A stretch of DNA of 64,000 bases, taken from assembly GCA_017473115.1 (NCBI GenBank), contig JAFUNC010000004.1, positions 124,001-188,000 on the forward strand, written 5' to 3'. The position numbers and the translations under genes were made by a program. Under the pieces are notes generated by a model. It was given only the letters and a program-made list of their open reading frames with translations. It was not told the DNA's origin and ran no database searches. Shown here one piece after another: positions 1 through 64,000 of the stretch; position 1 is the first letter of the stretch; each line of letters starts with the position of its first letter. The DNA is from Lachnospiraceae bacterium (GTDB lineage Bacteria; Bacillota; Clostridia; Lachnospirales; Lachnospiraceae).

Positions 1-24
1 CATGATAATATCATACATTCTCAT
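1..24 (-). CDS. 5' end of a gene running off the window
   Basis: Only the first eight codons are present (MRMYDIIM). The start is supported by a strong ribosome binding site, GGGGGAGGTG, five bases before the ATG at 24-22. The gene lies 56 bases downstream of rlmH on the same strand and may be co-transcribed with it. A start reading M-R-M-Y-D is seen in thioredoxin reductase-like flavoproteins, but eight residues are too few for a function. Confidence 0.5.
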
Positions 25-80
25 AAAAACACCTCCCCCGGGATTATTATGATTTTTATACAATTTATAAATATTGGTTT

Positions 81-560
81 CTACTTATGATAGGGTTCCT
101 TATGAATAATACGAAAACATCGATACACCTGTTCCAAAAGAATCACCCGCATTAACTGATGCGGAAATGTCATAGGCGAAAAACTCAGAAGTTCATCCGC
201 TCTTTGATATACATCTTTGGATAAGCCCAGAGAACCGCCAATTACAAAACAAATATCCGATTTGCCTTCTACACCCAAACGTTCCAATTTCTCAGCAAAT
301 TTAACGGATGATACTTCTTTGCCTTCAATCGCTAATACTATTACATACATAGAATCAGTAATATGCTTTAAAATCCGTTCGCCTTCTTTGCTTTTTATCT
401 GTTCTTCAATCGCTTCCGGTGCATTATTGGGAGTGTTTTCATCCGGCACTTCCACAATTTTAATTTTACAATAACGGCTTAAACGTTTTGTAAACTCATC
501 CACCGCATCCCGATAGAATTTTTCTTTTACTTTACCCACGGTAACCAATGTAATATTCAA
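81..560 (-). CDS. rlmH: 23S rRNA (pseudouridine1915-N3)-methyltransferase RlmH
   Basis: SPOUT-class methyltransferase that methylates pseudouridine 1915 in helix 69 of 23S rRNA. The sequence shows the SAM-binding region FVIGGSLGLS and the C-terminal signature FPHQLMRVILLEQ, ending in the family-typical EPYHK, which contributes to the knotted fold. I place the start at TTG 560-558 (MNITLVTVGK): it gives 159 residues, the usual family length, and has GGGTGA about seven bases upstream. A GTG three codons earlier (569) is the alternative. No ATG is in frame at the 5' end. Housekeeping gene, high certainty of identity. Confidence 0.93.
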   Translation of the reverse strand: MNITLVTVGKVKEKFYRDAVDEFTKRLSRYCKIKIVEVPDENTPNNAPEAIEEQIKSKEGERILKHITDSMYVIVLAIEGKEVSSVKFAEKLERLGVEGKSDICFVIGGSLGLSKDVYQRADELLSFSPMTFPHQLMRVILLEQVYRCFRIIHKEPYHK

Positions 561-636
561 AGAATTCACCCATTCTTATTTTTATATAGTCATCATACGT
601 TTCACAATAAAAATTACGAAATATAACCGATCGGTT

Positions 637-1497
637 TTATTCAAAATATTCACTGTATTTTTGTTCGGTATAATATTCGGCATAATCATCACCCAAATCA
701 GAAAATGCACCAAGAATTGAATTTTTCATATAATCGAAACGTTCAAAATATACCTGCTCATCTTCATCCACATCGCCGGGTACATTTTTTTCGACAATTT
801 CTTTTGTAAGATTTGCAGCACACCATTCGTCCAATTCTTTTAATTTTGCCTTTTCCGTTTCTCCCTCGCTGCCGGTATTTTTCAGGCTGACAAAGGATAC
901 AATTCCGGAAACCAATAAAGCCCCGAAGAAAATACCCATAATGGAATATGCAATAATAGCATTAAATCCGGAAAAATTCATAGGTACCACACCAAGAATC
1001 ACAAGTACCATAAAAACAATGCCGGCAACACCAAATGCAGTAAGCATAATACCACTGGATTTTAGTTCGCTGCGTTTTTCTTCTACAGTTTTAAATTCCT
1101 TCGCCGGAGCCGCTTTTCGTGTCACAACTCTGGGGCTGTCAGGATTTTGTGCAGCCTCTAACGCCTGCGGATTCGTGCTTCGCATGAATTCAGCCGCACA
1201 TTTCACTGCTCCTTCACGCTCTTCGTCCGAAACAAATAACTCATATTTATTTGACTGATCAGCGTCTTCTCCTTTTAACTGAATGTGCTGTGCTTTAGTC
1301 GAAAAAACAGATGAAAACCCTTCTTTTCTCAAATGGTCCTCTATCATTTTTACATGTTTTTCGTCACCAAACAAAAGCGAACAGGATTCTTCCACTCTGT
1401 CTTCTTCGTTTAAACTTTTTACTAACGTACTGCCGCAATCGGCACATTTTTCAATTCCTTCTCTATATTCTGTTTTACAATTAGGACACCAGGGCAT
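637..1497 (-). CDS. zinc-ribbon membrane protein of unknown function
   Basis: A 286-residue protein starting MPWCPNCKTEY, chosen because AGAGG lies about eight bases before this ATG; an open frame continues upstream but has no ribosome site. The N terminus carries a four-cysteine zinc ribbon (CPNC near residue 4 and CADC near 18). Residues about 40-110 resemble a small alpha/beta signal-transducing domain found beside zinc ribbons in Firmicutes (inference). Two membrane helices lie at about 148-172 and 178-203, followed by an acidic tail rich in Tyr and Glu. Function is not known. The monocistronic position between rlmH and the nfn terminator gives no further clue. Confidence 0.75.
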   Translation of the reverse strand: MPWCPNCKTEYREGIEKCADCGSTLVKSLNEEDRVEESCSLLFGDEKHVKMIEDHLRKEGFSSVFSTKAQHIQLKGEDADQSNKYELFVSDEEREGAVKCAAEFMRSTNPQALEAAQNPDSPRVVTRKAAPAKEFKTVEEKRSELKSSGIMLTAFGVAGIVFMVLVILGVVPMNFSGFNAIIAYSIMGIFFGALLVSGIVSFVSLKNTGSEGETEKAKLKELDEWCAANLTKEIVEKNVPGDVDEDEQVYFERFDYMKNSILGAFSDLGDDYAEYYTEQKYSEYFE

Positions 1498-1628
1498 ATT
1501 ATAGAACCTCTCTTTTCTTATAACTTTTTTATTTAGAATACATATTTCATCCGTCCAAACTCTGTTTCTGATACATATCATCATATCAGACCCGGACACA
1601 TAAATCATAACACAATATTGTGAAAAAG

Positions 1629-1663
1629 AAAAGGAGACATGTATTTTATACACATCTCCTTTT
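1629..1663 (-). terminator. terminator of the nfnAB operon
   Basis: Inverted repeat AAAAGGAGA (1629-1637) and TCTCCTTTT (1655-1663), extended inward by CATGT/ACA pairing. On the minus strand it is followed by CTTTTTC, giving an intrinsic terminator 24 bases after the nfnB stop codon. Confidence 0.8.
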
Positions 1664-1686
1664 ATCATCTTTATAAAAATAAAATT

Positions 1687-3072
1687 TTACTTATTAGAAA
1701 GATATTCGTGAATACCTTTCGCACCTGCACGGCCTGCACCCATAGCAAGAATTACGGTTGCTGCGCCTGTCACGGCATCACCACCGGCATAAACACCTTC
1801 TTTGGTTGTCTTACCATTCTCTTCTTCAGCAATGATACATTTCCATTTATTTACTTCAAGACCTTCTGTCGTAGAAGAAATCAAAGGATTAGGGGATGTA
1901 CCCAGTGACATAATAACCGCATCCACATCAATTACAAATTCACTTCCCGCAACTTCTACAGGACGTCTTCTGCCGGAAGCATCCGGTTCACCAAGTTCCA
2001 TACGGATACATTTAATGCCGGAAACCCATCCGTTTTCATCTGCAAGAATTTCAACAGGATTGGTCAGAAGGTCAAAAATAATACCTTCTTCTTTTGCATG
2101 ATGCACTTCTTCCACTCTGGCAGGAAGTTCTGCTTCACTACGACGATATACAATATGTACTTCAGCACCAAGTCTTAATGCGGTTCTTGCCGCATCCATA
2201 GCAACATTACCACCGCCGACAACAGCAACTTTTTTACCTCGCATAATGGGAGTCTTGGAATCCTCACGGAATGCTTTCATTAAGTTACTTCTGGTCAAAT
2301 ACTCATTTGCAGAGAACACACCGTTTGCATTCTCTCCGGGAATTCCCATAAATTTAGGAAGTCCTGCTCCGGAACCGATAAATACCGCTTCAAAGCCTTC
2401 ATCTTCAATCAAATTATCAATGGTTACGGACTTACCGACAACTACGTTGGTTTCGAACTTAACACCGAGTTTTTTAACATTTTCAATTTCCTTGCGTACA
2501 ACTCGTTCTTTGGGCAGACGGAACTCAGGAATACCATACACAAGTACACCACCCAATTCATGCAATGCTTCGAATACAGTTACATCATATCCCATCTTTG
2601 CAAGGTCGCCTGCACAGGTAACGCCTGCAGGACCGGAACCGATTACTGCAACTTTCTTACCGTTTTTCTCCATAGGCGGTTCCGGATGCACATCATTTTC
2701 AAAAGCCCAATCCGCAACAAAACGTTCCAACTTACCAATCGAAACAGGATCACCTTTTAATCCGCGGATACACTTACCTTCACACTGACTTTCCTGAGGA
2801 CATACACGACCGCAAACAGCCGGAAGTGAACTGGATTCACTGATGATTTTATAAGCATCTTCAATATTTCCTTCTTTTACCTTACTGATAAAACCGGGAA
2901 TATCAATGGAAACAGGACATCCTTTTACACATGCTGCATTTTTACATCCGATACATCTGGATGCTTCCGCCATGGCTTCTTCCTGATTATATCCATAACA
3001 AACTTCTTCAAAATTAGTTGCTCTGACTTTCGGATCCTGTTCTCTAACAGGTACTTTCTCTAATACATTCAT
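1687..3072 (-). CDS. nfnB: NfnB-type large subunit (NADPH-dependent oxidoreductase, GltD-like)
   Basis: A 461-residue FAD/NAD(P)-binding iron-sulfur protein. The N-terminal part carries two 4Fe-4S motifs, CIGCKNAACVKGCP (about residue 41) and CGRVCPQESQC (about 87). Then come the FAD site GSGPAG (about 146) and the second Rossmann motif GGGNVAMDAA. This architecture is shared by the small subunit of glutamate synthase and by NfnB, which with NfnA forms the cytosolic electron-bifurcating NADH-dependent ferredoxin:NADP oxidoreductase. The partner immediately upstream is NfnA-like and no large glutamate synthase subunit is present, so NfnAB is favoured. Start and stop codons of the two genes overlap as TAATG, indicating translational coupling. 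Confidence 0.87.
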   Translation of the reverse strand: MNVLEKVPVREQDPKVRATNFEEVCYGYNQEEAMAEASRCIGCKNAACVKGCPVSIDIPGFISKVKEGNIEDAYKIISESSSLPAVCGRVCPQESQCEGKCIRGLKGDPVSIGKLERFVADWAFENDVHPEPPMEKNGKKVAVIGSGPAGVTCAGDLAKMGYDVTVFEALHELGGVLVYGIPEFRLPKERVVRKEIENVKKLGVKFETNVVVGKSVTIDNLIEDEGFEAVFIGSGAGLPKFMGIPGENANGVFSANEYLTRSNLMKAFREDSKTPIMRGKKVAVVGGGNVAMDAARTALRLGAEVHIVYRRSEAELPARVEEVHHAKEEGIIFDLLTNPVEILADENGWVSGIKCIRMELGEPDASGRRRPVEVAGSEFVIDVDAVIMSLGTSPNPLISSTTEGLEVNKWKCIIAEEENGKTTKEGVYAGGDAVTGAATVILAMGAGRAGAKGIHEYLSNK

Positions 3073-3959
3073 TAATCATTACCTCCGCATACGCCACATC
3101 CGCCATGATGTGTATCTCCCTCTTTTTCCTTTAAAACTGCTCTGCCTTCAGCCGTTTTATACATCTGCTGACGCTTCATTGCTTCATCAAAGTTTACAAG
3201 ATGTCCATCAAACTCAGGACCGTCTACACAGGCAAATTTCACTTCTCCGCCAACTGTCAAACGACAGGCACCACACATACCGGTACCGTCAACCATAATC
3301 GGATTCATACTTACAATGGTATGTAAATCAAGTTTTTTGGTCAAAAGACAGACAAACTTCATCATAATCATAGGACCGATTGCTACGCAAACATCATATG
3401 TTTTTCCTTCAGCGTATAAGTCCTCAATTACCTTTGTAACCATACCGCTTCTGCCATAAGAACCATCATCGGTAGTAACATAAAGATTTCCTGCTACTGC
3501 CTTCATCTCTTCTTCCATAATCAACATATCTTTGGTCTTGGAACCAATAATAACGTCGACATCCACCCCTTTTTCATGCAACCATTTTACCTGAGGATAT
3601 ACGGGTGCGGTTCCCAAACCGCCGGCAACAAAAAGAATTTTCTTTTTCTTCAATTCTTCTGCATCTTCCATTATAAATTCCGATGCTTTTCCCAAAGGTC
3701 CGACAAAATCATGGAATGAATCTCCTGCTTTCAGTTCTTTCATTTCCATCGTGGAAGCTCCGATCGTCTGTACTACAATGGTTACAGTCCCGGCATCTCT
3801 GTCATAGTCACACACTGTCAAAGGAATTCTTTCTCCATCCTCTGTAGTACGAACAATTACAAATTGTCCGGGCTGACAATACGAAGCACAACGTTTTGCT
3901 TCTACCACAAACAAATAAATACTGTTTGCCAATTCTTTTGCCTCAAGTATCTTATACAT
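3072..3959 (-). CDS. nfnA: NfnA-type small subunit (FAD/2Fe-2S oxidoreductase)
   Basis: Ferredoxin reductase-like protein of 295 residues with an FAD-binding barrel (RTTEDGERIPLTVCDYD), a pyridine-nucleotide segment (FVAGGLGTAPVYPQ), and a C-terminal cysteine cluster (CGACRLTVGG followed by FACVDGPEFDGH) that binds a 2Fe-2S cluster in this family. The tail ends HHGGCGVCGGND. The start is MYKILEAK because AAGGAGGGG precedes that ATG by about six bases. It is the partner of NfnB and would balance NADH, NADPH and ferredoxin pools in a fermenter. Family alternatives are dihydroorotate dehydrogenase electron-transfer subunit and sulfide dehydrogenase beta subunit. Confidence 0.88.
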   Translation of the reverse strand: MYKILEAKELANSIYLFVVEAKRCASYCQPGQFVIVRTTEDGERIPLTVCDYDRDAGTVTIVVQTIGASTMEMKELKAGDSFHDFVGPLGKASEFIMEDAEELKKKKILFVAGGLGTAPVYPQVKWLHEKGVDVDVIIGSKTKDMLIMEEEMKAVAGNLYVTTDDGSYGRSGMVTKVIEDLYAEGKTYDVCVAIGPMIMMKFVCLLTKKLDLHTIVSMNPIMVDGTGMCGACRLTVGGEVKFACVDGPEFDGHLVNFDEAMKRQQMYKTAEGRAVLKEKEGDTHHGGCGVCGGND

Positions 3960-3988
3960 TTTTACCCCTCCTTGTATCAATAACCGCC

Positions 3989-5641
3989 TTACTGCGGAAT
4001 TGGTTCAGCCAATACACGATAATAGTTTCCTTCTGCATCAATTTCAAGAACACCGACTTTTGTGTTGTCATGCATTGCAGAACAAAACATCAATCCGGTT
4101 TTTGTTCTTAACATACTGTTAGGATCTTCGTAATATTCATAAATTACATAATAAATATCATCTTCTAACGTCACTGCCGCTTCACACATATAAAGCAATT
4201 TACCCGAAATTGTCGATAAGTGCCCCTGCGTATCCATAAGACCACCCATATTAAAACGATGCATGGTAACCATACTTGCCGCATCCGCCGCAGAAACGGT
4301 AGCATCTGCAGGAATTTTAAACGTATACATTGCCATAGACGGCTCACTGGCTACATTTTCTGCACTATAGGTCACAAAAGTAAATTTAGAATCGCCCAAC
4401 GGCATACAAATCGGTTCTTTATACTGTATACTGTCTCTGGTAGGTATACTTCCGTCAGTAGTATAATATGTTGTACATCCTTCCGGTACTTCTACCGAAA
4501 TAACTTGAGGTATATCATAGGTTCCGGATGCCACACTAATCACCGGTTTAACAGGAACGGTTACATTTATCTCATACTGTTGCGACATTACATCACTAAC
4601 CAAACCGTAAGAATTAACAAAAATTGCTTTTACGGTATAATAACCGGACTCTAAGAAAATCGGAGATGTATAGATTTCGCTGGAAGTGTCCGGCGTTCCG
4701 CCATTTACGGTATAATAAATGGTTCCTGTAGTATTTGCTGTCAATTTTAAATGTACCACATCATCGTAACTTCCGGCCGGTTCACTGAATTCAGGCGTAT
4801 TCGCCACATATTGACGAAACTGTTCCAAAATTACCGTATCTTCACACTCCGATAATGTACGACTGATTTCTACAATGTTTCCCTGTCTGGAATATATATC
4901 AAACATTTTGGTATATGTATTGATATCTGTTTCCGTATCACCGCAAATCAATCCTTTTAATACAAGCACCGCATTATCCGGTTCACCGATTTTATCATAA
5001 TATCCTGCCAAAAGATATTTCATCTCAATATCGGAAGAATCCAGCGTTAATGCTTTTTCCATATGAAGAATTGCGGTATTATAATCTTCCGTTTCCGCTG
5101 CCTCTAATGCCTGATTCACCTGATACCCATATGAATTCTCCTGAATCGTATGTGTAACTGCCATTATTGCCATTACTAAAACAACAATCATTAAAACCGA
5201 CGACAATAAAACAATCAACTTTGAAAGAAAACTTCTTGACCAAAATGTTTTCAAGGCTTTCGTCACATTATTATCACCGCTGAAATAAATAATTTCTTCT
5301 TCGTCCCAGAAATCCTCATCGGGCATTTCATCTTCTTCTATATCATCAAATAATTCTTCATCATCCGGAAAGTCCTCAATCAAAAGAGTATCTTTCACTT
5401 TTTTCTCTTCTTTCATAAAAACGCTGAAAGATTCTTTTGGGGTATATTTTGTAGCACCACTTTTAGGCTTAGCAACATCATCAGATTCTTCACTGATAAT
5501 ATCTGCCAAGCCTAATAAGGTTTCCTCTATACTATTTTCAATTTCGGGTTCAAATTCGGGTACCATTTTAATTTCTTCACCACAAATTTCACAGTAAAGT
5601 TGCCCCTCTTTCAACTCCGCATTACACTTCGGACAATTCAT
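3989..5641 (-). CDS. zinc-ribbon, single-pass membrane protein with TPR and chitobiase-like domains
   Basis: A 550-residue protein in four parts: an N-terminal zinc ribbon (CPKC near 3, CEIC near 17); a long acidic linker (about 85-120, many Asp/Glu); one membrane helix (about 140-163); and an outer part. The outer part begins with TPR-like helices (about 175-285, AILHMEKALTLDSS), followed by two repeats of the chitobiase/hexosaminidase C-terminal type (about 300-455). These repeats are recognisable from TIYYTVNGGTPDTSSEIYTS and TTYYTTDGSIPTRDSIQY. The zinc ribbon is predicted inside the cell and the repeats outside. It sits in the folD-nfnA interval with short gaps, so it is probably co-transcribed. 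Function unknown; a scaffold or envelope-sensing role is only a guess. Confidence 0.8.
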   Translation of the reverse strand: MNCPKCNAELKEGQLYCEICGEEIKMVPEFEPEIENSIEETLLGLADIISEESDDVAKPKSGATKYTPKESFSVFMKEEKKVKDTLLIEDFPDDEELFDDIEEDEMPDEDFWDEEEIIYFSGDNNVTKALKTFWSRSFLSKLIVLLSSVLMIVVLVMAIMAVTHTIQENSYGYQVNQALEAAETEDYNTAILHMEKALTLDSSDIEMKYLLAGYYDKIGEPDNAVLVLKGLICGDTETDINTYTKMFDIYSRQGNIVEISRTLSECEDTVILEQFRQYVANTPEFSEPAGSYDDVVHLKLTANTTGTIYYTVNGGTPDTSSEIYTSPIFLESGYYTVKAIFVNSYGLVSDVMSQQYEINVTVPVKPVISVASGTYDIPQVISVEVPEGCTTYYTTDGSIPTRDSIQYKEPICMPLGDSKFTFVTYSAENVASEPSMAMYTFKIPADATVSAADAASMVTMHRFNMGGLMDTQGHLSTISGKLLYMCEAAVTLEDDIYYVIYEYYEDPNSMLRTKTGLMFCSAMHDNTKVGVLEIDAEGNYYRVLAEPIPQ

Positions 5642-5674
5642 AGATTTCTCCGTTCATTCAAAAACAAATACATC

Positions 5675-6520
5675 TTATTTTCTGATTTCTACCGAATCTA
5701 CGCAATTTTTCATTAACATTGCGATAGTCATGGGACCGACACCACCGGGCACAGGTGTAATTGCACTACAATGAGGTGCAACATCATCAAACAATACATC
5801 TCCGCAAAGTTTCTTACCTTCTTTACGATGAATACCCACATCAATCACAACCGCGCCTTCTTTTACATATTCCGCGGTAATCATTTCAGGTTTACCGATT
5901 GCCACAATCAAAATGTCAGCACGCTTGCATACTTCTTTTAAATCTTTGGTTCTGGAATGTGCAATCGTGACAGTCGCATTCTCGCGCAACATAAGAATAG
6001 ACATAGGCTTACCAACAATGTTGCTTCTTCCGATTACAACACATTCTTTACCCTCAATGGAAATATTGCTTCTCTTTAAAAGTTCAATTACGCCGGCAGG
6101 TGTACAGGAAACATAACCTTTCTGTCCGATACAAAGTGCACCTACATTTTGGGTATGAAATCCGTCCACATCTTTTAAAGGGCTGATTGCACGAATAATC
6201 TTATCTTCATCAATGTGCTTGGGCACGGGAAGTTGTACAAGAATTCCGTTCACTGCATCATCCGCATTTAACTTGTCAATAATCGCAAGTAATTCTTCTT
6301 CGGTAGTTTCCTCAGGTAATTCATAGGACAAAGATTGAATTCCAATATACTCACACGCCTTTTTCTTGTTGTTTACATATACACTGGAAGCAGGATCGTT
6401 ACCCACCTGAATCACCGCAAGACAGATATCCACGCCCTGCTCTTTATACGCCGCAACACGGTCACGACATTCATTTTTAATCTGTGTAGAAATTTCTTTA
6501 CCGTCAATAATCTGATACAT
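5675..6520 (-). CDS. folD: bifunctional methylene-THF dehydrogenase / methenyl-THF cyclohydrolase
   Basis: FolD interconverts 5,10-methylene-THF, methenyl-THF and 10-formyl-THF. At 281 residues it has normal length. Visible signatures are the catalytic lysine region YVNNKKKACEYIGI, the active-site segment GILVQLPVPKHID, the Rossmann motif VIGRSNIVGKP and the C-terminal PVPGGVGPMTIAML. The start MYQIIDGKEIS is fixed by GGAGGAGATACAT directly upstream. It follows fhs at 96 bases, so one-carbon units from formate can flow through Fhs and FolD to methylene-THF. Confidence 0.95.
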   Translation of the reverse strand: MYQIIDGKEISTQIKNECRDRVAAYKEQGVDICLAVIQVGNDPASSVYVNNKKKACEYIGIQSLSYELPEETTEEELLAIIDKLNADDAVNGILVQLPVPKHIDEDKIIRAISPLKDVDGFHTQNVGALCIGQKGYVSCTPAGVIELLKRSNISIEGKECVVIGRSNIVGKPMSILMLRENATVTIAHSRTKDLKEVCKRADILIVAIGKPEMITAEYVKEGAVVIDVGIHRKEGKKLCGDVLFDDVAPHCSAITPVPGGVGPMTIAMLMKNCVDSVEIRK

Positions 6521-6616
6521 ATGTATCTCCTCCATTGTAAAATTATTTCGTAAATTCACTTTATAACATCATAAAACAATCCACTATATTTGTCGATTAT
6601 AAATTATATGTTAAAA

Positions 6617-8287
6617 CTAAAACAACCCTGTAATTTTTCCGCTGTCTTCCACATCAATAACCAATGCAGCAGGTTTTTTAGGAAGTCCCGGCATTGTCAT
6701 AATCGCTCCGGTCAAAACTACCACAAATCCCGCTCCTGCAGAAACATATACTTCCCGTATATCAATGTTAAAGTCTTCGGGACGTCCAAGAAGTGCAGGA
6801 TTATCCGACAACGAATACTGTGTCTTGGCAATACAAACCGGAAGACTACCAAATCCTAATGCTTCCAATTTGGCAAGTTGCTTGTTTGCTCCGTCCGAAT
6901 AATTCACACCGGTCGCACCATAAATCTCTTTTGCTACTGTTTCAATCTTCTCTTTCAAAGTCAATTCATCCGCATAAATCGGACTAAAATCGGATGTTTT
7001 ATTTTCTAACGTATTAAGTACCGCTTCAGCCAAGGCAATACCGCCTTCGCCACCTTTTTCCCATACTTGCGAAAGTGCAAACTCACAATTTCTTTCTTCA
7101 CAGAACTTACGTACAAAATCAGTTTCTGCATCCGTATCCGTCACAAAAGAATTCAGAGTTACTACAACCGGCACCTTATACTTCTGTAAATTCTCAATAT
7201 GTTTCTCAAGATTTACAATACCTTTCGCCAAAGCATCCAAATTCTCAGAAGATAAATCAGCCTTCGCCACACCACCATTATACTTTAATGCACGAATGGT
7301 TGCAACCAGTACCACAGCATCCGGTTTCAAACCACCGATTCGGCATTTAATATCCAAAAACTTCTCAGCACCCAAATCAGCACCGAATCCGGCTTCCGTA
7401 ATCACATAATCAGCCATTTTCATAGCAGTTTTGGTAGCACGCAAACTATTACATCCATGTGCAATATTTGCAAAAGGACCGCCATGAACAATCGCGGGTG
7501 TATGTTCCAATGTCTGCACCAAGTTAGGTTTCATAGCATCTTTCAAAAGTGCAGACATGGCACCAACCGCTCCTAAATCCTTTGCAGTTACCGGCTGACC
7601 TTCATAATTATATGCAACAACGATACGACCAAGACGTTCTTTCAAATCCTTCATATCTTCTGCCAGGCAAAAAATTGCCATAATTTCAGAAGCAACAGAA
7701 ATCACGAAATGATCTTCTCTTACAAATCCGTCCGTTTTATTTCCAAGACCTACCACTACATTACGCAATGCACGGTCATTCATATCCAAACATCTCTTCC
7801 AGATAATCTGTCTGGTATCGATTCCCAATTCATTTCCCTGATGAATATGATTATCAATCATCGCTGCAAGCAGGTTATTCGCAGAAGTAATTGCATGAAA
7901 ATCCCCGGTAAAATGAAGATTCAAATCTTCCATCGGCACAACCTGAGCATATCCGCCGCCTGCCGCGCCTCCTTTCACTCCGAAACAAGGCCCCAAAGAA
8001 GGCTCGCGCAATGCAATAATTGCTTTTTTATCTAATTTCGCAAATGCCTGACCCAATCCAACCGTAGTTGTTGTCTTCCCTTCTCCCGCAGGAGTAGGAT
8101 TAATGGCTGTCACCAATATTAATTTGCCATTCTTATTCTTTTGAATACGTTCCAAATACTCATCGGAAAGTTTTGCCTTATACTTACCGTACAACTCCAA
8201 ATCATCAAATGATATTCCAAGTTGTTCGGCAATTTCCGTAATAGGTTTCATTTTTGCTTCCTGGGCAATTTGAATATCCGTTTTCAT
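6617..8287 (-). CDS. fhs: formate--tetrahydrofolate ligase
   Basis: ATP-dependent synthesis of 10-formyl-THF from formate. The 556-residue length is standard. The ATP loop [18 protein letters not shown] lies near residue 65, with [19 protein letters not shown] downstream, both hallmark segments. The start [14 protein letters not shown] is preceded by AGGA; an ATG seven codons earlier lacks a site. The gene begins 29 bases after ftsK ends and is followed by folD, an arrangement that supplies formyl and methylene folates for purine, thymidylate and serine/glycine metabolism in anaerobes. Confidence 0.96.
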
Positions 8288-8316
8288 ACAATCCTCATTT
8301 CTATACATTTAAAAAA

Positions 8317-11100
8317 TTATCGTTCCTGTAAAAATTGCTCAAACTCGTTCATTGACATAAGAATTCGTCTGGGTTTGGTTCCTTCTTCCGGCCCTACAAC
8401 ACCCGCTTCCTCTAACTGGTCCATAATACGTGCCGCACGGTTAAAACCGATTTTAAATACACGTTGCAACATACCAATAGAGCCTTTTTCCTTTTCAATG
8501 ACAAAGCGACCCGCTTCCGCGAAATATGTATCATAATCATCACCGCCACCGGCAATAGTGCTTCCGCCCGAAGATGTACTGTTAAGAATCGCTTCTTCAA
8601 TACGTTCACCATAATCATTGGAAATCGATTGATTTTTAATAAAATCAACAACATCCGCAACTTCCTTATCGGAAACAAAAGCACCCTGTACACGGGCAGG
8701 CTTTGAATAACCCTGCGGGAAAAATAACATATCACCTTTACCGAGAAGTTTTTCTGCACCATTCGCATCTAAAATGGTTCTGGAATCAATACCGCTGGAT
8801 ACACTAAATGCAATTCGGCTGGGCATATTGGCTTTAATCAAACCTGTAATAACATCTACGGAAGGTCTTTGCGTTGCAATAATCAAATGAATACCGGCCG
8901 CACGCGCAAGTTGCGCCAGACGACAAATGGATTCTTCTACTTCTTTGGATGCAACCATCATCAAATCTGCCAACTCATCTACAATAATAATGATTTGCGG
9001 CATTTTTTTCATAGGAAGCCCCGTTTCATCGGTACTTCCGTTTTCTGCTTTCTGATTATATCCCTTAAGGTCACGTACCCCGGCATCAGCGAACTTTTTG
9101 TATCGTTCGGTCATTTCCGCAACACCCCAAGCCAAAGCGGCCGAAGCCTTCTTCGGATCGGTTACCACCGGTATCATCAGATGCGGAATGCCGTTATATA
9201 CATTTAATTCAACCACTTTAGGATCAATCATAATCATTTTTACATCATCGGGATGTGCTTTGTATAAAATACTCATAATCAAAGTATTAATACATACCGA
9301 CTTACCGGAACCGGTTGCCCCGGCAATTAAAACGTGAGGCATCTTGGCAATGTCCGTCACAACCAATTGTCCGCCAATATCCTTACCAACTGCAAACGCA
9401 AGATTGGAGGGGAAATTATTGAATTCATTGGTATCCAACAATTCTCTTAAATGCACTGCACTGCTGTTCTTGTTCGGCACTTCGATACCAACTGCCATTT
9501 TACCGGGAATCGGAGCTTCAATACGAATATCGGAAGCCGCAAGATTCAATTTAATATCATCTGCCAATGATAAAATTCTGCTGACTTTGACACCCTGTTC
9601 CGGATGTAATTCATATCTTGTAACCGCAGGACCTTTGCTGTAATCCGTTACTTTTACACGAACGCCAAAAGTTTCCAACGTCTCTTCCAATCGTTTGGCA
9701 GTAGCCGCCATATCTTCCGCATCATTTCCGCCTTTTGCGCCTTCTCCGCGCTTTAAAAGGTTAATGGGCGGGAATTTATAGACTTTCTTTTCTTTCGGCT
9801 TTTCCGCTTCTTTCAACACGGAATCCACTGAAAAACCGACAGCGCTTTTATCACGCGAACGAAGATGCGCTACCGGTTTGGCAGTTGTTTGTATCTCTTC
9901 TTTTATAACCGGCAAAGGCTCATCCATAACATTTACCGCTTCCTCTACAGGCTTTATTTCTTCTGCCGTACTTCTTCGAATCGGCTTTACAATGTCATCA
10001 TCATCATGATTCACTTCATGCATAGTGCGAACGGATACCGGCTGTATCCAGTCATCCTCTTCGCCCGAATCCACATATTCAATTTGATGGATATCACTAC
10101 TCTCTTTTTTTACGACAGGCGTTTCATTCAGCGCCTTTACTTCTTCCGTATCCGACAACGGGATTAGCGGCTGTTCTGTTTTGCCATTCTCAAATGACTC
10201 CTCTTTTTCAGACGTTTTTTTCACAGATTTACTGCTACCGCTCAAAGAAGTATCCATCGTAACACCACTTGCTCTTTTATGCCTGCGAAGCAAATGCTCG
10301 TCTTCGTTATATTCATCCTCAAATTGAGCATTTTTTACATCTTCACGCACATTTGCCGTAAATTCTTTTAAACGGCCACCTTCTTCTTTGGTGGTTTCAT
10401 ACAATTTTTTACTTCCCTGTTTTACACCTTTGATAAAAGACTTACCGGTTAATAAAACCAGGGCAATAATCGTTAAAACAATTAAAAGAAATACAGTTCC
10501 GGCTTTCCCGATTAATGCACAGATTCCAAGTGCAACAGCACCCCAAATCACTCCGCCGCCGTTCTGACCGTTATAGAATTCTTTTGGCCACCCTTTCACC
10601 TCGGCAAACGTCTCTAAATCACCATAACAAATCATATGCATAAGAACCCCTGCCACAAGGACAAGTGCAATCAAAGAGCCTATTTTAAACCATACAAAAT
10701 AGTTATTACGATTGGAAATGCCCAAAGCCATTGCAAAAAAAGCAACAACAGGCACAATATAAGCCGTATAGCCAAACAATCCAAGCATAAAATGTTGGAT
10801 ATAGTCTCCAAAATTAAGTTCTTCAGAACCTCTGGGTGTACCGATAATACCGACAGTACATAAAAACACAAAAACAAGCACAGCAAAAGTCAAAATCAAA
10901 ACAATCTCATCCATAATGGAATTATCGGGTTGCTGTACGTTCTGTCGCTTTTTTGTACTCTGAGACGTTGTACTACGGCCACGACCATTCGAAGAACCGT
11001 TGCGGCTGCGCGAATTGCTTGCGCTTGATGAATTACGACCATTACGGTTCGATGAAGTTGTTGTTTTTCTCGAGCCGTTCTGCCCGGAAGATGCTGCCAT
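8317..11100 (-). CDS. ftsK: FtsK/SpoIIIE-family DNA translocase
   Basis: A 927-residue septal DNA pump. Following a Ser/Arg/Asn-rich N terminus there are about four membrane helices (roughly residues 65-205), then a long low-complexity linker (about 240-430). The motor follows, with Walker A GATGSGKS, Walker B IIIVDELADLMM and the ATQRPSVDVITGLIKAN segment. The final 65 residues form the winged-helix gamma domain (GMLQRVFKIGFNRAARIMDQLEE), which reads KOPS/SRS polarity sequences. The start has GGAGG twelve bases upstream. Presence of tepA just upstream matches the tepA-spoIIIE neighbourhood in Bacillus, so SpoIIIE is an equally acceptable name. Confidence 0.94.
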   Translation of the reverse strand: MAASSGQNGSRKTTTSSNRNGRNSSSASNSRSRNGSSNGRGRSTTSQSTKKRQNVQQPDNSIMDEIVLILTFAVLVFVFLCTVGIIGTPRGSEELNFGDYIQHFMLGLFGYTAYIVPVVAFFAMALGISNRNNYFVWFKIGSLIALVLVAGVLMHMICYGDLETFAEVKGWPKEFYNGQNGGGVIWGAVALGICALIGKAGTVFLLIVLTIIALVLLTGKSFIKGVKQGSKKLYETTKEEGGRLKEFTANVREDVKNAQFEDEYNEDEHLLRRHKRASGVTMDTSLSGSSKSVKKTSEKEESFENGKTEQPLIPLSDTEEVKALNETPVVKKESSDIHQIEYVDSGEEDDWIQPVSVRTMHEVNHDDDDIVKPIRRSTAEEIKPVEEAVNVMDEPLPVIKEEIQTTAKPVAHLRSRDKSAVGFSVDSVLKEAEKPKEKKVYKFPPINLLKRGEGAKGGNDAEDMAATAKRLEETLETFGVRVKVTDYSKGPAVTRYELHPEQGVKVSRILSLADDIKLNLAASDIRIEAPIPGKMAVGIEVPNKNSSAVHLRELLDTNEFNNFPSNLAFAVGKDIGGQLVVTDIAKMPHVLIAGATGSGKSVCINTLIMSILYKAHPDDVKMIMIDPKVVELNVYNGIPHLMIPVVTDPKKASAALAWGVAEMTERYKKFADAGVRDLKGYNQKAENGSTDETGLPMKKMPQIIIIVDELADLMMVASKEVEESICRLAQLARAAGIHLIIATQRPSVDVITGLIKANMPSRIAFSVSSGIDSRTILDANGAEKLLGKGDMLFFPQGYSKPARVQGAFVSDKEVADVVDFIKNQSISNDYGERIEEAILNSTSSGGSTIAGGGDDYDTYFAEAGRFVIEKEKGSIGMLQRVFKIGFNRAARIMDQLEEAGVVGPEEGTKPRRILMSMNEFEQFLQER

Positions 11101-11226
11101 ACCTTACTGCCTCCAAAAACATAATCATAACTGCACATAAAAAAGGCATATTATTACATTCTTGAACAGTATAACACTTTTTTGTCCTTTTGTCATTATA
11201 TTGTAGATTAGTTTTTAGAAAAAACA

Positions 11227-11901
11227 TTATATTGTGTTTTTTGTTTTATGAATAATTTCATAAAGTTTCTGCATAGCCGTACAAATTCCGCCCACTTCAT
11301 TGATCAAACCTTCTTCCACAGCCTGGGCTCCCACCAAAATACTTCCGACGTCTTTGGTTAACTGTTCTGTTTCCATCATCAATTCATCCAATCTTTCTTC
11401 AGTGATTTTACTGTGAGAAGACACAAAACCGGTAATTCGGTTTTGCATTTGTTTAAAATATGCATACGTCTGGCTGGAACCGATTACTGTTCCGCTCATT
11501 CTTACGGGATGAATTACCATCGTCCCCGTTGGTACAATAAAAGAATAATCCGTGCTGACCGCAATCGGCACACCAATGGAATGACTTCCACCCAAAACCA
11601 AAGACACTTTCGGTTTACTGATGGATGCAATCATTTCTGCAATGGCAAGTCCGGCCTCTACATCTCCTCCCATAGTATGAAGCATTACCAAAACACCATC
11701 TACCTCTTTATCATCTTCTATCATCGCCAATTTAGGTAAAATATGCTCATATTTGGTTGTTTTGGAACCCGCACTCAAATTGTCATGACCTTCAATTTCC
11801 CCAATAATTGATATTAACTCTATCTTGTAATTTTTATTGTTTTGATTTAATTGTCCGGCACCGTATTCTTTGAGTTCATCCATTTTATTTTCTTCCGCCA
11901 T
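11227..11901 (-). CDS. tepA: ClpP/TepA-like serine protease (translocation-enhancing protein)
   Basis: A 224-residue member of the ClpP/crotonase fold group closest to Bacillus TepA (YmfB). The segment GGDVEAGLAIAEMI, the serine in GGSHSIGVPIA and the histidine in MVIHPVRMSG are placed as the catalytic Ser and His of this clan. There is no signal peptide, so it is cytosolic. The C-terminal portion has an insertion with many Glu residues (ITEERLDELMMETEQL). GGAGAC precedes the ATG. The gap to ftsK is 126 bases, so common transcription is possible but not proven. Confidence 0.85.
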   Translation of the reverse strand: MAEENKMDELKEYGAGQLNQNNKNYKIELISIIGEIEGHDNLSAGSKTTKYEHILPKLAMIEDDKEVDGVLVMLHTMGGDVEAGLAIAEMIASISKPKVSLVLGGSHSIGVPIAVSTDYSFIVPTGTMVIHPVRMSGTVIGSSQTYAYFKQMQNRITGFVSSHSKITEERLDELMMETEQLTKDVGSILVGAQAVEEGLINEVGGICTAMQKLYEIIHKTKNTI

Positions 11902-11969
11902 ATTGTCTCCTTATTTTTCAAACTATATTTTTTAGTAAAATGTCGTATTAAATTTTCCTGATAAACACT

Positions 11970-11999
11970 AAAAAAGAACCCTTTCGGATTCTTTTTTTA
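11970..11999 (-). terminator. terminator downstream of the GT-C-like membrane protein gene
   Basis: Hairpin with arms of the type AAAAGAATCC and GGGTTCTTTT around a GAAA tetraloop, followed by TTTTTT on the minus strand. It closes the yebC-metY-GT2-membrane-protein transcription unit and separates it from tepA. Confidence 0.75.
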
Positions 12000-12036
12000 G
12001 TATACAATATTCCTATTTTTTTATTCTTAGCAACCA

Positions 12037-14664
12037 TTATAAATCAAAATAATCTCTGCCTTTTAAATCCTTAAGATCATAGTCCATCTCTGATTCCTTC
12101 GGAATATAGTCATAATTTAATTCTTTCGCAACATGAGGTTTCGGACCGGGCAAAGGATTACGAATCATCTTAGGCTTTCTGTCCGGAATTGTTTTTACGG
12201 GAGCAGCATCTTCCGCCGCATCCGTAGGTTTTGCAGGCGGAAGTGTTCTAACCACGCTACGCGGCTCAATGGTTCCGGGTGTAACATCTGTTGTTTCTGA
12301 TTTTACGGCAGATGTTTTTTCCTCCGCCTTGTTTATAACAGGCTGCTGATAATTTACACCCGTAAATTCACGAATACGTTCCAATTCTTCCGGTGTAAAA
12401 GTACTCTTGGAAGGATATCTGAAGTGACGTCTGGAAGGATTATATACCTTATATGCCGACGTTTCCGCAACACGCTGTGTTTCTGTACTTTCCGGAGATT
12501 GCGAAGCCGCAGCATCCGCATCTGCATTTTCCGTTTGCATCTGTACTTCAGCATTGTCGTTGCTCTGTTCTGTTACAGAATCCACAGGCATCGATACAAC
12601 AGACTCTTCTGCCATTTCAATCGGCTGCACTTCTTCTGCAGTTGTAATCGTCTCTGTAAAAGCAACCGGTTCATTTGCATTCTCAACCACAACAGTTTCA
12701 ACAGCAACCGATTCCATAACAGGTTCTGTCGTTGCTGCCAAATCAATATATCCTTCTCCGGTATTGGTTGCGGTAGTTTCAACAACCTGTTCCAAAACAA
12801 CGTCCGTAACTTCGGGATATGTTTCTTCAGCCTTCGGCTGTACGGTTTGAGCCGCCATATAACTGACACCGGTATACCTACTGATTCTCTCCAAATCTTC
12901 CGGCGTAAAAGTACTCTTGGAAGGCGAACGCAATGAACGTCTTGAACGGCTGGGCGGTGTATATACAGCACCCGGATTATTCTGATACGGATAAGTAGTT
13001 GCCATACCCAAAGGCGGTCTGTCAACCTTCTTTACTACTGTCTTACTTTCAAAAACAGACTGACTTGCCGTATCTGTACTTGCAGTATAATCTGTTTTAA
13101 CTTCATCTTCTTTTTTAACAACATATTCCGGCTTATTCTCAACAACTGTTGCATTTTCAGGTGCCGAAACAGGGACATCCGTTCTGCGACCAACACCGTA
13201 ACTCTTCTTGGGCGCTTCATACATGGAGTCATCTGCCGCAGAATTCTTATTTCTTCCGGCCAAAGCAGGCTCTTCCATTGCCTTTCTGTGATTTACGGCA
13301 TCCAAACGAATACTCTTTTCACCGGTTGCTTCCGCACGTCTGCGTTCCCTTTCTTCTTTACGCTTTGCCGTAGTTTCCTTATTTTTCTCCGCAATCGCGA
13401 CATCTCTTTCGTTCTTACGGAAATCATTAATGGAAACCAAACCAATTGTTGCAAGTACAATCCAAAGATAACTTGCCAACAACGTGTAATCATAAGCACC
13501 AATACCTACAAATGATGCAACTGTAATAAATATAATCATAAACGCATAAGGAAATCCCTTATCCGTCTTGGTGCGTAAAAAACCAACAAACCAAAGACCC
13601 GCCATAATAAATACGGCTACGCAATCCCATTGTCCTTTATTCGGTGTAATAATCATAAGATTCAAACCACCCGCAGGGATAAATGAAGATATATACGCCA
13701 TAACGGATGCCGGTCCGACTTCCGTTCCGCCGACCGGTAAAAACCAAAGCATTAAAAACAATGCCGCAACAAAGGAAATACTAAAAATCAAGATTTGCAA
13801 AAACGGCTTCTGAATACTTAACCATGCATCTTCATTTTTATATTGTGCAAAAGCAACAATTCCTATCACAAAAGCAATCAATCCTGCCATATCGAAATAA
13901 GTTAAAAATGCCGCAAACACACCAACAAGAATATAAAGGAATACATATATTTTTCCTTTTACTTTCTGTGCACGATTGGCCGAACCTAAGGAAACCAAAG
14001 CCCATACATACATTACAAAAAGCAACGTAAACAGAGCATCCGGTGTAATGGTTCGAACCGACATAAAACAACCGGGAAGGAATGATAATAATGCAACTGC
14101 AAACCATGCATACATACGCCCCAGCGACTTTTTCAGCATAAAATATGTAATTACAATCGTAATAACCTGTATTCCGGCCTGTACACCCATAGCCGCACTC
14201 GGAATATGACCAAGAAAACTTAATATAAATCCAAGAATACCACTGTAAATATAGGCTCCATTATTATGGACTGTAAACAGTTCGGCGCCACCTTGGCCAA
14301 TAGCATAGTCATAAAATACAGTTGTACCTTCCAACTGACCGGTAGACGCAATTACTGCAATGGCACGAACCACTCCGGCAACAAAAACAACCATTGCCAA
14401 GGCAATCCACTCTCCGACACCTTGTAAAACAGGTGTTTCATCACTCATTTTGGGTAAAACATACTTTTCAAAAAGTTTATATAACCCAATCAGCAAAATA
14501 ATGCCTACTATGGTGCCGCCGTATAAAACCAGCATCGGCATCCAGAAATCAGGCATTTCATTTTTAATATAGATTTCTATTGCCGCAATACCGATATTTG
14601 TAAAAAAGATAATGGAAAAGAATCCCCAAACGATATAACTAAGCCATGTCTTCGTTAATTTCAT
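12037..14664 (-). CDS. large polytopic membrane protein with GT-C-like core and repeated C-terminal tail
   Basis: An 875-residue protein. Residues 1 to about 420 contain roughly a dozen hydrophobic helices with the organisation of GT-C glycosyltransferases (dolichyl-phosphate-mannose mannosyltransferase-like). No catalytic motif is certain. Residues about 430-875 are a hydrophilic, low-complexity Glu/Thr/Val/Pro-rich cytoplasmic tail. This holds two copies of a motif, PSKSTFTPEDLERISRYTGV (about 580) and PSKSTFTPEELERIREFTGV (about 752), each preceded by an Arg-rich stretch. The gene follows a GT2 polyprenyl-phosphate sugar transferase by 36 bases; GT2 plus GT-C pairs commonly build and transfer lipid-linked sugars, so envelope glycosylation is inferred. 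Confidence 0.7.
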   Translation of the reverse strand: MKLTKTWLSYIVWGFFSIIFFTNIGIAAIEIYIKNEMPDFWMPMLVLYGGTIVGIILLIGLYKLFEKYVLPKMSDETPVLQGVGEWIALAMVVFVAGVVRAIAVIASTGQLEGTTVFYDYAIGQGGAELFTVHNNGAYIYSGILGFILSFLGHIPSAAMGVQAGIQVITIVITYFMLKKSLGRMYAWFAVALLSFLPGCFMSVRTITPDALFTLLFVMYVWALVSLGSANRAQKVKGKIYVFLYILVGVFAAFLTYFDMAGLIAFVIGIVAFAQYKNEDAWLSIQKPFLQILIFSISFVAALFLMLWFLPVGGTEVGPASVMAYISSFIPAGGLNLMIITPNKGQWDCVAVFIMAGLWFVGFLRTKTDKGFPYAFMIIFITVASFVGIGAYDYTLLASYLWIVLATIGLVSINDFRKNERDVAIAEKNKETTAKRKEERERRRAEATGEKSIRLDAVNHRKAMEEPALAGRNKNSAADDSMYEAPKKSYGVGRRTDVPVSAPENATVVENKPEYVVKKEDEVKTDYTASTDTASQSVFESKTVVKKVDRPPLGMATTYPYQNNPGAVYTPPSRSRRSLRSPSKSTFTPEDLERISRYTGVSYMAAQTVQPKAEETYPEVTDVVLEQVVETTATNTGEGYIDLAATTEPVMESVAVETVVVENANEPVAFTETITTAEEVQPIEMAEESVVSMPVDSVTEQSNDNAEVQMQTENADADAAASQSPESTETQRVAETSAYKVYNPSRRHFRYPSKSTFTPEELERIREFTGVNYQQPVINKAEEKTSAVKSETTDVTPGTIEPRSVVRTLPPAKPTDAAEDAAPVKTIPDRKPKMIRNPLPGPKPHVAKELNYDYIPKESEMDYDLKDLKGRDYFDL

Positions 14665-14700
14665 GTGAACTGCGCTCCCCTGTGAGTTTTTTCCTTCGTC

Positions 14701-15657
14701 TTACTCCTGCGTTTCTCCCCCAAGAAACGTTTCAATATTGTATCGTGGTCTATGCTTTACCTCAATATAAATCTTACCGATATATTGTCCGATTAATCCG
14801 ATGGACAATAATTGCACACCACCGATAAACCAGATTGAAATCATCAAAGAAGTCCAACCTGGTTCTACGCTTCCAAAGAAATATGAGATAAGTGCATAAA
14901 CAAACGCACATATACTTCCCAAAATAATAATACCACCCATAACGGTAATTAAACTGATGGGTTTTACACTAAAAGAAGTAATGCCTTCAATTGCAAGTGC
15001 AAGCATCTTTTTCAAAGGATATTTGGATTCGCCTGCCACGCGTTCCTTACGCTCATAGTAAACGCTGTCGGTTTTGTATCCGATCAAAGGAACCATACCT
15101 CTTAAGAAAAGATTACTTTCTTTAAATTCACTGAAATGTTTTACGGCACGCTGTGACATCAATCTAAAATCGGCATGATTGTAAACGGTTTTAACACCCA
15201 TACTGCTCATCAATTTGTAAAATGCCTGAGCCGTGGTTCTTTTAAAGAAAGTATCAGATTTACGCTTATTACGGACGCCGTAAACAATATCACATCCGCC
15301 GTAATATTTATCCAACATTTCTTCAAAAACACCGATATCATCCTGTAAATCCGCATCAATGGATATGGTTACATCTGAACACTGCATAGCAGTCAAAAGA
15401 CCTGCAGTTAATGCAAACTGATGTCCCACATTCCCCGCAAGTTTTAAACCGTATACATTGGGATACTTATTATGTTCCGCTTCAATCAGTTCCCATGTTT
15501 TATCCTTACTGCCGTCATCCACAAATAAAACAAAACTGTCTTCGGATATTTTATTTTTCTTCACCAAATCATCCAATGCCCCACGAAGTGCCTCCGATGA
15601 AATCGGAAGCATCTCTTCTTCGTTATAACAAGGCACTACAATTGCTAATTTATCCAT
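14701..15657 (-). CDS. GT2-family glycosyltransferase (polyprenyl-phosphate sugar synthase, GtrB/DPM1-like)
   Basis: A 318-residue enzyme with an N-terminal GT-A domain: VVPCYNEEEMLP near residue 8, VDDGSKDKTW near 46 and the metal-binding DADLQDD near 101. Two C-terminal membrane helices (about 230-260 and 270-295) end in GQYIGKIYIEVKHRPRY, a signature of the GtrB/DPM1-like group that loads a sugar onto undecaprenyl phosphate. It lies 13 bases after metY and 36 before the GT-C-like gene and is probably the sugar-donor step for that protein. Substrate sugar cannot be deduced. Confidence 0.88.
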   Translation of the reverse strand: MDKLAIVVPCYNEEEMLPISSEALRGALDDLVKKNKISEDSFVLFVDDGSKDKTWELIEAEHNKYPNVYGLKLAGNVGHQFALTAGLLTAMQCSDVTISIDADLQDDIGVFEEMLDKYYGGCDIVYGVRNKRKSDTFFKRTTAQAFYKLMSSMGVKTVYNHADFRLMSQRAVKHFSEFKESNLFLRGMVPLIGYKTDSVYYERKERVAGESKYPLKKMLALAIEGITSFSVKPISLITVMGGIIILGSICAFVYALISYFFGSVEPGWTSLMISIWFIGGVQLLSIGLIGQYIGKIYIEVKHRPRYNIETFLGGETQE

Positions 15658-15670
15658 AAAAATTCTCTTT

Positions 15671-16957
15671 CTACGCGTTCATTGCTTCCATTGCCTGGGT
15701 CAAATCGGCAATAATATCATCTGCATTTTCAATACCAACAGAAAAACGAATCAAATCAGGCTGTACACCTGCAGCAAGTAACTGTTCATCGTTCATCTGG
15801 CGATGTGTGTGGCTTGCAGGATGCAGTACACAAGAGCGCGCATCTGCAACGTGTGTTACAATGGCAATCATCTTAAGACTGTCCATAAACTTCACACTGG
15901 CATCTCTTCCGCCCTTCAAACCGAAGGTCAATACACCGCATGTGCCCTTAGGCATATATTTCATCGCTCTTTCATGATACTTATCGCTTTCCAAACCGGG
16001 ATAATTTACCCATGCAACGTTTTCATTCTTCTGAAGCCACTGGGCAACTTTCAATGCATTTGCACAATGTCTTTCCATTCTCAAATGCAACGTTTCCAAA
16101 CCAAGATTTAAAAGGAATGCATTCTGAGGTGACTGGATAGAACCCAAATCTCTCATCAACTGCGCCGTAGCCTTGGTAATATATGCACCTTTACCGAATT
16201 TCTCAGCATATGTAATGCCGTGATAAGATTCATCCGGTGTACAAAGTCCGGGGAATTTTTCAGCATGTGCCATCCAGTCAAAATTACCGGAATCCACAAT
16301 GGCGCCGCCCACGGATACAGCATGACCGTCCATATACTTGGTAGTAGAATGAGTAACAATATCTACACCATATTCAAAAGGTCTGCAGTTAATCGGTGTA
16401 GGGAATGTATTGTCCACAATCACGGGAATTCCATTGGCATGAGCAACCTTAACAAACTTATCAAAATCCAATACAACCAAAGAAGGATTGGAAACGGACT
16501 CTGCTAAAATACATTTGGTATTCGGCTTAATTGCAGCCTGTAAGTCTTCTTCGGAAATTTCAGGGTCCACAACCGTTGTCTCAATTCCCATTTTAGCAAC
16601 CGTCGTTGTTAAAAGGTTAAAAGTTCCGCCGTAAAGAGCCGAAGAAATAATGATATGATCCCCTGCTTCACAAATATTAAATACAGCATAAAAATTTGCT
16701 GCCTGACCGGAAGAAGTAAGCATTGCCGCAACGCCGCCTTCCATTTCACAGATTTTATTTGCCACATAATCATTTGTGGGATTCTGTAATCTTGTGTAAA
16801 AATAGCCGCTGTCTTCCAAATCAAACAACTTACCCATCTGTTCAGAAGTATCATACTTAAAAGTGGTACTCTGATAAATAGGTAATACTCTGGGCTCGCC
16901 TTTGGTAGGCTGCCAGCCGCCCTGAATACAGGTTGTTTCAATATTTCTCTTGCTCAT
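15671..16957 (-). CDS. metY: O-acetylhomoserine sulfhydrylase (MetY/Met17 type)
   Basis: PLP enzyme of the Cys/Met metabolism family, 428 residues, making homocysteine from O-acetylhomoserine and sulfide. The N terminus IETTCIQGGWQP and the segment YTRLQNPTNDYVANKI are typical. The Schiff-base lysine is K207 in VTHSTTKYMDGH. The C terminus HTHRQMNDEQLLAAG is specific for the sulfhydrylase branch rather than cystathionine synthase. It is 25 bases behind yebC, which leaves no room for a SAM riboswitch directly upstream, so any methionine control must act further up. Confidence 0.93.
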   Translation of the reverse strand: MSKRNIETTCIQGGWQPTKGEPRVLPIYQSTTFKYDTSEQMGKLFDLEDSGYFYTRLQNPTNDYVANKICEMEGGVAAMLTSSGQAANFYAVFNICEAGDHIIISSALYGGTFNLLTTTVAKMGIETTVVDPEISEEDLQAAIKPNTKCILAESVSNPSLVVLDFDKFVKVAHANGIPVIVDNTFPTPINCRPFEYGVDIVTHSTTKYMDGHAVSVGGAIVDSGNFDWMAHAEKFPGLCTPDESYHGITYAEKFGKGAYITKATAQLMRDLGSIQSPQNAFLLNLGLETLHLRMERHCANALKVAQWLQKNENVAWVNYPGLESDKYHERAMKYMPKGTCGVLTFGLKGGRDASVKFMDSLKMIAIVTHVADARSCVLHPASHTHRQMNDEQLLAAGVQPDLIRFSVGIENADDIIADLTQAMEAMNA

Positions 16958-16982
16958 ATATTCTGTCTCCTTGTTCCGTCAA

Positions 16983-17714
16983 TTATTCTTCTTCCCAGTT
17001 TGTATAAACATTCTGAACATCGTCATCATCTTCTAACAAATCCAGGGTTTTCTGAAGGTTCTTTACTGCTGCTTCATCCGTTAATGATACGTAATTCTGG
17101 GGAATCATAGTAACTTCCGCACTTGCCATGGGAATGCCTGCATCCTCCAATACCTTGGTAACATCCATAAGTCCGTCCGGTGCGGTAAGAATTTCAAAAC
17201 TATCATCTTCTTCGTTAAAATCTTCCGCTCCGGCATCCAATACCAGCATCATCAATTCATCAGAATCCATATCACATTCTTCCTTATCAATGATCACCTG
17301 TCCTCTTTCGTCAAACATAAAGGAAACACAACCCTGAGTACCGATGTTTCCGTTTCCCTTTGTAAAAGCACTTCTCACATTGGCAGCAGTTCTGTTTCTG
17401 TTATCCGTCAAAGTTTCAACGATAATCGCAATACCGTTAGGACCGTATCCTTCGTATGTCACATGCTCATACACCACGTTACTGCCTTCTCCGGAAGCCT
17501 TTTTGATACCTCTTTCAATGGTATCATTCGGCATGTTATTAGCCTTTGCTTTAGCAATAACGGTTGCAAGTTTATAATTGTTTGCAGGATCGGGGCCGCC
17601 TTCTTTTACCGCAACAGCGATTTCACGACCGATAATGGTAAAAATCTTTCCCTTCGCCGCATCGTTCTTTTCCTTTTTATGCTTAATATTCGCAAATTTT
17701 GAATGTCCTGACAT
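16983..17714 (-). CDS. yebC: YebC/PmpR-family regulator, translation-associated
   Basis: A 243-residue protein with the universal N terminus [18 protein letters not shown], the [12 protein letters not shown] region and the acidic C terminus. The family was first described as transcriptional regulators; more recent work places members in resolving ribosome pausing at proline stretches, so either role is possible. Domain composition and length are normal. The gene follows the CNNM gene by 47 bases and precedes metY by 25. Confidence 0.93.
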
Positions 17715-17761
17715 AATAGCCTCCTGTGTAATCTAAATAAATATCAAATTATATTGTATCA

Positions 17762-19174
17762 TTATTTGTCGCTTTCTTCAACAAATTTTATCGCATCCGC
17801 TTCCTCTGTTTCATCCGTTGTTTCAGTCTCTTCCACGTTTCTGATGACAGACACGGTCTTGAAAATTTTATTCTCAATTTCAAGTGCCTTAAAATGATAC
17901 CCTGCATAATCCATTTCAAAAAGTTCATCTTCCTCCGGAATATGTTCCAGTCGGGATATCATAAAACCGTTCAAGGTCTCAAAATTCTCGTCATCAAACG
18001 TAATACCCAGTTCTTCCTCCAATTCTTCCAACGGAGTCAAACCATCGATTTCATAGATGTTTTCACCCTTTTCTTCTATGTACTCTTCTTCCTCATCATA
18101 TTCGTCAAGAATATTTCCTACAATTTCTTCCAAAATATCTTCCATGGCAACCAAACCGGAAGTTTGTCCGTACTCGTCCGATACAATTACCATCTGAAGT
18201 TTTTTCGACTGCATCTCCTGGAATAAATCATCGATATTTTTGGTTTCCGGCACAAAAACAGCCTCTCGCAGCAGTTCGGGATACGCAGATAACTTCGCTT
18301 TCGCTCTTCTGTTTTCATTTTGAAAACGAATGGCATCTTTAAAATGAAGAATACCCACAATATGGTCCAAATTTTCTTCATACACCGGATATCGACTGTT
18401 TTTTTCCGACAGCATAAAATCAATGGCATCCGGAAGATTCATTTCCACATCTATGGCAGTAATGCTGTTGCGGTTCGTCATAATGTCTTTGGCTTCCTTA
18501 TCGCCATATTCGAAAATATTGGCAATCATTTCTGCCTCTTCCGCTTCCAATACGCCAAGTTCCTGTCCTTCATTTACCATGGAAATAATTTCTTCTTCGG
18601 TCACATCCGTTTTATTACCGGTCTTTTTTATGCCAAACAAACGAAGAATCGCCTTAGCCAAAAGATTCGTCAAATCCGTTAATGGTTTTAAAACAACCGA
18701 AACCGCCATTACAACAGTTGCAAATCCTGCCATTCTTTGTACCGATAAATGCCGCACCAGACGTCTCGGAATCAGAACCGCAAACGTCAGCATAAGTACA
18801 AACGACATAAAAATCACAATTATAAAAAAAACAGCGCTTAAAATTATCTGCGGTACAACTTGTAAAACTTCCGGCATTTTATCATAATTTGTTACAATAA
18901 AATCACAACACCATTCCAATAATTTAGGAATGCTGACTGCACCTAAAACTGCCGTTGTAGCAACAATGGCAATCAATGCCCTGTTCTCATAAGCAATTTC
19001 ATTGTCATCAATATGACGCATTTTTTCTGTAAGTTTTGCACCCAGTTTTTCTTCATTTTTATCAATGTCCGTTCCCCGAATGGAATGAATCATGGCAATA
19101 AATCCACAAAACATGGCATCCATCAACAAAAGACAAACAAACAGCAGAATAAAACCTGTCATTTCCGCGTCCAT
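17762..19174 (-). CDS. CNNM/HlyC-CorC-family membrane protein with CBS domains
   Basis: A 470-residue transporter-like protein. The N-terminal DUF21/CNNM region has membrane helices at about 5-28, 68-88, 105-135 and 145-165. A CBS pair follows (about 225-345), including NSRYPVYEENLDHIVGILHFKD and IVSDEYGQTSGLVAMEDILEEIVG. A C-terminal CorC_HlyC domain (about 365-440) ends the fold, and the protein finishes in an acidic Glu/Thr tail. Members move Mg2+/Co2+ or regulate such movement; substrate here is unproven. The ribosome site GGAGGAAA supports the start. It follows endoA by 37 bases. Confidence 0.88.
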   Translation of the reverse strand: MDAEMTGFILLFVCLLLMDAMFCGFIAMIHSIRGTDIDKNEEKLGAKLTEKMRHIDDNEIAYENRALIAIVATTAVLGAVSIPKLLEWCCDFIVTNYDKMPEVLQVVPQIILSAVFFIIVIFMSFVLMLTFAVLIPRRLVRHLSVQRMAGFATVVMAVSVVLKPLTDLTNLLAKAILRLFGIKKTGNKTDVTEEEIISMVNEGQELGVLEAEEAEMIANIFEYGDKEAKDIMTNRNSITAIDVEMNLPDAIDFMLSEKNSRYPVYEENLDHIVGILHFKDAIRFQNENRRAKAKLSAYPELLREAVFVPETKNIDDLFQEMQSKKLQMVIVSDEYGQTSGLVAMEDILEEIVGNILDEYDEEEEYIEEKGENIYEIDGLTPLEELEEELGITFDDENFETLNGFMISRLEHIPEEDELFEMDYAGYHFKALEIENKIFKTVSVIRNVEETETTDETEEADAIKFVEESDK

Positions 19175-19211
19175 TAATAAATTTCCTCCGTTAGTACAAG
19201 CACTTTGTCTC

Positions 19212-19553
19212 TTATGTATGGAGTTCCAAACTGATCATAAGTGCTTTATTTACTTTCTCCATAATCTCTTCGTCCAAATGGCAAACCATCTCATGAAGTC
19301 TTTTTTTATCGATGGTTCGCAGTTGTTCAAGTAAAATTACGGAATCTTTTACCATTTGATATTTATTTGAATCCAGTTCAATATGTGTGGGCAGTTTTGC
19401 TTTGTTCATTTTACTGGTAATGGCTGCCACTATAATAGTTGGACTATGTTTATTTCCCACATCATTCTGAATAATCAATACCGGTCGGATTCCACCCTGT
19501 TCCGAACCAACCACCGGTCTCAAATCCGCATAATATATATCTCCTCGTCTCAT
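19212..19553 (-). CDS. ndoA: EndoA/MazF-type mRNA interferase
   Basis: A 113-residue PemK/MazF toxin, very similar along its length to Bacillus EndoA. Visible family segments are [29 protein letters not shown], the catalytic-region [10 protein letters not shown] and [17 protein letters not shown]. EndoA cleaves single-stranded mRNA at short U-rich pentamers. It lies 87 bases downstream of alr, as in Bacillus. However, the antitoxin gene (EndoAI), which normally lies between the two, is absent: no start-to-stop frame longer than a few codons exists in that interval. Confidence 0.93.
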
Positions 19554-19640
19554 GCATACACCTTCATTTCCTTATCTTTACTTACTACTATTTCCTTTTT
19601 GTCAGGTTGTATACAAAAGAACTTTTGATTTTTGTAAAAA

Positions 19641-20819
19641 TTATGCCAAGTCGTTGTGATAATCCTTGGAATAAACCTGTTCACCGTTTAAATAATATTC
19701 CTTGGGCACACGTTTACCGATATCACAAATCATTTCATAACGGAAACCGCCATACACATCACAAAGTTGTTCCACGGTAATCTCTTCCTCTCCGTCACGA
19801 CCGATTAACGTAACTTTTTCACCTTCTTTGATTTCCGGCAAATGGGTAACATCAATCATAAACTGATCCATACAAACACGGCCCAATATAGGACATCTTT
19901 TTCCGGCCACAATTACACTACCGCAATTGGACAGTCCTCTCGGATAACCATCACCATAACCTACTGGTACGGTTGCCACTCTGGTTTCACCGGTCGTAAC
20001 AAAAGTTCCGCCATAACTGATTTTGGCTCCTTCCGGCAAGGTTTTAATATATACAATTTTACTGTATAACGACAACGCAGGTTGCAATGTCATGGAATCC
20101 TTCTTCATTTCATCAGAAGGCCATACCCCGTACATGGAAATACCCACACGGCCTACATTAAATGCATCTTCTTTCATTTCCATAAGTCCGGCACTGTTAA
20201 AACAATGTCTTACTGGGAATGTATAACCTGTATTTTCTTTTATTAAATTAATAAAATTCTTAAACGATGACACTTGAGCATACGCATCACTCTTATCTTC
20301 CGCATCCCCATTGGCAAGATGTGTAAAAATGCCCTCTGCAAGAATTCCCGGCATAGCAAGCACTTCTTTGATGAAAGAAAGTCCTTTTTCGTCGGGACGA
20401 ATTCCGATACGATGCATTCCGGTATCTACCTTAACATGCACTTTAGCAATTTTACCCAATTTCAAAGCCAAGGTCGAAATCTCTTCTGCCATATCTTTAC
20501 GAAATACCGTAAAAGTAATATTTTCATTGATCAAATCTTCATAAGCATAAGGAAATGTATAGCCAAGAATCATAATCGGCTTAACAATACCGCATCTTCT
20601 TAGAATCAACGCCTCTTCCGCGGTTGCTGTTGCAAAACCGTAAATATAATCCATCTCTTCCAGACATCTGGCAATAGGCAATGCACCATGGCCGTAACCA
20701 TCTGATTTAACTACCGCCATAATTTGCACGGCATCTCCCTGTTTGCTGTGAATTTCTTTTATATTGTTGATGATGGCATCCAAATTAACCGATGCACACA
20801 CTCTTTCATAATGATTCAC
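19641..20819 (-). CDS. alr: alanine racemase
   Basis: Converts L- to D-alanine for peptidoglycan. The 392 residues start with GTG, preceded by AAGGAGGAACACC. The PLP lysine is K38 in AVVKSDGYGHG, and the opposite-face tyrosine region is VGISMYGVWPS. C-terminal barrel segments VPVGYGDGYPRGLSN and GRVCMDQFMIDVTH are all intact. It stands between nnrE/D and endoA, the same order as in Bacillus. The tail EQVYSKDYHNDLA is a little longer than average and of no evident importance. Confidence 0.95.
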   Translation of the reverse strand: MNHYERVCASVNLDAIINNIKEIHSKQGDAVQIMAVVKSDGYGHGALPIARCLEEMDYIYGFATATAEEALILRRCGIVKPIMILGYTFPYAYEDLINENITFTVFRKDMAEEISTLALKLGKIAKVHVKVDTGMHRIGIRPDEKGLSFIKEVLAMPGILAEGIFTHLANGDAEDKSDAYAQVSSFKNFINLIKENTGYTFPVRHCFNSAGLMEMKEDAFNVGRVGISMYGVWPSDEMKKDSMTLQPALSLYSKIVYIKTLPEGAKISYGGTFVTTGETRVATVPVGYGDGYPRGLSNCGSVIVAGKRCPILGRVCMDQFMIDVTHLPEIKEGEKVTLIGRDGEEEITVEQLCDVYGGFRYEMICDIGKRVPKEYYLNGEQVYSKDYHNDLA

Positions 20820-20842
20820 GGTGTTCCTCCTTCAGAATCCGT

Positions 20843-22399
20843 TTATTCTTCTATTACTTCCGCCAATGCATTGGCAATATCGCCCGCAATAAATGAATAG
20901 GTGTTGGAGCATTCCAACGCCTTATCCCCAGCCTTTCCGTGCAAAAATACCCCTTTCCATGCTGCATCAAAAGGAGCCTCTTTCTGCGCACACAAAGCAC
21001 CTATGATTCCACTCAAAACATCTCCGCTACCTGCAGTTGCCATACCGCAATTGCCGTTTTGGTTTATATAAACATTTTCTCCGTCACTGACAACGGTACC
21101 TGCATCTTTTCCTACTACAATGCAACCGTATTCTCTCGCAAAACTTCTGACCGTCTCAATATAGTCGTTCTTTAACTCCGCAACATTTTTGCCTGTCAGC
21201 CGAGACAATTCTCCGGGATGCGGAGTGATAATTACATTGCCCTTATTTTGCATTTTCAAAAGTTCTTTTAAATCATTCTCTTTTGCAATACAATTCAAGG
21301 CATCCGCATCTGCCACAATCCTTTTATTACAATGTTTCAAAACTTGTTTTACCAAAAAACATGCTGTATCATCTGTAGAAAGTCCCGGACCGATAATAAC
21401 ACAATCCGACGCTTCTATAAGTTTACATAACTCTATTTTTATCTCGTTCGTCCGTTCTGTTATCTCATTTGTGTATCCTACATGCAACGTTCCGTCTGCG
21501 TTCGCATAATAAGTATGCAAAATGGCTTCCGGCAACATTGTCTGAATCGCCGTACGATTCATCTCATGGGTAAAGACATCTGCCAGACCGGCTCCGGTAC
21601 GCAATGCCGCCAAAGCCGATAAATAACAGGCTCCATACATTGAGGAACTTCCTGCAATCACGAGAACCCTGCCAAAGGTACCTTTATTACCGTTTCTTGC
21701 CCGTTCTTTTAAAATAATACGCGAATCAATCTCCGCCGTAAAATTTTTGACCTGAAGTTCGGAAACATATTGCGTATCAATACCGATGTCTTCTACAAAA
21801 ACCTTGCCACAATACTCTGCACCGGGATATAACAAATGCCCCGGTTTATAATAGGCAAACGCCACCGTTTCCGTTGCTTTCACGGCGGTTCCCATCACAG
21901 CGCCGGTATCAGTATGAATTCCGGATGGGATATCTGCCGCAATTACCTTTGCTCCTAAAGTGGACGCCGCATTCATTGCATCTGCAGCCTCTGCAAACAC
22001 GCCTTCCACATTACGTGTCAGCCCAACGCCGAAAATACCGTCTACTATCATATCATATTCCGAAAAATCCAAGATGGTAATTGTCTTACCGCCCACTTTT
22101 ACAAAAATATCATATTGTTTTCTTACGGACGGCTTCTGTTTTTCGACTACGCCGCACAAAAACACATCCGCCCGAATTCCCTGCATCAAAAGAATTCTTG
22201 CCACTGCCAAAGCATCCCCGCCGTTATTCCCGATACCGCATACACAAAGCACACGATTCGGCTTATAATGCAACACTCGGGAAACCACTGCAAGTGCAGC
22301 CCGTTCCATCAAAACTTCCTGACAGATTCCCAAATCTTCAATTGTTGTCTTGTCCGCAGTCTGCATTTCTCCGGCTGTCAAAACATATTTTTTATTCAT
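20843..22399 (-). CDS. nnr: bifunctional NAD(P)H-hydrate epimerase / ADP-dependent dehydratase
   Basis: Repairs hydrated NAD(P)H. The 518 residues combine an N-terminal YjeF/NnrE epimerase (about 1-215, with CGIGNNGGDALAVARIL and IVDGIFGVGLTRNVEG) and a C-terminal ribokinase-like NnrD dehydratase (about 220-518, with GRVLVIAGSSSMYGACYLSA, ITPHPGELSRLTG and the catalytic GSGDVLSGIIGALCA). Both halves look complete. Only three bases separate it from the upstream gene, so it is translated from the same message; alr follows at 23 bases. Confidence 0.94.
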   Translation of the reverse strand: MNKKYVLTAGEMQTADKTTIEDLGICQEVLMERAALAVVSRVLHYKPNRVLCVCGIGNNGGDALAVARILLMQGIRADVFLCGVVEKQKPSVRKQYDIFVKVGGKTITILDFSEYDMIVDGIFGVGLTRNVEGVFAEAADAMNAASTLGAKVIAADIPSGIHTDTGAVMGTAVKATETVAFAYYKPGHLLYPGAEYCGKVFVEDIGIDTQYVSELQVKNFTAEIDSRIILKERARNGNKGTFGRVLVIAGSSSMYGACYLSALAALRTGAGLADVFTHEMNRTAIQTMLPEAILHTYYANADGTLHVGYTNEITERTNEIKIELCKLIEASDCVIIGPGLSTDDTACFLVKQVLKHCNKRIVADADALNCIAKENDLKELLKMQNKGNVIITPHPGELSRLTGKNVAELKNDYIETVRSFAREYGCIVVGKDAGTVVSDGENVYINQNGNCGMATAGSGDVLSGIIGALCAQKEAPFDAAWKGVFLHGKAGDKALECSNTYSFIAGDIANALAEVIEE

Positions 22400-22402
22400 A
22401 TC

Positions 22403-23011
22403 TTAGGAATCCTTTTTATCCATTCCGAATTTCATATCAAACAATTCAATCACATCCGCACCGAAAATATCATGCATATAAGCATATAAATCCTGATTAC
22501 GCCTTTGCATTTCTTCCTTGCGGACCATATTTTTCTTTAATTCCACGCGAATATTATTAATCCATTCCGTAATCGCTTCCACCTGCTCATGGTTTTCCTG
22601 GATATCTTCATAACATACTTCCATGGTTAAAAGCATAAGATTTTTATTTGCATTATTAATAAGTTTCGGCAAATCCAATGCTTCATCCTTATAGGCTTCC
22701 AATTTTTCATTGCATTCTTCAATCAGACGCTTGTTTTCTTCGATTTTCTTGGAAGTTTCAGGATGATCGGCATCCTCCATCATTTTTACAATTTCGTCCA
22801 TAAGACGATTCTTGATCTTCTTAATATCCTTTGTTTCCGTATTGATTTTACCCTGTTGTTTTAAAAGGGAATTCAACTCATCCTCTGCTTTTTTGATTGC
22901 CGAAGTTGAATGCACCTGGCTGAAAAGTTGATGCCATTTATGGTCCAGTGTCAAAATCGGTATCTTTTTTTCAGCAAGAGCAGGAATATATTTTTCTTCT
23001 CTTCGTGACAT
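22403..23011 (-). CDS. coiled-coil protein of unknown function
   Basis: A 202-residue, highly charged, almost entirely helical protein without membrane segments or a signal peptide. The N terminus MSRREEKYIPALAEKKIPIL reads as a short globular cap; heptad-like helices follow (about 35-115 and 135-185), and the C terminus DIFGADVIELFDMKFG is conserved-looking. The family appears common in Lachnospiraceae beside nnr, but no function is known to me. It is the second gene of the probable rex operon (77 bases after rex). Confidence 0.7.
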   Translation of the reverse strand: MSRREEKYIPALAEKKIPILTLDHKWHQLFSQVHSTSAIKKAEDELNSLLKQQGKINTETKDIKKIKNRLMDEIVKMMEDADHPETSKKIEENKRLIEECNEKLEAYKDEALDLPKLINNANKNLMLLTMEVCYEDIQENHEQVEAITEWINNIRVELKKNMVRKEEMQRRNQDLYAYMHDIFGADVIELFDMKFGMDKKDS

Positions 23012-23087
23012 AATTACGCCTTCTTTCTGTCCTACATTTCCCGGTCATCGTAAAAATATCTTTTTATTAATTAAGAACAACCATTTT

Positions 23088-23720
23088 TTACTCATTTTTA
23101 CAATTAATCTTGTATGATAACTTCATCAAACTATCAGACAAATGAACATTTTCCACCGTAACATTCTTCGGCACATCCAAATCCACATGGGCAAAGTTCC
23201 AAATACCGCGAATTCCAAACTTAATTAACTGCTTGGCAATTTCCGTAGCACTGTTTTTAGGTACTGTAAGTACGGCAATGTCAATATTATTATCCTTGAT
23301 AAAAGATTCCAGTTCCTCAATAGGACGAATCTGCATACCACGGACCTGTTTTCCCTGCAGGGCAGGATTGTTATCGAACATACCCTTAATCAAAAAGCCT
23401 CTTTTTTCAAAACTGACATAATTGGCCAATGCCTGTCCCAAATTACCGGAACCGATAATAATCAGATTGTGTTTTTTATCAAGTCCCAAAATCTTTGCAA
23501 TTTCATTGTACAAATAGTCAACATTATATCCGTATCCCTGCTGACCAAAACCACCGAAATGATTAAAATCCTGACGAATCTGGGATGCCGTAATATTCAT
23601 TCTTTTGCTTAATTCCTGAGACGAAATTCTCTCAACGCCCTCTTCTTTTAAATCGCCCAAAAATCTGAAATATCGGGGAAGTCTTGCGATAACCGCCTGC
23701 GAAATCCCTTTTTCTGCCAT
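23088..23720 (-). CDS. rex: redox-sensing transcriptional repressor Rex
   Basis: A 210-residue repressor that senses the NADH/NAD+ ratio. The winged helix occupies residues about 1-80 (VIARLPRYFRFLGDL, RISSQELSKRMNITASQIRQD, FGGFGQQGYGYNV), the Rossmann NADH site is IIGSGNLGQALANY, and a C-terminal swapped helix follows. AGGAGG precedes the start. Rex normally controls fermentation and NADH-reoxidising genes; no classical TTGTTAA-type operator was seen in the intergenic regions of this window. It heads the gene series running to endoA and beyond. Confidence 0.95.
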   Translation of the reverse strand: MAEKGISQAVIARLPRYFRFLGDLKEEGVERISSQELSKRMNITASQIRQDFNHFGGFGQQGYGYNVDYLYNEIAKILGLDKKHNLIIIGSGNLGQALANYVSFEKRGFLIKGMFDNNPALQGKQVRGMQIRPIEELESFIKDNNIDIAVLTVPKNSATEIAKQLIKFGIRGIWNFAHVDLDVPKNVTVENVHLSDSLMKLSYKINCKNE

Positions 23721-23775
23721 ACAATTTTCCTCCTAAAATCCCATTGAAGTACATGTTCTCCAACAAAGGGCCAAA

Positions 23776-24028
23776 CTAGTTATTATAAGCATCTTCATAG
23801 GCCTGATACCGCATAACCGCTTTGTCCTGATCTGCTTCTACCCCATAACCATAAAAATAACATTTTTGCTGCAGATTGCTGTACGCGCATTGGTTGTTGT
23901 GCCGGTTTTTGCATAAAAACTCTCGTTTTTTCAATGTCAACTACAGAAAACAATTTTTGATAAGCCTGCTCTACACTTGCACACTTCTTCCAATAAATCG
24001 CCTGATAAAATCAATTATCAGAAAGCAT
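23776..24028 (-). pseudogene. decayed remnant with a Sel1-like repeat at its end
   Basis: In the 492-base gap between rex and the ABC-F gene the minus strand still reads as protein in pieces. From ATG 24028 comes MLSDN, then an in-frame TGA. The next block, FYQAIYWKKCASVEQAYQKL, continues with FSVVDIEKTRVFMQKPAQQ. After a frame change near 23880 it becomes KCYFYGYGVEADQDKAVMRY and then QAYEDAYNN-stop (23776). The last part fits the Sel1 repeat pattern G-x-G-V-x-x-D-x-x-K-A-V-x-x-Y. At least one nonsense and one frameshift change are needed, so I read it as a dead gene fragment. Confidence 0.45.
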
Positions 24029-24084
24029 AATCGTTAATATTATAACATACTTCCTTCTTATTTGCACATAAAAATCTATTCTCT

Positions 24085-24113
24085 TTGCTTTTTTTCAAAA
24101 AATATCCTATAAT
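24085..24113 (+). promoter_or_regulatory. promoter of the ABC-F gene
   Basis: TTGCTT (24085-24090), 17 bases, TATAAT (24108-24113). The -10 is perfect and the -35 weak. Transcription would start around 24120, inside the leader hairpin described next. Confidence 0.55.
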
Positions 24114-24117
24114 CTTC

Positions 24118-24141
24118 TATGTGTTTTCCTATAAACACATA
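24118..24141 (+). promoter_or_regulatory. 5' leader hairpin before the ABC-F gene
   Basis: Perfect nine-base inverted repeat TATGTGTTT (24118-24126) and AAACACATA (24133-24141) with a six-base loop, at the predicted transcript start and about 70 bases ahead of the start codon. ABC-F genes of Firmicutes are often controlled by leader attenuation, but there is no T-run here; mRNA-stabilising 5' hairpin is an equal alternative. Confidence 0.4.
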
Positions 24142-24212
24142 AATGAATATAAAAAATTGATGAAAAAGGTATATAAAAACTTAATTCCTAAATAACAAGT
24201 CGGAGAATAAAT

Positions 24213-26204
24213 ATGATTTTATCCTGTCAAAACATAAGCAAATCCTTTGGCGAAAAGGATGTATTAAAAAAAGTAACGTTCCACATAAACGACCACGAAA
24301 AAGTAGCTTTAATCGGCAATAACGGCGCCGGCAAAACTACTCTTTTTCACATTATTACCAAAGAACTGGACGCAGATGCCGGTGAAATATCCATCAAAAA
24401 AGATGCCACCATCGGTTATTTGTCACAGCATCACGATTACACTTCTACCAACACGGTGTATGATGAACTTCTTGTTGTTAAAGCAGATGTGATCCGTATG
24501 GAAGAACAACTTCGTCAAATGGAAGAAGACATGAAACATCTGACTGAAGAAAATCTGGATGCTCACATGAAAACATATCATGATAAAATGCATGCTTTTG
24601 ATTTAGCCGGCGGTTATACCTATAAAAGCGATATTCAAGGGATTTTACGCGGACTTCAGTTCAAGGAAGAAGATTTTAATAAGCCCGTCTCTACTTTAAG
24701 CGGCGGAGAACGCACAAGACTTCTTTTAGGACGTATTCTGTTAGAAAAGCCCGATTTAATTCTTTTGGACGAGCCCACCAACTATTTGGACATTGAGTCT
24801 GTTCGTTGGTTGGAAAATTATCTTTTAAATGTAAAAAGTGCGGTGCTGGTAGTCTCCCACGACCGTTACTTTATCAATAAAATCGTAAGTAAAGTTGTTG
24901 AAATTGAAAGTGGCAACTCTTTGTGTTATGAAGGAAATTACGAAGATTTCATTGCTAAAAAGGAAGTTTGGCTGCAATCCCGCCTTGCCGCCTACGAAAA
25001 CCAACAGCGCGAAATCAAGCACCAGGAAGAAGTAATCAGTAAACTCCGCTCCTTCAATCGTGAAAAATCAGTAAAGCGTGCCGACAGCCGCCAGAAATTG
25101 TTAGATCGAATCGAGCGTATTGATAAGCCAACGGAAGAAAAAGCAGATATGCAGTTTACCCTCTCTCCTGCCATCACCAGCGGAAATGATGTTTTATCTG
25201 TAGAAGGTCTTGCCAAATCCTACGGTGACAGAACTTTATTCCACAATGTTTCATTCGAAATAAAAAGAGGGGAACACATTGCATTAATCGGTCAAAACGG
25301 TACCGGAAAGACCAATATTCTTAAAATTATAAACGGTCTGATAAACGCAGATAACGGCGATGTAAAACTCGGTACAAATGTAACCATCGGTTATTTTGAT
25401 CAGCAAAGCCGTGTTTTGGATGAAAACAAAACCGTATTTGATGAAATTTCAGATACTTATCCAAAACTTACCCAGACCGAAATACGTAATGTTCTTGCAG
25501 CCTTCCTTTTTACGGGCGACGAAGTCTTCCAACCCATCCGCTCTCTTAGCGGTGGTGAAAGGGGACGCGTTGTATTGGCAAAACTTATGCTTTCCGGTGC
25601 GAATTTCTTAATCCTGGACGAACCTACCAACCACTTGGACATGGTTTCCAAGGAAGTTCTGGAAGAAGCTTTGAACTCTTATACCGGCACGGTTTTATAT
25701 GTATCCCATGACCGATATTTTATCAATCGTACCGCCAGCAGAATCCTACATTTGGACGGTTGTAAGGTTACTTCCTATCAGGGTGATTACGATTATTTCC
25801 TTGAGAAATCGTCACAGGATACGGAACGTTCGGCAGATTATATGAGTAGAAGTATTTCCGGTGCCGGAAATAACAGTTCCGCAAGCGGTTCCGTTTTATC
25901 TTCTGCCGACTCTGTTTCTGCCCTTTCCAATGCGAACGAAGGCTCACAAACCGAAGCCAAACTCGATTGGGCAAAACAAAAGGAATTACAGGCCGCCAAA
26001 AGAAAACGAGAAAATCAATTAGCCAAAACCGAAAAAGAGATCGAAGAACTGGAAACTAAAATTGCTGCTATACAGGAAGAAATGTCCAAACCCGAAATTG
26101 CATCTAACTCAGTGAAATTGCAGGAATTATGCAAAGAATGTGATGCTGCGCAAAGCAGACTGGATGAATTATATGTGTTATGGGAAGAATTGAGTGAAGA
26201 ATAA
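24213..26204 (+). CDS. ABC-F family ATPase (ribosome-associated)
   Basis: A 663-residue duplicated ABC ATPase without membrane domains. ABC1 has Walker A GNNGAGKT (about 35), signature LSGGERTRLLLGR and Walker B LILLDEPTNYLDIES. An interdomain linker (about 240-300) carries Arg/Lys-rich helices. ABC2 follows with GQNGTGKT, LSGGERGRVVLAK and FLILDEPTNHLDM. A Ser-rich spacer (about 540-570) leads into a C-terminal coiled coil (about 575-660). This is the layout of YdiF/Uup-like translation factors that act in the ribosomal E site; a few relatives give antibiotic resistance, which cannot be judged here. The start has GGAG nine bases upstream. Confidence 0.92.
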   Translation: MILSCQNISKSFGEKDVLKKVTFHINDHEKVALIGNNGAGKTTLFHIITKELDADAGEISIKKDATIGYLSQHHDYTSTNTVYDELLVVKADVIRMEEQLRQMEEDMKHLTEENLDAHMKTYHDKMHAFDLAGGYTYKSDIQGILRGLQFKEEDFNKPVSTLSGGERTRLLLGRILLEKPDLILLDEPTNYLDIESVRWLENYLLNVKSAVLVVSHDRYFINKIVSKVVEIESGNSLCYEGNYEDFIAKKEVWLQSRLAAYENQQREIKHQEEVISKLRSFNREKSVKRADSRQKLLDRIERIDKPTEEKADMQFTLSPAITSGNDVLSVEGLAKSYGDRTLFHNVSFEIKRGEHIALIGQNGTGKTNILKIINGLINADNGDVKLGTNVTIGYFDQQSRVLDENKTVFDEISDTYPKLTQTEIRNVLAAFLFTGDEVFQPIRSLSGGERGRVVLAKLMLSGANFLILDEPTNHLDMVSKEVLEEALNSYTGTVLYVSHDRYFINRTASRILHLDGCKVTSYQGDYDYFLEKSSQDTERSADYMSRSISGAGNNSSASGSVLSSADSVSALSNANEGSQTEAKLDWAKQKELQAAKRKRENQLAKTEKEIEELETKIAAIQEEMSKPEIASNSVKLQELCKECDAAQSRLDELYVLWEELSEE

Positions 26205-26234
26205 ATTATAATATTCCCCCATATCATACAAACA

Positions 26235-26268
26235 AAAAGACCGTTCATACACCTTTGAACGGTCTTTT
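26235..26268. terminator. bidirectional terminator
   Basis: Inverted repeat AAAAGACCGTTCA (26235-26247) and TGAACGGTCTTTT (26256-26268), 13 perfect pairs, with A-run and T-run on opposite sides. It serves the convergent ABC-F gene and the membrane-protein pair. Confidence 0.85.
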
Positions 26269-26292
26269 ATCATTGCTTGGTTATATCAAAAA

Positions 26293-26970
26293 TTATTCCT
26301 CATTCCGGTCTTCTTTTTTTATATACTTCTCCGGAAATATAATATACCCTAAAACAAGCCCATATATAATGATTGCTATCATTATACTTCCATAATGTAA
26401 AATATAATCACTGAAATTCATAAGAAAGCCACTTATACCAACACGAAAGATATTAAAAATAAAATCAACAAAAAAATATATAACTCTGCCAATATAGGCA
26501 AATACTACTGCTTTACAAATTACTTTACTCCTTTTTTTCTTTTTATAATCCAAAAACAACATAAGAAAAACAAAAACAAATGCAATCCAAATAAAACTTG
26601 TCATAACAGTAGAAATAATCGATATCATATACGACGACGAAAGAAATTCATTCAAGATGACAAACAAAAAACCATCAAAAATTGCCAATGCTGTAATGAA
26701 ATAAACGACCGGATTTGCCCTATTTCCTTTACCAATTATAATTGTATAAATCAAAACCATCGTCCAAGAAATCATTGGTCCTATATACCAATTATGTATA
26801 AAATTTATCCTTTGACCCCAATTCATCATTTCGTATATATCCAAATACATATCCCAATCATAATTTATAGTTTTAAAAAGCATTATGTTCGAAAATATAT
26901 TATAAAATGCATACAATACTAAAAATGCACATAATGATATAAATGTTAGTTTACCCAATTTGGTTTTCAT
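26293..26970 (-). CDS. polytopic membrane protein, paralogue A
   Basis: A 225-residue, strongly hydrophobic protein with about six helices and no recognised family. It begins MKTKLGKLTFISLCAFLVLY and ends EKYIKKEDRNEE. The neighbouring gene product has the same start (MKNKLGKLTFGMLCSFLVLY), a matching PVVYFITALAIF/ITVYIITAVAIL segment and the same end (FPEKYLKTEEQNEL), so the two arose by tandem duplication. Very AT-rich, even for this genome. It follows paralogue B by 102 bases and probably depends on the same promoter. Function unknown. Confidence 0.7.
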   Translation of the reverse strand: MKTKLGKLTFISLCAFLVLYAFYNIFSNIMLFKTINYDWDMYLDIYEMMNWGQRINFIHNWYIGPMISWTMVLIYTIIIGKGNRANPVVYFITALAIFDGFLFVILNEFLSSSYMISIISTVMTSFIWIAFVFVFLMLFLDYKKKKRSKVICKAVVFAYIGRVIYFFVDFIFNIFRVGISGFLMNFSDYILHYGSIMIAIIIYGLVLGYIIFPEKYIKKEDRNEE

Positions 26971-27072
26971 ATGTATTATAATCCTTTCAAAAATATTATG
27001 TTTTAATACTACAACAACAAATAATATTCGAAATAAAACAATCCTAACTTACTTTAACGAATCTATACTTCA

Positions 27073-27771
27073 TCACAATTCATTCTGCTCTTCCGTTTTT
27101 AAATACTTCTCCGGGAATAAAATATATCCCAGCACCAAACCGCCTACAATAAGCGAAATAAAAATTATGCCATACCATAATAAATTACTAAACACATTGT
27201 TAAAGTTTAAATAGGATATATTAATCAAAATACTTGCTATCTCTATCAAAAAATTTATTATTTCAAAAACAATCGCACAACAATAAACCGATATCATTGC
27301 TATATTCATTGTCTTTTTCATATTATTCTTTTTATAAAATATACATAATAAAATAAAAGTTAAAAACGCAGCAAATAAAATAAGAATAAACACAATTTTT
27401 AAAATAGGTAAAAGTCCATTGGATAATACGGCACCAAACAAATTAAATAAGATTGCAACTGCCGTAATTATATACACGGTAATATTAACTCTCTTGTTTA
27501 GTCCGATTACAATAGTATAAATCAAAGCAACCAGCCAACAAATTACAGGTCCAATCAGAAATGAAAAGGAAAGAGAACATATACCGCGAAAGCCACCAAA
27601 TCCACCTAATATTTCACTTAAAAAATTCTCTAAGTTAAATATATCACTTAAAATACTTAATTCATACATTATCTTTAAAAATGTAAACATGCTATATATA
27701 TTATAAAATATATACAAAACCAAAAAAGAACATAGCATTCCGAACGTTAATTTACCCAACTTATTTTTCAT
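27073..27771 (-). CDS. polytopic membrane protein, paralogue B
   Basis: A 232-residue membrane protein, paralogue of the preceding entry, with about six hydrophobic helices and a short charged C terminus that matches the sister protein. The start MKNKLGKLTF is chosen because GAGGAGAG precedes it; an ATG seven codons upstream would place the ribosome site inside the gene. First gene after the operator-rich promoter at 27832-27880, so its expression is likely tightly regulated. No known domain, no catalytic motif. Confidence 0.7.
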   Translation of the reverse strand: MKNKLGKLTFGMLCSFLVLYIFYNIYSMFTFLKIMYELSILSDIFNLENFLSEILGGFGGFRGICSLSFSFLIGPVICWLVALIYTIVIGLNKRVNITVYIITAVAILFNLFGAVLSNGLLPILKIVFILILFAAFLTFILLCIFYKKNNMKKTMNIAMISVYCCAIVFEIINFLIEIASILINISYLNFNNVFSNLLWYGIIFISLIVGGLVLGYILFPEKYLKTEEQNEL

Positions 27772-27831
27772 TTTTATTACTCTCCTCACCAATATAATAT
27801 ATTTTTTATATTATACTATTATATCGTTTTA

Positions 27832-27880
27832 TTAGTATATTTTAAATACTAACATTTTGATAGTATATTGTCAATACTAA
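27832..27880 (-). promoter_or_regulatory. promoter with four alternating half-sites at 14-bp spacing
   Basis: TTGACA (27874-27869), 17 bases, TAGTAT (27851-27846). Over it lie four seven-base half-sites in alternating orientation beginning at 27832 (TTAGTAT), 27846 (ATACTAA), 27860 (ATAGTAT) and 27874 (ATACTAA), exactly 14 bases apart. They cover -35, spacer, -10 and the start region, as expected for a repressor array. The same layout recurs at 42332-42380. The regulator is not evident in this window. Confidence 0.7.
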
Positions 27881-27980
27881 TATGTAAGTTTCTAATATTT
27901 TTTACATAAAGCATATCTTGTAATCCTTTTACAGCCAATAAAGTACTATTTATACACTCACTATGAATGATAATAAAAAG

Positions 27981-28020
27981 AACGCATAAACCATTTTATA
28001 CGTTGAAAGGTTTATGCGTT
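27981..28020 (-). terminator. terminator of the Re-citrate synthase/icd operon
   Basis: Twelve-base perfect inverted repeat AACGCATAAACC (27981-27992) and GGTTTATGCGTT (28009-28020), followed by CTTTTTATT on the minus strand, 13 bases after the icd stop. Confidence 0.85.
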
Positions 28021-28033
28021 CTAATATTTACAA

Positions 28034-29239
28034 TTACATTGCATCCATGGTTTCACGAATAGCCTTAATGAAATCCTGGCTGTTTAATGTTGTTACATTT
28101 TCAAGAGATGTAATCAATGCCAAGTCCTTAGTCATCTTACCGTCTTCGATAGTCTTAAGTGTTGCTCTCTCCAACTTATCCGCAAATGCACAAAGTTCGG
28201 GAGTATTATCTAACTCACCACGTTTTCTTAACGCACCTGTCCACGCAAAAATTGTTGCTACAGAGTTGGTTGAAGTTTCTTCGCCCTTTAAATGCTTGTA
28301 GTAATGTCTCTGAACGGTTCCGTGAGCCGCTTCATATTCATACACGCCACTAGGTGATACAAGCACGGAAGTCATCATGGCAAGTGAACCGAATGCGGAA
28401 CTTACCATATCGGACATAACATCGCCGTCATAGTTTTTACAAGCCCAGATAAATCCGCCTTCCGCCTTCATAACACGAGCAACCGCGTCATCAATTAAGG
28501 TATAGAAGTAAGTGATACCTGTTTCTTCGAATTTGGTCTTATATTCTGCATCATAAATTTCCTGGAAAATATCCTTGAAATTATGGTCATACTTCTTAGA
28601 AATGGTATCTTTGGTTGCAAACCAAAGATCCTGCTTGGTATCAAGGGCATAGTTAAAGCATGCTCTTGCAAAACTTCCGATGGAATCATCAATGTTGTGA
28701 AGCCCCTGTACAATACCCGCTCTGTCAAAATTCTGAATGGTTGCTCTGGTTACTGTACCGTCATCTGCGGTAAATACCAATTCAGCCTTACCGGGTCCGT
28801 CAATCTTTAATTCGGTATTTTTATAAACATCACCGTATGCATGTCTTGCAATGGTAATGGGATTCTTCCAGTTGCGAACGCAGGGTTCGATGCCTTTTAC
28901 AACGATAGGTGCGCGGAATACGGTACCGTCAAGCATTGCACGAATGGTTCCGTTAGGGCTCTTCCACATTTCTTTTAAGTCATATTCTGTCATTCTTGCC
29001 GCATTAGGAGTAATGGTTGCGCACTTAACAGCAACGCCATACTTCATGGTTGCGTTGGCAGAATCAATGGTAACCTGATCATCTGTTTCGTTTCTGTGTT
29101 CAAGACCCAAATCATAGTACTCTGTCTTTAAATCAATGTAAGGAAGTAAAAGTTCATCCTTAATCATCTGCCAGAGGATTCTGGTCATCTCATCTCCGTC
29201 CATCTCAACAAGAGGGGTAATCATTTTAATCTTTTCCAT
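28034..29239 (-). CDS. icd: NADP-dependent isocitrate dehydrogenase (eukaryote-like subfamily)
   Basis: A 401-residue enzyme oxidising isocitrate to 2-oxoglutarate. The N terminus [20 protein letters not shown], the substrate loop [20 protein letters not shown] and the C-terminal [15 protein letters not shown] mark the type II, mitochondrial-like homodimeric IDH rather than the E. coli type. GGAG precedes the ATG. It is the second gene after a Re-citrate synthase-like gene (69-base gap), so the two make the oxidative branch from citrate to 2-oxoglutarate. Aconitase is not in the window. Confidence 0.95.
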
Positions 29240-29308
29240 GTCTGTCTCCTTTTTGTTCTTTCATTGCAGAACATAATATTTTATAAAAATATGTCACCGA
29301 AACTTCTT

Positions 29309-30724
29309 TTATCTTACATAAACAGGAATGTGCATTTCTTCACAGAATGCTTTAATCTGTACATCTAATTCCTCGTCGGTCATAACAGTCACACGACCTT
29401 CTGCATACTGTACATCAACCCAGTCTTTTACTTTTACGACAATTTCATCCTTCTTATCTACCTGCGCTTCACCTTTTAAGCGGTAGTAAGTGTTCATCCA
29501 GTGAGCAATTCCCGCAAGACCGGATGTATTGGAAACTGCGCAGCAGGCAGGTTTTCCAAGGAATTTCTCTGTATCAAAGATATTGTAAATTTCTTCGTTC
29601 TTTAACAAACCGTCTGCGTGGATACCGGCTCTTGTTACATTGAAGTTCTTTCCTACAAAAGGTGTCATGGGCGGAATTTCATAACCCAATTCCTTCTCAT
29701 AGTATTCTGCAAGTTCTGAAATGACTGTGGTGTCCATGCCGTTTAAGCCACCCTTAAGTTGGGCATATTCAAATACCATTGCTTCAAGAGGTGTATTACC
29801 GGTTCTTTCACCGATACCGAACAAGGAAGTATTAATTCCGGCACAACCATAAAGCCAAGCAGTGGTTGAGTTGGAAACCGCCTTATAAAAGTCGTTATGT
29901 CCGTGCCACTCCAATAAGTGATGAGGCACACCTGCATTTACATGGATGGCATAAATAATACCCTGAACGCTTCGGGGAATTACCGCACCGGGATAGTTTA
30001 CACCATAACCCATGGTATCGCAAAGACGAATCTTAACGGGAATCTTGTACTCTGCCATCAATTTCATAAGTTCCATACAGAAAGGAACAACAAAACCGTA
30101 AATATCCGCTCTTGTTACGTCTTCTAAATGACATCTGGGACTGATTCCCTCATCCAGACACTGTCTGATTACATTCAGATAATGATTCAACGCCTGGCTT
30201 CTTGTCATTTTTAACTTTAAGAAAATATGATAATCGGAACAACTTACCAGAATACCGGTTTCCTTCATACCGATTTCTTTTACAAGTTTAAAATCTTGCT
30301 CACTTGCACGAATCCAACTGGTTACTTCAGGAAACTGATAACCGCGTTCCATGCATTTGTATACGGCATCTCTGTCCTTTTTACTGTATAAAAAGAATTC
30401 ACTGGCACGAATCATACCATTGGGACCGCCTAATTTATGTAAGTAATCATAAATCGTTACAATCTGTTCCGTGGTATAAGGCGCTCTGGACTGCTGTCCG
30501 TCACGGAAAGTAGTATCCGTGATCCAAATTTCCTTCGGCATATTATGAGGTACGATTCTGTCGTTAAAAGGAATCTTGGGCACCTCGGAATAAGGGAACA
30601 TATTTCGAAATACATTGGGTTTTTCCACATCATCCAGAATATACATATGCTCCTCAATCTGAAGCAGATTATTCTTAGGATTCATAGTTACCTGTCTGTT
30701 CTGAAAGTGTTCGTTTTCGCTCAT
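29309..30724 (-). CDS. Re-citrate synthase (homocitrate/isopropylmalate synthase-like)
   Basis: A 471-residue member of the DRE-TIM acyltransferase family. The metal/catalytic start of the barrel is TDTTFRDGQQSRAPY (about 78), with LCDTMGYGVNYPG and LEWHGHNDFYKA downstream. Plain homocitrate and isopropylmalate synthases share these. The longer N terminus, the GGPNGMIRASEFFLYSKKDR segment and above all the direct linkage to icd point to the Re-face citrate synthase found in Clostridium and relatives that lack the common Si-type enzyme. The start MSENEHFQ has GGAGGACAAA before it. A homocitrate synthase role remains possible. Confidence 0.78.
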   Translation of the reverse strand: MSENEHFQNRQVTMNPKNNLLQIEEHMYILDDVEKPNVFRNMFPYSEVPKIPFNDRIVPHNMPKEIWITDTTFRDGQQSRAPYTTEQIVTIYDYLHKLGGPNGMIRASEFFLYSKKDRDAVYKCMERGYQFPEVTSWIRASEQDFKLVKEIGMKETGILVSCSDYHIFLKLKMTRSQALNHYLNVIRQCLDEGISPRCHLEDVTRADIYGFVVPFCMELMKLMAEYKIPVKIRLCDTMGYGVNYPGAVIPRSVQGIIYAIHVNAGVPHHLLEWHGHNDFYKAVSNSTTAWLYGCAGINTSLFGIGERTGNTPLEAMVFEYAQLKGGLNGMDTTVISELAEYYEKELGYEIPPMTPFVGKNFNVTRAGIHADGLLKNEEIYNIFDTEKFLGKPACCAVSNTSGLAGIAHWMNTYYRLKGEAQVDKKDEIVVKVKDWVDVQYAEGRVTVMTDEELDVQIKAFCEEMHIPVYVR

Positions 30725-30799
30725 TTTGTCCTCCATTTCTGTCCGATACACTTCGGACCTTGGACTTTTTATCCAAATTCTTATTATTCACCGTGTTTC

Positions 30800-30828
30800 A
30801 TTTTAAACATCTATGTTCATAAAGTCAA
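30800..30828 (-). promoter_or_regulatory. promoter of the citrate synthase/icd operon
   Basis: TTGACT (30828-30823), 17 bases, TAAAAT (30805-30800) on the minus strand, about 76 bases before the start codon. Close to the vegetative sigma consensus. No Rex-type palindrome overlaps it. Confidence 0.7.
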
Positions 30829-30889
30829 ATGTTTCTTTGTATTATACGATATTTTATTACTTGTTTTATCCCAATCTTAACCAAATATC

Positions 30890-30922
30890 AAAAAGAGCAT
30901 ATCTTTACGACATGCTCTTTTT
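30890..30922 (-). terminator. terminator of the LRR protein gene
   Basis: AAAAAGAGCAT (30890-30900) and ATGCTCTTTTT (30912-30922), 11 perfect pairs with A and T runs, 13 bases after the LRR gene stop. Confidence 0.85.
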
Positions 30923-30934
30923 CTCATATACGCT

Positions 30935-32446
30935 TTATTTTACTTCACAGGCTACGTATTTAACATTAACAGGCTGAACATAATCCTTAGCCTCACCTTT
31001 ATAGGCCAGCAAAACACCATCTCCTACAATCAGATAATCACTGTCACCGTTTTCATACCAATCCTCAAGCCACGCAGTATGCGTAAACGCATTGCCTGCA
31101 ATATAAGTAACACTGTCCGGAATCTTAACTTCCGATAAATCATCACAATGATAAAATGCGGCATAACCGATACTAGTGGTTCCTTCCGGAATTTCTACAG
31201 TCTTCACACTGCTTCGTGCAAATGCAAACTTTTCAATTTCTGTAACTCCTTCCGGAATCTCTACAACGCCCAGCGTATCTATTCCGTAAAATGCATTGGC
31301 AGGAACAACACCTGTATTTGCCATTTCCTTCAAATCATCATTGGCCTGTGCATTGGTTCCCGAAATTACCGTACCGCCGGCACTATCCATCAGAACAACC
31401 GCATTGTCACCGACAACAGTCGTGTATCCCATTACATCAGAACCGATTTCAATCGGTTTAGGAGCATTTGCTTCCTGCTCTGACTTTTCTTCGGCTTCTT
31501 TGATTGCCTCGTAATACTCTTTTTTGACATCATCCGCATAAGAAAGACTGTAGATGGGAGAAGTTGTAGCCGAAAGGTCATGCTCTTCAGCGTACTTACT
31601 GCCGTATGTACCATCAGCCGTATATAGATTCAACTTCGGACATCCGTCAAAAGCGGTATTATGAATTTTAATCACCGAATCCGGTATATAGACCTGTTCC
31701 AAATTGACACAATCTTCAAATGCTTTCATTCCGATTTCCGTCACTGCGAATGACATGGAAACGGATTTTAAATTTGCCGCATTGGAAAATGCATAAGGAG
31801 AAATTGCCTGAATTTTATCAGACAAAATAACATGTTCCACATTATTGCATCCCCAAAATGCATATTGACCAATCTCTTCCACTCGTTCATTCATAATATA
31901 AAAAGGCTCTTCTCTTCCGGGAAGCATTTGATAAACATAGGTCCTGTCCGCACTCATCAGGCAACCATCCAGACAGGTTAATGTAGTACTTTTGGTACTG
32001 ACATCCAAATCCGTCAATGCAGAACAGCCGGCAAAAACACCGGAACCGACATCTGCCACACTTTTACCGATTGAAACATCACACAAAGATTTACAATTGG
32101 CAAACGCCGCAGAACCGATTTTCGTCACCGAATCCGGAATATCAATCTCCAAAAGATTATCACACTCTGCAAACGCATTGTATTCAATGGTTTCCAAACC
32201 GCTCGGCAAAACTACTTTTTTAATATAATCATTATCCTCAAAAGCCCCATATCCGATCACGCGAACCGAAGCAGGAACATATACCACCTCCGAACTGCCC
32301 ATATATTTCATTAGAACAGTTCCGTCCATTTGAAATGCTTCTTTTTCACTGCTCGCCAATCCGGTTTGTTGCTTTGCTAAAATAAAAGAGAAGGTCAAAA
32401 CAAGCACAACAACCGCTATCACACTGATCAGCAATTTCTTTTTCAT
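30935..32446 (-). CDS. BspA-like leucine-rich-repeat exported protein
   Basis: A 503-residue protein with a single N-terminal hydrophobic segment (about 4-24, VIAVVVLVLTFSFILA), a signal peptide or membrane anchor without a lipobox. Residues about 50-280 and 370-470 contain tandem LRR_5/BspA repeats of the form IGYGAFEDNDYIKKVVLPSG and IGSAAFANCKSLCDVSIGKS. A Glu/Lys-rich linker (about 300-345) separates the two arrays. There is no sortase signal, so it is probably membrane-tethered on the surface. BspA-type repeats mediate adhesion in other species. It follows the much larger LRR gene by 62 bases, with a hairpin between. Confidence 0.85.
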   Translation of the reverse strand: MKKKLLISVIAVVVLVLTFSFILAKQQTGLASSEKEAFQMDGTVLMKYMGSSEVVYVPASVRVIGYGAFEDNDYIKKVVLPSGLETIEYNAFAECDNLLEIDIPDSVTKIGSAAFANCKSLCDVSIGKSVADVGSGVFAGCSALTDLDVSTKSTTLTCLDGCLMSADRTYVYQMLPGREEPFYIMNERVEEIGQYAFWGCNNVEHVILSDKIQAISPYAFSNAANLKSVSMSFAVTEIGMKAFEDCVNLEQVYIPDSVIKIHNTAFDGCPKLNLYTADGTYGSKYAEEHDLSATTSPIYSLSYADDVKKEYYEAIKEAEEKSEQEANAPKPIEIGSDVMGYTTVVGDNAVVLMDSAGGTVISGTNAQANDDLKEMANTGVVPANAFYGIDTLGVVEIPEGVTEIEKFAFARSSVKTVEIPEGTTSIGYAAFYHCDDLSEVKIPDSVTYIAGNAFTHTAWLEDWYENGDSDYLIVGDGVLLAYKGEAKDYVQPVNVKYVACEVK

Positions 32447-32475
32447 ATGCTTTGACCTCCCTTCTTTTTATAGTA

Positions 32476-32501
32476 GTTCAGCACCCATTCAGGTGCTGAA
32501 C
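32476..32501 (-). promoter_or_regulatory. intercistronic hairpin between the two LRR genes
   Basis: Ten-base perfect inverted repeat GTTCAGCACC (32476-32485) and GGTGCTGAAC (32492-32501) with a six-base loop, eight bases after the large LRR gene stop. On the minus strand it is followed by TACTATAAAAAG rather than a T-run, then the next ribosome site. It looks like an mRNA processing or stabilising hairpin that sets the ratio of the two proteins rather than a full terminator. Confidence 0.55.
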
Positions 32502-32508
32502 ACTTACA

Positions 32509-35500
32509 TTATTTTTTTACTTTTACTACTCGTTTATCTTTTTTTACAAAAAGGAATACCGCAACCGCTGCAAGACCCATAGATAAGAACCACTTCGGTG
32601 CTATTCCGTCACCGGTCTGAGGTGTTGAGTCTAAAACAGTTCCCGCACTCAAATCCGAAGTATCCGCATAAATAACATAAGGTGAAAAATGAGGAGCCAC
32701 AAACGTAATACAAGGCACACCGTTAATCGTTGTAAACTTAGGTGCAATTTTGACCAGTTTTCCGTTTACAACATACGCAACCTTATTGTTTCCGGCATAT
32801 TTCACCAAATCTTCCGGAATCGGAAGGGTTACGGTTACCCGTAACGAATCGGTATTTTCTACCTTCTTGGTTCCTGTGGAATCATAAAGCGAAATATCCA
32901 TCGGGAAGTATCGAATATCGTCTAATGTGCCGTATTCTTCTTCCAATGCTTCTTTAATTTCTTCCTTTGCATACGCACTCTCGGTAATTTTCAAGATAAA
33001 ATTATCCGTTGAACCACTTACGGTTGCTGATGCACTTCCCTCGTTGGGGATACCGTCTTTATCAATGGTTACCGTTGTATTCGGTTTTGTTACTACTGTA
33101 GTAGAACCGCCGCTGTTATTATTAGAACCGCTGTTATTATTGGTATTGCCGGATGAAGGTGCATCCTTATAAGTTGCAGTTACCGTAACATTTGCTGCAG
33201 GCATTGTCATTGTGGTTGCCGCCGTACTTAACGACGCAATATTGATACCCTGAGCATCCGTCACCCACTTATCAAACACTTTTCCTGCAGGCGGATTATC
33301 CGCAAGCAGAATTGCCGTCGCACCGGAAATATAACTACCGCTTCCATCACCGCTGACCACTGTCAAAGTATATAATTTAGGTTCTTTTGAAGTATTACTG
33401 CTACCTGAATCACTGGGTTTTTCACTGGGCGTTTCACTCGGATTTTCACTGGGTGTTTCGCTCGGTTTTTCACTGGGTGTTTCACTCGGCTTTTCACTGG
33501 GCGTTTCACTCGGATTTTCACTGGGTGTTTCACTCGGTGTCTCACTAGGTGTTTCACTAGGTGTTTCACTGGGTTCTTCTTTATCATCCGCAGGTGGAAT
33601 AATTCTCTCATACTGCGCATAAATCGTTAAATCATCCGTTACATTTGTGAATGCAGGTCTCCAACCCGTAAAGGTATAATTCACTCTTGTAGGAGGGAAC
33701 GGTTCCCTTGCATCTCCGCCTTCCGGTACAATCTGCTGATCTAAAACCTTATCATCATGATCCACAAATGTTACCGTATAGGTTACTTCATCTTCGGGTA
33801 CATACGTTGCATATGTCTTGGTATTCTCCATGATACTGTTCGGCAAAGGCATCCATGTCTTAAAGACATAACCGGGCTTTGTAGGTGTTACGTTTGTTTC
33901 CGCATCCGCTCCGGCCGGCACAATAATGGTATCCAAAAGGGTCACTCCGTCATCATCATAGAACGATACCGTATATGTGATAGGCTTGTCTGAAACTACA
34001 ATGTTAGTGAAGTTACTTGCATAATCGGCAGCCGGACTATCCGGTTCACAATAAAATGTAATTGTATGGTTATCACCCTCAAAAGCATCACTGTCAATTA
34101 CGCTCAAGGACTTCGGAATTTCCAAATATCTGATATTACTTTCTCTAAAAGCATATTTGCCGATTTTACGAATACTTTCCGGTAAAATTACCGAGTATAA
34201 CTGTTCCGTATTCTCAAAAGATGACTCCGGCAATTCCGTAATATTGGACTGTGTAAAATCAGCAGTTACAATACCGTCACAATCTGCAACCGCTTCCGGT
34301 GCAATGGTAGAAATACCAGCCAATTCATCAGCCGTTAAAGTACCGCTTCCCAAAGATACACCTCTTGCTTTCAACACTTCAAGCAAAGAAACTTTTTCAC
34401 CGTTTGCAGTGCTGTAAATAACAGCATTTTCACAGGTATAATTAGGATTTGAACCAAATTCCACATGTGAAAGCGCATCACAACTAAGGAACGGAACTCT
34501 TCCAAACTCCTGTAAATCACTCAAAATGTCCACATCATTCAGACTCTTACATCCCTTAAAAGCATAATCACCAAGTTTAGCACATCCGTCATTAATATAA
34601 GCACCAACCAAATTCTCACAACCGGCAAAAGTATAGGGCTCAACAGTTTCCACACCGCTCATGGTAACAGACAGAATATCTTGATTTGCCGCACCTGCAG
34701 GATCTATCGCTTCACCTTCGGTATTCAAATTAGAGAAAATACCTTCTTTAATGGACTCAACCCCGGAAGGAATCACAGGATTCAATGCTGCATTTAAAAT
34801 ATCCTTCTGATCTTCCGTTAAAGTGTCACCATTGGTATATGCAAGACTTGCCGAAGCCGCCGCCTGTGCATAAGCCGGTGTAATATAAGGATAATCATCT
34901 TCCGTGTAATTCGACAAATCACTCATCTTCGGATAGTCAACCAATTCACTTTTACCGGTTTCCGGATTATATTCAACGGTTAAGTTACTGGGCCATCCTG
35001 TATAAAATGTAATATACGTCTGCTCCTGACTTCCGGTATTAATATTGCTTGAAGGATTCATTGCATATTCAAACGGAAGGCATCCTTCCACCGCATCTGC
35101 CGTAAAAGTAAGTTCCGGTTTGCTTGCTAATTCACAATCATCCAAAATCGGATCTACCACCTGGGTGTCAAAGGCACCCTCGCCGATATAACTCAAAGAA
35201 ATCGGTGTTTCAAACATAACATCCGTCAAATTATGACATCCTTTAAACGCATCGTTTTCAATCGTGGTAATGGAAGAAGGGATGGTAATCTTGGTTAAAT
35301 AATGATTTCTCTGGAAACTGTTACTTCCGATAGACGTAATTCTATATGGTCCGATTGCTCCGGGAATATCCACTTCTGCAATTCCTTCATCCATATGGAA
35401 ATAAATCAACTCATTATTGTTATTGACCTGATATACAGTCTGTTTCTTAGGCAACGTACTGTCATCGGTAATTACTTTTTCATAGATTTCTTCATCCAAA

Positions 35501-36927
35501 TACTTAAATGAAAAACTGTTTTCGGTAGAAATTGTATGAATTTCCGAATCTTCGGGGCCTTCAAAATAGAATTCTTCCGGTAACTGTGCCATCAAATCAT
35601 CAAATTCGAATCCATTTTCAGCAACTAACTTTAACTGCGTATTCGGAATCTTGATATATTTTAATGACTTATCACCCTGAATCCACGAAATATCAAACTC
35701 ATAATCCGCAGTTCCCTGATTATAAAATTCCGGAAACTCTAATCTCTCCAATGAAAGACAATCTTTAAACGCATTGGGTCCGATTCGCTGTAACAGCACC
35801 TGTTGTCCCGCGCCATTTAAGTCAATTTCCTTCATAGACGCACAGCCTTCAAATGCGGAATCACCGATTTTGGTAACCGCAACAGGCATCGTAAAATCCT
35901 GCAAACTTCGACACTGATAAAAGGCATGGTCACCCAAAATCTTAGTTGCCGAGTTAACCGGAATATTCGCATATTTCAAGTTAACACACTTTGCAAAAGC
36001 ATAATTACCAATGGTATTAATACCATCATTTAACTCAATCCCCTGCAGGGATGCACACTCGTAGAAGGCATAATTACCGATACCCAAAAGATTCGGTCCG
36101 GTCTGTAATGTTGTAACGTTGGTAGCCTTTGAGAAGATACCTACATTCTCAGTATCATCCACTTTCCATGTATCCCCTTCTTTTACAACATGCTGGCTGG
36201 AAATATAAGCAACCTTTGCTTTCTGGATTCGCTGATGGCTCTCATCCACGGTAGCCTTAAAATCCTCAATGGAATCAGAACTATCATCACTGTCATAATA
36301 AAACTTTTCCGGTGCTCTTTCCTTTCCGTCTTCATCATAAAACCAACTGTCATACGTGGAATACAGACACGGATCGTAACGGTCAAGAACCTTATTCTCA
36401 ACTTCTACTTCTACAGTCTCCATAATCGGATTACCATCTTCATCAAATTCACCGGTTTCCTGCTGCTTGGTTTCTGTGGTGATTTCCGTACGATAAACCG
36501 GATAATACAATACGTTTCCGCTCTTTCCTACCGCAACGTAACCACCGGAAGTACCTTGCGCATGTGTATATTTTACGTACGCATCCACGGTATCGGGAAT
36601 CACAAGTAAACCACCGTCCAATGAACGCTCGTAATCGTATCCGGCAATAACGGCAACCTTATCACCGCCGCTGCCTTTATCAATATAGGCAAACTGAAAC
36701 ATACCGTCACCGGTAGTATAAATCTCTTCTCCATCCGGAATGATAGGAATATTACTTTCTTCAGTTTCCAAAGTAACTTCCGGAGTTTCTCCTGCCGCCT
36801 CCATCGCCTGTTCCGGTATCAAAGCCACTACCAGCGCCGTTGACAAACAGATTCCGCCCAAAGTCCTGCGGACCGCTTTTTTCATTCTGGTACTTAACTT
36901 TCTTTTTCCCTTTTTGGTGTTGCTCAT
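32509..36927 (-). CDS. large LRR surface protein with PQTG sorting signal
   Basis: A 1472-residue surface protein. It begins with a long basic signal peptide (cleavage near AMEAAG, about 46). Several blocks of BspA-like LRR follow (about 275-430, 540-640, 740-1000). Two InlB/Listeria-Bacteroides-type repeats come next (about 1035-1160: TYTVSFYDDDGVTLLDTI, VTYTVTFVDHDDKVLDQQI), then a Pro/Ser/Glu/Thr repeat wall-spanning stretch, a third degenerate repeat, and a compact C-terminal domain. The end reads STPQTGDG, a hydrophobic helix and KKDKRVVKVKK, a sortase anchor with PQTG in place of LPxTG. A class B-type sortase gene lies directly upstream (89 bases), so enzyme and substrate are probably paired. 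Confidence 0.88.
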   Translation of the reverse strand: MSNTKKGKRKLSTRMKKAVRRTLGGICLSTALVVALIPEQAMEAAGETPEVTLETEESNIPIIPDGEEIYTTGDGMFQFAYIDKGSGGDKVAVIAGYDYERSLDGGLLVIPDTVDAYVKYTHAQGTSGGYVAVGKSGNVLYYPVYRTEITTETKQQETGEFDEDGNPIMETVEVEVENKVLDRYDPCLYSTYDSWFYDEDGKERAPEKFYYDSDDSSDSIEDFKATVDESHQRIQKAKVAYISSQHVVKEGDTWKVDDTENVGIFSKATNVTTLQTGPNLLGIGNYAFYECASLQGIELNDGINTIGNYAFAKCVNLKYANIPVNSATKILGDHAFYQCRSLQDFTMPVAVTKIGDSAFEGCASMKEIDLNGAGQQVLLQRIGPNAFKDCLSLERLEFPEFYNQGTADYEFDISWIQGDKSLKYIKIPNTQLKLVAENGFEFDDLMAQLPEEFYFEGPEDSEIHTISTENSFSFKYLDEEIYEKVITDDSTLPKKQTVYQVNNNNELIYFHMDEGIAEVDIPGAIGPYRITSIGSNSFQRNHYLTKITIPSSITTIENDAFKGCHNLTDVMFETPISLSYIGEGAFDTQVVDPILDDCELASKPELTFTADAVEGCLPFEYAMNPSSNINTGSQEQTYITFYTGWPSNLTVEYNPETGKSELVDYPKMSDLSNYTEDDYPYITPAYAQAAASASLAYTNGDTLTEDQKDILNAALNPVIPSGVESIKEGIFSNLNTEGEAIDPAGAANQDILSVTMSGVETVEPYTFAGCENLVGAYINDGCAKLGDYAFKGCKSLNDVDILSDLQEFGRVPFLSCDALSHVEFGSNPNYTCENAVIYSTANGEKVSLLEVLKARGVSLGSGTLTADELAGISTIAPEAVADCDGIVTADFTQSNITELPESSFENTEQLYSVILPESIRKIGKYAFRESNIRYLEIPKSLSVIDSDAFEGDNHTITFYCEPDSPAADYASNFTNIVVSDKPITYTVSFYDDDGVTLLDTIIVPAGADAETNVTPTKPGYVFKTWMPLPNSIMENTKTYATYVPEDEVTYTVTFVDHDDKVLDQQIVPEGGDAREPFPPTRVNYTFTGWRPAFTNVTDDLTIYAQYERIIPPADDKEEPSETPSETPSETPSETPSENPSETPSEKPSETPSEKPSETPSENPSETPSEKPSDSGSSNTSKEPKLYTLTVVSGDGSGSYISGATAILLADNPPAGKVFDKWVTDAQGINIASLSTAATTMTMPAANVTVTATYKDAPSSGNTNNNSGSNNNSGGSTTVVTKPNTTVTIDKDGIPNEGSASATVSGSTDNFILKITESAYAKEEIKEALEEEYGTLDDIRYFPMDISLYDSTGTKKVENTDSLRVTVTLPIPEDLVKYAGNNKVAYVVNGKLVKIAPKFTTINGVPCITFVAPHFSPYVIYADTSDLSAGTVLDSTPQTGDGIAPKWFLSMGLAAVAVFLFVKKDKRVVKVKK
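33411..33573 (-). repeat. 12-bp tandem repeat array encoding PSET/PSEK/PSEN
   Basis: About 13 copies of a 12-base unit (plus-strand form TTTCACTGGGTG and variants) coding for PSET, PSEK or PSEN tetrapeptides. The period is a multiple of three, so changes in copy number alter the length of the wall-spanning stalk without breaking the frame. Confidence 0.9.
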
Positions 36928-37016
36928 TTCAAGTCCTCCTTATGTAAGACTGTCCTACTCTATTCGTTCCACAAAATTCATATATAAAATATCTATATGT
37001 AACCCATATACATTGC

Positions 37017-38246
37017 TTACTCCGTTATTCTTCGTGCCACAACCACAAAACGTCCGTTATCCTGCTGATAATCACAGGTGGATAATGTCAAAAGTTGGTC
37101 ACCGTACTGTGCCACCACACCGGTATCATAGTAAGATAACGCCGCCATTTCATCCATATAGGAATTAAATTCCTCTTCCGAATTAGCATCCACAAATTCA
37201 TAATATTTAAAATTAACATCCCCTTGGGAATACACTTTGTCGCGAAAAACAAACATCACTTCATAAGTGCCTTCCTCATAAATCGTGTCAAATTCAATAT
37301 ATTTGTGGTCTTTGTAATATGACTCGCTCTGGTATTTCTGCAGACTTCCGAACATTTTTCCGGACTTCATATGGTGTCCGTAAATAATCAAATTGGTACT
37401 GCGAGGATACGCACTACAGGATGCATCCAAAAAGATAGATCCGTTTTTGTCATATTCCTGATTAAAATTGTGATCCAGATAATATTCATTGTTCACGGTC
37501 TGCATAACAGGATAGTCAATTACTGTATCGGCAATTTTGACCCATCCTATTAGACTTTTATTCTGATTATATAAATCTTCGTACTTATATAATACTTTCG
37601 GAACCCCATCCTCCGTCTCTGTTAACTGGGCATAATACTTATCATCTTCACTGTTGAAAGGGATATACGGTTGATCATCTTTAATGGCATTGGCCAATTG
37701 GTTTGCATCCTGTTCCGTCCTTGCCGACATAAAAGAATACACACCGAAATATGTAAGACAACCGACTGCAATCGCTCCGCAGGTAAACAGAATTCCTTTC
37801 CGGATACGCTCTTTCTTCTTCAATTCCTTAAGAATCTGCGCCTGCATCTCCTCATCAAAATCTTCAAGAGATATCTTTTGACCGGATGTTTTCTTTTCAC
37901 TGGTTTTTGTTACTTTTGCCGTTTTGGAAGACTTACCGTTTAAACCGTTCTTCTCCCTGCCGCTGCTTATTTTGGTCTCCAACGTTTTTCCGTCACGGAA
38001 CGCAACATAAGCCTCGTATATCTCATCGTCAAACTCTTGTCCGATAACCGACTCAAATACAATCTGTCCGGTCTGTAAATGATTATACAATTCCTCTACA
38101 GACTTCGGATTCTTAAAATCTATCTTTTTTCTTATTTCTTCAATTTTGATTACATCACGTTCCGCAGCCTTATAATCTGCTTCATTGGTAAAGCGATGAC
38201 CGCCTATTATTCTTCTCTCATCCGTCACGGTCTTTTTCCTCTGCAC
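37017..38246 (-). CDS. class B-type sortase with long cytoplasmic N terminus
   Basis: A 409-residue transpeptidase. A predicted cytoplasmic region (1 to about 150, charged, KTSEKKTSGQK) precedes a membrane helix (about 153-175). The sortase domain follows, with the catalytic histidine in NLIIYGHHMKSGKMF, the cysteine C391 in LLTLSTCDYQQ and the arginine in NGRFVVVARRI. The order and the two-helix insertion resemble SrtB. The start is GTG (38246-38244) with a weak AGG upstream. Adjacent to a PQTG-ended LRR protein, its likely substrate. The 150-residue cytoplasmic extension is longer than usual. Confidence 0.88.
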   Translation of the reverse strand: MQRKKTVTDERRIIGGHRFTNEADYKAAERDVIKIEEIRKKIDFKNPKSVEELYNHLQTGQIVFESVIGQEFDDEIYEAYVAFRDGKTLETKISSGREKNGLNGKSSKTAKVTKTSEKKTSGQKISLEDFDEEMQAQILKELKKKERIRKGILFTCGAIAVGCLTYFGVYSFMSARTEQDANQLANAIKDDQPYIPFNSEDDKYYAQLTETEDGVPKVLYKYEDLYNQNKSLIGWVKIADTVIDYPVMQTVNNEYYLDHNFNQEYDKNGSIFLDASCSAYPRSTNLIIYGHHMKSGKMFGSLQKYQSESYYKDHKYIEFDTIYEEGTYEVMFVFRDKVYSQGDVNFKYYEFVDANSEEEFNSYMDEMAALSYYDTGVVAQYGDQLLTLSTCDYQQDNGRFVVVARRITE

Positions 38247-38377
38247 ATAATATGCCTATAATAATTTCATCATATTCTATTTTACTATATCTCGCAATTT
38301 TTACAAGTGTTTTTACAATATATTGTGTAATTTTTAAAGTTTTTTATTTTTTTACTCTATTTTTTAAATTATTGGCA

Positions 38378-38405
38378 ACTTAACCAAGCCTATTGTCATA
38401 AGTTA
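38378..38405 (+). promoter_or_regulatory. candidate late-sporulation (SigK-like) promoter of the Cys-rich cluster
   Basis: AC (38378-38379), 17 bases, CATAAGTTA (38397-38405), which fits the Bacillus SigK pattern AC-N16/17-CATANNNTA. No good vegetative hexamer pair is visible in the same stretch. The pattern is short and could occur by chance; the spore-coat-like product is the reason to take it seriously. Confidence 0.35.
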
Positions 38406-38434
38406 AACCATAAAAAGTTTTTTGGGAGGCCAAA

Positions 38435-38665
38435 ATGAGCGATCTTCAGTGCGGATGCAATACCTCTTGCGATTGCAACAATTCTTGTAGCAATTCTAAC
38501 AACTCATGCAGCAGTATTATCTGGATTATTATCCTTTTATGTTGTTGCGGTAACAAAGGCGGCTTCGGCAATTCCTGCGGTGGAAACAACAATGGTTGCG
38601 ATTGTCTTTGGATTATCTTACTTTTATTCTGCTGCGGTAACGGTAACGGAAATTCCTTCTGTTAA
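38435..38665 (+). CDS. very small Cys/Asn/Gly-rich protein
   Basis: A 76-residue protein in which Cys, Asn and Gly together make up more than half of the sequence. There are two hydrophobic segments (SIIWIIILLCCCGN near 27-40 and CDCLWIILLLFCCGN near 56-70), each preceded by a Cys/Asn/Ser-rich stretch and followed by CCGN. The two halves look like a duplication. The start has GGGAGG seven bases upstream. It resembles the proteins labelled high-cysteine chorion-like in clostridial genomes, whose role is not established. A spore coat/exosporium or metal-binding surface role is an inference. Confidence 0.75.
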   Translation: MSDLQCGCNTSCDCNNSCSNSNNSCSSIIWIIILLCCCGNKGGFGNSCGGNNNGCDCLWIILLLFCCGNGNGNSFC

Positions 38666-38701
38666 TCAGTAACTGCCAAGCCAAATTTACTTATTATGAG
38701 C

Positions 38702-38738
38702 CTGCGGCGGTGAAACTTTTCCGCCGCAGAATATTTTT
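38702..38738 (+). terminator. terminator inside the Cys-rich cluster
   Basis: CTGCGGCGG (38702-38710) and CCGCCGCAG (38721-38729), nine strong GC pairs, followed by AATATTTTT. It lies 37 bases after the Cys-rich gene and 67 before the next, so the first gene would be made in excess of the two behind it. Confidence 0.8.
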
Positions 38739-38804
38739 ATGCCGGCACATCAGGGCATAATTCTTTTCATATATTCATAAAATATTTTGAAAGGATGAAT
38801 GCCT

Positions 38805-39203
38805 ATGGAACAGTTAAAAGAAGACAAAGCCAGAATTTTTGATGAGTTTTACAGCAATGACAACCTTACCATGCTGAAAATTTTTTCCTATTTTATGAAT
38901 GATGCGCAACGTCCCATGATTGCAATTCTGATTAAGTATATGGAATTCAATATCTGTATGCAAAGAAGTATGAAACATCATGAAACACCTTTTAGTCGTT
39001 GCCGGCATGACAAAGAGCTCGATTTGGAAGAAATCATGGAGGAAATCGGTGATTATCTCCCGCCGGAATATCGCGGCATGGCCGAACAAATGAAAAGCAT
39101 GAAAGAAAATATTGAGATGTATTCTCAAATGATGGAAATGATGAATATGATGAATGAAAACAGCGATGCTTCCGCATCTGCTTGTGAATCATCTTCTGCA
39201 TAA
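38805..39203 (+). CDS. small helical Met/Glu-rich protein of unknown function
   Basis: A 132-residue soluble protein beginning MEQLKEDKARIFDEF. The ATG at 38805 is preferred over the one at 38799 because AAAGGA then sits nine bases upstream. The C-terminal part is methionine-rich (MEMMNMMNEN) and ends in Ala/Ser. It contains CMQRSMKHHETPFSRCRHD, a cluster of Cys and His that could bind a metal. Together with the Cys-rich gene and the next gene it forms a plus-strand cluster amid minus-strand neighbours. No family recognised. Confidence 0.65.
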   Translation: MEQLKEDKARIFDEFYSNDNLTMLKIFSYFMNDAQRPMIAILIKYMEFNICMQRSMKHHETPFSRCRHDKELDLEEIMEEIGDYLPPEYRGMAEQMKSMKENIEMYSQMMEMMNMMNENSDASASACESSSA

Positions 39204-39248
39204 AACAGATTACAACGAAACAATATAGTATAAATAATGAGGTATTCT

Positions 39249-39530
39249 ATGAAAGATATTTTCGAGAAAATTGAAAAAACCGGTGCCGTTGCCCCCGAAA
39301 AAATTACTTTTTTAAAAGAAATGTATCAGGGCACCAAAGGACTGCAAAAAGAAAAAAACAAAGACAAAACTATGGAATTTATGATGAACGTGGCAATGAA
39401 AAGCCGCCAACAAAATATCACTTTTACCAAAGATGAAATGAATCTGATCATACAATTATTAAAAGAAAATGCCACACCATCCGAAAATGCCATGATGGAC
39501 ACCATTATAAAAAAAGGCCTGAACAACTAA
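39249..39530 (+). CDS. small helical protein of unknown function
   Basis: A 93-residue, Lys/Met-rich, all-helical protein starting MKDIFEKIEKTG. The start is selected because TGAGG lies six bases before this ATG; an ATG four codons upstream overlaps that site. It contains LKEMYQGTKGLQKEKNKDKT and ITFTKDEMNLIIQLLKENA. It is 45 bases behind the previous gene and shares its helical, Met-rich character. Its stop codon sits inside the loop of the following terminator. Function unknown. Confidence 0.65.
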   Translation: MKDIFEKIEKTGAVAPEKITFLKEMYQGTKGLQKEKNKDKTMEFMMNVAMKSRQQNITFTKDEMNLIIQLLKENATPSENAMMDTIIKKGLNN

Positions 39531-39543
39531 GTTTCAGGCCTTT
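39513..39543. terminator. bidirectional terminator between the small-gene cluster and leuS
   Basis: AAAGGCCTGAA (39513-39523) and TTCAGGCCTTT (39533-39543), 11 perfect pairs. The minus-strand side has seven Ts and ends leuS; the plus-strand side ends the small-gene cluster. Confidence 0.85.
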
Positions 39544-39602
39544 CATAGTATTTTGCACTCTTATATTATATATTTTATTATCGCAATAATATTGTTGAAC
39601 CA

Positions 39603-42017
39603 TTAGGGTTTTACAACAATATTTACGATTCTTCCGGGCACGTAGATTTCTTTTACAATGGTTCCGGTTAATTTATCACCAAGTGCTGCTTTACCGGCTG
39701 CAATGGCATCTTCTTTGGAGGCATCTGCAGGGATTGTGGTAACCACTTTGGTTTTACCGTTCATCTGTACTGCGATTTCAACCTCAGTATCCTTCATTGC
39801 GCTTTCATCAGCCTCAGGCCATGCCACATGGAATACGCTGCCTTCATTCCCTAACTGAACCCAAAGTTCTTCTGCAATATGAGGCGCAAAAGGTGCAATC
39901 AACTTCGCCATTGCATTCAAGGTTTCTTTATCAACACCACCGTTTTTACTCATGTCGATTAACTTATTGTTATACTCCATAAAGCCGGAAACTACGGTAT
40001 TTAAACTGAACTGGTTCAAACGCTGTGTAATATCATAAATCATCTTATTGCGTACTTTTACAAGTTCCGGTGTTTCTTTTACATCCAAGTCTTTATTGCT
40101 CATTACAAGGTTGTAGAAACGATTCAGGAAACGATATACACCGTCGATACCTCTTTCATCCCACTCGGAATCCAACTCGGGTGGACCTACGAATAATTCA
40201 TATAATCTTAAGGAGTCGCAACCGTAATCTCTTACCAAATCATCGGGAGAAACCACATTTCCTTTGGACTTAGACATCTTAATACCGTTCTTACCGGTAA
40301 TCATACCCTGGTTAAACAACTTCTTAAAAGGTTCGTCAAAGCCTACTACACCGATATCATATAAGAACTTGGTGTAGAATCTTGAATATAAAAGATGTAA
40401 TACGGCATGCTCAACGCCACCGATATACATATCTACAGGCAATAACTCGTCTGCAATCTTACGGTCAACAAGCGCATTGGGATTCTTGGGATCCACGTAA
40501 CGCAGGAAATACCAGGAAGAACCTGCCCACTGAGGCATTGTATTGGTTTCACGCTTTGCGGGAGCACCACATGCGGGACATGTTGTGTTAACCCACTCTG
40601 TAATGTCTGCAAGAGGTGATTCTCCGGTTCCGGTAGGCTGGTATGACTCCACATCAGGAAGTAACAAAGGAAGTTCTTCCTCGGGAACAGGTACACATCC
40701 GCACTTTTCGCAGTGAACAATAGGAATAGGCTCGCCCCAGTAACGCTGTCTTGAGAATACCCAGTCGCGTAACTTGTAGTTAACGGTCTTCTTACCAAAG
40801 CCCATCTTTTCAATCATAACGGGGGCTTCTGCTTTCAGGGTTGTGGACTCCATACCGTTCCATTCGCCGGAATTAATCATAGTTCCGCATGCGTCGGTAT
40901 AAGCCTCTTCCATATTTTTAATTTCCTTACCATCCTTGGCAATAACCTGGATGATTGGAATATCAAATTTTTTCGCAAATTCAAAGTCACGGTCATCATG
41001 CGCAGGAACGCACATAATAGCACCGGTACCATAATCAGCCAATACATAGTCGGATAACCAAATGGGTAATTTACTTCCGTTCAAAGGATTGATTGCGTAA
41101 CTTCCTGTAAACACACCGGTCTTTTCCTTATCCTGAAGACGGTCTACGTTAGACTTCATGGAAGCATCAAAGATATACTTCTCTACTGCAGCCTGTGTTT
41201 CAGGGGTAGCAAGTTCCTTGGCCATGGCATGTTCGGGAGCCAATACCATAAAAGTTGCACCATGTAAAGTGTCAGGTCTTGTGGTATAAACCGTGATTTC
41301 TTCATCCTTACCATCAACTTTGAAGTTTACTTCAGCACCATAAGAACGGCCAATCCAGTCGGTCTGCATCTTCTTAACCTTCTCAGGCCACTCTAATTTA
41401 TCCAAGTCTTCCAATAATCTGTCAGCATACTTGGTAATACGAAGCATCCACTGCTTTAAGTTCTTCTTGGTTACATCGCTGCCGCAACGTTCACACTGTC
41501 CGTCCACAACTTCTTCGTTGGCAAGACCTGTTTTACAGGAAGGACACCAGTTAATGGGCATCTGCTTCTCATAAGCAAGACCTTCCTTGAACATTTTAAC
41601 AAAAATCCACTGAGTCCACTTATAAAACTCGGGATCTGTAGTATTTACTTCTCTGTCCCAATCATAGATTGCAGCAATTTCATTAATCTGACGCTTGATG
41701 TTCGCAACATTTTCAGCGGTAGACTTTGAAGGGTGAACGCCCATCTTAATTGCATAGTTTTCTGCGGGAAGACCAAACGCATCCCATCCCATGGGATGAA
41801 TCAGATAATATCCCTGCATCATTTTATAACGACTCCAAACATCAGAAATAACATATCCTCTCCAATGTCCTACATGCAAACCACTGCCTGAAGGATAAGG
41901 GAACATATCCAAGCAATAATATTTGGGCTTGGTTCCGTCCTGTACGTTTACAGGATTCTCTTCCCAATGTTTACGCCACTTCTGTTCAATTTCTCTGTGA
42001 TGATACGGCACTGCCAT
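39603..42017 (-). CDS. leuS: leucyl-tRNA synthetase
   Basis: Class I synthetase of 804 residues. The HIGH motif appears as PYPSGSGLHVGHWRG (about 40) and the KMSKS motif as GIKMSKSKGNVVSPDD (about 565). A zinc-binding insert (CPSCKTGLANEEVVDGQCERC, split by a loop) and the CP1 editing domain (TTRPDTLHGATFMVLAPEH) are intact, so post-transfer editing should work. Start MAVPYHHREIE is fixed by GGAGGAAACT; the frame extends ten codons upstream without a ribosome site. The leader from the promoter is only about 90 bases, too short for a T-box riboswitch. Confidence 0.97.
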   Translation of the reverse strand: MAVPYHHREIEQKWRKHWEENPVNVQDGTKPKYYCLDMFPYPSGSGLHVGHWRGYVISDVWSRYKMMQGYYLIHPMGWDAFGLPAENYAIKMGVHPSKSTAENVANIKRQINEIAAIYDWDREVNTTDPEFYKWTQWIFVKMFKEGLAYEKQMPINWCPSCKTGLANEEVVDGQCERCGSDVTKKNLKQWMLRITKYADRLLEDLDKLEWPEKVKKMQTDWIGRSYGAEVNFKVDGKDEEITVYTTRPDTLHGATFMVLAPEHAMAKELATPETQAAVEKYIFDASMKSNVDRLQDKEKTGVFTGSYAINPLNGSKLPIWLSDYVLADYGTGAIMCVPAHDDRDFEFAKKFDIPIIQVIAKDGKEIKNMEEAYTDACGTMINSGEWNGMESTTLKAEAPVMIEKMGFGKKTVNYKLRDWVFSRQRYWGEPIPIVHCEKCGCVPVPEEELPLLLPDVESYQPTGTGESPLADITEWVNTTCPACGAPAKRETNTMPQWAGSSWYFLRYVDPKNPNALVDRKIADELLPVDMYIGGVEHAVLHLLYSRFYTKFLYDIGVVGFDEPFKKLFNQGMITGKNGIKMSKSKGNVVSPDDLVRDYGCDSLRLYELFVGPPELDSEWDERGIDGVYRFLNRFYNLVMSNKDLDVKETPELVKVRNKMIYDITQRLNQFSLNTVVSGFMEYNNKLIDMSKNGGVDKETLNAMAKLIAPFAPHIAEELWVQLGNEGSVFHVAWPEADESAMKDTEVEIAVQMNGKTKVVTTIPADASKEDAIAAGKAALGDKLTGTIVKEIYVPGRIVNIVVKP

Positions 42018-42110
42018 AGTTTCCTCCGTTCTGCGCATCTTGCGCAACTCATTTACATCTTATTTATAAAAGCAAAATGCATCATTTCTGCTTATATTTT
42101 CCAAGCAAAC

Positions 42111-42139
42111 ATTTTAAACTCTTTCGCAAGGGATGTCAA
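42111..42139 (-). promoter_or_regulatory. leuS promoter
   Basis: TTGACA (42139-42134), 17 bases, TAAAAT (42116-42111) on the minus strand: near-consensus vegetative promoter about 95 bases before the start codon. Confidence 0.8.
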
Positions 42140-42240
42140 GTAAACGAAAGGAAAAGACTTAATTGATAATAATGATTCTACTATTACATCATTTAACCAA
42201 TTCTTAGACGATACAAAAGCACTCGTAGACCTCCCGGAAG

Positions 42241-42273
42241 AAACCTGTTTTCATTTTTCCAAGCAGGTTTTTA
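42241..42273 (+). terminator. terminator-like hairpin in the leuS/lipoprotein gap
   Basis: AACCTG and CAGGTT arms (within 42242-42269) around a 16-base loop, followed by TTTTTAT. It points along the plus strand but no intact gene precedes it; the 100 bases before it read DSTITSFNQFLDDTKALVDL without a start codon and may be the end of a lost gene. Apart from the leuS promoter and the lipoprotein promoter, nothing else is seen in 42140-42331. Confidence 0.4.
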
Positions 42274-42331
42274 TCTTTTATAAATTTACTTCTTCCCTCT
42301 GTAAAATTAAAACCATTTAAAATGGCGCAAA

Positions 42332-42394
42332 TAAGTATTGACAGAATACTAACTTCGTGTTAGTATTAGTTTATTACCAATACCAAGTATTGGT
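42332..42394 (+). promoter_or_regulatory. lipoprotein promoter with operator array
   Basis: TTGACA (42338-42343), 17 bases, TAGTAT (42361-42366). Half-sites lie at 42332 (TAAGTAT), 42346 (ATACTAA), 42360 (TTAGTAT) and, weakly, 42374 (TTACCAA), again 14 bases apart and alternating, with the same phase to the -35 as at 27832-27880. Within it AATACTAAC and GTTAGTATT form a nine-base perfect palindrome. A second palindrome, ACCAATAC (42376-42383) and GTATTGGT (42387-42394), follows the -10 and would lie in the early transcript. Confidence 0.75.
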
Positions 42395-42432
42395 TTTATA
42401 CATTTATAATAAAAACGAAAGGAAAATAAAAA

Positions 42433-43845
42433 ATGAAAAAAATTGTTGTTACTCTAATGCTTACATTGCTTGCAACTTCATTTGTTGCCTGTCAAAAACT
42501 TACTCCGGATGAATTAGATCCCAATTTAAACACCGGCAACACATCAAATTCCGATAACGTATCGGATGGTATGCCTGGCGACGGTATTGATGATGTTACC
42601 GGCGACTCCGCTTCTATTGTAGAAGTCGGTGTCGCAGAAACAGTGCTTTTGGATACTGCTGAATACAAAATCACTTTAGATGATACAGCAGCCAAATACA
42701 GCAAGGATGATAAATACAATAACGCTATTACCTTTAGTACAACTGCTGAAAATTTTACTAATCAAAAAGTAGCATTTTGTTTTACTAACGTTAAAATCAA
42801 TGGCAAAGATATGCAAGATACCGAGGTCTCTGCATTAAGAGAAATTTACGGAACGGAAGTCGATGCAAACAGTCATAGTTATCCCGGAATTTTTATTCCT
42901 TATCAAAGCCTCTATGTTGCCGATGTCACAACTGTTGAAACCATTTCTTTTGTGATTGAAGTATACCCCGTTATCGGTTCTTACGGCGAACTCGGAGAAC
43001 TGCTCTACTCTTCGGATGAAGTTACCATTGAAACGATTGTAGGATATGAAGGAGCCGACTTTGAGGATGATGACGAAGAGGACTATAAAGATGAAGATAA
43101 AGATGACGGTTATACCTATACCGAAGTAACCGTAGAAGAAAAGGTACTTGTAGATGATGAATTACTCAAAATCTGCACTACCGGTGATATCACATACGAA
43201 GAAGGTTATGCCCAGAAAATCGGTCTTACCTTTGAAAATAAAACCGGTGGCGATTTGATGATTACCTCAAGATATATCGCTGTAAACGGCTACAACCAAA
43301 CAACATATCTTATGTTTAGTATTCCTGCCGGAGAAACCTTAAACACATCCATTGATTTATTTTATTACGATTTAATGATGTCTAACATTGATACAATTGC
43401 CACCATTGAATTTGCATTTGATGCAGGAATGATTGATGCTGTTACCTATGGTCCGATCACAATTGAAACCTCTGCTGCAGGCTATGAACAGCCCTTTGAT
43501 TTTGATGGTACGACTATTTATAACGAAAACGGTGTTGAAGTGATTGCTTTAGATGAAACATCCGATATCTACAGTTTTAACGGTCCCGTATTTATTTTTA
43601 TTAATAATACCGGCGGAGATATTCGAACAAACTTTGAAAATGTTACAATCAATGGCATCAGCGTAAGTAATGAAGGACACAGCAGACTTCCTTCCGGAAT
43701 GTACAGTGTCAGATTAATGGACTATAGTCATGATATGTACGATAATGATATTGATACCATCGATGAATTTGCATGTACATTAACTATATACGGTGAAAAC
43801 TTTGAAAAACTGGCAGATGCCGAACCCATCACAATAACATACTAA
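42433..43845 (+). CDS. lipoprotein of unknown function
   Basis: A 470-residue exported lipoprotein. The signal peptide MKKIVVTLMLTLLATSFVAC ends in a good lipobox with Cys20. A Gly/Asn/Asp-rich linker follows, then three related beta-rich units (about 70-200, 225-345 and 350-470), recognisable by TVETISFVIEVYPV, IDTIATIEFAFDAG and IDTIDEFACTLTIYG. An acidic insert (DDDEEDYKDEDKDDG, about 215-230) sits between units one and two. It is isolated on the plus strand under a strongly regulated promoter. AAAGGAAAATAAAA precedes the ATG. No family name known to me. Confidence 0.8.
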   Translation: MKKIVVTLMLTLLATSFVACQKLTPDELDPNLNTGNTSNSDNVSDGMPGDGIDDVTGDSASIVEVGVAETVLLDTAEYKITLDDTAAKYSKDDKYNNAITFSTTAENFTNQKVAFCFTNVKINGKDMQDTEVSALREIYGTEVDANSHSYPGIFIPYQSLYVADVTTVETISFVIEVYPVIGSYGELGELLYSSDEVTIETIVGYEGADFEDDDEEDYKDEDKDDGYTYTEVTVEEKVLVDDELLKICTTGDITYEEGYAQKIGLTFENKTGGDLMITSRYIAVNGYNQTTYLMFSIPAGETLNTSIDLFYYDLMMSNIDTIATIEFAFDAGMIDAVTYGPITIETSAAGYEQPFDFDGTTIYNENGVEVIALDETSDIYSFNGPVFIFINNTGGDIRTNFENVTINGISVSNEGHSRLPSGMYSVRLMDYSHDMYDNDIDTIDEFACTLTIYGENFEKLADAEPITITY

Positions 43846-43904
43846 AAGTATTGGTATAAACATAATAATGTTTTATATAGTGTAAAAGGATTTCATAAAA
43901 GAAA

Positions 43905-43932
43905 CCGGCTTGAAGATTATTCCTCAAGCCGG
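43905..43932. terminator. bidirectional terminator between the lipoprotein and EF-G paralogue
   Basis: CCGGCTTGA (43905-43913) and TCAAGCCGG (43924-43932); the minus strand continues TTTCTTTT, ending the EF-G-like gene, and the plus strand continues CTTTCTTATTT. Confidence 0.8.
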
Positions 43933-43967
43933 CTTTCTTATTTATTTAACACCCTTTTACAATTTCT

Positions 43968-46058
43968 TTATTCTTCATTATTTGCAGCAACTTTTTCTGC
44001 TCTTGCTTTCACTTCTGCTTCCTGAACATCGGAAGGAGCCTGCTCATAACGTGCAAATTCATACATGTAATCGCCGCGACCGCCTGTCATGGAACGTAAA
44101 TCAGTACAGTAGCCGAATAAACTCATCATAGGAATATCCGCTTCTACCACGGTCTTGCCGTTTCCTGCAGGATTCATACCAAGTACACGGCCTCTTCTCT
44201 TATTTAAGTCACCCATAACGTCACCGGTATACTTATCGGGAACGGTAACCTTAAGAGATGCGATGGGTTCAAGGAGCACAGGACCTGCTTCCATAAAGCC
44301 TTTCTTAAATGCCTGGGTTGCAGCCATCTTAAATGCCATTTCGGAAGAGTCAACTGCATGGTAAGAACCATCATATAATGTAGCCTTCACACCCACTACA
44401 GGATATGCTGCCATAGGTCCGCGAAGCACTGCTTCTGATAAGCCTTTTTCTACTGCGGGGAAGAAGTTCTTAGGAACCGCACCACCAACTACGCATTCTT
44501 CAAATACATAAGGAGTTTCCATATCGCCAGAGGACTCGAAACGCATCTTAACATGACCATACTGGCCGTGTCCACCGGACTGTTTCTTATATTTGTATTC
44601 CACATCTGATTTCTTCTTAATTGTTTCACGGAACGCTACCTTAGGCTTGGTTAATTCAATACCAACCTTGTATTCATTTAAGAGACGGCTAACTACTACA
44701 TCCAAGTGTAAATCACCCATACCGTAGAGTAACATCTGCTTATTCTCAGAATCGTTTACAGCCTTAATGGTCTGATCTTCATGCATCATCTTCTGTAAAG
44801 ACTGAGCAATCTTATCTACATCACCCTTATTGACTGCATGGTATCTCTTATATGTATAAGGTGTAGGAAGGTCAACCTTACCGTAACGGATAATATGAGC
44901 CTTGGTTGATAAGGTATTACCGGTTCTTGCAGCGGTAATCTTAGCCAATGCACCGAGATCGCCGGCATGAAGTTCTTTTACTTCAACAGGCTTGTTGCCC
45001 TGAAGAACATAAATCTTACCAATCTTCTCCTCAACATCCTTTTCGTCATTGTATAAAAGATCGTCTGTCTTCAATACACCTGACATAACCTTAATCATGG
45101 AATATTTACCAATATAAGGGTCTACCAATGTCTTAAAGATATATGCGGATTTGGTCTTGGAGAAGTCATAATTTGCTTCAAATACTTCGTTTGTCTTTAA
45201 ATCAATACCTGCAACCTGCATATTGTCCGGTGAAGGTAAATACTTAACGATATCATCCATCAATGTATAAATACCCTGACAGAGAATGTTTGAACCCATG
45301 GAAATAGGAACAATGCTTCTGTCATTTACGGACACTCTCAACGCTGCACGGATTTCATTCTCAGAGAATGTTTCTCCTGCGAAGTAACGCTCCATCATAT
45401 CTTCACTTGTTTCAGCAATTGCTTCCATAAGTGTTTCTCTATAGTTCTCAAGATATTCCTTATTTGCATCAGGAATTTCACATTCCACAACTTCTTTACC
45501 TTCCCAACGATAGCCGGTTTCGGTAATAACATTAACATATCCTACAAACTTCTCATTCTCACGAATCGGGAGATGGAAGGGTGCAATCTTCTTTCCATAC
45601 TTCTCGGTTAAATCTTCCACTACCTGACGGAAAGATGCATTATCAATATCCATTTCTGTTACGAAGAACATACGGGGAAGTTTATACTTTTCACAAAGTT
45701 CCCATGCACGCTCTGTACCAACTTCAACGCCTGCCTTACCGGAAACAACGATAATTGCTGCATCCGCTGCGCTGACTGCTTCTTCTGCTTCACCCACGAA
45801 ATCAAAGAATCCCGGTGTATCCAAAAGGTTAATCTTAACATCATTCCACTCTAATGCAACCATAGATGTGGAAATTGAAATCTGTCTCTTAATTTCTTCC
45901 TTGCCATAGTCGCTGACTGTATTTCCGTCAGTTACCTTTCCCATTCTTGAGGTAAGTCCTGCCAGATAAGCCATAGCCTCTGTCAGACTTGTTTTACCAC
46001 AACCACCGTGTCCTAAAATAGCCACGTTTCTTATTTTGTCTGTTGTGTAAATGTTCAT
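43968..46058 (-). CDS. elongation factor G-like protein (EF-G2 type)
   Basis: A 696-residue translational GTPase with all five EF-G domains. The P-loop is GHGGCGKTS instead of the usual AHIDAGKT, and switch II reads DTPGFFDF instead of DTPGHVDF, so the catalytic histidine is missing. The guanine-specificity motif is TEMD rather than NKxD. Domain IV includes KKQSGGHGQYGHVKM and the tail has TDLRSMTGGRGDYMYEFARY. These are hallmarks of the paralogous EF-G-like group of Clostridia. The role is unknown. The start MNIYTTDKI is set by GGAGGAAAAGAC. Confidence 0.88.
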   Translation of the reverse strand: MNIYTTDKIRNVAILGHGGCGKTSLTEAMAYLAGLTSRMGKVTDGNTVSDYGKEEIKRQISISTSMVALEWNDVKINLLDTPGFFDFVGEAEEAVSAADAAIIVVSGKAGVEVGTERAWELCEKYKLPRMFFVTEMDIDNASFRQVVEDLTEKYGKKIAPFHLPIRENEKFVGYVNVITETGYRWEGKEVVECEIPDANKEYLENYRETLMEAIAETSEDMMERYFAGETFSENEIRAALRVSVNDRSIVPISMGSNILCQGIYTLMDDIVKYLPSPDNMQVAGIDLKTNEVFEANYDFSKTKSAYIFKTLVDPYIGKYSMIKVMSGVLKTDDLLYNDEKDVEEKIGKIYVLQGNKPVEVKELHAGDLGALAKITAARTGNTLSTKAHIIRYGKVDLPTPYTYKRYHAVNKGDVDKIAQSLQKMMHEDQTIKAVNDSENKQMLLYGMGDLHLDVVVSRLLNEYKVGIELTKPKVAFRETIKKKSDVEYKYKKQSGGHGQYGHVKMRFESSGDMETPYVFEECVVGGAVPKNFFPAVEKGLSEAVLRGPMAAYPVVGVKATLYDGSYHAVDSSEMAFKMAATQAFKKGFMEAGPVLLEPIASLKVTVPDKYTGDVMGDLNKRRGRVLGMNPAGNGKTVVEADIPMMSLFGYCTDLRSMTGGRGDYMYEFARYEQAPSDVQEAEVKARAEKVAANNEE

Positions 46059-46131
46059 GTCTTTTCCTCCAAACATCAAGTTATTTGGAACATGCGCGTA
46101 AACCGTTCCCCAATACGCCTGCCCGATATCT

Positions 46132-46160
46132 ATTTTACTAAATTTTGATTAAATTTACAA
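46132..46160 (-). promoter_or_regulatory. promoter of the EF-G-like gene
   Basis: TTGTAA (46160-46155), 17 bases, TAAAAT (46137-46132), about 75 bases before the start. The rest of the 317-base gap 46059-46375 holds only AT-rich sequence and the terminator at 46318-46347. Confidence 0.6.
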
Positions 46161-46317
46161 TGCAAATTTGACAATTTCACTAATTTTTTATGTATTATTT
46201 TTATTTTTCATTAAATTGTTTAAATTGTTTCTACAATTAAAACAACTTATACTGTATAAATTAAATACACGAATATAGTTCATAAATAAAAAATAACACA
46301 ATATATCAAATAAAAAA

Positions 46318-46347
46318 GTCACATAGACCTTAATCAGTCTATGTGAC
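46318..46347 (-). terminator. terminator downstream of the PilZ gene
   Basis: GTCACATAGAC (46318-46328) and GTCTATGTGAC (46337-46347), 11 perfect pairs, followed by TTTTTTATTTG on the minus strand. Confidence 0.88.
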
Positions 46348-46375
46348 ATTCTATGTACCAATCAACCATTCAATA

Positions 46376-46717
46376 CTAAATATTTCCGTTTGCCGTTTCA
46401 ATGGTTTCATATGTTTCAATACGCTTCATATCCATCTCAGGCATTCCGACAAAAATGCCGCCGTATGCAAAGGTATCTGCCTTCTTCTCAATACGTACGA
46501 TTTCAATAAAACAATGAATCATTTCCTTCGTCCAAATAGTCAGATATGCTTCATAAATCGCGCCAATGGTTAATGGAGTTTTACAATTAAAACCCGCACC
46601 GGTCTTGGAAATATCTACGATTTCGATAATCACTTCATCTGCAGTATCATCATCAAGACGCTTTACCATAATCTTAGCATCCAATTCCATTCTTTTGCTT
46701 CTTCTTCTTTCTTCCAT
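46376..46717 (-). CDS. PilZ-domain protein (cyclic di-GMP effector)
   Basis: A stand-alone PilZ domain of 113 residues. The c-di-GMP binding signature is split as RRRSKR (residues 4-9) and DISKTGAGF (about 54), matching RxxxR and (D/N)xSxxG. No flagellar or polysaccharide gene is adjacent, so the output is unknown. It follows a lipoprotein gene by 30 bases and, before that, a histidine kinase gene, and ends at a strong terminator, so these three may form one transcription unit. Confidence 0.85.
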   Translation of the reverse strand: MEERRRSKRMELDAKIMVKRLDDDTADEVIIEIVDISKTGAGFNCKTPLTIGAIYEAYLTIWTKEMIHCFIEIVRIEKKADTFAYGGIFVGMPEMDMKRIETYETIETANGNI

Positions 46718-46747
46718 TTTACTTCCCCGTTTCTTACTTAAAATAAT

Positions 46748-47494
46748 TTACTGTAACTGTATCTCCAGATTTCCGTCCTGTGCACGCACATACAAAATCA
46801 TAGAATCAATCTGTGTACCTGCGGGTACCTCTGATATCAAAACCACTTCTTTCCCTGATTCAACAGGCAATACCGTTCCAATGGTAGACAAATCATTTTC
46901 GATTAATGTCGTAAGGGCCGGTGCATAACTTCCGTCATTGATTTTGATTGCATAACTTGTACCTGTCTGAATCATATCGACTGCACAATCCGTGCCGCTC
47001 ACATTGGATAACTGAAACTTTATAATTAAAAGTTCATTTCCTTCTGTAGGTGTCATTGCAAAGACTAATTCACCTTCGGAATGGTCCGGATATTGCGAAA
47101 CAATATCATAACCCAAATAATCGAATTCTACTCCCGCAAGATTGGATGCATCTGCCATACTACCGATATCGGCATAACTTGGTGTTATATCCGTTTCAAT
47201 CTCGTCAGGCTTACTTTCCTCAATCTTTTCCTGTTCCAGGCGTTCCTGTTCTTCTGCCTCCAATCTGGCAGCCTCTTCCTTTTCACGCTGTTCCTCCAGG
47301 GCTATGGTCAATTCCTCTTCTTCCAAAAGACTGTCCTGATAGTTTGCGTCGTATTGCAACAACAAATCAGCCATATACTGGGTAACCATATCCTGCTCAT
47401 CCGTTGTCAGTTCAGGAATGGCCGAAGCACAACCGTTCAAGGATAAAATCAGACCGGAAGACAATATAGCCACAGTAAATTTAAGTTTATTCAT
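46748..47494 (-). CDS. lipoprotein with coiled coil and immunoglobulin-like domain
   Basis: A 248-residue lipoprotein. Signal peptide MNKLKFTVAILSSGLI leads to the lipobox LSLNGC (Cys22). A Glu/Arg-rich coiled coil (about 60-95, EEEELTIALEEQREKEEAAR) follows. A C-terminal beta domain (about 115-248) resembles the DUF4352/DUF5067 group of extracellular lipoproteins (LLIIKFQLSNVSGTDCAV). The start is fixed by AAGGAGGACAAT. Located between the histidine kinase and PilZ genes; perhaps an envelope partner of the kinase (inference). Confidence 0.8.
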   Translation of the reverse strand: MNKLKFTVAILSSGLILSLNGCASAIPELTTDEQDMVTQYMADLLLQYDANYQDSLLEEEELTIALEEQREKEEAARLEAEEQERLEQEKIEESKPDEIETDITPSYADIGSMADASNLAGVEFDYLGYDIVSQYPDHSEGELVFAMTPTEGNELLIIKFQLSNVSGTDCAVDMIQTGTSYAIKINDGSYAPALTTLIENDLSTIGTVLPVESGKEVVLISEVPAGTQIDSMILYVRAQDGNLEIQLQ

Positions 47495-47606
47495 ATTGTC
47501 CTCCTTCTTTCCTTCGTATGTCAAAAAACATTCTCAAGGTCCGATACCGTCATATACATCGGCTACAACCCCATATTCCTTAACAGTATAACATCTAAAA
47601 TTTATT

Positions 47607-49070
47607 TTAACAAGATACTTCAAACCAGAAAGTTACGCCATCTTCCTCATTCCTTACTCCATAGTCACGATTAATACCCTCCATTACCGCTTTTACAATG
47701 GAAAGTCCCACACCGCTGCCGCCATATTCCCTGGTACGTGCTTTATCCACCTTATAAAATTTTTCCCAAATATGATCAAGGCTCTCCTCCGGAATGTTTT
47801 TACCCGTGTTAAAAACACTGACTCGAAGCACCTCTTCCTTCTTTTCCAGCGTCACGCGAATGATACGTTCTCCTTCCGCATGATTCATAGCATTGGTAAT
47901 ATAGTTACGGAATACTTCCTCAATCTGAATTTCATCCGCCCAGACATAGACCGGCGAATCAATTTCACACTGAATATGAATATCATTCTGTTGAAACAGC
48001 AGTTCCATAGACTGCAGATAATTTTGAATCAGTTCCGTAATATCAAAACGTTCCATCTGTACCGGAATATTACCAAATTCCAATTCGTTCAAACTCAAAA
48101 GTTTCCTAACCATATCGTTCATTTTATTGGCTTCATCCATAATAACATCACAATAAAAATCCCGGCTGGCAGCATCTTCATCATTGATTCCCATTTTTAA
48201 CCCTTCCGCATAACCTTGAATTAAGGCAATGGGTGTTTTTAACTCATGAGATACATTGGCAAGGAATTCACGCCGCATTTCATCAATCTTCTCTTTTTTC
48301 TCGATATCCTTGGTTAATTCATTATTTGCGGTTTTTAACTCGGAAATCGTATGCTCCAATTTGTTGGACATCTGATTCATATGCATTCCGAGACGGTCCA
48401 CTTCATTATCGCCCTTTACTTCAAATTTTGCATCAAAATCCAGATTGGTCATACGCTCGGAAATCTCTGTCAGTTGTCGGATTGGCTTTGTAATACGGTT
48501 TGTGACGTAAATAACCAGGACACCACCTGTTATAGCCGAAATACTGGCTGCAAAAAACCAGAACTTATTGGATATATTTACGCTGTTTACAATACTTTCC
48601 ATAGAGGAACGAATCAGGAACTGATATCCGTTGTCCAGAGTTCCCCACATTTCCAAGTATATATTCTGTGTCACATCATCTGTTGCCACCTGCAATACAT
48701 AATGTTCCGTTTCTTCCACAACATCCGCATTGGGATTGTCATAAAAGAAATATTCCACCAATTCTTCTTTAATTGCTTCATCCTCGCCACGGACTGATGC
48801 GAGAATCTGGGAATTATTGTCCATAATGATAATATTAATACTGTATTTCTCACACAAATCAAGCATCTCATCCTGAAAAGTCTCGGACACCAGCGGATGC
48901 ATTTTACTTAAATTATTAATCTGCAAATATGCATTTACGATGTCCCTCTGCTTAATCTGCACATGAAAATTACGCAAAAATAAGATATTCATGGCAATGG
49001 TCATAAGCACCGTCGCCAACATAATCATGATAAAAATTACTGAAAACTGTTTACGTATGGAATGTTTCAT
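47607..49070 (-). CDS. sensor histidine kinase
   Basis: A 487-residue membrane kinase. A first helix (about 10-32), an extracellular sensor (about 33-168), a second helix (about 170-190), HAMP (about 190-245), HisKA with H275 in FLANVSHELKTPIALIQGY, and an ATPase domain with NYITNAMNHAEG and GSGVGLSIVKAVMEG. The family partner is an OmpR-type regulator. The only such gene here is at 58500-59174, on the same strand and 9.4 kb upstream, separated by accessory genes. A TATAAT-like -10 (49123-49118) may now drive it separately. GGGAGAG precedes the start. Confidence 0.93.
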   Translation of the reverse strand: MKHSIRKQFSVIFIMIMLATVLMTIAMNILFLRNFHVQIKQRDIVNAYLQINNLSKMHPLVSETFQDEMLDLCEKYSINIIIMDNNSQILASVRGEDEAIKEELVEYFFYDNPNADVVEETEHYVLQVATDDVTQNIYLEMWGTLDNGYQFLIRSSMESIVNSVNISNKFWFFAASISAITGGVLVIYVTNRITKPIRQLTEISERMTNLDFDAKFEVKGDNEVDRLGMHMNQMSNKLEHTISELKTANNELTKDIEKKEKIDEMRREFLANVSHELKTPIALIQGYAEGLKMGINDEDAASRDFYCDVIMDEANKMNDMVRKLLSLNELEFGNIPVQMERFDITELIQNYLQSMELLFQQNDIHIQCEIDSPVYVWADEIQIEEVFRNYITNAMNHAEGERIIRVTLEKKEEVLRVSVFNTGKNIPEESLDHIWEKFYKVDKARTREYGGSGVGLSIVKAVMEGINRDYGVRNEEDGVTFWFEVSC

Positions 49071-49211
49071 CTACTCTCCCTACCGGTTATTTATATGATA
49101 TTCTCAATCTTTCACAAATTATAGTCACACTTATAATCTTGATAATTTTATCATTATTCCACCAAAGAGACAACGCAATCCATAAATGTTTCACAAAAAA
49201 AAATAATAAAA

Positions 49212-49262
49212 AACGCAGAACTGTTTTGTTACGGTTTCATCCCGTAAAACAATTCTACGTTT
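49212..49262 (-). terminator. terminator after the flavodoxin-like gene
   Basis: Long imperfect hairpin with arms 49212-49234 and 49242-49262 (AACGTAGAATTGTTTTACGG and the matching CCGTAACAAAACAGTTC on the minus strand), followed by TTTTTTATTATTTTTTTTT. Marks the downstream edge of the accessory island next to the histidine kinase gene. Confidence 0.8.
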
Positions 49263-49267
49263 CATTT

Positions 49268-49696
49268 TTATATCGATAATAATTCAATTATATGTTTTGC
49301 GCACTCTTTCAGTTCATATTCCAACGCCGGTTCCGTTTGCGTCGTTCCCGACACCTTAAAAGGTCCGAAACCGTCAAATCCGATACATCCGAATTCTCCC
49401 AGTAAAATACTTTCTTTCGCTGAAATCAGTTCCCGTATCGTTCCGCTGTATTCGGCTTGATACACTCCATACGCATAAATCACAAAAACTTCTTTTCTCT
49501 CCGGCAATTTTTCCTTTAACTGTTTTATCAACGGTTTTCCGGCTTGAAAAGTATGTATTCCGGATACAATACCAATTCTGTCATAACATGATAAGTCAGG
49601 TATTTCCTTACTAATATCAAAGATGTCATATTTCATCTTATTCTCTTTTATATATTTTACAACATTACTCACATCATCCTTCTGTAAAGGATACAA
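49268..49696 (-). CDS. flavodoxin-like protein lacking the usual FMN phosphate loop
   Basis: A 142-residue flavodoxin-fold protein: YDIFDISKEIPDLSCYDRIG, GIHTFQAGKPLIKQL, VFVIYAYGVYQAEY and GEFGCIGFDGFGPF align with the family and with the second copy at 52840-53276. At the N terminus, where a Ser/Thr-rich phosphate loop is expected, it reads VLLLYPLQKDDVSNVV. No ATG is in frame: translation would have to start at TTG 49696 or at ATT seven codons upstream, which has AGGTG before it. Either an apo/variant protein or an early-stage pseudogene. Confidence 0.6.
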   Translation of the reverse strand: MYPLQKDDVSNVVKYIKENKMKYDIFDISKEIPDLSCYDRIGIVSGIHTFQAGKPLIKQLKEKLPERKEVFVIYAYGVYQAEYSGTIRELISAKESILLGEFGCIGFDGFGPFKVSGTTQTEPALEYELKECAKHIIELLSI

Positions 49697-49832
49697 TAAC
49701 AGAACTGTTTTAATAACATCACCTCATATCTTTTGTATTGACCGATGCAACCAAATATGAAATGACACAGGCACATCTTTAATAATAACGAATATTTTTA
49801 ATAAAGTTACAAAAAATTTTTTTACCCAATGT

Positions 49833-50489
49833 TTACTCACACAATTCCAGAATTATTTCTGCAATTCTTGGACTGTGTATGATATAACTTCCGTGTTTCT
49901 CTCCTTTTAAAACAGTCAGTTTTCCATCGGGAATACAGTCTGCAATCCACTGCATATGCTTTTGTTTAATCATATCTTTGCTACCGCCGGTCAAGAAAAC
50001 AGGAATTCCAATCCTACCAAGGTCTTCCGCTGTAATATCCGGTTCCGTCAGCATCAGTTTAAACAACGGGGAACGATTAAAGAAGTGTATTATTTTAAAA
50101 ATAATATGCCATCCATTCACAAGCCCGTCCGGGTTCACATTCACACCACTTCCGATAACCTTGGATAAAAGATTCGGATATTTTATCGCCAGTAAAAGCC
50201 CTACAATACCGCCGTCACTGAAACCATAAAGAACCGGTCTTTCAAGTCCCAATTCTTCAATAAAACATCTGACATCCTCAGCAATATCACTATAATGCAA
50301 CTCCGGCACTTTGTCGCTTTGTCCGTGGCCTCTGGTATCAATGGCATAGACGGTAAACCGTTTGGATAAAACCGCAATTGCTTCATCAAAAATCGTATGT
50401 TCTTCCCCATTTCCGTGCAACATAATCAATGGTTTGCCGGAACCGATACAGGTATAGAATAAATTTATGTGATTGACATGGATATACAT
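49833..50489 (-). CDS. alpha/beta-fold hydrolase
   Basis: A 218-residue serine hydrolase. The oxyanion region is IMLHGNGEEHTIF, the strand LDTRGHGQSD appears as YAIDTRGHGQSDKVP, the nucleophile elbow is YGFSDGGIVGLLLA, and the C-terminal histidine lies in LKGEKHGSYIIHS. The catalytic acid is probably in FLTGGSKDMIKQ. No signal peptide. The start MYIHVNHI follows GGAGGAACAACCT. Substrate unknown; the closest patterns are small esterases/lactonases. It lies in the accessory island with independent spacing. Confidence 0.85.
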   Translation of the reverse strand: MYIHVNHINLFYTCIGSGKPLIMLHGNGEEHTIFDEAIAVLSKRFTVYAIDTRGHGQSDKVPELHYSDIAEDVRCFIEELGLERPVLYGFSDGGIVGLLLAIKYPNLLSKVIGSGVNVNPDGLVNGWHIIFKIIHFFNRSPLFKLMLTEPDITAEDLGRIGIPVFLTGGSKDMIKQKHMQWIADCIPDGKLTVLKGEKHGSYIIHSPRIAEIILELCE

Positions 50490-50599
50490 AGGTTGTTCCT
50501 CCGTTTTAGGATAGTATATCATAACCTAAAACACACTTTAAATATAAACATTATAAAATCAGGTTTTGTTCCTCTTAACAGAATTTAATTAACAGTTGC

Positions 50600-51478
50600 T
50601 TATGCCATTAACTCTATAGCCTTATCCTTGGAAATTCCGAAATTCTGTATTACGGAATCCTGTATCTTGTCCTCCGTTATATTATACTCGCGAAGGGAAT
50701 TGATATAAATCTTAATAACCATTTTAATTCCTTGTTCAATTCCTTGTTCAATTCCTTGTTCAATTCCCTGCTCAACGCCTTCATCATAACTTTCTTCTTT
50801 CTCATACTGTATCATCTCATGCAATGTCATATAACGGTGCCTCCTCTCTACGTTGTTCTTTATACTCGTCACTATCCTATGTATTTCCTTAATTTCATCA
50901 TCCGTTACGTTCTCAGATTCCGAACTCACGAAATATCTCAATAAGTTTCTTAGACTTTCGTTTCCTCCGGCTTCTCCGTATGCATATAAAAATATTTTGG
51001 TAACACCATCCTCAAAAAAGATATCAACTGCTTCTTCTACCTTACTACGCACTGTATAAACCATACGGTTCAAATCAAATGGGTCTTCCGTAAGAATCCA
51101 AATAGAAACATATTCGGGCAGTTCAAGATAATCCTTACCGCTCCCCAGAAGTTTCACATCCGTCATTGCCTGACTGTAACGGCTACGTCTCGGCAACTCA
51201 TTTGCCTTGTAACGATTCGGCTCAATATCATACACTCCGGCTACATTATTGTCCTCATACTCCATAATGCATAAGTCCATACGAATACCATGATGCATAA
51301 TATCTACACCTTCCAGTTGTTTCTCCGGCATAACTGAAATTTCTTTAATTCTACGCCCTGTGGCTCTCTCAATAATTAGTTTCGCTATAAATTCTGCGTT
51401 CTGTGGATTTTCAGTAGATGCACTGAATAAAAATGAATCAACCAGGTTCAGATCCTGTAATGATTTAGATGTTTTCAT
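50600..51478 (-). CDS. PD-(D/E)XK nuclease family transposase (Rpn-like)
   Basis: A 292-residue protein of the PD-(D/E)XK transposase/Rpn group. It starts MKTSKSLQDLNLVDSFLFSA, contains GIRMDLCIMEYEDNNVAGVY with the metal-binding acidic residues, and YDIEPNRYKANELPRRSRYS with the conserved YR-x-x-Y type motif. The C-terminal tail carries EQGI repeats. Family members are linked to recombination-promoting nuclease activity and are scattered in clostridial genomes; no terminal repeats were seen around this copy. The second ATG is chosen because AGAGG then lies eight bases upstream. Confidence 0.8.
   Translation of the reverse strand: MKTSKSLQDLNLVDSFLFSASTENPQNAEFIAKLIIERATGRRIKEISVMPEKQLEGVDIMHHGIRMDLCIMEYEDNNVAGVYDIEPNRYKANELPRRSRYSQAMTDVKLLGSGKDYLELPEYVSIWILTEDPFDLNRMVYTVRSKVEEAVDIFFEDGVTKIFLYAYGEAGGNESLRNLLRYFVSSESENVTDDEIKEIHRIVTSIKNNVERRHRYMTLHEMIQYEKEESYDEGVEQGIEQGIEQGIEQGIKMVIKIYINSLREYNITEDKIQDSVIQNFGISKDKAIELMA
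50726..50785 (-). repeat. 12-bp tandem repeat encoding EQGI
   Basis: Three perfect copies of AATTCCTTGTTC on the plus strand, one diverged copy and one remnant (50726-50785), coding for repeated Glu-Gln-Gly-Ile. Typical of this family's tail, where the copy number varies without affecting the frame. Confidence 0.9.
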
Positions 51479-51597
51479 AGACATGTCCTCTTATGACAGA
51501 GGAACAAAACCCGTAAAATAATCATATATTATTCGAATAAAAAATACAAGGGAAAGGCGTCGACAATTTGGCGAGAAATATTTAACATGTTATCTGA

Positions 51598-52254
51598 CTA
51601 TATTACACTAACATCATAATTTTTAATCTTCCTATACACTTCCATTCCCGCATTCCTACCAAAAGTTCTAAGCGAATTCAGATATAATTCTTTCGGCTTA
51701 TCCGACATAATAACCATATCTACAATCTGCGAAATAAGATTTTCATAATCTGTGCCCATAAATACCTTCGTAATCCTGTCAGCAATACTCTTGCGTTCTT
51801 CATATTTAGCATATTCTGATATTAAGTCAAGGACATGCATTCGCTCTTTCACAAGATTCTTTCGTTTCCCTTCACCGCATATTGAATTTATTGCCTTCGC
51901 CAGTGATTTACAAAGAACGAATTGATTCTGCACCTGCAATCTGGGTTTCCAATAATCAATCAATGCCTTATAGTCTTTATCTGCACTGATAATTGCAATT
52001 TTAGCATCATGATCCACCGCAAATATTTCACCTATTTTTGAAGCAATATAAAAATCCAATGCATTCTTTCCTGCACTCTTCAACTTACAAATTTCCAAAT
52101 TACAACCGGACTCTTCGATATGCTTCATTCGATAAGCCACAATTTTATCACATGCATCACTATAAAAAAATGAAACTGTATCCTCTTTCTCTAAAAATTC
52201 TGTCCCTTCCAATCCTGCATAATTTACATTCTCATAGTCTATTAAAAAATACAT
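51598..52254 (-). CDS. PIN/NYN-like putative ribonuclease
   Basis: A 218-residue protein whose first half has the PIN/NYN pattern of acidic residues: MYFLIDYENVNYAGL (Asp near 6), SAGKNALDFYIASKIG (Asp near 69) and IISADKDYKALIDYW (Asp near 93). These would form a metal-dependent nuclease site. The C-terminal half is helical (YAKYEERKSIADRI). The ATG at 52254 is chosen over an overlapping GTG because AGGAGG lies eight bases upstream. Such proteins occur in defence islands and RNA-processing settings. Its target is unknown. Confidence 0.75.
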   Translation of the reverse strand: MYFLIDYENVNYAGLEGTEFLEKEDTVSFFYSDACDKIVAYRMKHIEESGCNLEICKLKSAGKNALDFYIASKIGEIFAVDHDAKIAIISADKDYKALIDYWKPRLQVQNQFVLCKSLAKAINSICGEGKRKNLVKERMHVLDLISEYAKYEERKSIADRITKVFMGTDYENLISQIVDMVIMSDKPKELYLNSLRTFGRNAGMEVYRKIKNYDVSVI

Positions 52255-52380
52255 ACACACGTCCTCCTATTTCCATTTATTTTTTCAATCTTTTTCTTTG
52301 TTTTTAGAAATTCAGAAGATATGGATGTGTAGTAAAAGGACTATGAATGACGTGAGATATCAAATAATATCTTCAATATA

Positions 52381-52659
52381 TTAATCCGTATAAAAAGCCA
52401 CTGCATCATTAATAAAAGTACGAATCTCATCAAACTCCGGCTTCATACTATCATATTTTCTTCTAAATACATCATCCTGCATCTGTTCTGCAAAATAATC
52501 ATCAAAAGACCTTGGTTGCTTTCTATTTTTACTCAGTTTTTCAATCATTATAAAAGCATCATCAAGCGGAAGTTCTCTTCCATCTTCCACATCTTCTATA
52601 CCCTTATCCAATGCCATAAACAAATTATTATCTTGAACATTTTTTCCAGACATTTTCAT
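52381..52659 (-). CDS. antitoxin-like small protein without partner
   Basis: A 92-residue acidic protein starting MKMSGKNVQDNN (GGAGGTAATTAT before it). Residues about 15-45 (ALDKGIEDVEDGRELPLDDA) resemble the C-terminal part of RelB/Phd-like antitoxins. Residues about 50-80 (FDDYFAEQMQDDVFRRKYDS) resemble the N-terminal helix of HigA-like antitoxins, which contacts the toxin. No helix-turn-helix is present and no toxin gene is adjacent, so it is an orphan or a remnant. The assignment rests on pattern similarity only. Confidence 0.5.
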   Translation of the reverse strand: MKMSGKNVQDNNLFMALDKGIEDVEDGRELPLDDAFIMIEKLSKNRKQPRSFDDYFAEQMQDDVFRRKYDSMKPEFDEIRTFINDAVAFYTD

Positions 52660-52805
52660 ATAATTACCTCCATTGCTTTGCCTGACCACATTAATATGCA
52701 CATTTTTAAATATTTAGTAAAATAAACATTTTATTCCTCTAATCAACATATAAATATTATATTCTTACTCTATATCTTCACAATGGTAAAAATGCACAAA
52801 AATAA

Positions 52806-52823
52806 GGACCTCATAAGAGATCC
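52806..52823 (-). terminator. terminator after the flavodoxin pseudogene
   Basis: GGATCTC and GAGGTCC arms around a four-base loop on the minus strand, followed by TTATTTTT, 17 bases after the stop codon. Confidence 0.65.
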
Positions 52824-52839
52824 CTACTTTCGTCATATT

Positions 52840-53276
52840 TTACAACTTTTCCACAAACTCCACGCACGCCTTCACATCCGCCTCATCCGGATGCCCCTTG
52901 GCAAGACCTCCTACCAGTTTAAAAGGTCCAAAGGTATCAAATCCGAGACACCCGTACTCGCCCAAAAGCGTACAGTTCTTCTCATTCAGGATTTTCTTCG
53001 CCGAATCGGTATAGTCGTCTTTGGGGATACCATAAGTATATATGATAAAAGTCTCCTTGCCGGCGGGCAGATTTTCTTTCAAAAACTTCAGCATAGGCTT
53101 GCCCAAGTGAAAAGCATACACGCCGGAAGCAATGCCGATGCGGTCATAACCGGACAAATCGGGCTTGTCTTTGGTTACGTCGAGAATGTCAATTGAGTGT
53201 GGGTGTTTTGTACTGCCTCCACCAGTTTACGGGTGTTGTGGTGGTGGAAGGAGTATAGGAGGAGGCGGTGGGCATT
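52840..53276 (-). pseudogene. frameshifted flavodoxin
   Basis: The readable C-terminal part (from about 53196) is IDILDVTKDKPDLSGYDRIG, GVYAFHLGKPMLKFLKENLP, FIIYTYGIPKDDYTD and GEYGCLGFDTFGPF. The expected N terminus, LLLYSFHHHNTRKLVEAVQN, is present upstream (53262-53203) but in a different frame, with the shift at about 53185-53200. The segment with the Thr/Asn-rich phosphate loop is thus disconnected. No clear start codon precedes it. A second copy lies at 49268-49696. Inactive unless the shift is a sequencing error. Confidence 0.7.
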
Positions 53277-53303
53277 GGGTGAATTCCTTTTATTCTTTTA
53301 CTC

Positions 53304-54248
53304 TTATTCCATATTTTCTAATACTTTGAGAAATTGCTCTCTTTCTTCTCTATTGGGCATTTTTGCAGTATTAAAAATCATATCCCATGGCATTGTATCA
53401 AGCTGTATAAAATTAAGTGCCATCATTAAATGTGCAATCGCCAAACCAAATGCAATATTTTCATGTGTATTAATCTGATAACAAGAACAGGAATTTATCC
53501 CTGTATAAAACCTAGTTAGCAACACACCATCTATTATATTTCCATTTTTGTCATATAAATAGTGTCCGCAAAATGCAGTTGTAGATTTTCCCGCAATTAC
53601 AGAATCAAAGCAATAATATTTCATTTCTTCTATATCTAATTTTAAGTCTTCTCTTATTGCTTTAAATAAAAAATGTGTTGTTTCACTACCCAACATTGTT
53701 TTATTACCATTAACATCAACACAATTAGCTGATAAAATCATACCATAAACCGGATTATAAATGCACGGATTCCAACCATTTGCTTCGCTATATTTATTGT
53801 TAAAAATATGCAATCCATCTATTACTGGTACTTTAGATTTACAATTTCTTGAATAACATAATTTCTTAACATTATAAACTTGTTTTATTGCCTTTTTTAA
53901 TGTATTTTCATTTAATGTATACTTTGCTTCAATATAGGCATATACAGCTTCTACTGGTATTTGCTCTTTTTGCGTAAACTGATTTTCAACATCTAAAAAT
54001 CTTAACGTAGGAAATAATTCTTGATCATAAATAATAACATCATCGCCTGCCGAATTACCATTTTTGTCTACAACAAATCCTCTACAAACACCATATTTCA
54101 ATGGTAAAAAACGTCTCAAAAATTTACATACTGCTATTTCGAATTCATCTCCATAATCAAAATTATACTTTGCCTCTATATTACATAATTCATTCTCGAA
54201 TTTTCTAGCAATATTATCTATAATTCCATTATAAATAAAATCATCCAT
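53304..54248 (-). CDS. DUF6602-like protein, putative PD-(D/E)XK nuclease
   Basis: A 314-residue protein. The segment FEIAVCKFLRRFLPLKYGV, then GFVVDKNGNSAGDDVIIYD and IPVEAVYAYIEAKYTLNENT, matches the layout of the DUF6602 family. The acidic residues E36, D67/D68 and the E-x-K in IEAKY (about 108-110) are spaced as in restriction-like nucleases. The C-terminal half is cysteine-containing and of unknown type (INSCSCYQINTHENIAF). GGAG precedes the ATG. Beside a BcgI-like restriction-modification pair, so a defence role is inferred. No experimental function is known to me. Confidence 0.7.
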   Translation of the reverse strand: MDDFIYNGIIDNIARKFENELCNIEAKYNFDYGDEFEIAVCKFLRRFLPLKYGVCRGFVVDKNGNSAGDDVIIYDQELFPTLRFLDVENQFTQKEQIPVEAVYAYIEAKYTLNENTLKKAIKQVYNVKKLCYSRNCKSKVPVIDGLHIFNNKYSEANGWNPCIYNPVYGMILSANCVDVNGNKTMLGSETTHFLFKAIREDLKLDIEEMKYYCFDSVIAGKSTTAFCGHYLYDKNGNIIDGVLLTRFYTGINSCSCYQINTHENIAFGLAIAHLMMALNFIQLDTMPWDMIFNTAKMPNREEREQFLKVLENME

Positions 54249-54385
54249 ATATTATTCTCCTTCCGTTTTACTATTTCTATAATATTTCTGTCATTCAAAT
54301 ATTACAACTTTCCCTATGCACTCGCATTCTTCTTATTCTGTTCAATTACCTTTCTAATGCCGGCCGACATCTCCTTTGCCATATA

Positions 54386-54765
54386 CTACTTCTTCAAAAC
54401 ATAAACCATTTCTTTCATTTCCGGATTACTCTGACGTTCTTTTTTATACTCTTCCTCTAATTGTGCAACCCTTTCTTCAAGGCTCAATTTCTCCTCCGCA
54501 TTAGCATCTGATTTTGCTTTCTCCTGTCTTTTGACTTTAAATCTTGTAACCCCTTACCATGTCGCTCCATCTCTGCATCATATCTTTCTGTCCAATGTTC
54601 TTTGAAGATTTTTGCTAATTCTCTAATATATTCCGAATTTTCCATTTCTTCAGATTTGTATTTGTATATGTTTGCTATAAGTTCTTCTTTATCTTTTATG
54701 CCATAGAAAATAGCCATAGCATTCCATATCGCTACCATCTCGAAGAAAAAAATGCATTTTAACAT
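54386..54765 (-). pseudogene. frameshifted gene of unknown family
   Basis: From 54765 the frame reads MLKCIFFFEMVAIWNAMAIF, YGIKDKEELIANIYKYKSEE and ELAKIFKEHWTERYDAEMER, then runs into a premature stop at 54484. In another frame it continues EKAKSDANAEEKLSLEERVA and QLEEEYKKERQSNPEMKEMV, ending at 54386. The shift lies near 54520. The joined product would be a coiled-coil-ended protein of about 125 residues. The remaining bases to the DUF6602 start (54249-54385) hold no supported gene. Confidence 0.55.
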
Positions 54766-54865
54766 TACTCGGTTCTAATATATTTTAATCCATTCATTTT
54801 ATATATGCCTCCAAAAGTTTATTAATTGAACTGCGCGCCTTCGACTTAATACAAGCATATATTTG

Positions 54866-54884
54866 GTTGACATCAAGTGTCAAC
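54866..54884. repeat. short inverted repeat upstream of the broken gene
   Basis: GTTGACA (54866-54872) and TGTCAAC (54878-54884) around TCAAG. It could be an operator or promoter element in the 223-base gap between the specificity gene and the broken gene. Nothing else is seen in that gap. Confidence 0.35.
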
Positions 54885-54988
54885 TGGTAACCTAATTGAA
54901 CTGAGCAATTTTATTACAAATCTAAACTATCGAAAAGAGTGGACTTTATTATATCCATCTCTGCTATTCAAACGCATCAAATCACTTG

Positions 54989-56056
54989 TCATTTACACAT
55001 CAATGTATTAATTTTCATTTTCGCCTTTTCTTCAACTGATTTCATATAAAATTCCATATATTCCCAATCAATACTTTCATCGTCTTTTACCGGTAATGGG
55101 ATCATGAAGTCCGTCTTCATATGACGGTTCAACTCATCTATAAATGCCTTATAATGTAATCTTCCTTCTCGAAATACCATCGTCGCAATATATAGTTTTT
55201 GATAATATGACATTTCCTTTTTAGGAATTAACACATTAACATTTTGACTTGTGTAAAAAGGCTTATCCTGAATAAAGCATGAACCAAGATATTCTCCGCC
55301 AAGTGAAATTGTCATATATCCTGCTTTATAAGGTTCCAATCCATCAATCTTATCAATAAAATCTGTAACACCGTTATTTGCATTAGCTCTACCAACAAAA
55401 TTAACAGACGGAGCATTATCGCTCATTTTTACTTTATCAAGTTTTGTTCCACTATCAATAATAAATAAATCATCATCGTATAGATGGAATCTCTTGAATC
55501 GACTGACATCAATACTCTTTGTTGAATATTCCTGAGCCTTTATACAATTATCAACTGTGATTTTAGCTTTACATTTTATCGCATCAATATATTCATTCAT
55601 ATAATTCCAATTTGGAATATTATTTGATAAAACTGGTAATTTAATTACAAGATTTAAAATATCTGTTCTTGTCATTTTCTCAATGAAATCATACCTATCA
55701 GCTATTTTTGCTTTTATTACAGATATAAGAAACAAACTTTCATTTTCTGTCCACTTATGATTAAGTGCGTACATACCTTGAACATGTGGATACCCAACAA
55801 AATCATTGGCTTGATAAAAAAAGGAATCTGGGCTTTTTGCTGCAGTATCTGTAAATGTAATAATTCCTTTTTTTTCTGTGCAATCTCTATTTGTATATCC
55901 ACCAACTCCATTATTAAAGCCAGAATTTACTATTACAGGATTTACACCATCATCTTCTAGTAAATCCTTATTTGTAACCTTATAGGCCTTTGTGGGATGA
56001 ATATCAAACAACTCCGAAATAGTAAATTCTCCCCATTGTGATATATCAATTATCAT
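54989..56056 (-). CDS. DNA specificity (S) subunit, BcgI B-like
   Basis: A 355-residue protein made of two related halves: residues about 1-170 (ISQWGEFTISELFDIHPTKA, GYTNRDCTEKKGIITFTDT) and 175-355 (DVSRFKRFHLYDDDLFIIDS, GAYKAG-type YMTISLGGEYLGSCF). Each has the target-recognition-domain layout of type I/IIB S proteins, ending in helices that include WNYMNEYIDAIKCKAKI and WEYMEFYMKSVEEKAKM. The gene overlaps the end of the upstream nuclease-methylase gene by 11 bases (ATG at 56056; an ATG at 56068 is also possible). The pair sizes (625 and 355 residues) fit the BcgI A and B subunits. Confidence 0.78.
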   Translation of the reverse strand: MIIDISQWGEFTISELFDIHPTKAYKVTNKDLLEDDGVNPVIVNSGFNNGVGGYTNRDCTEKKGIITFTDTAAKSPDSFFYQANDFVGYPHVQGMYALNHKWTENESLFLISVIKAKIADRYDFIEKMTRTDILNLVIKLPVLSNNIPNWNYMNEYIDAIKCKAKITVDNCIKAQEYSTKSIDVSRFKRFHLYDDDLFIIDSGTKLDKVKMSDNAPSVNFVGRANANNGVTDFIDKIDGLEPYKAGYMTISLGGEYLGSCFIQDKPFYTSQNVNVLIPKKEMSYYQKLYIATMVFREGRLHYKAFIDELNRHMKTDFMIPLPVKDDESIDWEYMEFYMKSVEEKAKMKINTLMCK

Positions 56057-57923
56057 TCTTCTTACCATCCTTTAACAGAATAGAAATACTACTATCATCA
56101 TTTTGTAAAACTTCACTTGAATAAAGAACTTTACTCAAAAGGTTGCTCTGAAACGCTTTTACATCAATTCCATTCTTATACATCTCATAATCCATAACTG
56201 TTTTTATAAAATCTTCTTCAAATATTTCAAATGGTTTTTCTGGCTTTTGATATGAGAGATGCTCTGCAGGATTGATTATCTGACGAGTATTATACTTACT
56301 ATCCATACCATCATGTATAGCCTGAATCCAATAGTCCTCAATTCCATTCCAACGGTTCTTGATATCCTGCCTTCCCTGATTCTTTACTGTTTCCAATCCA
56401 TCTTCTTCAATATAATATCCTATGATATTTTGACCATTTTGAGGTTTATGGGCTTCAAAAACAAATATCGATGTTGTAACTCCAGTAAATAAATTCTCTG
56501 GTAATTTAATAATTGTAGTTACTCTATGGTCTTTAAGAACCTTATTTCCAAACTTCTTATCAGCTAAATCTTTTTCAAGTTTTTTATCAGGCAAAATAAA
56601 AGCACACATTGTTCCTGTTGGAACATTATCAAGAACTGCCTTGACAATAGTCATGCATCCGTATGCACGTTCAAAAGGAGGATTCATCAGAACCTTTGTT
56701 ACACCCTTTGATTGACTATTGCTCTCAAGTTTAACTTTTATTTCTCTTATCCACTTGGCAGCATCATCTTTTCTTGTATCAAGTTGTTCAAGATTTGTCT
56801 TTCCATCTTTATGAATAAGCATATTAGCACACGCAAGAGCGTAGATTTCTCTATCAAATTCAATACCATACAACTGCTTTGCTTTAATTTCTCTTGCTTT
56901 ATCAGTATTGATTCCACCCGCTTCTTTAATCATATTGCACATAGATTTTACAAGAAATGCTCCCGAACCACACGCAGCATCAAGAATCACATCATGCTGA
57001 TTAACTTCAAGTAATCGATACATAAATGATGTAATGTGGTCTGGTGTAAACACCTGTCCTCTTTCTGATTTTCCTTTGTAACGGTTAAATTCATTAAAGA
57101 AGATAGCCATTACATCCTCACCATTCCAATTATCAGAATTAATCAAATCAGAAATCTCTGTAACCCAATCAATAAAATTATCAATAGCTTGCTGATTATC
57201 AGTGGTATTCATCTTAATTTCCGAATATACATCACATAATAAATCTAGTTTCTCATTTTGTTTTTTTGCATCTTTAAGACTCTTAGAAAGCTGACTAAGG
57301 ATTGTCTGATGAAAAAGACTATACTCAGTTCCCTTATGAAGAATTGCCCCTTCTTTAACTGCTACCAAAGCACATGCTGTAAAAATCATTCTATGATTAA
57401 GATTTTTTACTCCAAACTCTTTATGAAGGCAGTTATTTATTTTCATTGTCAAATCATAAATTCTACCTTTATCAATCGAATCTGCCACAAACAATTTTGT
57501 ATAATATTCTAATCTTTGAAGTGTAGCTGCAGGTGAAGGAACTTCATCATTGTTCATAAATACACGAATATCTTTACCATTGTACAAAATTCCTGCAACC
57601 TTAGAATAATGCCTATTAAGAATAACAATATTCTTTAAAAGTTCATTTTTCCATTTATCTTTTGAAATATCTTCTTTTTCTGATTTAGTTTCAAGAACAA
57701 TAGCTACTCCATTCTGATTGTATGGAAGCAACCACCCATCAGGTTTATCGCTTACACCATTAAAATCCGTGGTTCCAAGTCTATTTCCTAACTGAATAAA
57801 TGTAGTAAGCTGTCCAACACCAGAAATGAATTTTGATGTTTCAACATTATTCCCATGGGAATCTATAAATCCTAATGTAATACCTGCTTCATTTCTAACT
57901 TGATCCTCTGTACGAAATGCCAT
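56046..57923 (-). CDS. restriction-modification subunit, nuclease fused to N6-adenine methylase (BcgI A-like)
   Basis: A 625-residue fusion. Residues 1 to about 110 carry a PD-(D/E)XK site: P61-D62 in KPDGW and E78-T-K80 in VLETKSEKE. A helical linker (about 160-290) contains the RGQVFTPDHITSFM boundary typical of HsdM-like methylases. The methylase core has the SAM motif DAACGSGAF (315-323) and the catalytic NPPF (414-417). Separate type I systems have no nuclease on this chain, so the product should both cut and methylate, with the S subunit giving sequence recognition, as in type IIB enzymes. AGGAGG precedes the start. Confidence 0.78.
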   Translation of the reverse strand: MAFRTEDQVRNEAGITLGFIDSHGNNVETSKFISGVGQLTTFIQLGNRLGTTDFNGVSDKPDGWLLPYNQNGVAIVLETKSEKEDISKDKWKNELLKNIVILNRHYSKVAGILYNGKDIRVFMNNDEVPSPAATLQRLEYYTKLFVADSIDKGRIYDLTMKINNCLHKEFGVKNLNHRMIFTACALVAVKEGAILHKGTEYSLFHQTILSQLSKSLKDAKKQNEKLDLLCDVYSEIKMNTTDNQQAIDNFIDWVTEISDLINSDNWNGEDVMAIFFNEFNRYKGKSERGQVFTPDHITSFMYRLLEVNQHDVILDAACGSGAFLVKSMCNMIKEAGGINTDKAREIKAKQLYGIEFDREIYALACANMLIHKDGKTNLEQLDTRKDDAAKWIREIKVKLESNSQSKGVTKVLMNPPFERAYGCMTIVKAVLDNVPTGTMCAFILPDKKLEKDLADKKFGNKVLKDHRVTTIIKLPENLFTGVTTSIFVFEAHKPQNGQNIIGYYIEEDGLETVKNQGRQDIKNRWNGIEDYWIQAIHDGMDSKYNTRQIINPAEHLSYQKPEKPFEIFEEDFIKTVMDYEMYKNGIDVKAFQSNLLSKVLYSSEVLQNDDSSISILLKDGKKNDN

Positions 57924-58270
57924 TTCATCCTCCTAAGTATCTGCTCCATCGTCTTTATTATTTGTTTCCTACTCGTAGACTCAGTAATTTTCTTTTATAT
58001 TTACTCTCTGGATAATTCTTGCATGAATGAAGAATCCTCACTTATTTGACAAACATATCTAAGTAGTCTAAACCCAAAAATGCAAATTCTCTTCATGATT
58101 TCAAATAACACCCTTCTTCATCATATTCTATGTACCTGCTTTCACTTCATCTATATTGATATAATTGCATGTTTCGTTTGTCTTTTTTTAATTTTATCAC
58201 ATATATTCTAAATAAACCATAGAAAAAACGCCATTCGGAAGCAAGCTTCTATCTGGCACTCACAAGCAGA
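57924..58270. other. intergenic region upstream of the BcgI-like genes
   Basis: Very AT-rich. Only a 31-codon frame on the minus strand (starting MKRICIFGFRLL, ending before 58010) is seen; it has no ribosome site and I do not call it. No tRNA, att-like duplicate or terminal repeat was recognised. The promoter of the restriction-modification pair should lie here but no convincing hexamer pair is visible. A hairpin GAAGC-AA-GCTTC occurs near 58239-58250. Confidence 0.4.
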
Positions 58271-58425
58271 ACTCAGTTCGCGAACAAGTTCGCTCACTGT
58301 CTGTGCTGTCGCACAATAAAAAGAGAGCCACAAGCACCCGCTTATGACTCCTATTACTCTGCTCTACTTCGCCAGGCTCAGTTCGATTTCGCTTCGCTTC
58401 ATCTCACTGTCTGGCTGTCGCCAGA
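58271..58425. repeat. two diverged copies of a structured repeat with covarying stems
   Basis: Copy 1 (58271-58316) and copy 2 (58376-58425) share CTCAGTTCG near their left ends and CTCACTGTCTG followed by a small hairpin at their right ends. The hairpin is TGTGC-TGTC-GCACA in copy 1 (58302-58315) and TCTGGC-TGTC-GCCAGA in copy 2 (58410-58425). The loop is identical and the stems differ by paired changes, so structure rather than sequence is kept. GC-rich compared with the island. Located just downstream of the response-regulator gene. Confidence 0.65.
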
Positions 58426-58499
58426 TATGTCCTTGCACAATTAGCCTTGTGTGTGCAAGCACCCACCGGCTATTGCGCCAGTCCATGCCTAACTCGTAG

Positions 58500-59174
58500 C
58501 TAACACTCAAATTTATACCCCATACCCCATATCGTCTTGATCATATCGCCCTTTTCTCCGAGTTTTGATCTCAACTTCTTCACATGGGTATCTATAGTTC
58601 TGGCATCGCCAAAATAATCGTAATTCCATACGTTATTCAGAATCTTCTCTCTGGACAACGCAATGCCCTTATTCTCTACGAAATAAGTCAGCAGTTCGAA
58701 TTCCTTATAACTTAACTCAATCAGTTCGCCGTCAGAACGCACCTCGTGGGCGGTTTTATCAATTATGATGCCGCCTGCCTCAACACAATCTTCTCCGGGA
58801 AGTTTACGGGAACGGCGAAGAATTGCTTCAATACGTGCCACAAGAATCTTCGGACTAAAAGGTTTGGAGATATATTCATCCACGCCCAACTGGAAGCCCT
58901 GCAGTTCGTCGCGTTCATCGCCCCGGGCGGTCAGCATAATAATAGGCACTTTGGAAGACTCCCTGATTTCCTTACATACCTCCCAACCGTCCATTTTAGG
59001 CATCATAACGTCCAAAACAATCAACGCTATATCTTTATCTTCATAAAAGAGATCCAGAGCCTTACAGCCGTCCTCAGCCTCAATTACATCAAAACCGGCT
59101 TTTACAAGGAAATCCTTCACCAGGATTCGCATTCTGGTCTCATCGTCTACCACAAGAATTTTTAACTTGTCCAT
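58500..59174 (-). CDS. OmpR-family response regulator
   Basis: A 224-residue two-component regulator. The receiver has VVDDETRMR (acidic pocket D10/D11), phosphoacceptor D55 in LIVLDVMMPKMDGWE, the conserved T in MLTARGDERDE and lysine in EYISKPFSP. The winged-helix output is SYKEFELLTYFVENKG, then DARTIDTHVKKLRSKLG and WGMGYKFEC. All functional residues are present. Its usual partner kinase should follow immediately but here repeats and an accessory island of about 9 kb intervene before the kinase at 47607-49070. GGAGG precedes the start. Confidence 0.94.
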   Translation of the reverse strand: MDKLKILVVDDETRMRILVKDFLVKAGFDVIEAEDGCKALDLFYEDKDIALIVLDVMMPKMDGWEVCKEIRESSKVPIIMLTARGDERDELQGFQLGVDEYISKPFSPKILVARIEAILRRSRKLPGEDCVEAGGIIIDKTAHEVRSDGELIELSYKEFELLTYFVENKGIALSREKILNNVWNYDYFGDARTIDTHVKKLRSKLGEKGDMIKTIWGMGYKFEC

Positions 59175-59212
59175 TTCGTCCTCCTTTTACACAAGGCATT
59201 CATCGCGCTTAT

Positions 59213-59241
59213 GTATTACCTAGCATTAGACTAGCAGACAA
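59213..59241 (-). promoter_or_regulatory. response regulator promoter with direct repeats
   Basis: TTGTCT (59241-59236), 17 bases, TAATAC (59218-59213). The spacer holds the direct repeat TGCTAG-TCTAA-TGCTAG (59236-59220), an 11-base period that fits tandem binding by an OmpR-type regulator on one DNA face. Autoregulation is inferred. Confidence 0.5.
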
Positions 59242-59309
59242 CTATGTTAAAATTGTGAATTCACCACGCAAACTACAAATATCCGCAGAACACCGCAAAT
59301 ACGGGATCA

Positions 59310-59891
59310 TTACGGTTCTTCCGATGTTATACCACCGTGCTCAATACCGTATTCGTTTTCATATTCAAGCACTCTAACTTCTCGTTCGCGAAGTTCCTGC
59401 TCCCATTCGGCATACTTATTAATTAAAGCATTTTCGTAATTCAAAATATTCGGATTACTTCCCGTCTTGGCAATAATAAACATAGCAATCACCAAAAGTG
59501 CAAGAACTACATTAATCCAAATGGATATGTTCAATTTCTTGGCAGCATCCTCTTTTTTCTTTACCATAAACTGCTGACGTTTCTGAATTGCTTCCTGTTC
59601 TCTTCTGGTGGTCAAATCAAATGTCGTATACAGAGGGATTGGTACTACTTCGCCCGGTGTATTGGGATTGGTATCAAGGATTTTCTTGACTTTTAACATA
59701 AATTCCAAGCCCACCGGTGTCTGGAACGTGCGCTTCTCAATGCTTTTATTATAAAGTTTATAGAGAAGTTCGATATCAGCCTGACCGATTTTTGGCTCCA
59801 ACTTCTCAATCTTTTCCAGTTCTTCCTGGGCCATCATCACATCCTGTGTGTTGCTAAAGAGGTAATCCTTTACCTGATTCTCACGATTCAT
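59310..59891 (-). CDS. single-pass membrane protein of unknown function
   Basis: A 193-residue protein with a soluble helical N-terminal part (LEKIEKLEPKIGQADIELLY), a middle with VGLEFMLKVKKILD and a membrane helix (about 122-142, IWINVVLALLVIAMFIIAK). The final 45 residues are charged (YAEWEQELREREVRVLEYEN). It starts 11 bases inside the end of the gene before it, so the two are translationally coupled. Probably partners in the membrane. No known family. Confidence 0.7.
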   Translation of the reverse strand: MNRENQVKDYLFSNTQDVMMAQEELEKIEKLEPKIGQADIELLYKLYNKSIEKRTFQTPVGLEFMLKVKKILDTNPNTPGEVVPIPLYTTFDLTTRREQEAIQKRQQFMVKKKEDAAKKLNISIWINVVLALLVIAMFIIAKTGSNPNILNYENALINKYAEWEQELREREVRVLEYENEYGIEHGGITSEEP

Positions 59892-60390
59892 AATTCATCT
59901 CTGCTTTCTTACATCTTCTATATGCCAGCCAATACGGCAAGAAACACAATAAACCAAACATAACTGCTACAACCAAAGTCAATAACAGAATAATCAAAAA
60001 ACCGCTAAAACGCGCTCCGACAAATCCCATAATCAGGGATAAAAATACCACGCCGATGAATGTGCCGACCGCCACATTCAGTTCCACGGGCGCTATCTTC
60101 GATTTCTGAATGATTACAACCAAACACCAGGGCAGCAAAAGCACCAACGAAATGACAAACAAGACAATACAATATGATATACCAATAATCAAACCAACGA
60201 GACCATTGGTACCTGCAACGAAAAGATTCATAATCCCCGTAAAATCAGCCCCATCAATATTTACATCATCCGCATATTCAATGGGATTAATCACTTTACC
60301 TACTTCAGTGCCGTAGCCCCACACTGCTAAAACCAATAACACCGCAATGATTATCATAGTTACCATGCGTGCAATTTGTCCTTTTGACAT
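59881..60390 (-). CDS. small polytopic membrane protein of unknown function
   Basis: A 169-residue protein with about four hydrophobic segments (about 10-25, 60-90, 95-125 and 130-155) and a basic C terminus. The start MSKGQIARMVTM is chosen because GGGGAA lies eight bases before it; the open frame upstream overlaps the tmRNA 3' end and is not used. Co-translated with the following gene. Function not known. Confidence 0.7.
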   Translation of the reverse strand: MSKGQIARMVTMIIIAVLLVLAVWGYGTEVGKVINPIEYADDVNIDGADFTGIMNLFVAGTNGLVGLIIGISYCIVLFVISLVLLLPWCLVVIIQKSKIAPVELNVAVGTFIGVVFLSLIMGFVGARFSGFLIILLLTLVVAVMFGLLCFLPYWLAYRRCKKAEMNYES

Positions 60391-60470
60391 ATGCAATTCC
60401 CCGCTTTCATTCCTGATTCTTTTACACAAAATAAAAGAAGAAAGAGCGCAAAAACCCTTTCTTCTCAAAT

Positions 60471-60807
60471 GGAGTAGACGGGAGTCGAACCCGTGTCCAA
60501 AGACTTATTCCCTGTCCTTCTACTATCATAGATGGTTTTTTAGGATTCCCTCCGACGGACGGGAGCCATCACCCTTCCGCCTTCGGTAGCTTCATTTTAC
60601 GCCCTGGCACTCAAAGCTTTGTGACAGTCGTTTCCTGCAAGGATGATGCCCTTACCCCCGCATGCAGGTGTACGGGGAAGGACAAGCTGCATTTAGGCAG
60701 CTACTGCTAATCTATTGTCAGCGTTTAATTTTAGGTTTGTGATTTGACGCATCACCTGCGGATAGCTTCTCCAGCTGCAAAACCCCTGTCGAAACCATGA
60801 CTACCCC
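60471..60807 (-). ncRNA. ssrA: transfer-messenger RNA (tmRNA)
   Basis: The ends form a tRNA-like acceptor stem: GGGGTAG (60807-60801) pairs with CTACTCC (60478-60472), discriminator A at 60471, CCA not encoded. GGTTTCGAC after the 5' end and GGGTTCGACTCCC before the 3' end are the D-like and T-arm hallmarks. The tag frame ends NADNRLAVAA-stop, with the stop at 60695-60693; resumption at the GCT or GAC codon would give ADNRLAVAA or DNRLAVAA. The length is about 337 bases and several pseudoknot stems (CCTGCATGCGGGGG) are visible. It rescues stalled ribosomes with SmpB, encoded just upstream. Confidence 0.95.
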
Positions 60808-60838
60808 ATGTTTCGAAAGTTCATTGCTTTCTACTTAT

Positions 60839-60868
60839 ATTTTATGCGATATGTGCCTCTTTCGTCAA
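60839..60868 (-). promoter_or_regulatory. ssrA promoter
   Basis: TTGACG (60868-60863), 18 bases, TAAAAT (60844-60839), giving a start roughly 25 bases ahead of the mature tmRNA 5' end, consistent with a processed precursor. Confidence 0.65.
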
Positions 60869-60909
60869 GAGAATGCGATTCAATTTATAGTTGAATGCAA
60901 TTATTTCAT

Positions 60910-61132
60910 ATATTTCTCTGACTGATAAGTGCATCAAATCATTATTTTATAATGTGAATTTTTGTGCTTCGATTAAAGACCGTTTTGACTGCGTCGGTGC
61001 TTAATGAAAAGGCTTGTTTACAAAACTTTAAATTTAGCATCCGCTACGTAGTCAAGCGAGCGAAAGCGCGTCTGTATCGAACACAAAATATTCACATACA
61101 TATATTAAGGCACTTATCAGTCAGAGAAATAT
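60910..61132. repeat. 223-bp long-inverted-repeat (MITE-like) element
   Basis: Arms 60910-60932 and 61110-61132 are perfectly inverted over 23 bases. The pairing continues inward with few mismatches: 60954-60973 (GTGAATTTTTGTGCTTCGAT) pairs with 61076-61095, and TGACTGCGTCGG near 60986 pairs with the region 61038-61055. The whole segment can fold into one long hairpin. It fills most of the smpB-ssrA gap, starting two bases after the smpB stop and ending before the ssrA promoter. There is no gene inside. A small non-autonomous transposon or a structured RNA are both possible. Confidence 0.8.
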
Positions 61133-61133
61133 C

Positions 61134-61598
61134 TTATAAATTCTTCACCTTGAAATCCCTCTCGCTCTCCCGGCGCTGGTCCTTCTTGGCGATGTCATCA
61201 CGCTTATCGTAAAGTTTTTTACCTTTGGCAAGCCCTATTTCAATTTTAGCCCTGCCGGACGTAAAATATACCTGAAGTGGCACCAAAGTATAACCTTTTT
61301 CTTTGATTTTACCGAGAAGTTTCATAATCTCACGTTTATGAAGCAACAACTTCTTAGGACGCAGGGGATCCTTATTGAAAATATTCCCCTTTTCATAGGG
61401 GCTGACATGCATGCCGTAGATAATCATCTCTCCATTTTCAATCCTTATAAAAGACTCCTTAATGCTGCACTTTCCTTGGCGAAGGGATTTCACCTCCGTA
61501 CCGTGAAGTACGAGTCCCGCCTCATATTTTTCCTCGATAAAATAATCGTGGTATGCTTTTTTATTATTGGCAATTAACTTCATTCCTTCGTTTGCCAT
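61134..61598 (-). CDS. smpB: SsrA-binding protein SmpB
   Basis: Partner of tmRNA in ribosome rescue. At 154 residues it has the normal OB-fold with [40 protein letters not shown] and [16 protein letters not shown], and the basic C-terminal tail [20 protein letters not shown] that enters the mRNA channel. The start has GAGGAG upstream. It follows rnr by 63 bases and its last codons (FKVKNL-stop) abut the long inverted repeat, which may have altered the original end. Confidence 0.97.
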
Positions 61599-61661
61599 GT
61601 TTAACTCTCCTCATTTGCCCGCAGGCTTCTAACTCATATTTCGGCAGTTCTGCCGTAAAAC

Positions 61662-63629
61662 TTAGTCCTCTTCCTCATCCTCTTCATATAAGAGAAAATC
61701 AATGGTCCTAAGCACCTCATCCGTGGAATTTACCAATACTTTGACCGGTTCGCCAAGGCGGTAAACTTTGCCGGAGTGAGTTCCTTTTAATTCCATATTT
61801 TTTTCATCATATGCATAAAAGTCATCCGTCAGAAGCGAAGTCCGTATCATTCCCTCCACCGTATTTGGAAGTTCCACATAGATACCCCAGGACGTAATGC
61901 CCGAGATAATACCCTCGAATACTTCTCCGATACGTTCCGACATGTACTGGACTTTCTTTAACTTATTGGTTTCACGCTCTGCTTCGGCAGCACGACGTTC
62001 CGTCTTGGAACTCTGGCTTGTAACCTTGGGCAGAATCGCATTATAATGCTCTATTTTATCATTATTTAAGCGGCCGCGCAATTCATCCTTAATAATCCTG
62101 TGAATCTGTAAATCCGGATATCTGCGAATCGGCGATGTAAAATGACAATATTGCTGACATGCCAGACCAAAATGCCCTGTACAAACCACGGAATACTGTG
62201 CCTGCTTCATACTGCGCAGGGCAAGTCTTGAAATCAATGCTTCCTCCGGCGTATCCTGAATTTTGGCAAGAAGTTTTTGCACTTCTTTCGGATGAATTTC
62301 ATCTTTATAAGATTTAAAATAATAGCCGAAGTTTCGGATCAAAATCTGTAATTTTTCGATTTTGTCCGCATCGGGCACATCGTGAACACGATATACAAAA
62401 GGCAGTTCCTGCCAATAAAAATGTCCTGCTACGGTTTCGTTTGCCGCCAACATAAAATCTTCGATGATTTTCGTGGCAATATTGCGGTCATAAGGCTTAA
62501 TATCAACAACTTTTCCCTTTTCATCCACAATAATCTTGCTCTCCGGCAAATCAAAATCAATGGAACCGCGTTTTCTTCGTTTTTCACGCAGAATCCCTGC
62601 CAGTTCCTGCATTAATTCAAACATGGGAACCAATTCGGTATATTTATCGCATTCTTCCTTATCTTTCTGTTCCAGAATTTTAGCCACGGAAGTATATGTC
62701 ATTCTGCGATTGACTTTAATTACGGTTTCAGCCAGTTTATGCGATACAATATCACCGGTGGAATCAATCTGCATAATACAACTCAATGCAAGACGGTCCA
62801 CGCCCTCATTTAAGGAGCAGATGCCGTTGCAAAGTCTGTGAGGAAGCATAGGGATAACGCGGTCTGCCAGATAGACGCTGGTGCCTCTTTTTAAGGCTTC
62901 ACGGTCCAAGGCAGAGTTCTCCTGCACATAATTGGTCACGTCCGCAATATGGACGCCCAATTCATACATATCACCGTTTTTACAGATGCTGACTGCATCG
63001 TCTAAATCCTTGGCATCTTCGCCGTCAATGGTAACCATCACAACATCACGCAAGTCAAGTCTTCCCGCCATATCTGCCTCGGATACTTCCAATCCCACAC
63101 GTTCTGCCTGATTCAGCACCTTCTCCGGAAACTTCGTGGGAATTTCATATCCTTCCACAATAGATAAAATATCCACGCCCGGATCCATGGCATGCCCGAG
63201 AATCTCAATAATACGACCCTCCGCACTTCTTCTGCCGTGAGGATATTCCGTAATCTCAGCCACAACCTTATGTCCGTCCATAGCGCCTTTTGCCGCCTCT
63301 TTCGGAATAAAAACATCCTCGCCGATACGCTGGTTATCCGGTACTACGAACCCAAAACTCTTAGACTTCTGGTAGGTACCCACCACACGACGAATGCCGC
63401 GCTCGATGATTTTGACCACCATACCTTCCTTGCGCTTTCCGTCCCCCGGATTTCCCGGAAACAACTCTACAAGCACCGTATCAGAATGCATGGCACCGTT
63501 TACATATTTTCCCGCAATAAAAACATCCCCTTCCAGTTCTTCGCTTTCCACAAAGCCGAACTCATGAGAGGTTCCCGTAAATACGCCCGTTATTGTAATT
63601 GTTTTTTGTTTTTTACCTTTTTTACCCAT
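61662..63629 (-). CDS. rnr: ribonuclease R
   Basis: 3'-5' exoribonuclease of the RNB family, 655 residues, slightly short for RNase R. N-terminal cold-shock segments (GTSHEFGFVES, SKSFGFVVPDNQ) precede the RNB core with the catalytic metal site TIDGEDAKDLDDAVSI, the TSVYLADRVIPMLPHRL region and HFTSPIRRYPDLQIHR. A C-terminal S1 domain (FEGIISGITSWGIYVEL) ends in an acidic tail rather than the Lys-rich tail of larger orthologues. RNase R degrades structured and trans-translated mRNA, so linkage to smpB and ssrA is functional. Confidence 0.95.
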   Translation of the reverse strand: MGKKGKKQKTITITGVFTGTSHEFGFVESEELEGDVFIAGKYVNGAMHSDTVLVELFPGNPGDGKRKEGMVVKIIERGIRRVVGTYQKSKSFGFVVPDNQRIGEDVFIPKEAAKGAMDGHKVVAEITEYPHGRRSAEGRIIEILGHAMDPGVDILSIVEGYEIPTKFPEKVLNQAERVGLEVSEADMAGRLDLRDVVMVTIDGEDAKDLDDAVSICKNGDMYELGVHIADVTNYVQENSALDREALKRGTSVYLADRVIPMLPHRLCNGICSLNEGVDRLALSCIMQIDSTGDIVSHKLAETVIKVNRRMTYTSVAKILEQKDKEECDKYTELVPMFELMQELAGILREKRRKRGSIDFDLPESKIIVDEKGKVVDIKPYDRNIATKIIEDFMLAANETVAGHFYWQELPFVYRVHDVPDADKIEKLQILIRNFGYYFKSYKDEIHPKEVQKLLAKIQDTPEEALISRLALRSMKQAQYSVVCTGHFGLACQQYCHFTSPIRRYPDLQIHRIIKDELRGRLNNDKIEHYNAILPKVTSQSSKTERRAAEAERETNKLKKVQYMSERIGEVFEGIISGITSWGIYVELPNTVEGMIRTSLLTDDFYAYDEKNMELKGTHSGKVYRLGEPVKVLVNSTDEVLRTIDFLLYEEDEEED

Positions 63630-63647
63630 ACTTTAACCTATAAAAAA

Positions 63648-63669
63648 ACTCCTGCAAACCTGCAGGAGT
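63648..63669 (-). terminator. terminator between secG and rnr
   Basis: ACTCCTGCA (63648-63656) and TGCAGGAGT (63661-63669), nine perfect pairs, then TTTTTTTATAGG on the minus strand. It lies 17 bases after secG and 18 before rnr, so rnr is made either by read-through or from a promoter inside secG. Confidence 0.85.
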
Positions 63670-63685
63670 GTAAAATAATCCGTTT

Positions 63686-63925
63686 CTAGAATAACGACAT
63701 ATTAAGAAGAACAGATAATACCATAAAAATAACTGCCAAAACGGTGGTGATTTTGATAAGCACGCCTTCCATGGAACGTCCTTTGTTCTTGCCCCAGTAT
63801 GTGTCTGCCACACCGCTAAGTGCCGATAATCCGGTATTCTTGCCTTCCTGCATCAATACGATTCCTGCAAGTGCAATACTAACTATGATAAATACAACTG
63901 TAATAATAATTCTAACTGTTTCCAT
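63686..63925 (-). CDS. secG: preprotein translocase subunit SecG
   Basis: A 79-residue SecG with two membrane helices (about 5-25 and 57-76) and the conserved loop LMQEGKNTGLSALSGVADTYWGK (here interrupted for brevity: LMQEGKNTGL, GKNKGRSMEG). AGGAG lies seven bases before the ATG. Part of the SecYEG channel. Order secG-rnr-smpB-ssrA is the widely conserved Firmicutes arrangement. The window ends 75 bases upstream without a further gene. Confidence 0.93.
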   Translation of the reverse strand: METVRIIITVVFIIVSIALAGIVLMQEGKNTGLSALSGVADTYWGKNKGRSMEGVLIKITTVLAVIFMVLSVLLNMSLF

Positions 63926-64000
63926 TATAATACTCCTATGATATGTTTGCCCAAAGACAAATTTACATCAGCTTTGTTATATTACCATAGACACGCAAGT

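Follow-up and report, generated by a model that had tools for sequence, protein, structure and literature searches.

Two promoters in the 64,000-bp stretch of Lachnospiraceae bacterium DNA analyzed here (hereafter the window; its genome is G000) carry alternating 7-bp half-sites, raising the question of whether both belong to one regulon under a single DNA-binding protein. The half-sites listed in an initial sequence-only reading were confirmed at both places, namely TTAGTAT, ATACTAA, ATAGTAT, and ATACTAA at 27832, 27846, 27860, and 27874 (one mismatch in 28 bases) and TAAGTAT, ATACTAA, TTAGTAT, and TTACCAA at 42332, 42346, 42360, and 42374 (three mismatches in 28). At up to three mismatches, the four-half-site pattern matched the window exactly twice (27832 and 42332) and matched none of 100 dinucleotide shuffles of it; the best arrays in 60 simulated windows had 7 to 10 mismatches, and in the real window a 14-bp period gave a best array with one mismatch versus 8 or 9 for seven other periods. 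The shuffles, simulated windows, and period test thus bear out the original view that chance is a very unlikely source of the arrays.

A TTGACA-N17-TAGTAT promoter was also confirmed under both arrays by direct reading and pattern matching, on the minus strand at 27846..27874 (−35 at 27874-27869, −10 at 27851-27846) and on the plus strand at 42338..42366 (−35 at 42338-42343, −10 at 42361-42366), giving by reading a sigma-A-type promoter with an overlapping dyad in each case; at 27832, rival hexamers (TTTAAA-N17-TATAAT) scored equally high in an automatic promoter scan. The geometry first proposed had to be revised: the −35 begins with the T that ends the upstream half-site, not with the first T of a half-site, and the inverted pairs, described as centred 14 bp apart, are convergent dyads 28 bp apart (centres 27842 and 27870), the pairs 14 bp away being divergent half-sites. 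A fixed 14-bp period of cooperating pairs was likewise unsupported, since other members carry a single dyad or a pair shifted by 6 bp, and for this reason the natural operator unit, as read from the sequence, is the 21-bp dyad TTAGTAT-N7-ATACTAA. In the first array, this dyad covers the −10 as an exact match (27832..27852) and, as ATAGTAT-N7-ATACTAA with one mismatch, the −35 (27860..27880). In the second, TAAGTAT-N7-ATACTAA (42332..42352, one mismatch) covers the −35, and a 27-bp composite operator found by pattern match (42360..42386) covers the −10 and the presumed start, in which the dyad at 42360-42380 is accompanied by an overlooked one shifted by 6 bp (42366-42386). The composite reads TTAGTATTAGT-TTATT-ACCAATACCAA, which is the 27-bp palindrome TTAGTATTAGT-N5-ACTAATACTAA with two changes; an inverted repeat with perfect 8-bp arms, ACCAATAC-CAA-GTATTGGT (42376-42394), overlaps its right half where the leader of the lipoprotein gene presumably begins.

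The genes behind the two promoters lie on opposite strands. The first encodes a hydrophobic membrane protein (27073..27771, minus strand), with its ATG at 27771, ∼68 nt past the presumed transcription start, and is followed by what is probably the second gene of the unit, encoding a membrane protein paralogous by reading (26293..26970, minus strand); the other encodes a 470-aa lipoprotein, recognized by its signal sequence (42433..43845, plus strand). None of the three proteins matched Pfam or NCBIfam, and a search of plasmids for relatives of the 27073..27771 protein found none. Relatives of the lipoprotein were present in 3 of the 31 genomes of the genus, specifically G000, its sister genome G001, and G027. 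The window also contains a tmRNA gene on the minus strand (60470-60807; tag ADNRLAVAA).

The one-regulon claim was strengthened by the same site occurring on promoters at further loci of G000, placing it upstream of several transcription units. At up to three mismatches, the 27-bp pattern was found at four places in this genome (window position 42360, C3:267457, C11:180035, and C13:19673), against none for the reversed control, and by reading all four sit on TTGAC-like/N17/TANTAT promoters. The last three have TTGACT or GTGACA, a 17-bp spacer, and TAATAT or TAGTAT, and their operators by reading start 1 bp before the −10, with which the automatic scan agreed for C11 and C13 only. Behind C3 and C11 are membrane proteins labelled propeller-type for short, a label not derived from fold prediction; that at C11 has a stretch faintly resembling DUF5050 (E = 0.0066, below the cut-off). 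Three of the 31 genomes of the genus have relatives of the C3 protein; when the propeller-type alignment was searched against 397 genomes drawn from the family, only G000 gave full-length matches and the 14 others matched over short parts, with G001 and G027 missing from the matches and so evidently outside the draw. Two weaker candidates, upstream of genes for a membrane-anchored protein (C2:238472, score 15.2) and a DUF975 protein (C6:7979, score 16.5), are unproven, since about one chance site scoring >15 is expected per genome.

In 18 promoters picked for their dyads, the automatic scan, which favours a 17-bp spacer by half a point, gave 17 as the best spacer in all 18, and the dyad began 1 bp before the −10 in nine; the hexamers chosen differed from those read at 27832, C3, and the G001 site C23. 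As for random occurrence in coding DNA, which the sequence-only reading had named as evidence that would count against the arrays, the full array was absent from coding DNA of the window, the only DNA covered for it, and none of the 11 strict dyads (at most one mismatch) in G000 and G001 lay within a gene body, the C11 dyad falling in an automatic 5′ extension of an ORF that was taken as leader sequence.

Conservation upstream of orthologues held in G001, whose leuS and EF-G regions are 88 to 91% identical to those of G000, and failed in G027, a genome as close to G000 as G001 is, in which the lipoprotein and one propeller-type protein have relatives but no operator was found. The 27832 array is kept at the orthologous G001 position C122:5607-5655, both dyads having identical half-sites there (27832..27852 at C122:5635-5655 and 27860..27880 at C122:5607-5627), and the gene directly behind it is the counterpart of 26293..26970. 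None of the 28 half-site bases differed versus 7 of the 21 spacer bases (Fisher p = 0.0014), a contrast inside one promoter of a region that is well conserved as a whole. The two G001 dyads scored 16.1 and 18.2; they were outside the scoring matrix, but their window orthologues were in it. The 27-bp pattern was found at three sites in G001, against none for the reversed control, and these correspond to the C3, C11, and C13 promoters, with 3, 5, and 0 changes in 27 bases. At the last of these (C13 in G000, C112 in G001), all 27 operator bases are identical and the −35 is GTGACA in G000 and TTGACA in G001, yet the gene behind encodes a 112-aa membrane protein in G000 and a different one of 517 aa in G001. 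The sequences diverge soon past this operator (L018:6560-6760 in G000, L079:10880-11020 in G001). The propeller-type genes at C3, C11, and C112 are paralogous, and one of the propeller-type loci of G001 was also encountered in the metagenome-assembled genome Lachnospiraceae bacterium RGIG8694. At the leuS locus, where the window has the 42433 gene, G001 has a dyad (C69:8211, score 15.3) on the −10 of a lipoprotein gene, within an automatic 5′ ORF extension taken as leader sequence; G001 C23 and C91 are further candidate sites.

Genome-wide counts show that the short dyad by itself is not over-represented, as raw counts do not exceed those of the reversed control. With at most one mismatch, dyads numbered 25 in the 31 genomes of the genus versus 87 for the reversed pattern (6 versus 7 in G000), 20 of these genomes having none; at two mismatches the short dyad gave 18 versus 65, and its counts were 30 versus 83 in G000 and 32 versus 72 in G001. 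When read in context, 17 of the 25 strict dyads lay on or beside promoters (six in G000, five in G001, four in G030, and one each in G018 and G022), six lay in coding sequence (two in G022, the others in G029, G016, G008, and G024), and two were intergenic with no clear promoter (G013 and G020). Across 61 genomes, the 27-bp pattern occurred at eight places (four in G000, three in G001, and one in G056, at the end of a coding sequence) versus seven for the control, all seven control matches being outside these three genomes. Chance matches reached a score of 17.0 in real genomes (L088, L090), and none scored above 17 in 4 Mb of simulated DNA; two patterns searched against viral contigs gave no match. 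The case rests on the arrays, on how the 27-bp form clusters in the two sister genomes, on site position, and on conservation. Confinement of the regulon to G000 and G001 was considered and dropped once the strict dyads of G030, G018, and G022 had been read in context. All four G030 dyads belong to promoters of genes for lipoproteins or membrane proteins, which adds to the one-regulon claim together with the array conserved at the orthologous promoter; relative to the first base of the −10, their starts range from −13 to +7 bp, and for one of them, which falls within an automatic 5′ extension, the likely lipoprotein start is further downstream. A dyad without mismatches (score 24.8) overlies TTGACA-N17-TAGTAT in G018, and G022 has one promoter dyad (score 12.7), both starting 1 bp before the −10. 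One dyad promoter of G030 precedes three tandem genes for similar membrane-anchored proteins (L138:1-2414).

Taken together, the sites are quite likely operators of one predicted dimeric repressor of fast-changing envelope genes. A single DNA-binding protein, most likely a homodimeric helix-turn-helix repressor, would act at all sites, each dimer reading TTAGTAT-N7-ATACTAA. The operators are built into strong sigma-A-like promoters, where the first half-site often supplies the −10 hexamer (T-TAGTAT), and a bound dimer would therefore block RNA polymerase; such steric repression is the simplest reading because the dyads cover the −35, the −10, or the start of near-consensus promoters. The strength of control would vary with the arrangement, whether a promoter has a single dyad, a pair spaced 28 bp apart on the −35 and −10, an overlapping pair offset by 6 bp, or some combination of these, and pairs 28 or 6 bp apart could bind cooperatively by analogy with TetR-type dimers of dimers. 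Since the targets are mostly little-characterized, species-variable membrane proteins and lipoproteins, the inducing signal would probably be envelope or host-derived stress.

A point against the one-regulon claim is the regulator itself: the sequence-only reading had proposed to look for a regulator gene that shares the site, and none of the TetR, MerR, and AbiEi genes examined carries a convincing copy in its promoter. MerR-family operators of the CueR type have half-sites of ∼7 bp separated by 7 bp, which puts their centres 14 bp apart, and the half-site geometry here is alike; however, MerR activators use promoter spacers of 19–20 bp, and activation of this kind does not fit because the spacer is 17 bp at both window promoters, neither of which has a dyad between hexamers 19–20 bp apart. 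A MerR regulator was rejected, 10 loci in G000, G001, and G027 showing nothing above 7.5 near a promoter; one G027 locus had a 13.0 match ∼1.1 kb upstream. Among TetR-type regulators, QacR (28 bp) and CprB (22 bp) are described in PMC4150764 as binding a long palindrome with two dimers, one on each side of the DNA, and to that extent the 27-bp composite looks alike, but elsewhere in the present set promoters carry a single dyad or a pair spaced 28 bp apart. TetR was rejected as well, because none of the 12 TetR loci in G000 and G001 had a promoter match above 9.0; matches scoring 9.0 and 7.3 stand 106 and 176 bp upstream of one G001 gene but are lacking at its G000 orthologue (98% identical). 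AbiEi seemed a good candidate, as its gene (PADLOC E = 3e-76) adjoins the C3/C38 target in G000 and G001, has a weak promoter dyad in G001 (13.6), and is missing at the G027 locus, but was rejected since the dyad is not kept in G000 (4.6), and the abiE promoters of the two species therefore do not share it as they would under AbiEi autoregulation. A different inverted repeat, ATCCGA...TCGGAT, is by reading kept in the AbiEi promoters of G000 and G001. In G000 the AbiEi gene is followed by an AbiEii-like gene (by reading), both beside the C3 targets (L016:1815-3028); G001 keeps the AbiEi part of this locus at 98% identity, with no adjoining AbiEii-like ORF listed. The G022 promoter dyad (L083:1501-1905) is flanked on one side by a gene of 276 aa and on the other by a divergent gene of 104 aa (L083:1591-1905), XRE-like by reading, which is a possible, unproven regulator lead; a response-regulator-like gene (by reading) upstream of the G030 C14 site is another unproven lead.

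Other explanations account for the sites less well. That AT-rich hexamers such as TAGTAT and TATACT simply generate dyads with no binding protein is suggested by the short-dyad counts falling below the reversed control and by a −10-like hexamer being included in the half-site; we regard this as highly improbable, given that no shuffled or simulated window yields such arrays, that half-sites are kept between G000 and G001 while spacers change, and that the right half of the 27-bp sites, being beyond the −10, is not called for by any promoter rule. Extremely unlikely is an RNA element in which the inverted repeats form a stem-loop in the 5′ leader: folding gives z = −1.96 for the presumed 42332 leader, which can form a short hairpin at 42376-42394 (equalled by 9 of 200 shuffles), and z = −2.40 for the one presumed at 27832 (equalled by 4 of 200), but the hairpins of the two leaders differ, and with a start assumed ∼7 bases past the −10 the transcript would not span the whole dyad there and would miss the −35 dyads altogether.

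An activator or dual regulator that bends the DNA or holds the polymerase instead of blocking it would be in keeping with the dyad standing in the same place relative to the −10 in half of the scanned promoters (9 of 18), but it seems unlikely, since near-consensus promoters with 17-bp spacers need none and the dyads cover the −10, −35, or start region at places that vary between promoters (−13 to +7 bp in G030). Several unrelated regulators, or spread of the sites by joint duplication of promoter and gene, are also improbable; the paralogy of the propeller-type genes at C3, C11, and C112 of G001 points toward duplication, but by reading the 27073 and 42433 proteins are unlike the propeller-type proteins, and the paralogous promoters resemble each other only in the −35, −10, and dyads, not in the spacers.

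The preferred reading, one dimeric repressor acting at operators within promoters, describes a putative regulon that is itself new and of a kind already known; no such operator appeared among the literature matches listed, which does not imply its absence from print. A further proposal, that a repressor of a family not yet tied to such sites controls fast-changing, species-specific envelope genes across the genus, with the operator outliving the genes, is conceivable though doubtful. At C13/C112, all 27 operator bases are kept and the gene behind differs; the regulon would therefore change by gene replacement, and the comparison suggests an operator-promoter that persists as its downstream gene is exchanged. 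For the Lachnospiraceae relatives involved, known from metagenomes, poorly characterized surface proteins are thereby grouped as a single candidate regulon whose operator is defined, which allows a common signal and regulator to be sought directly.
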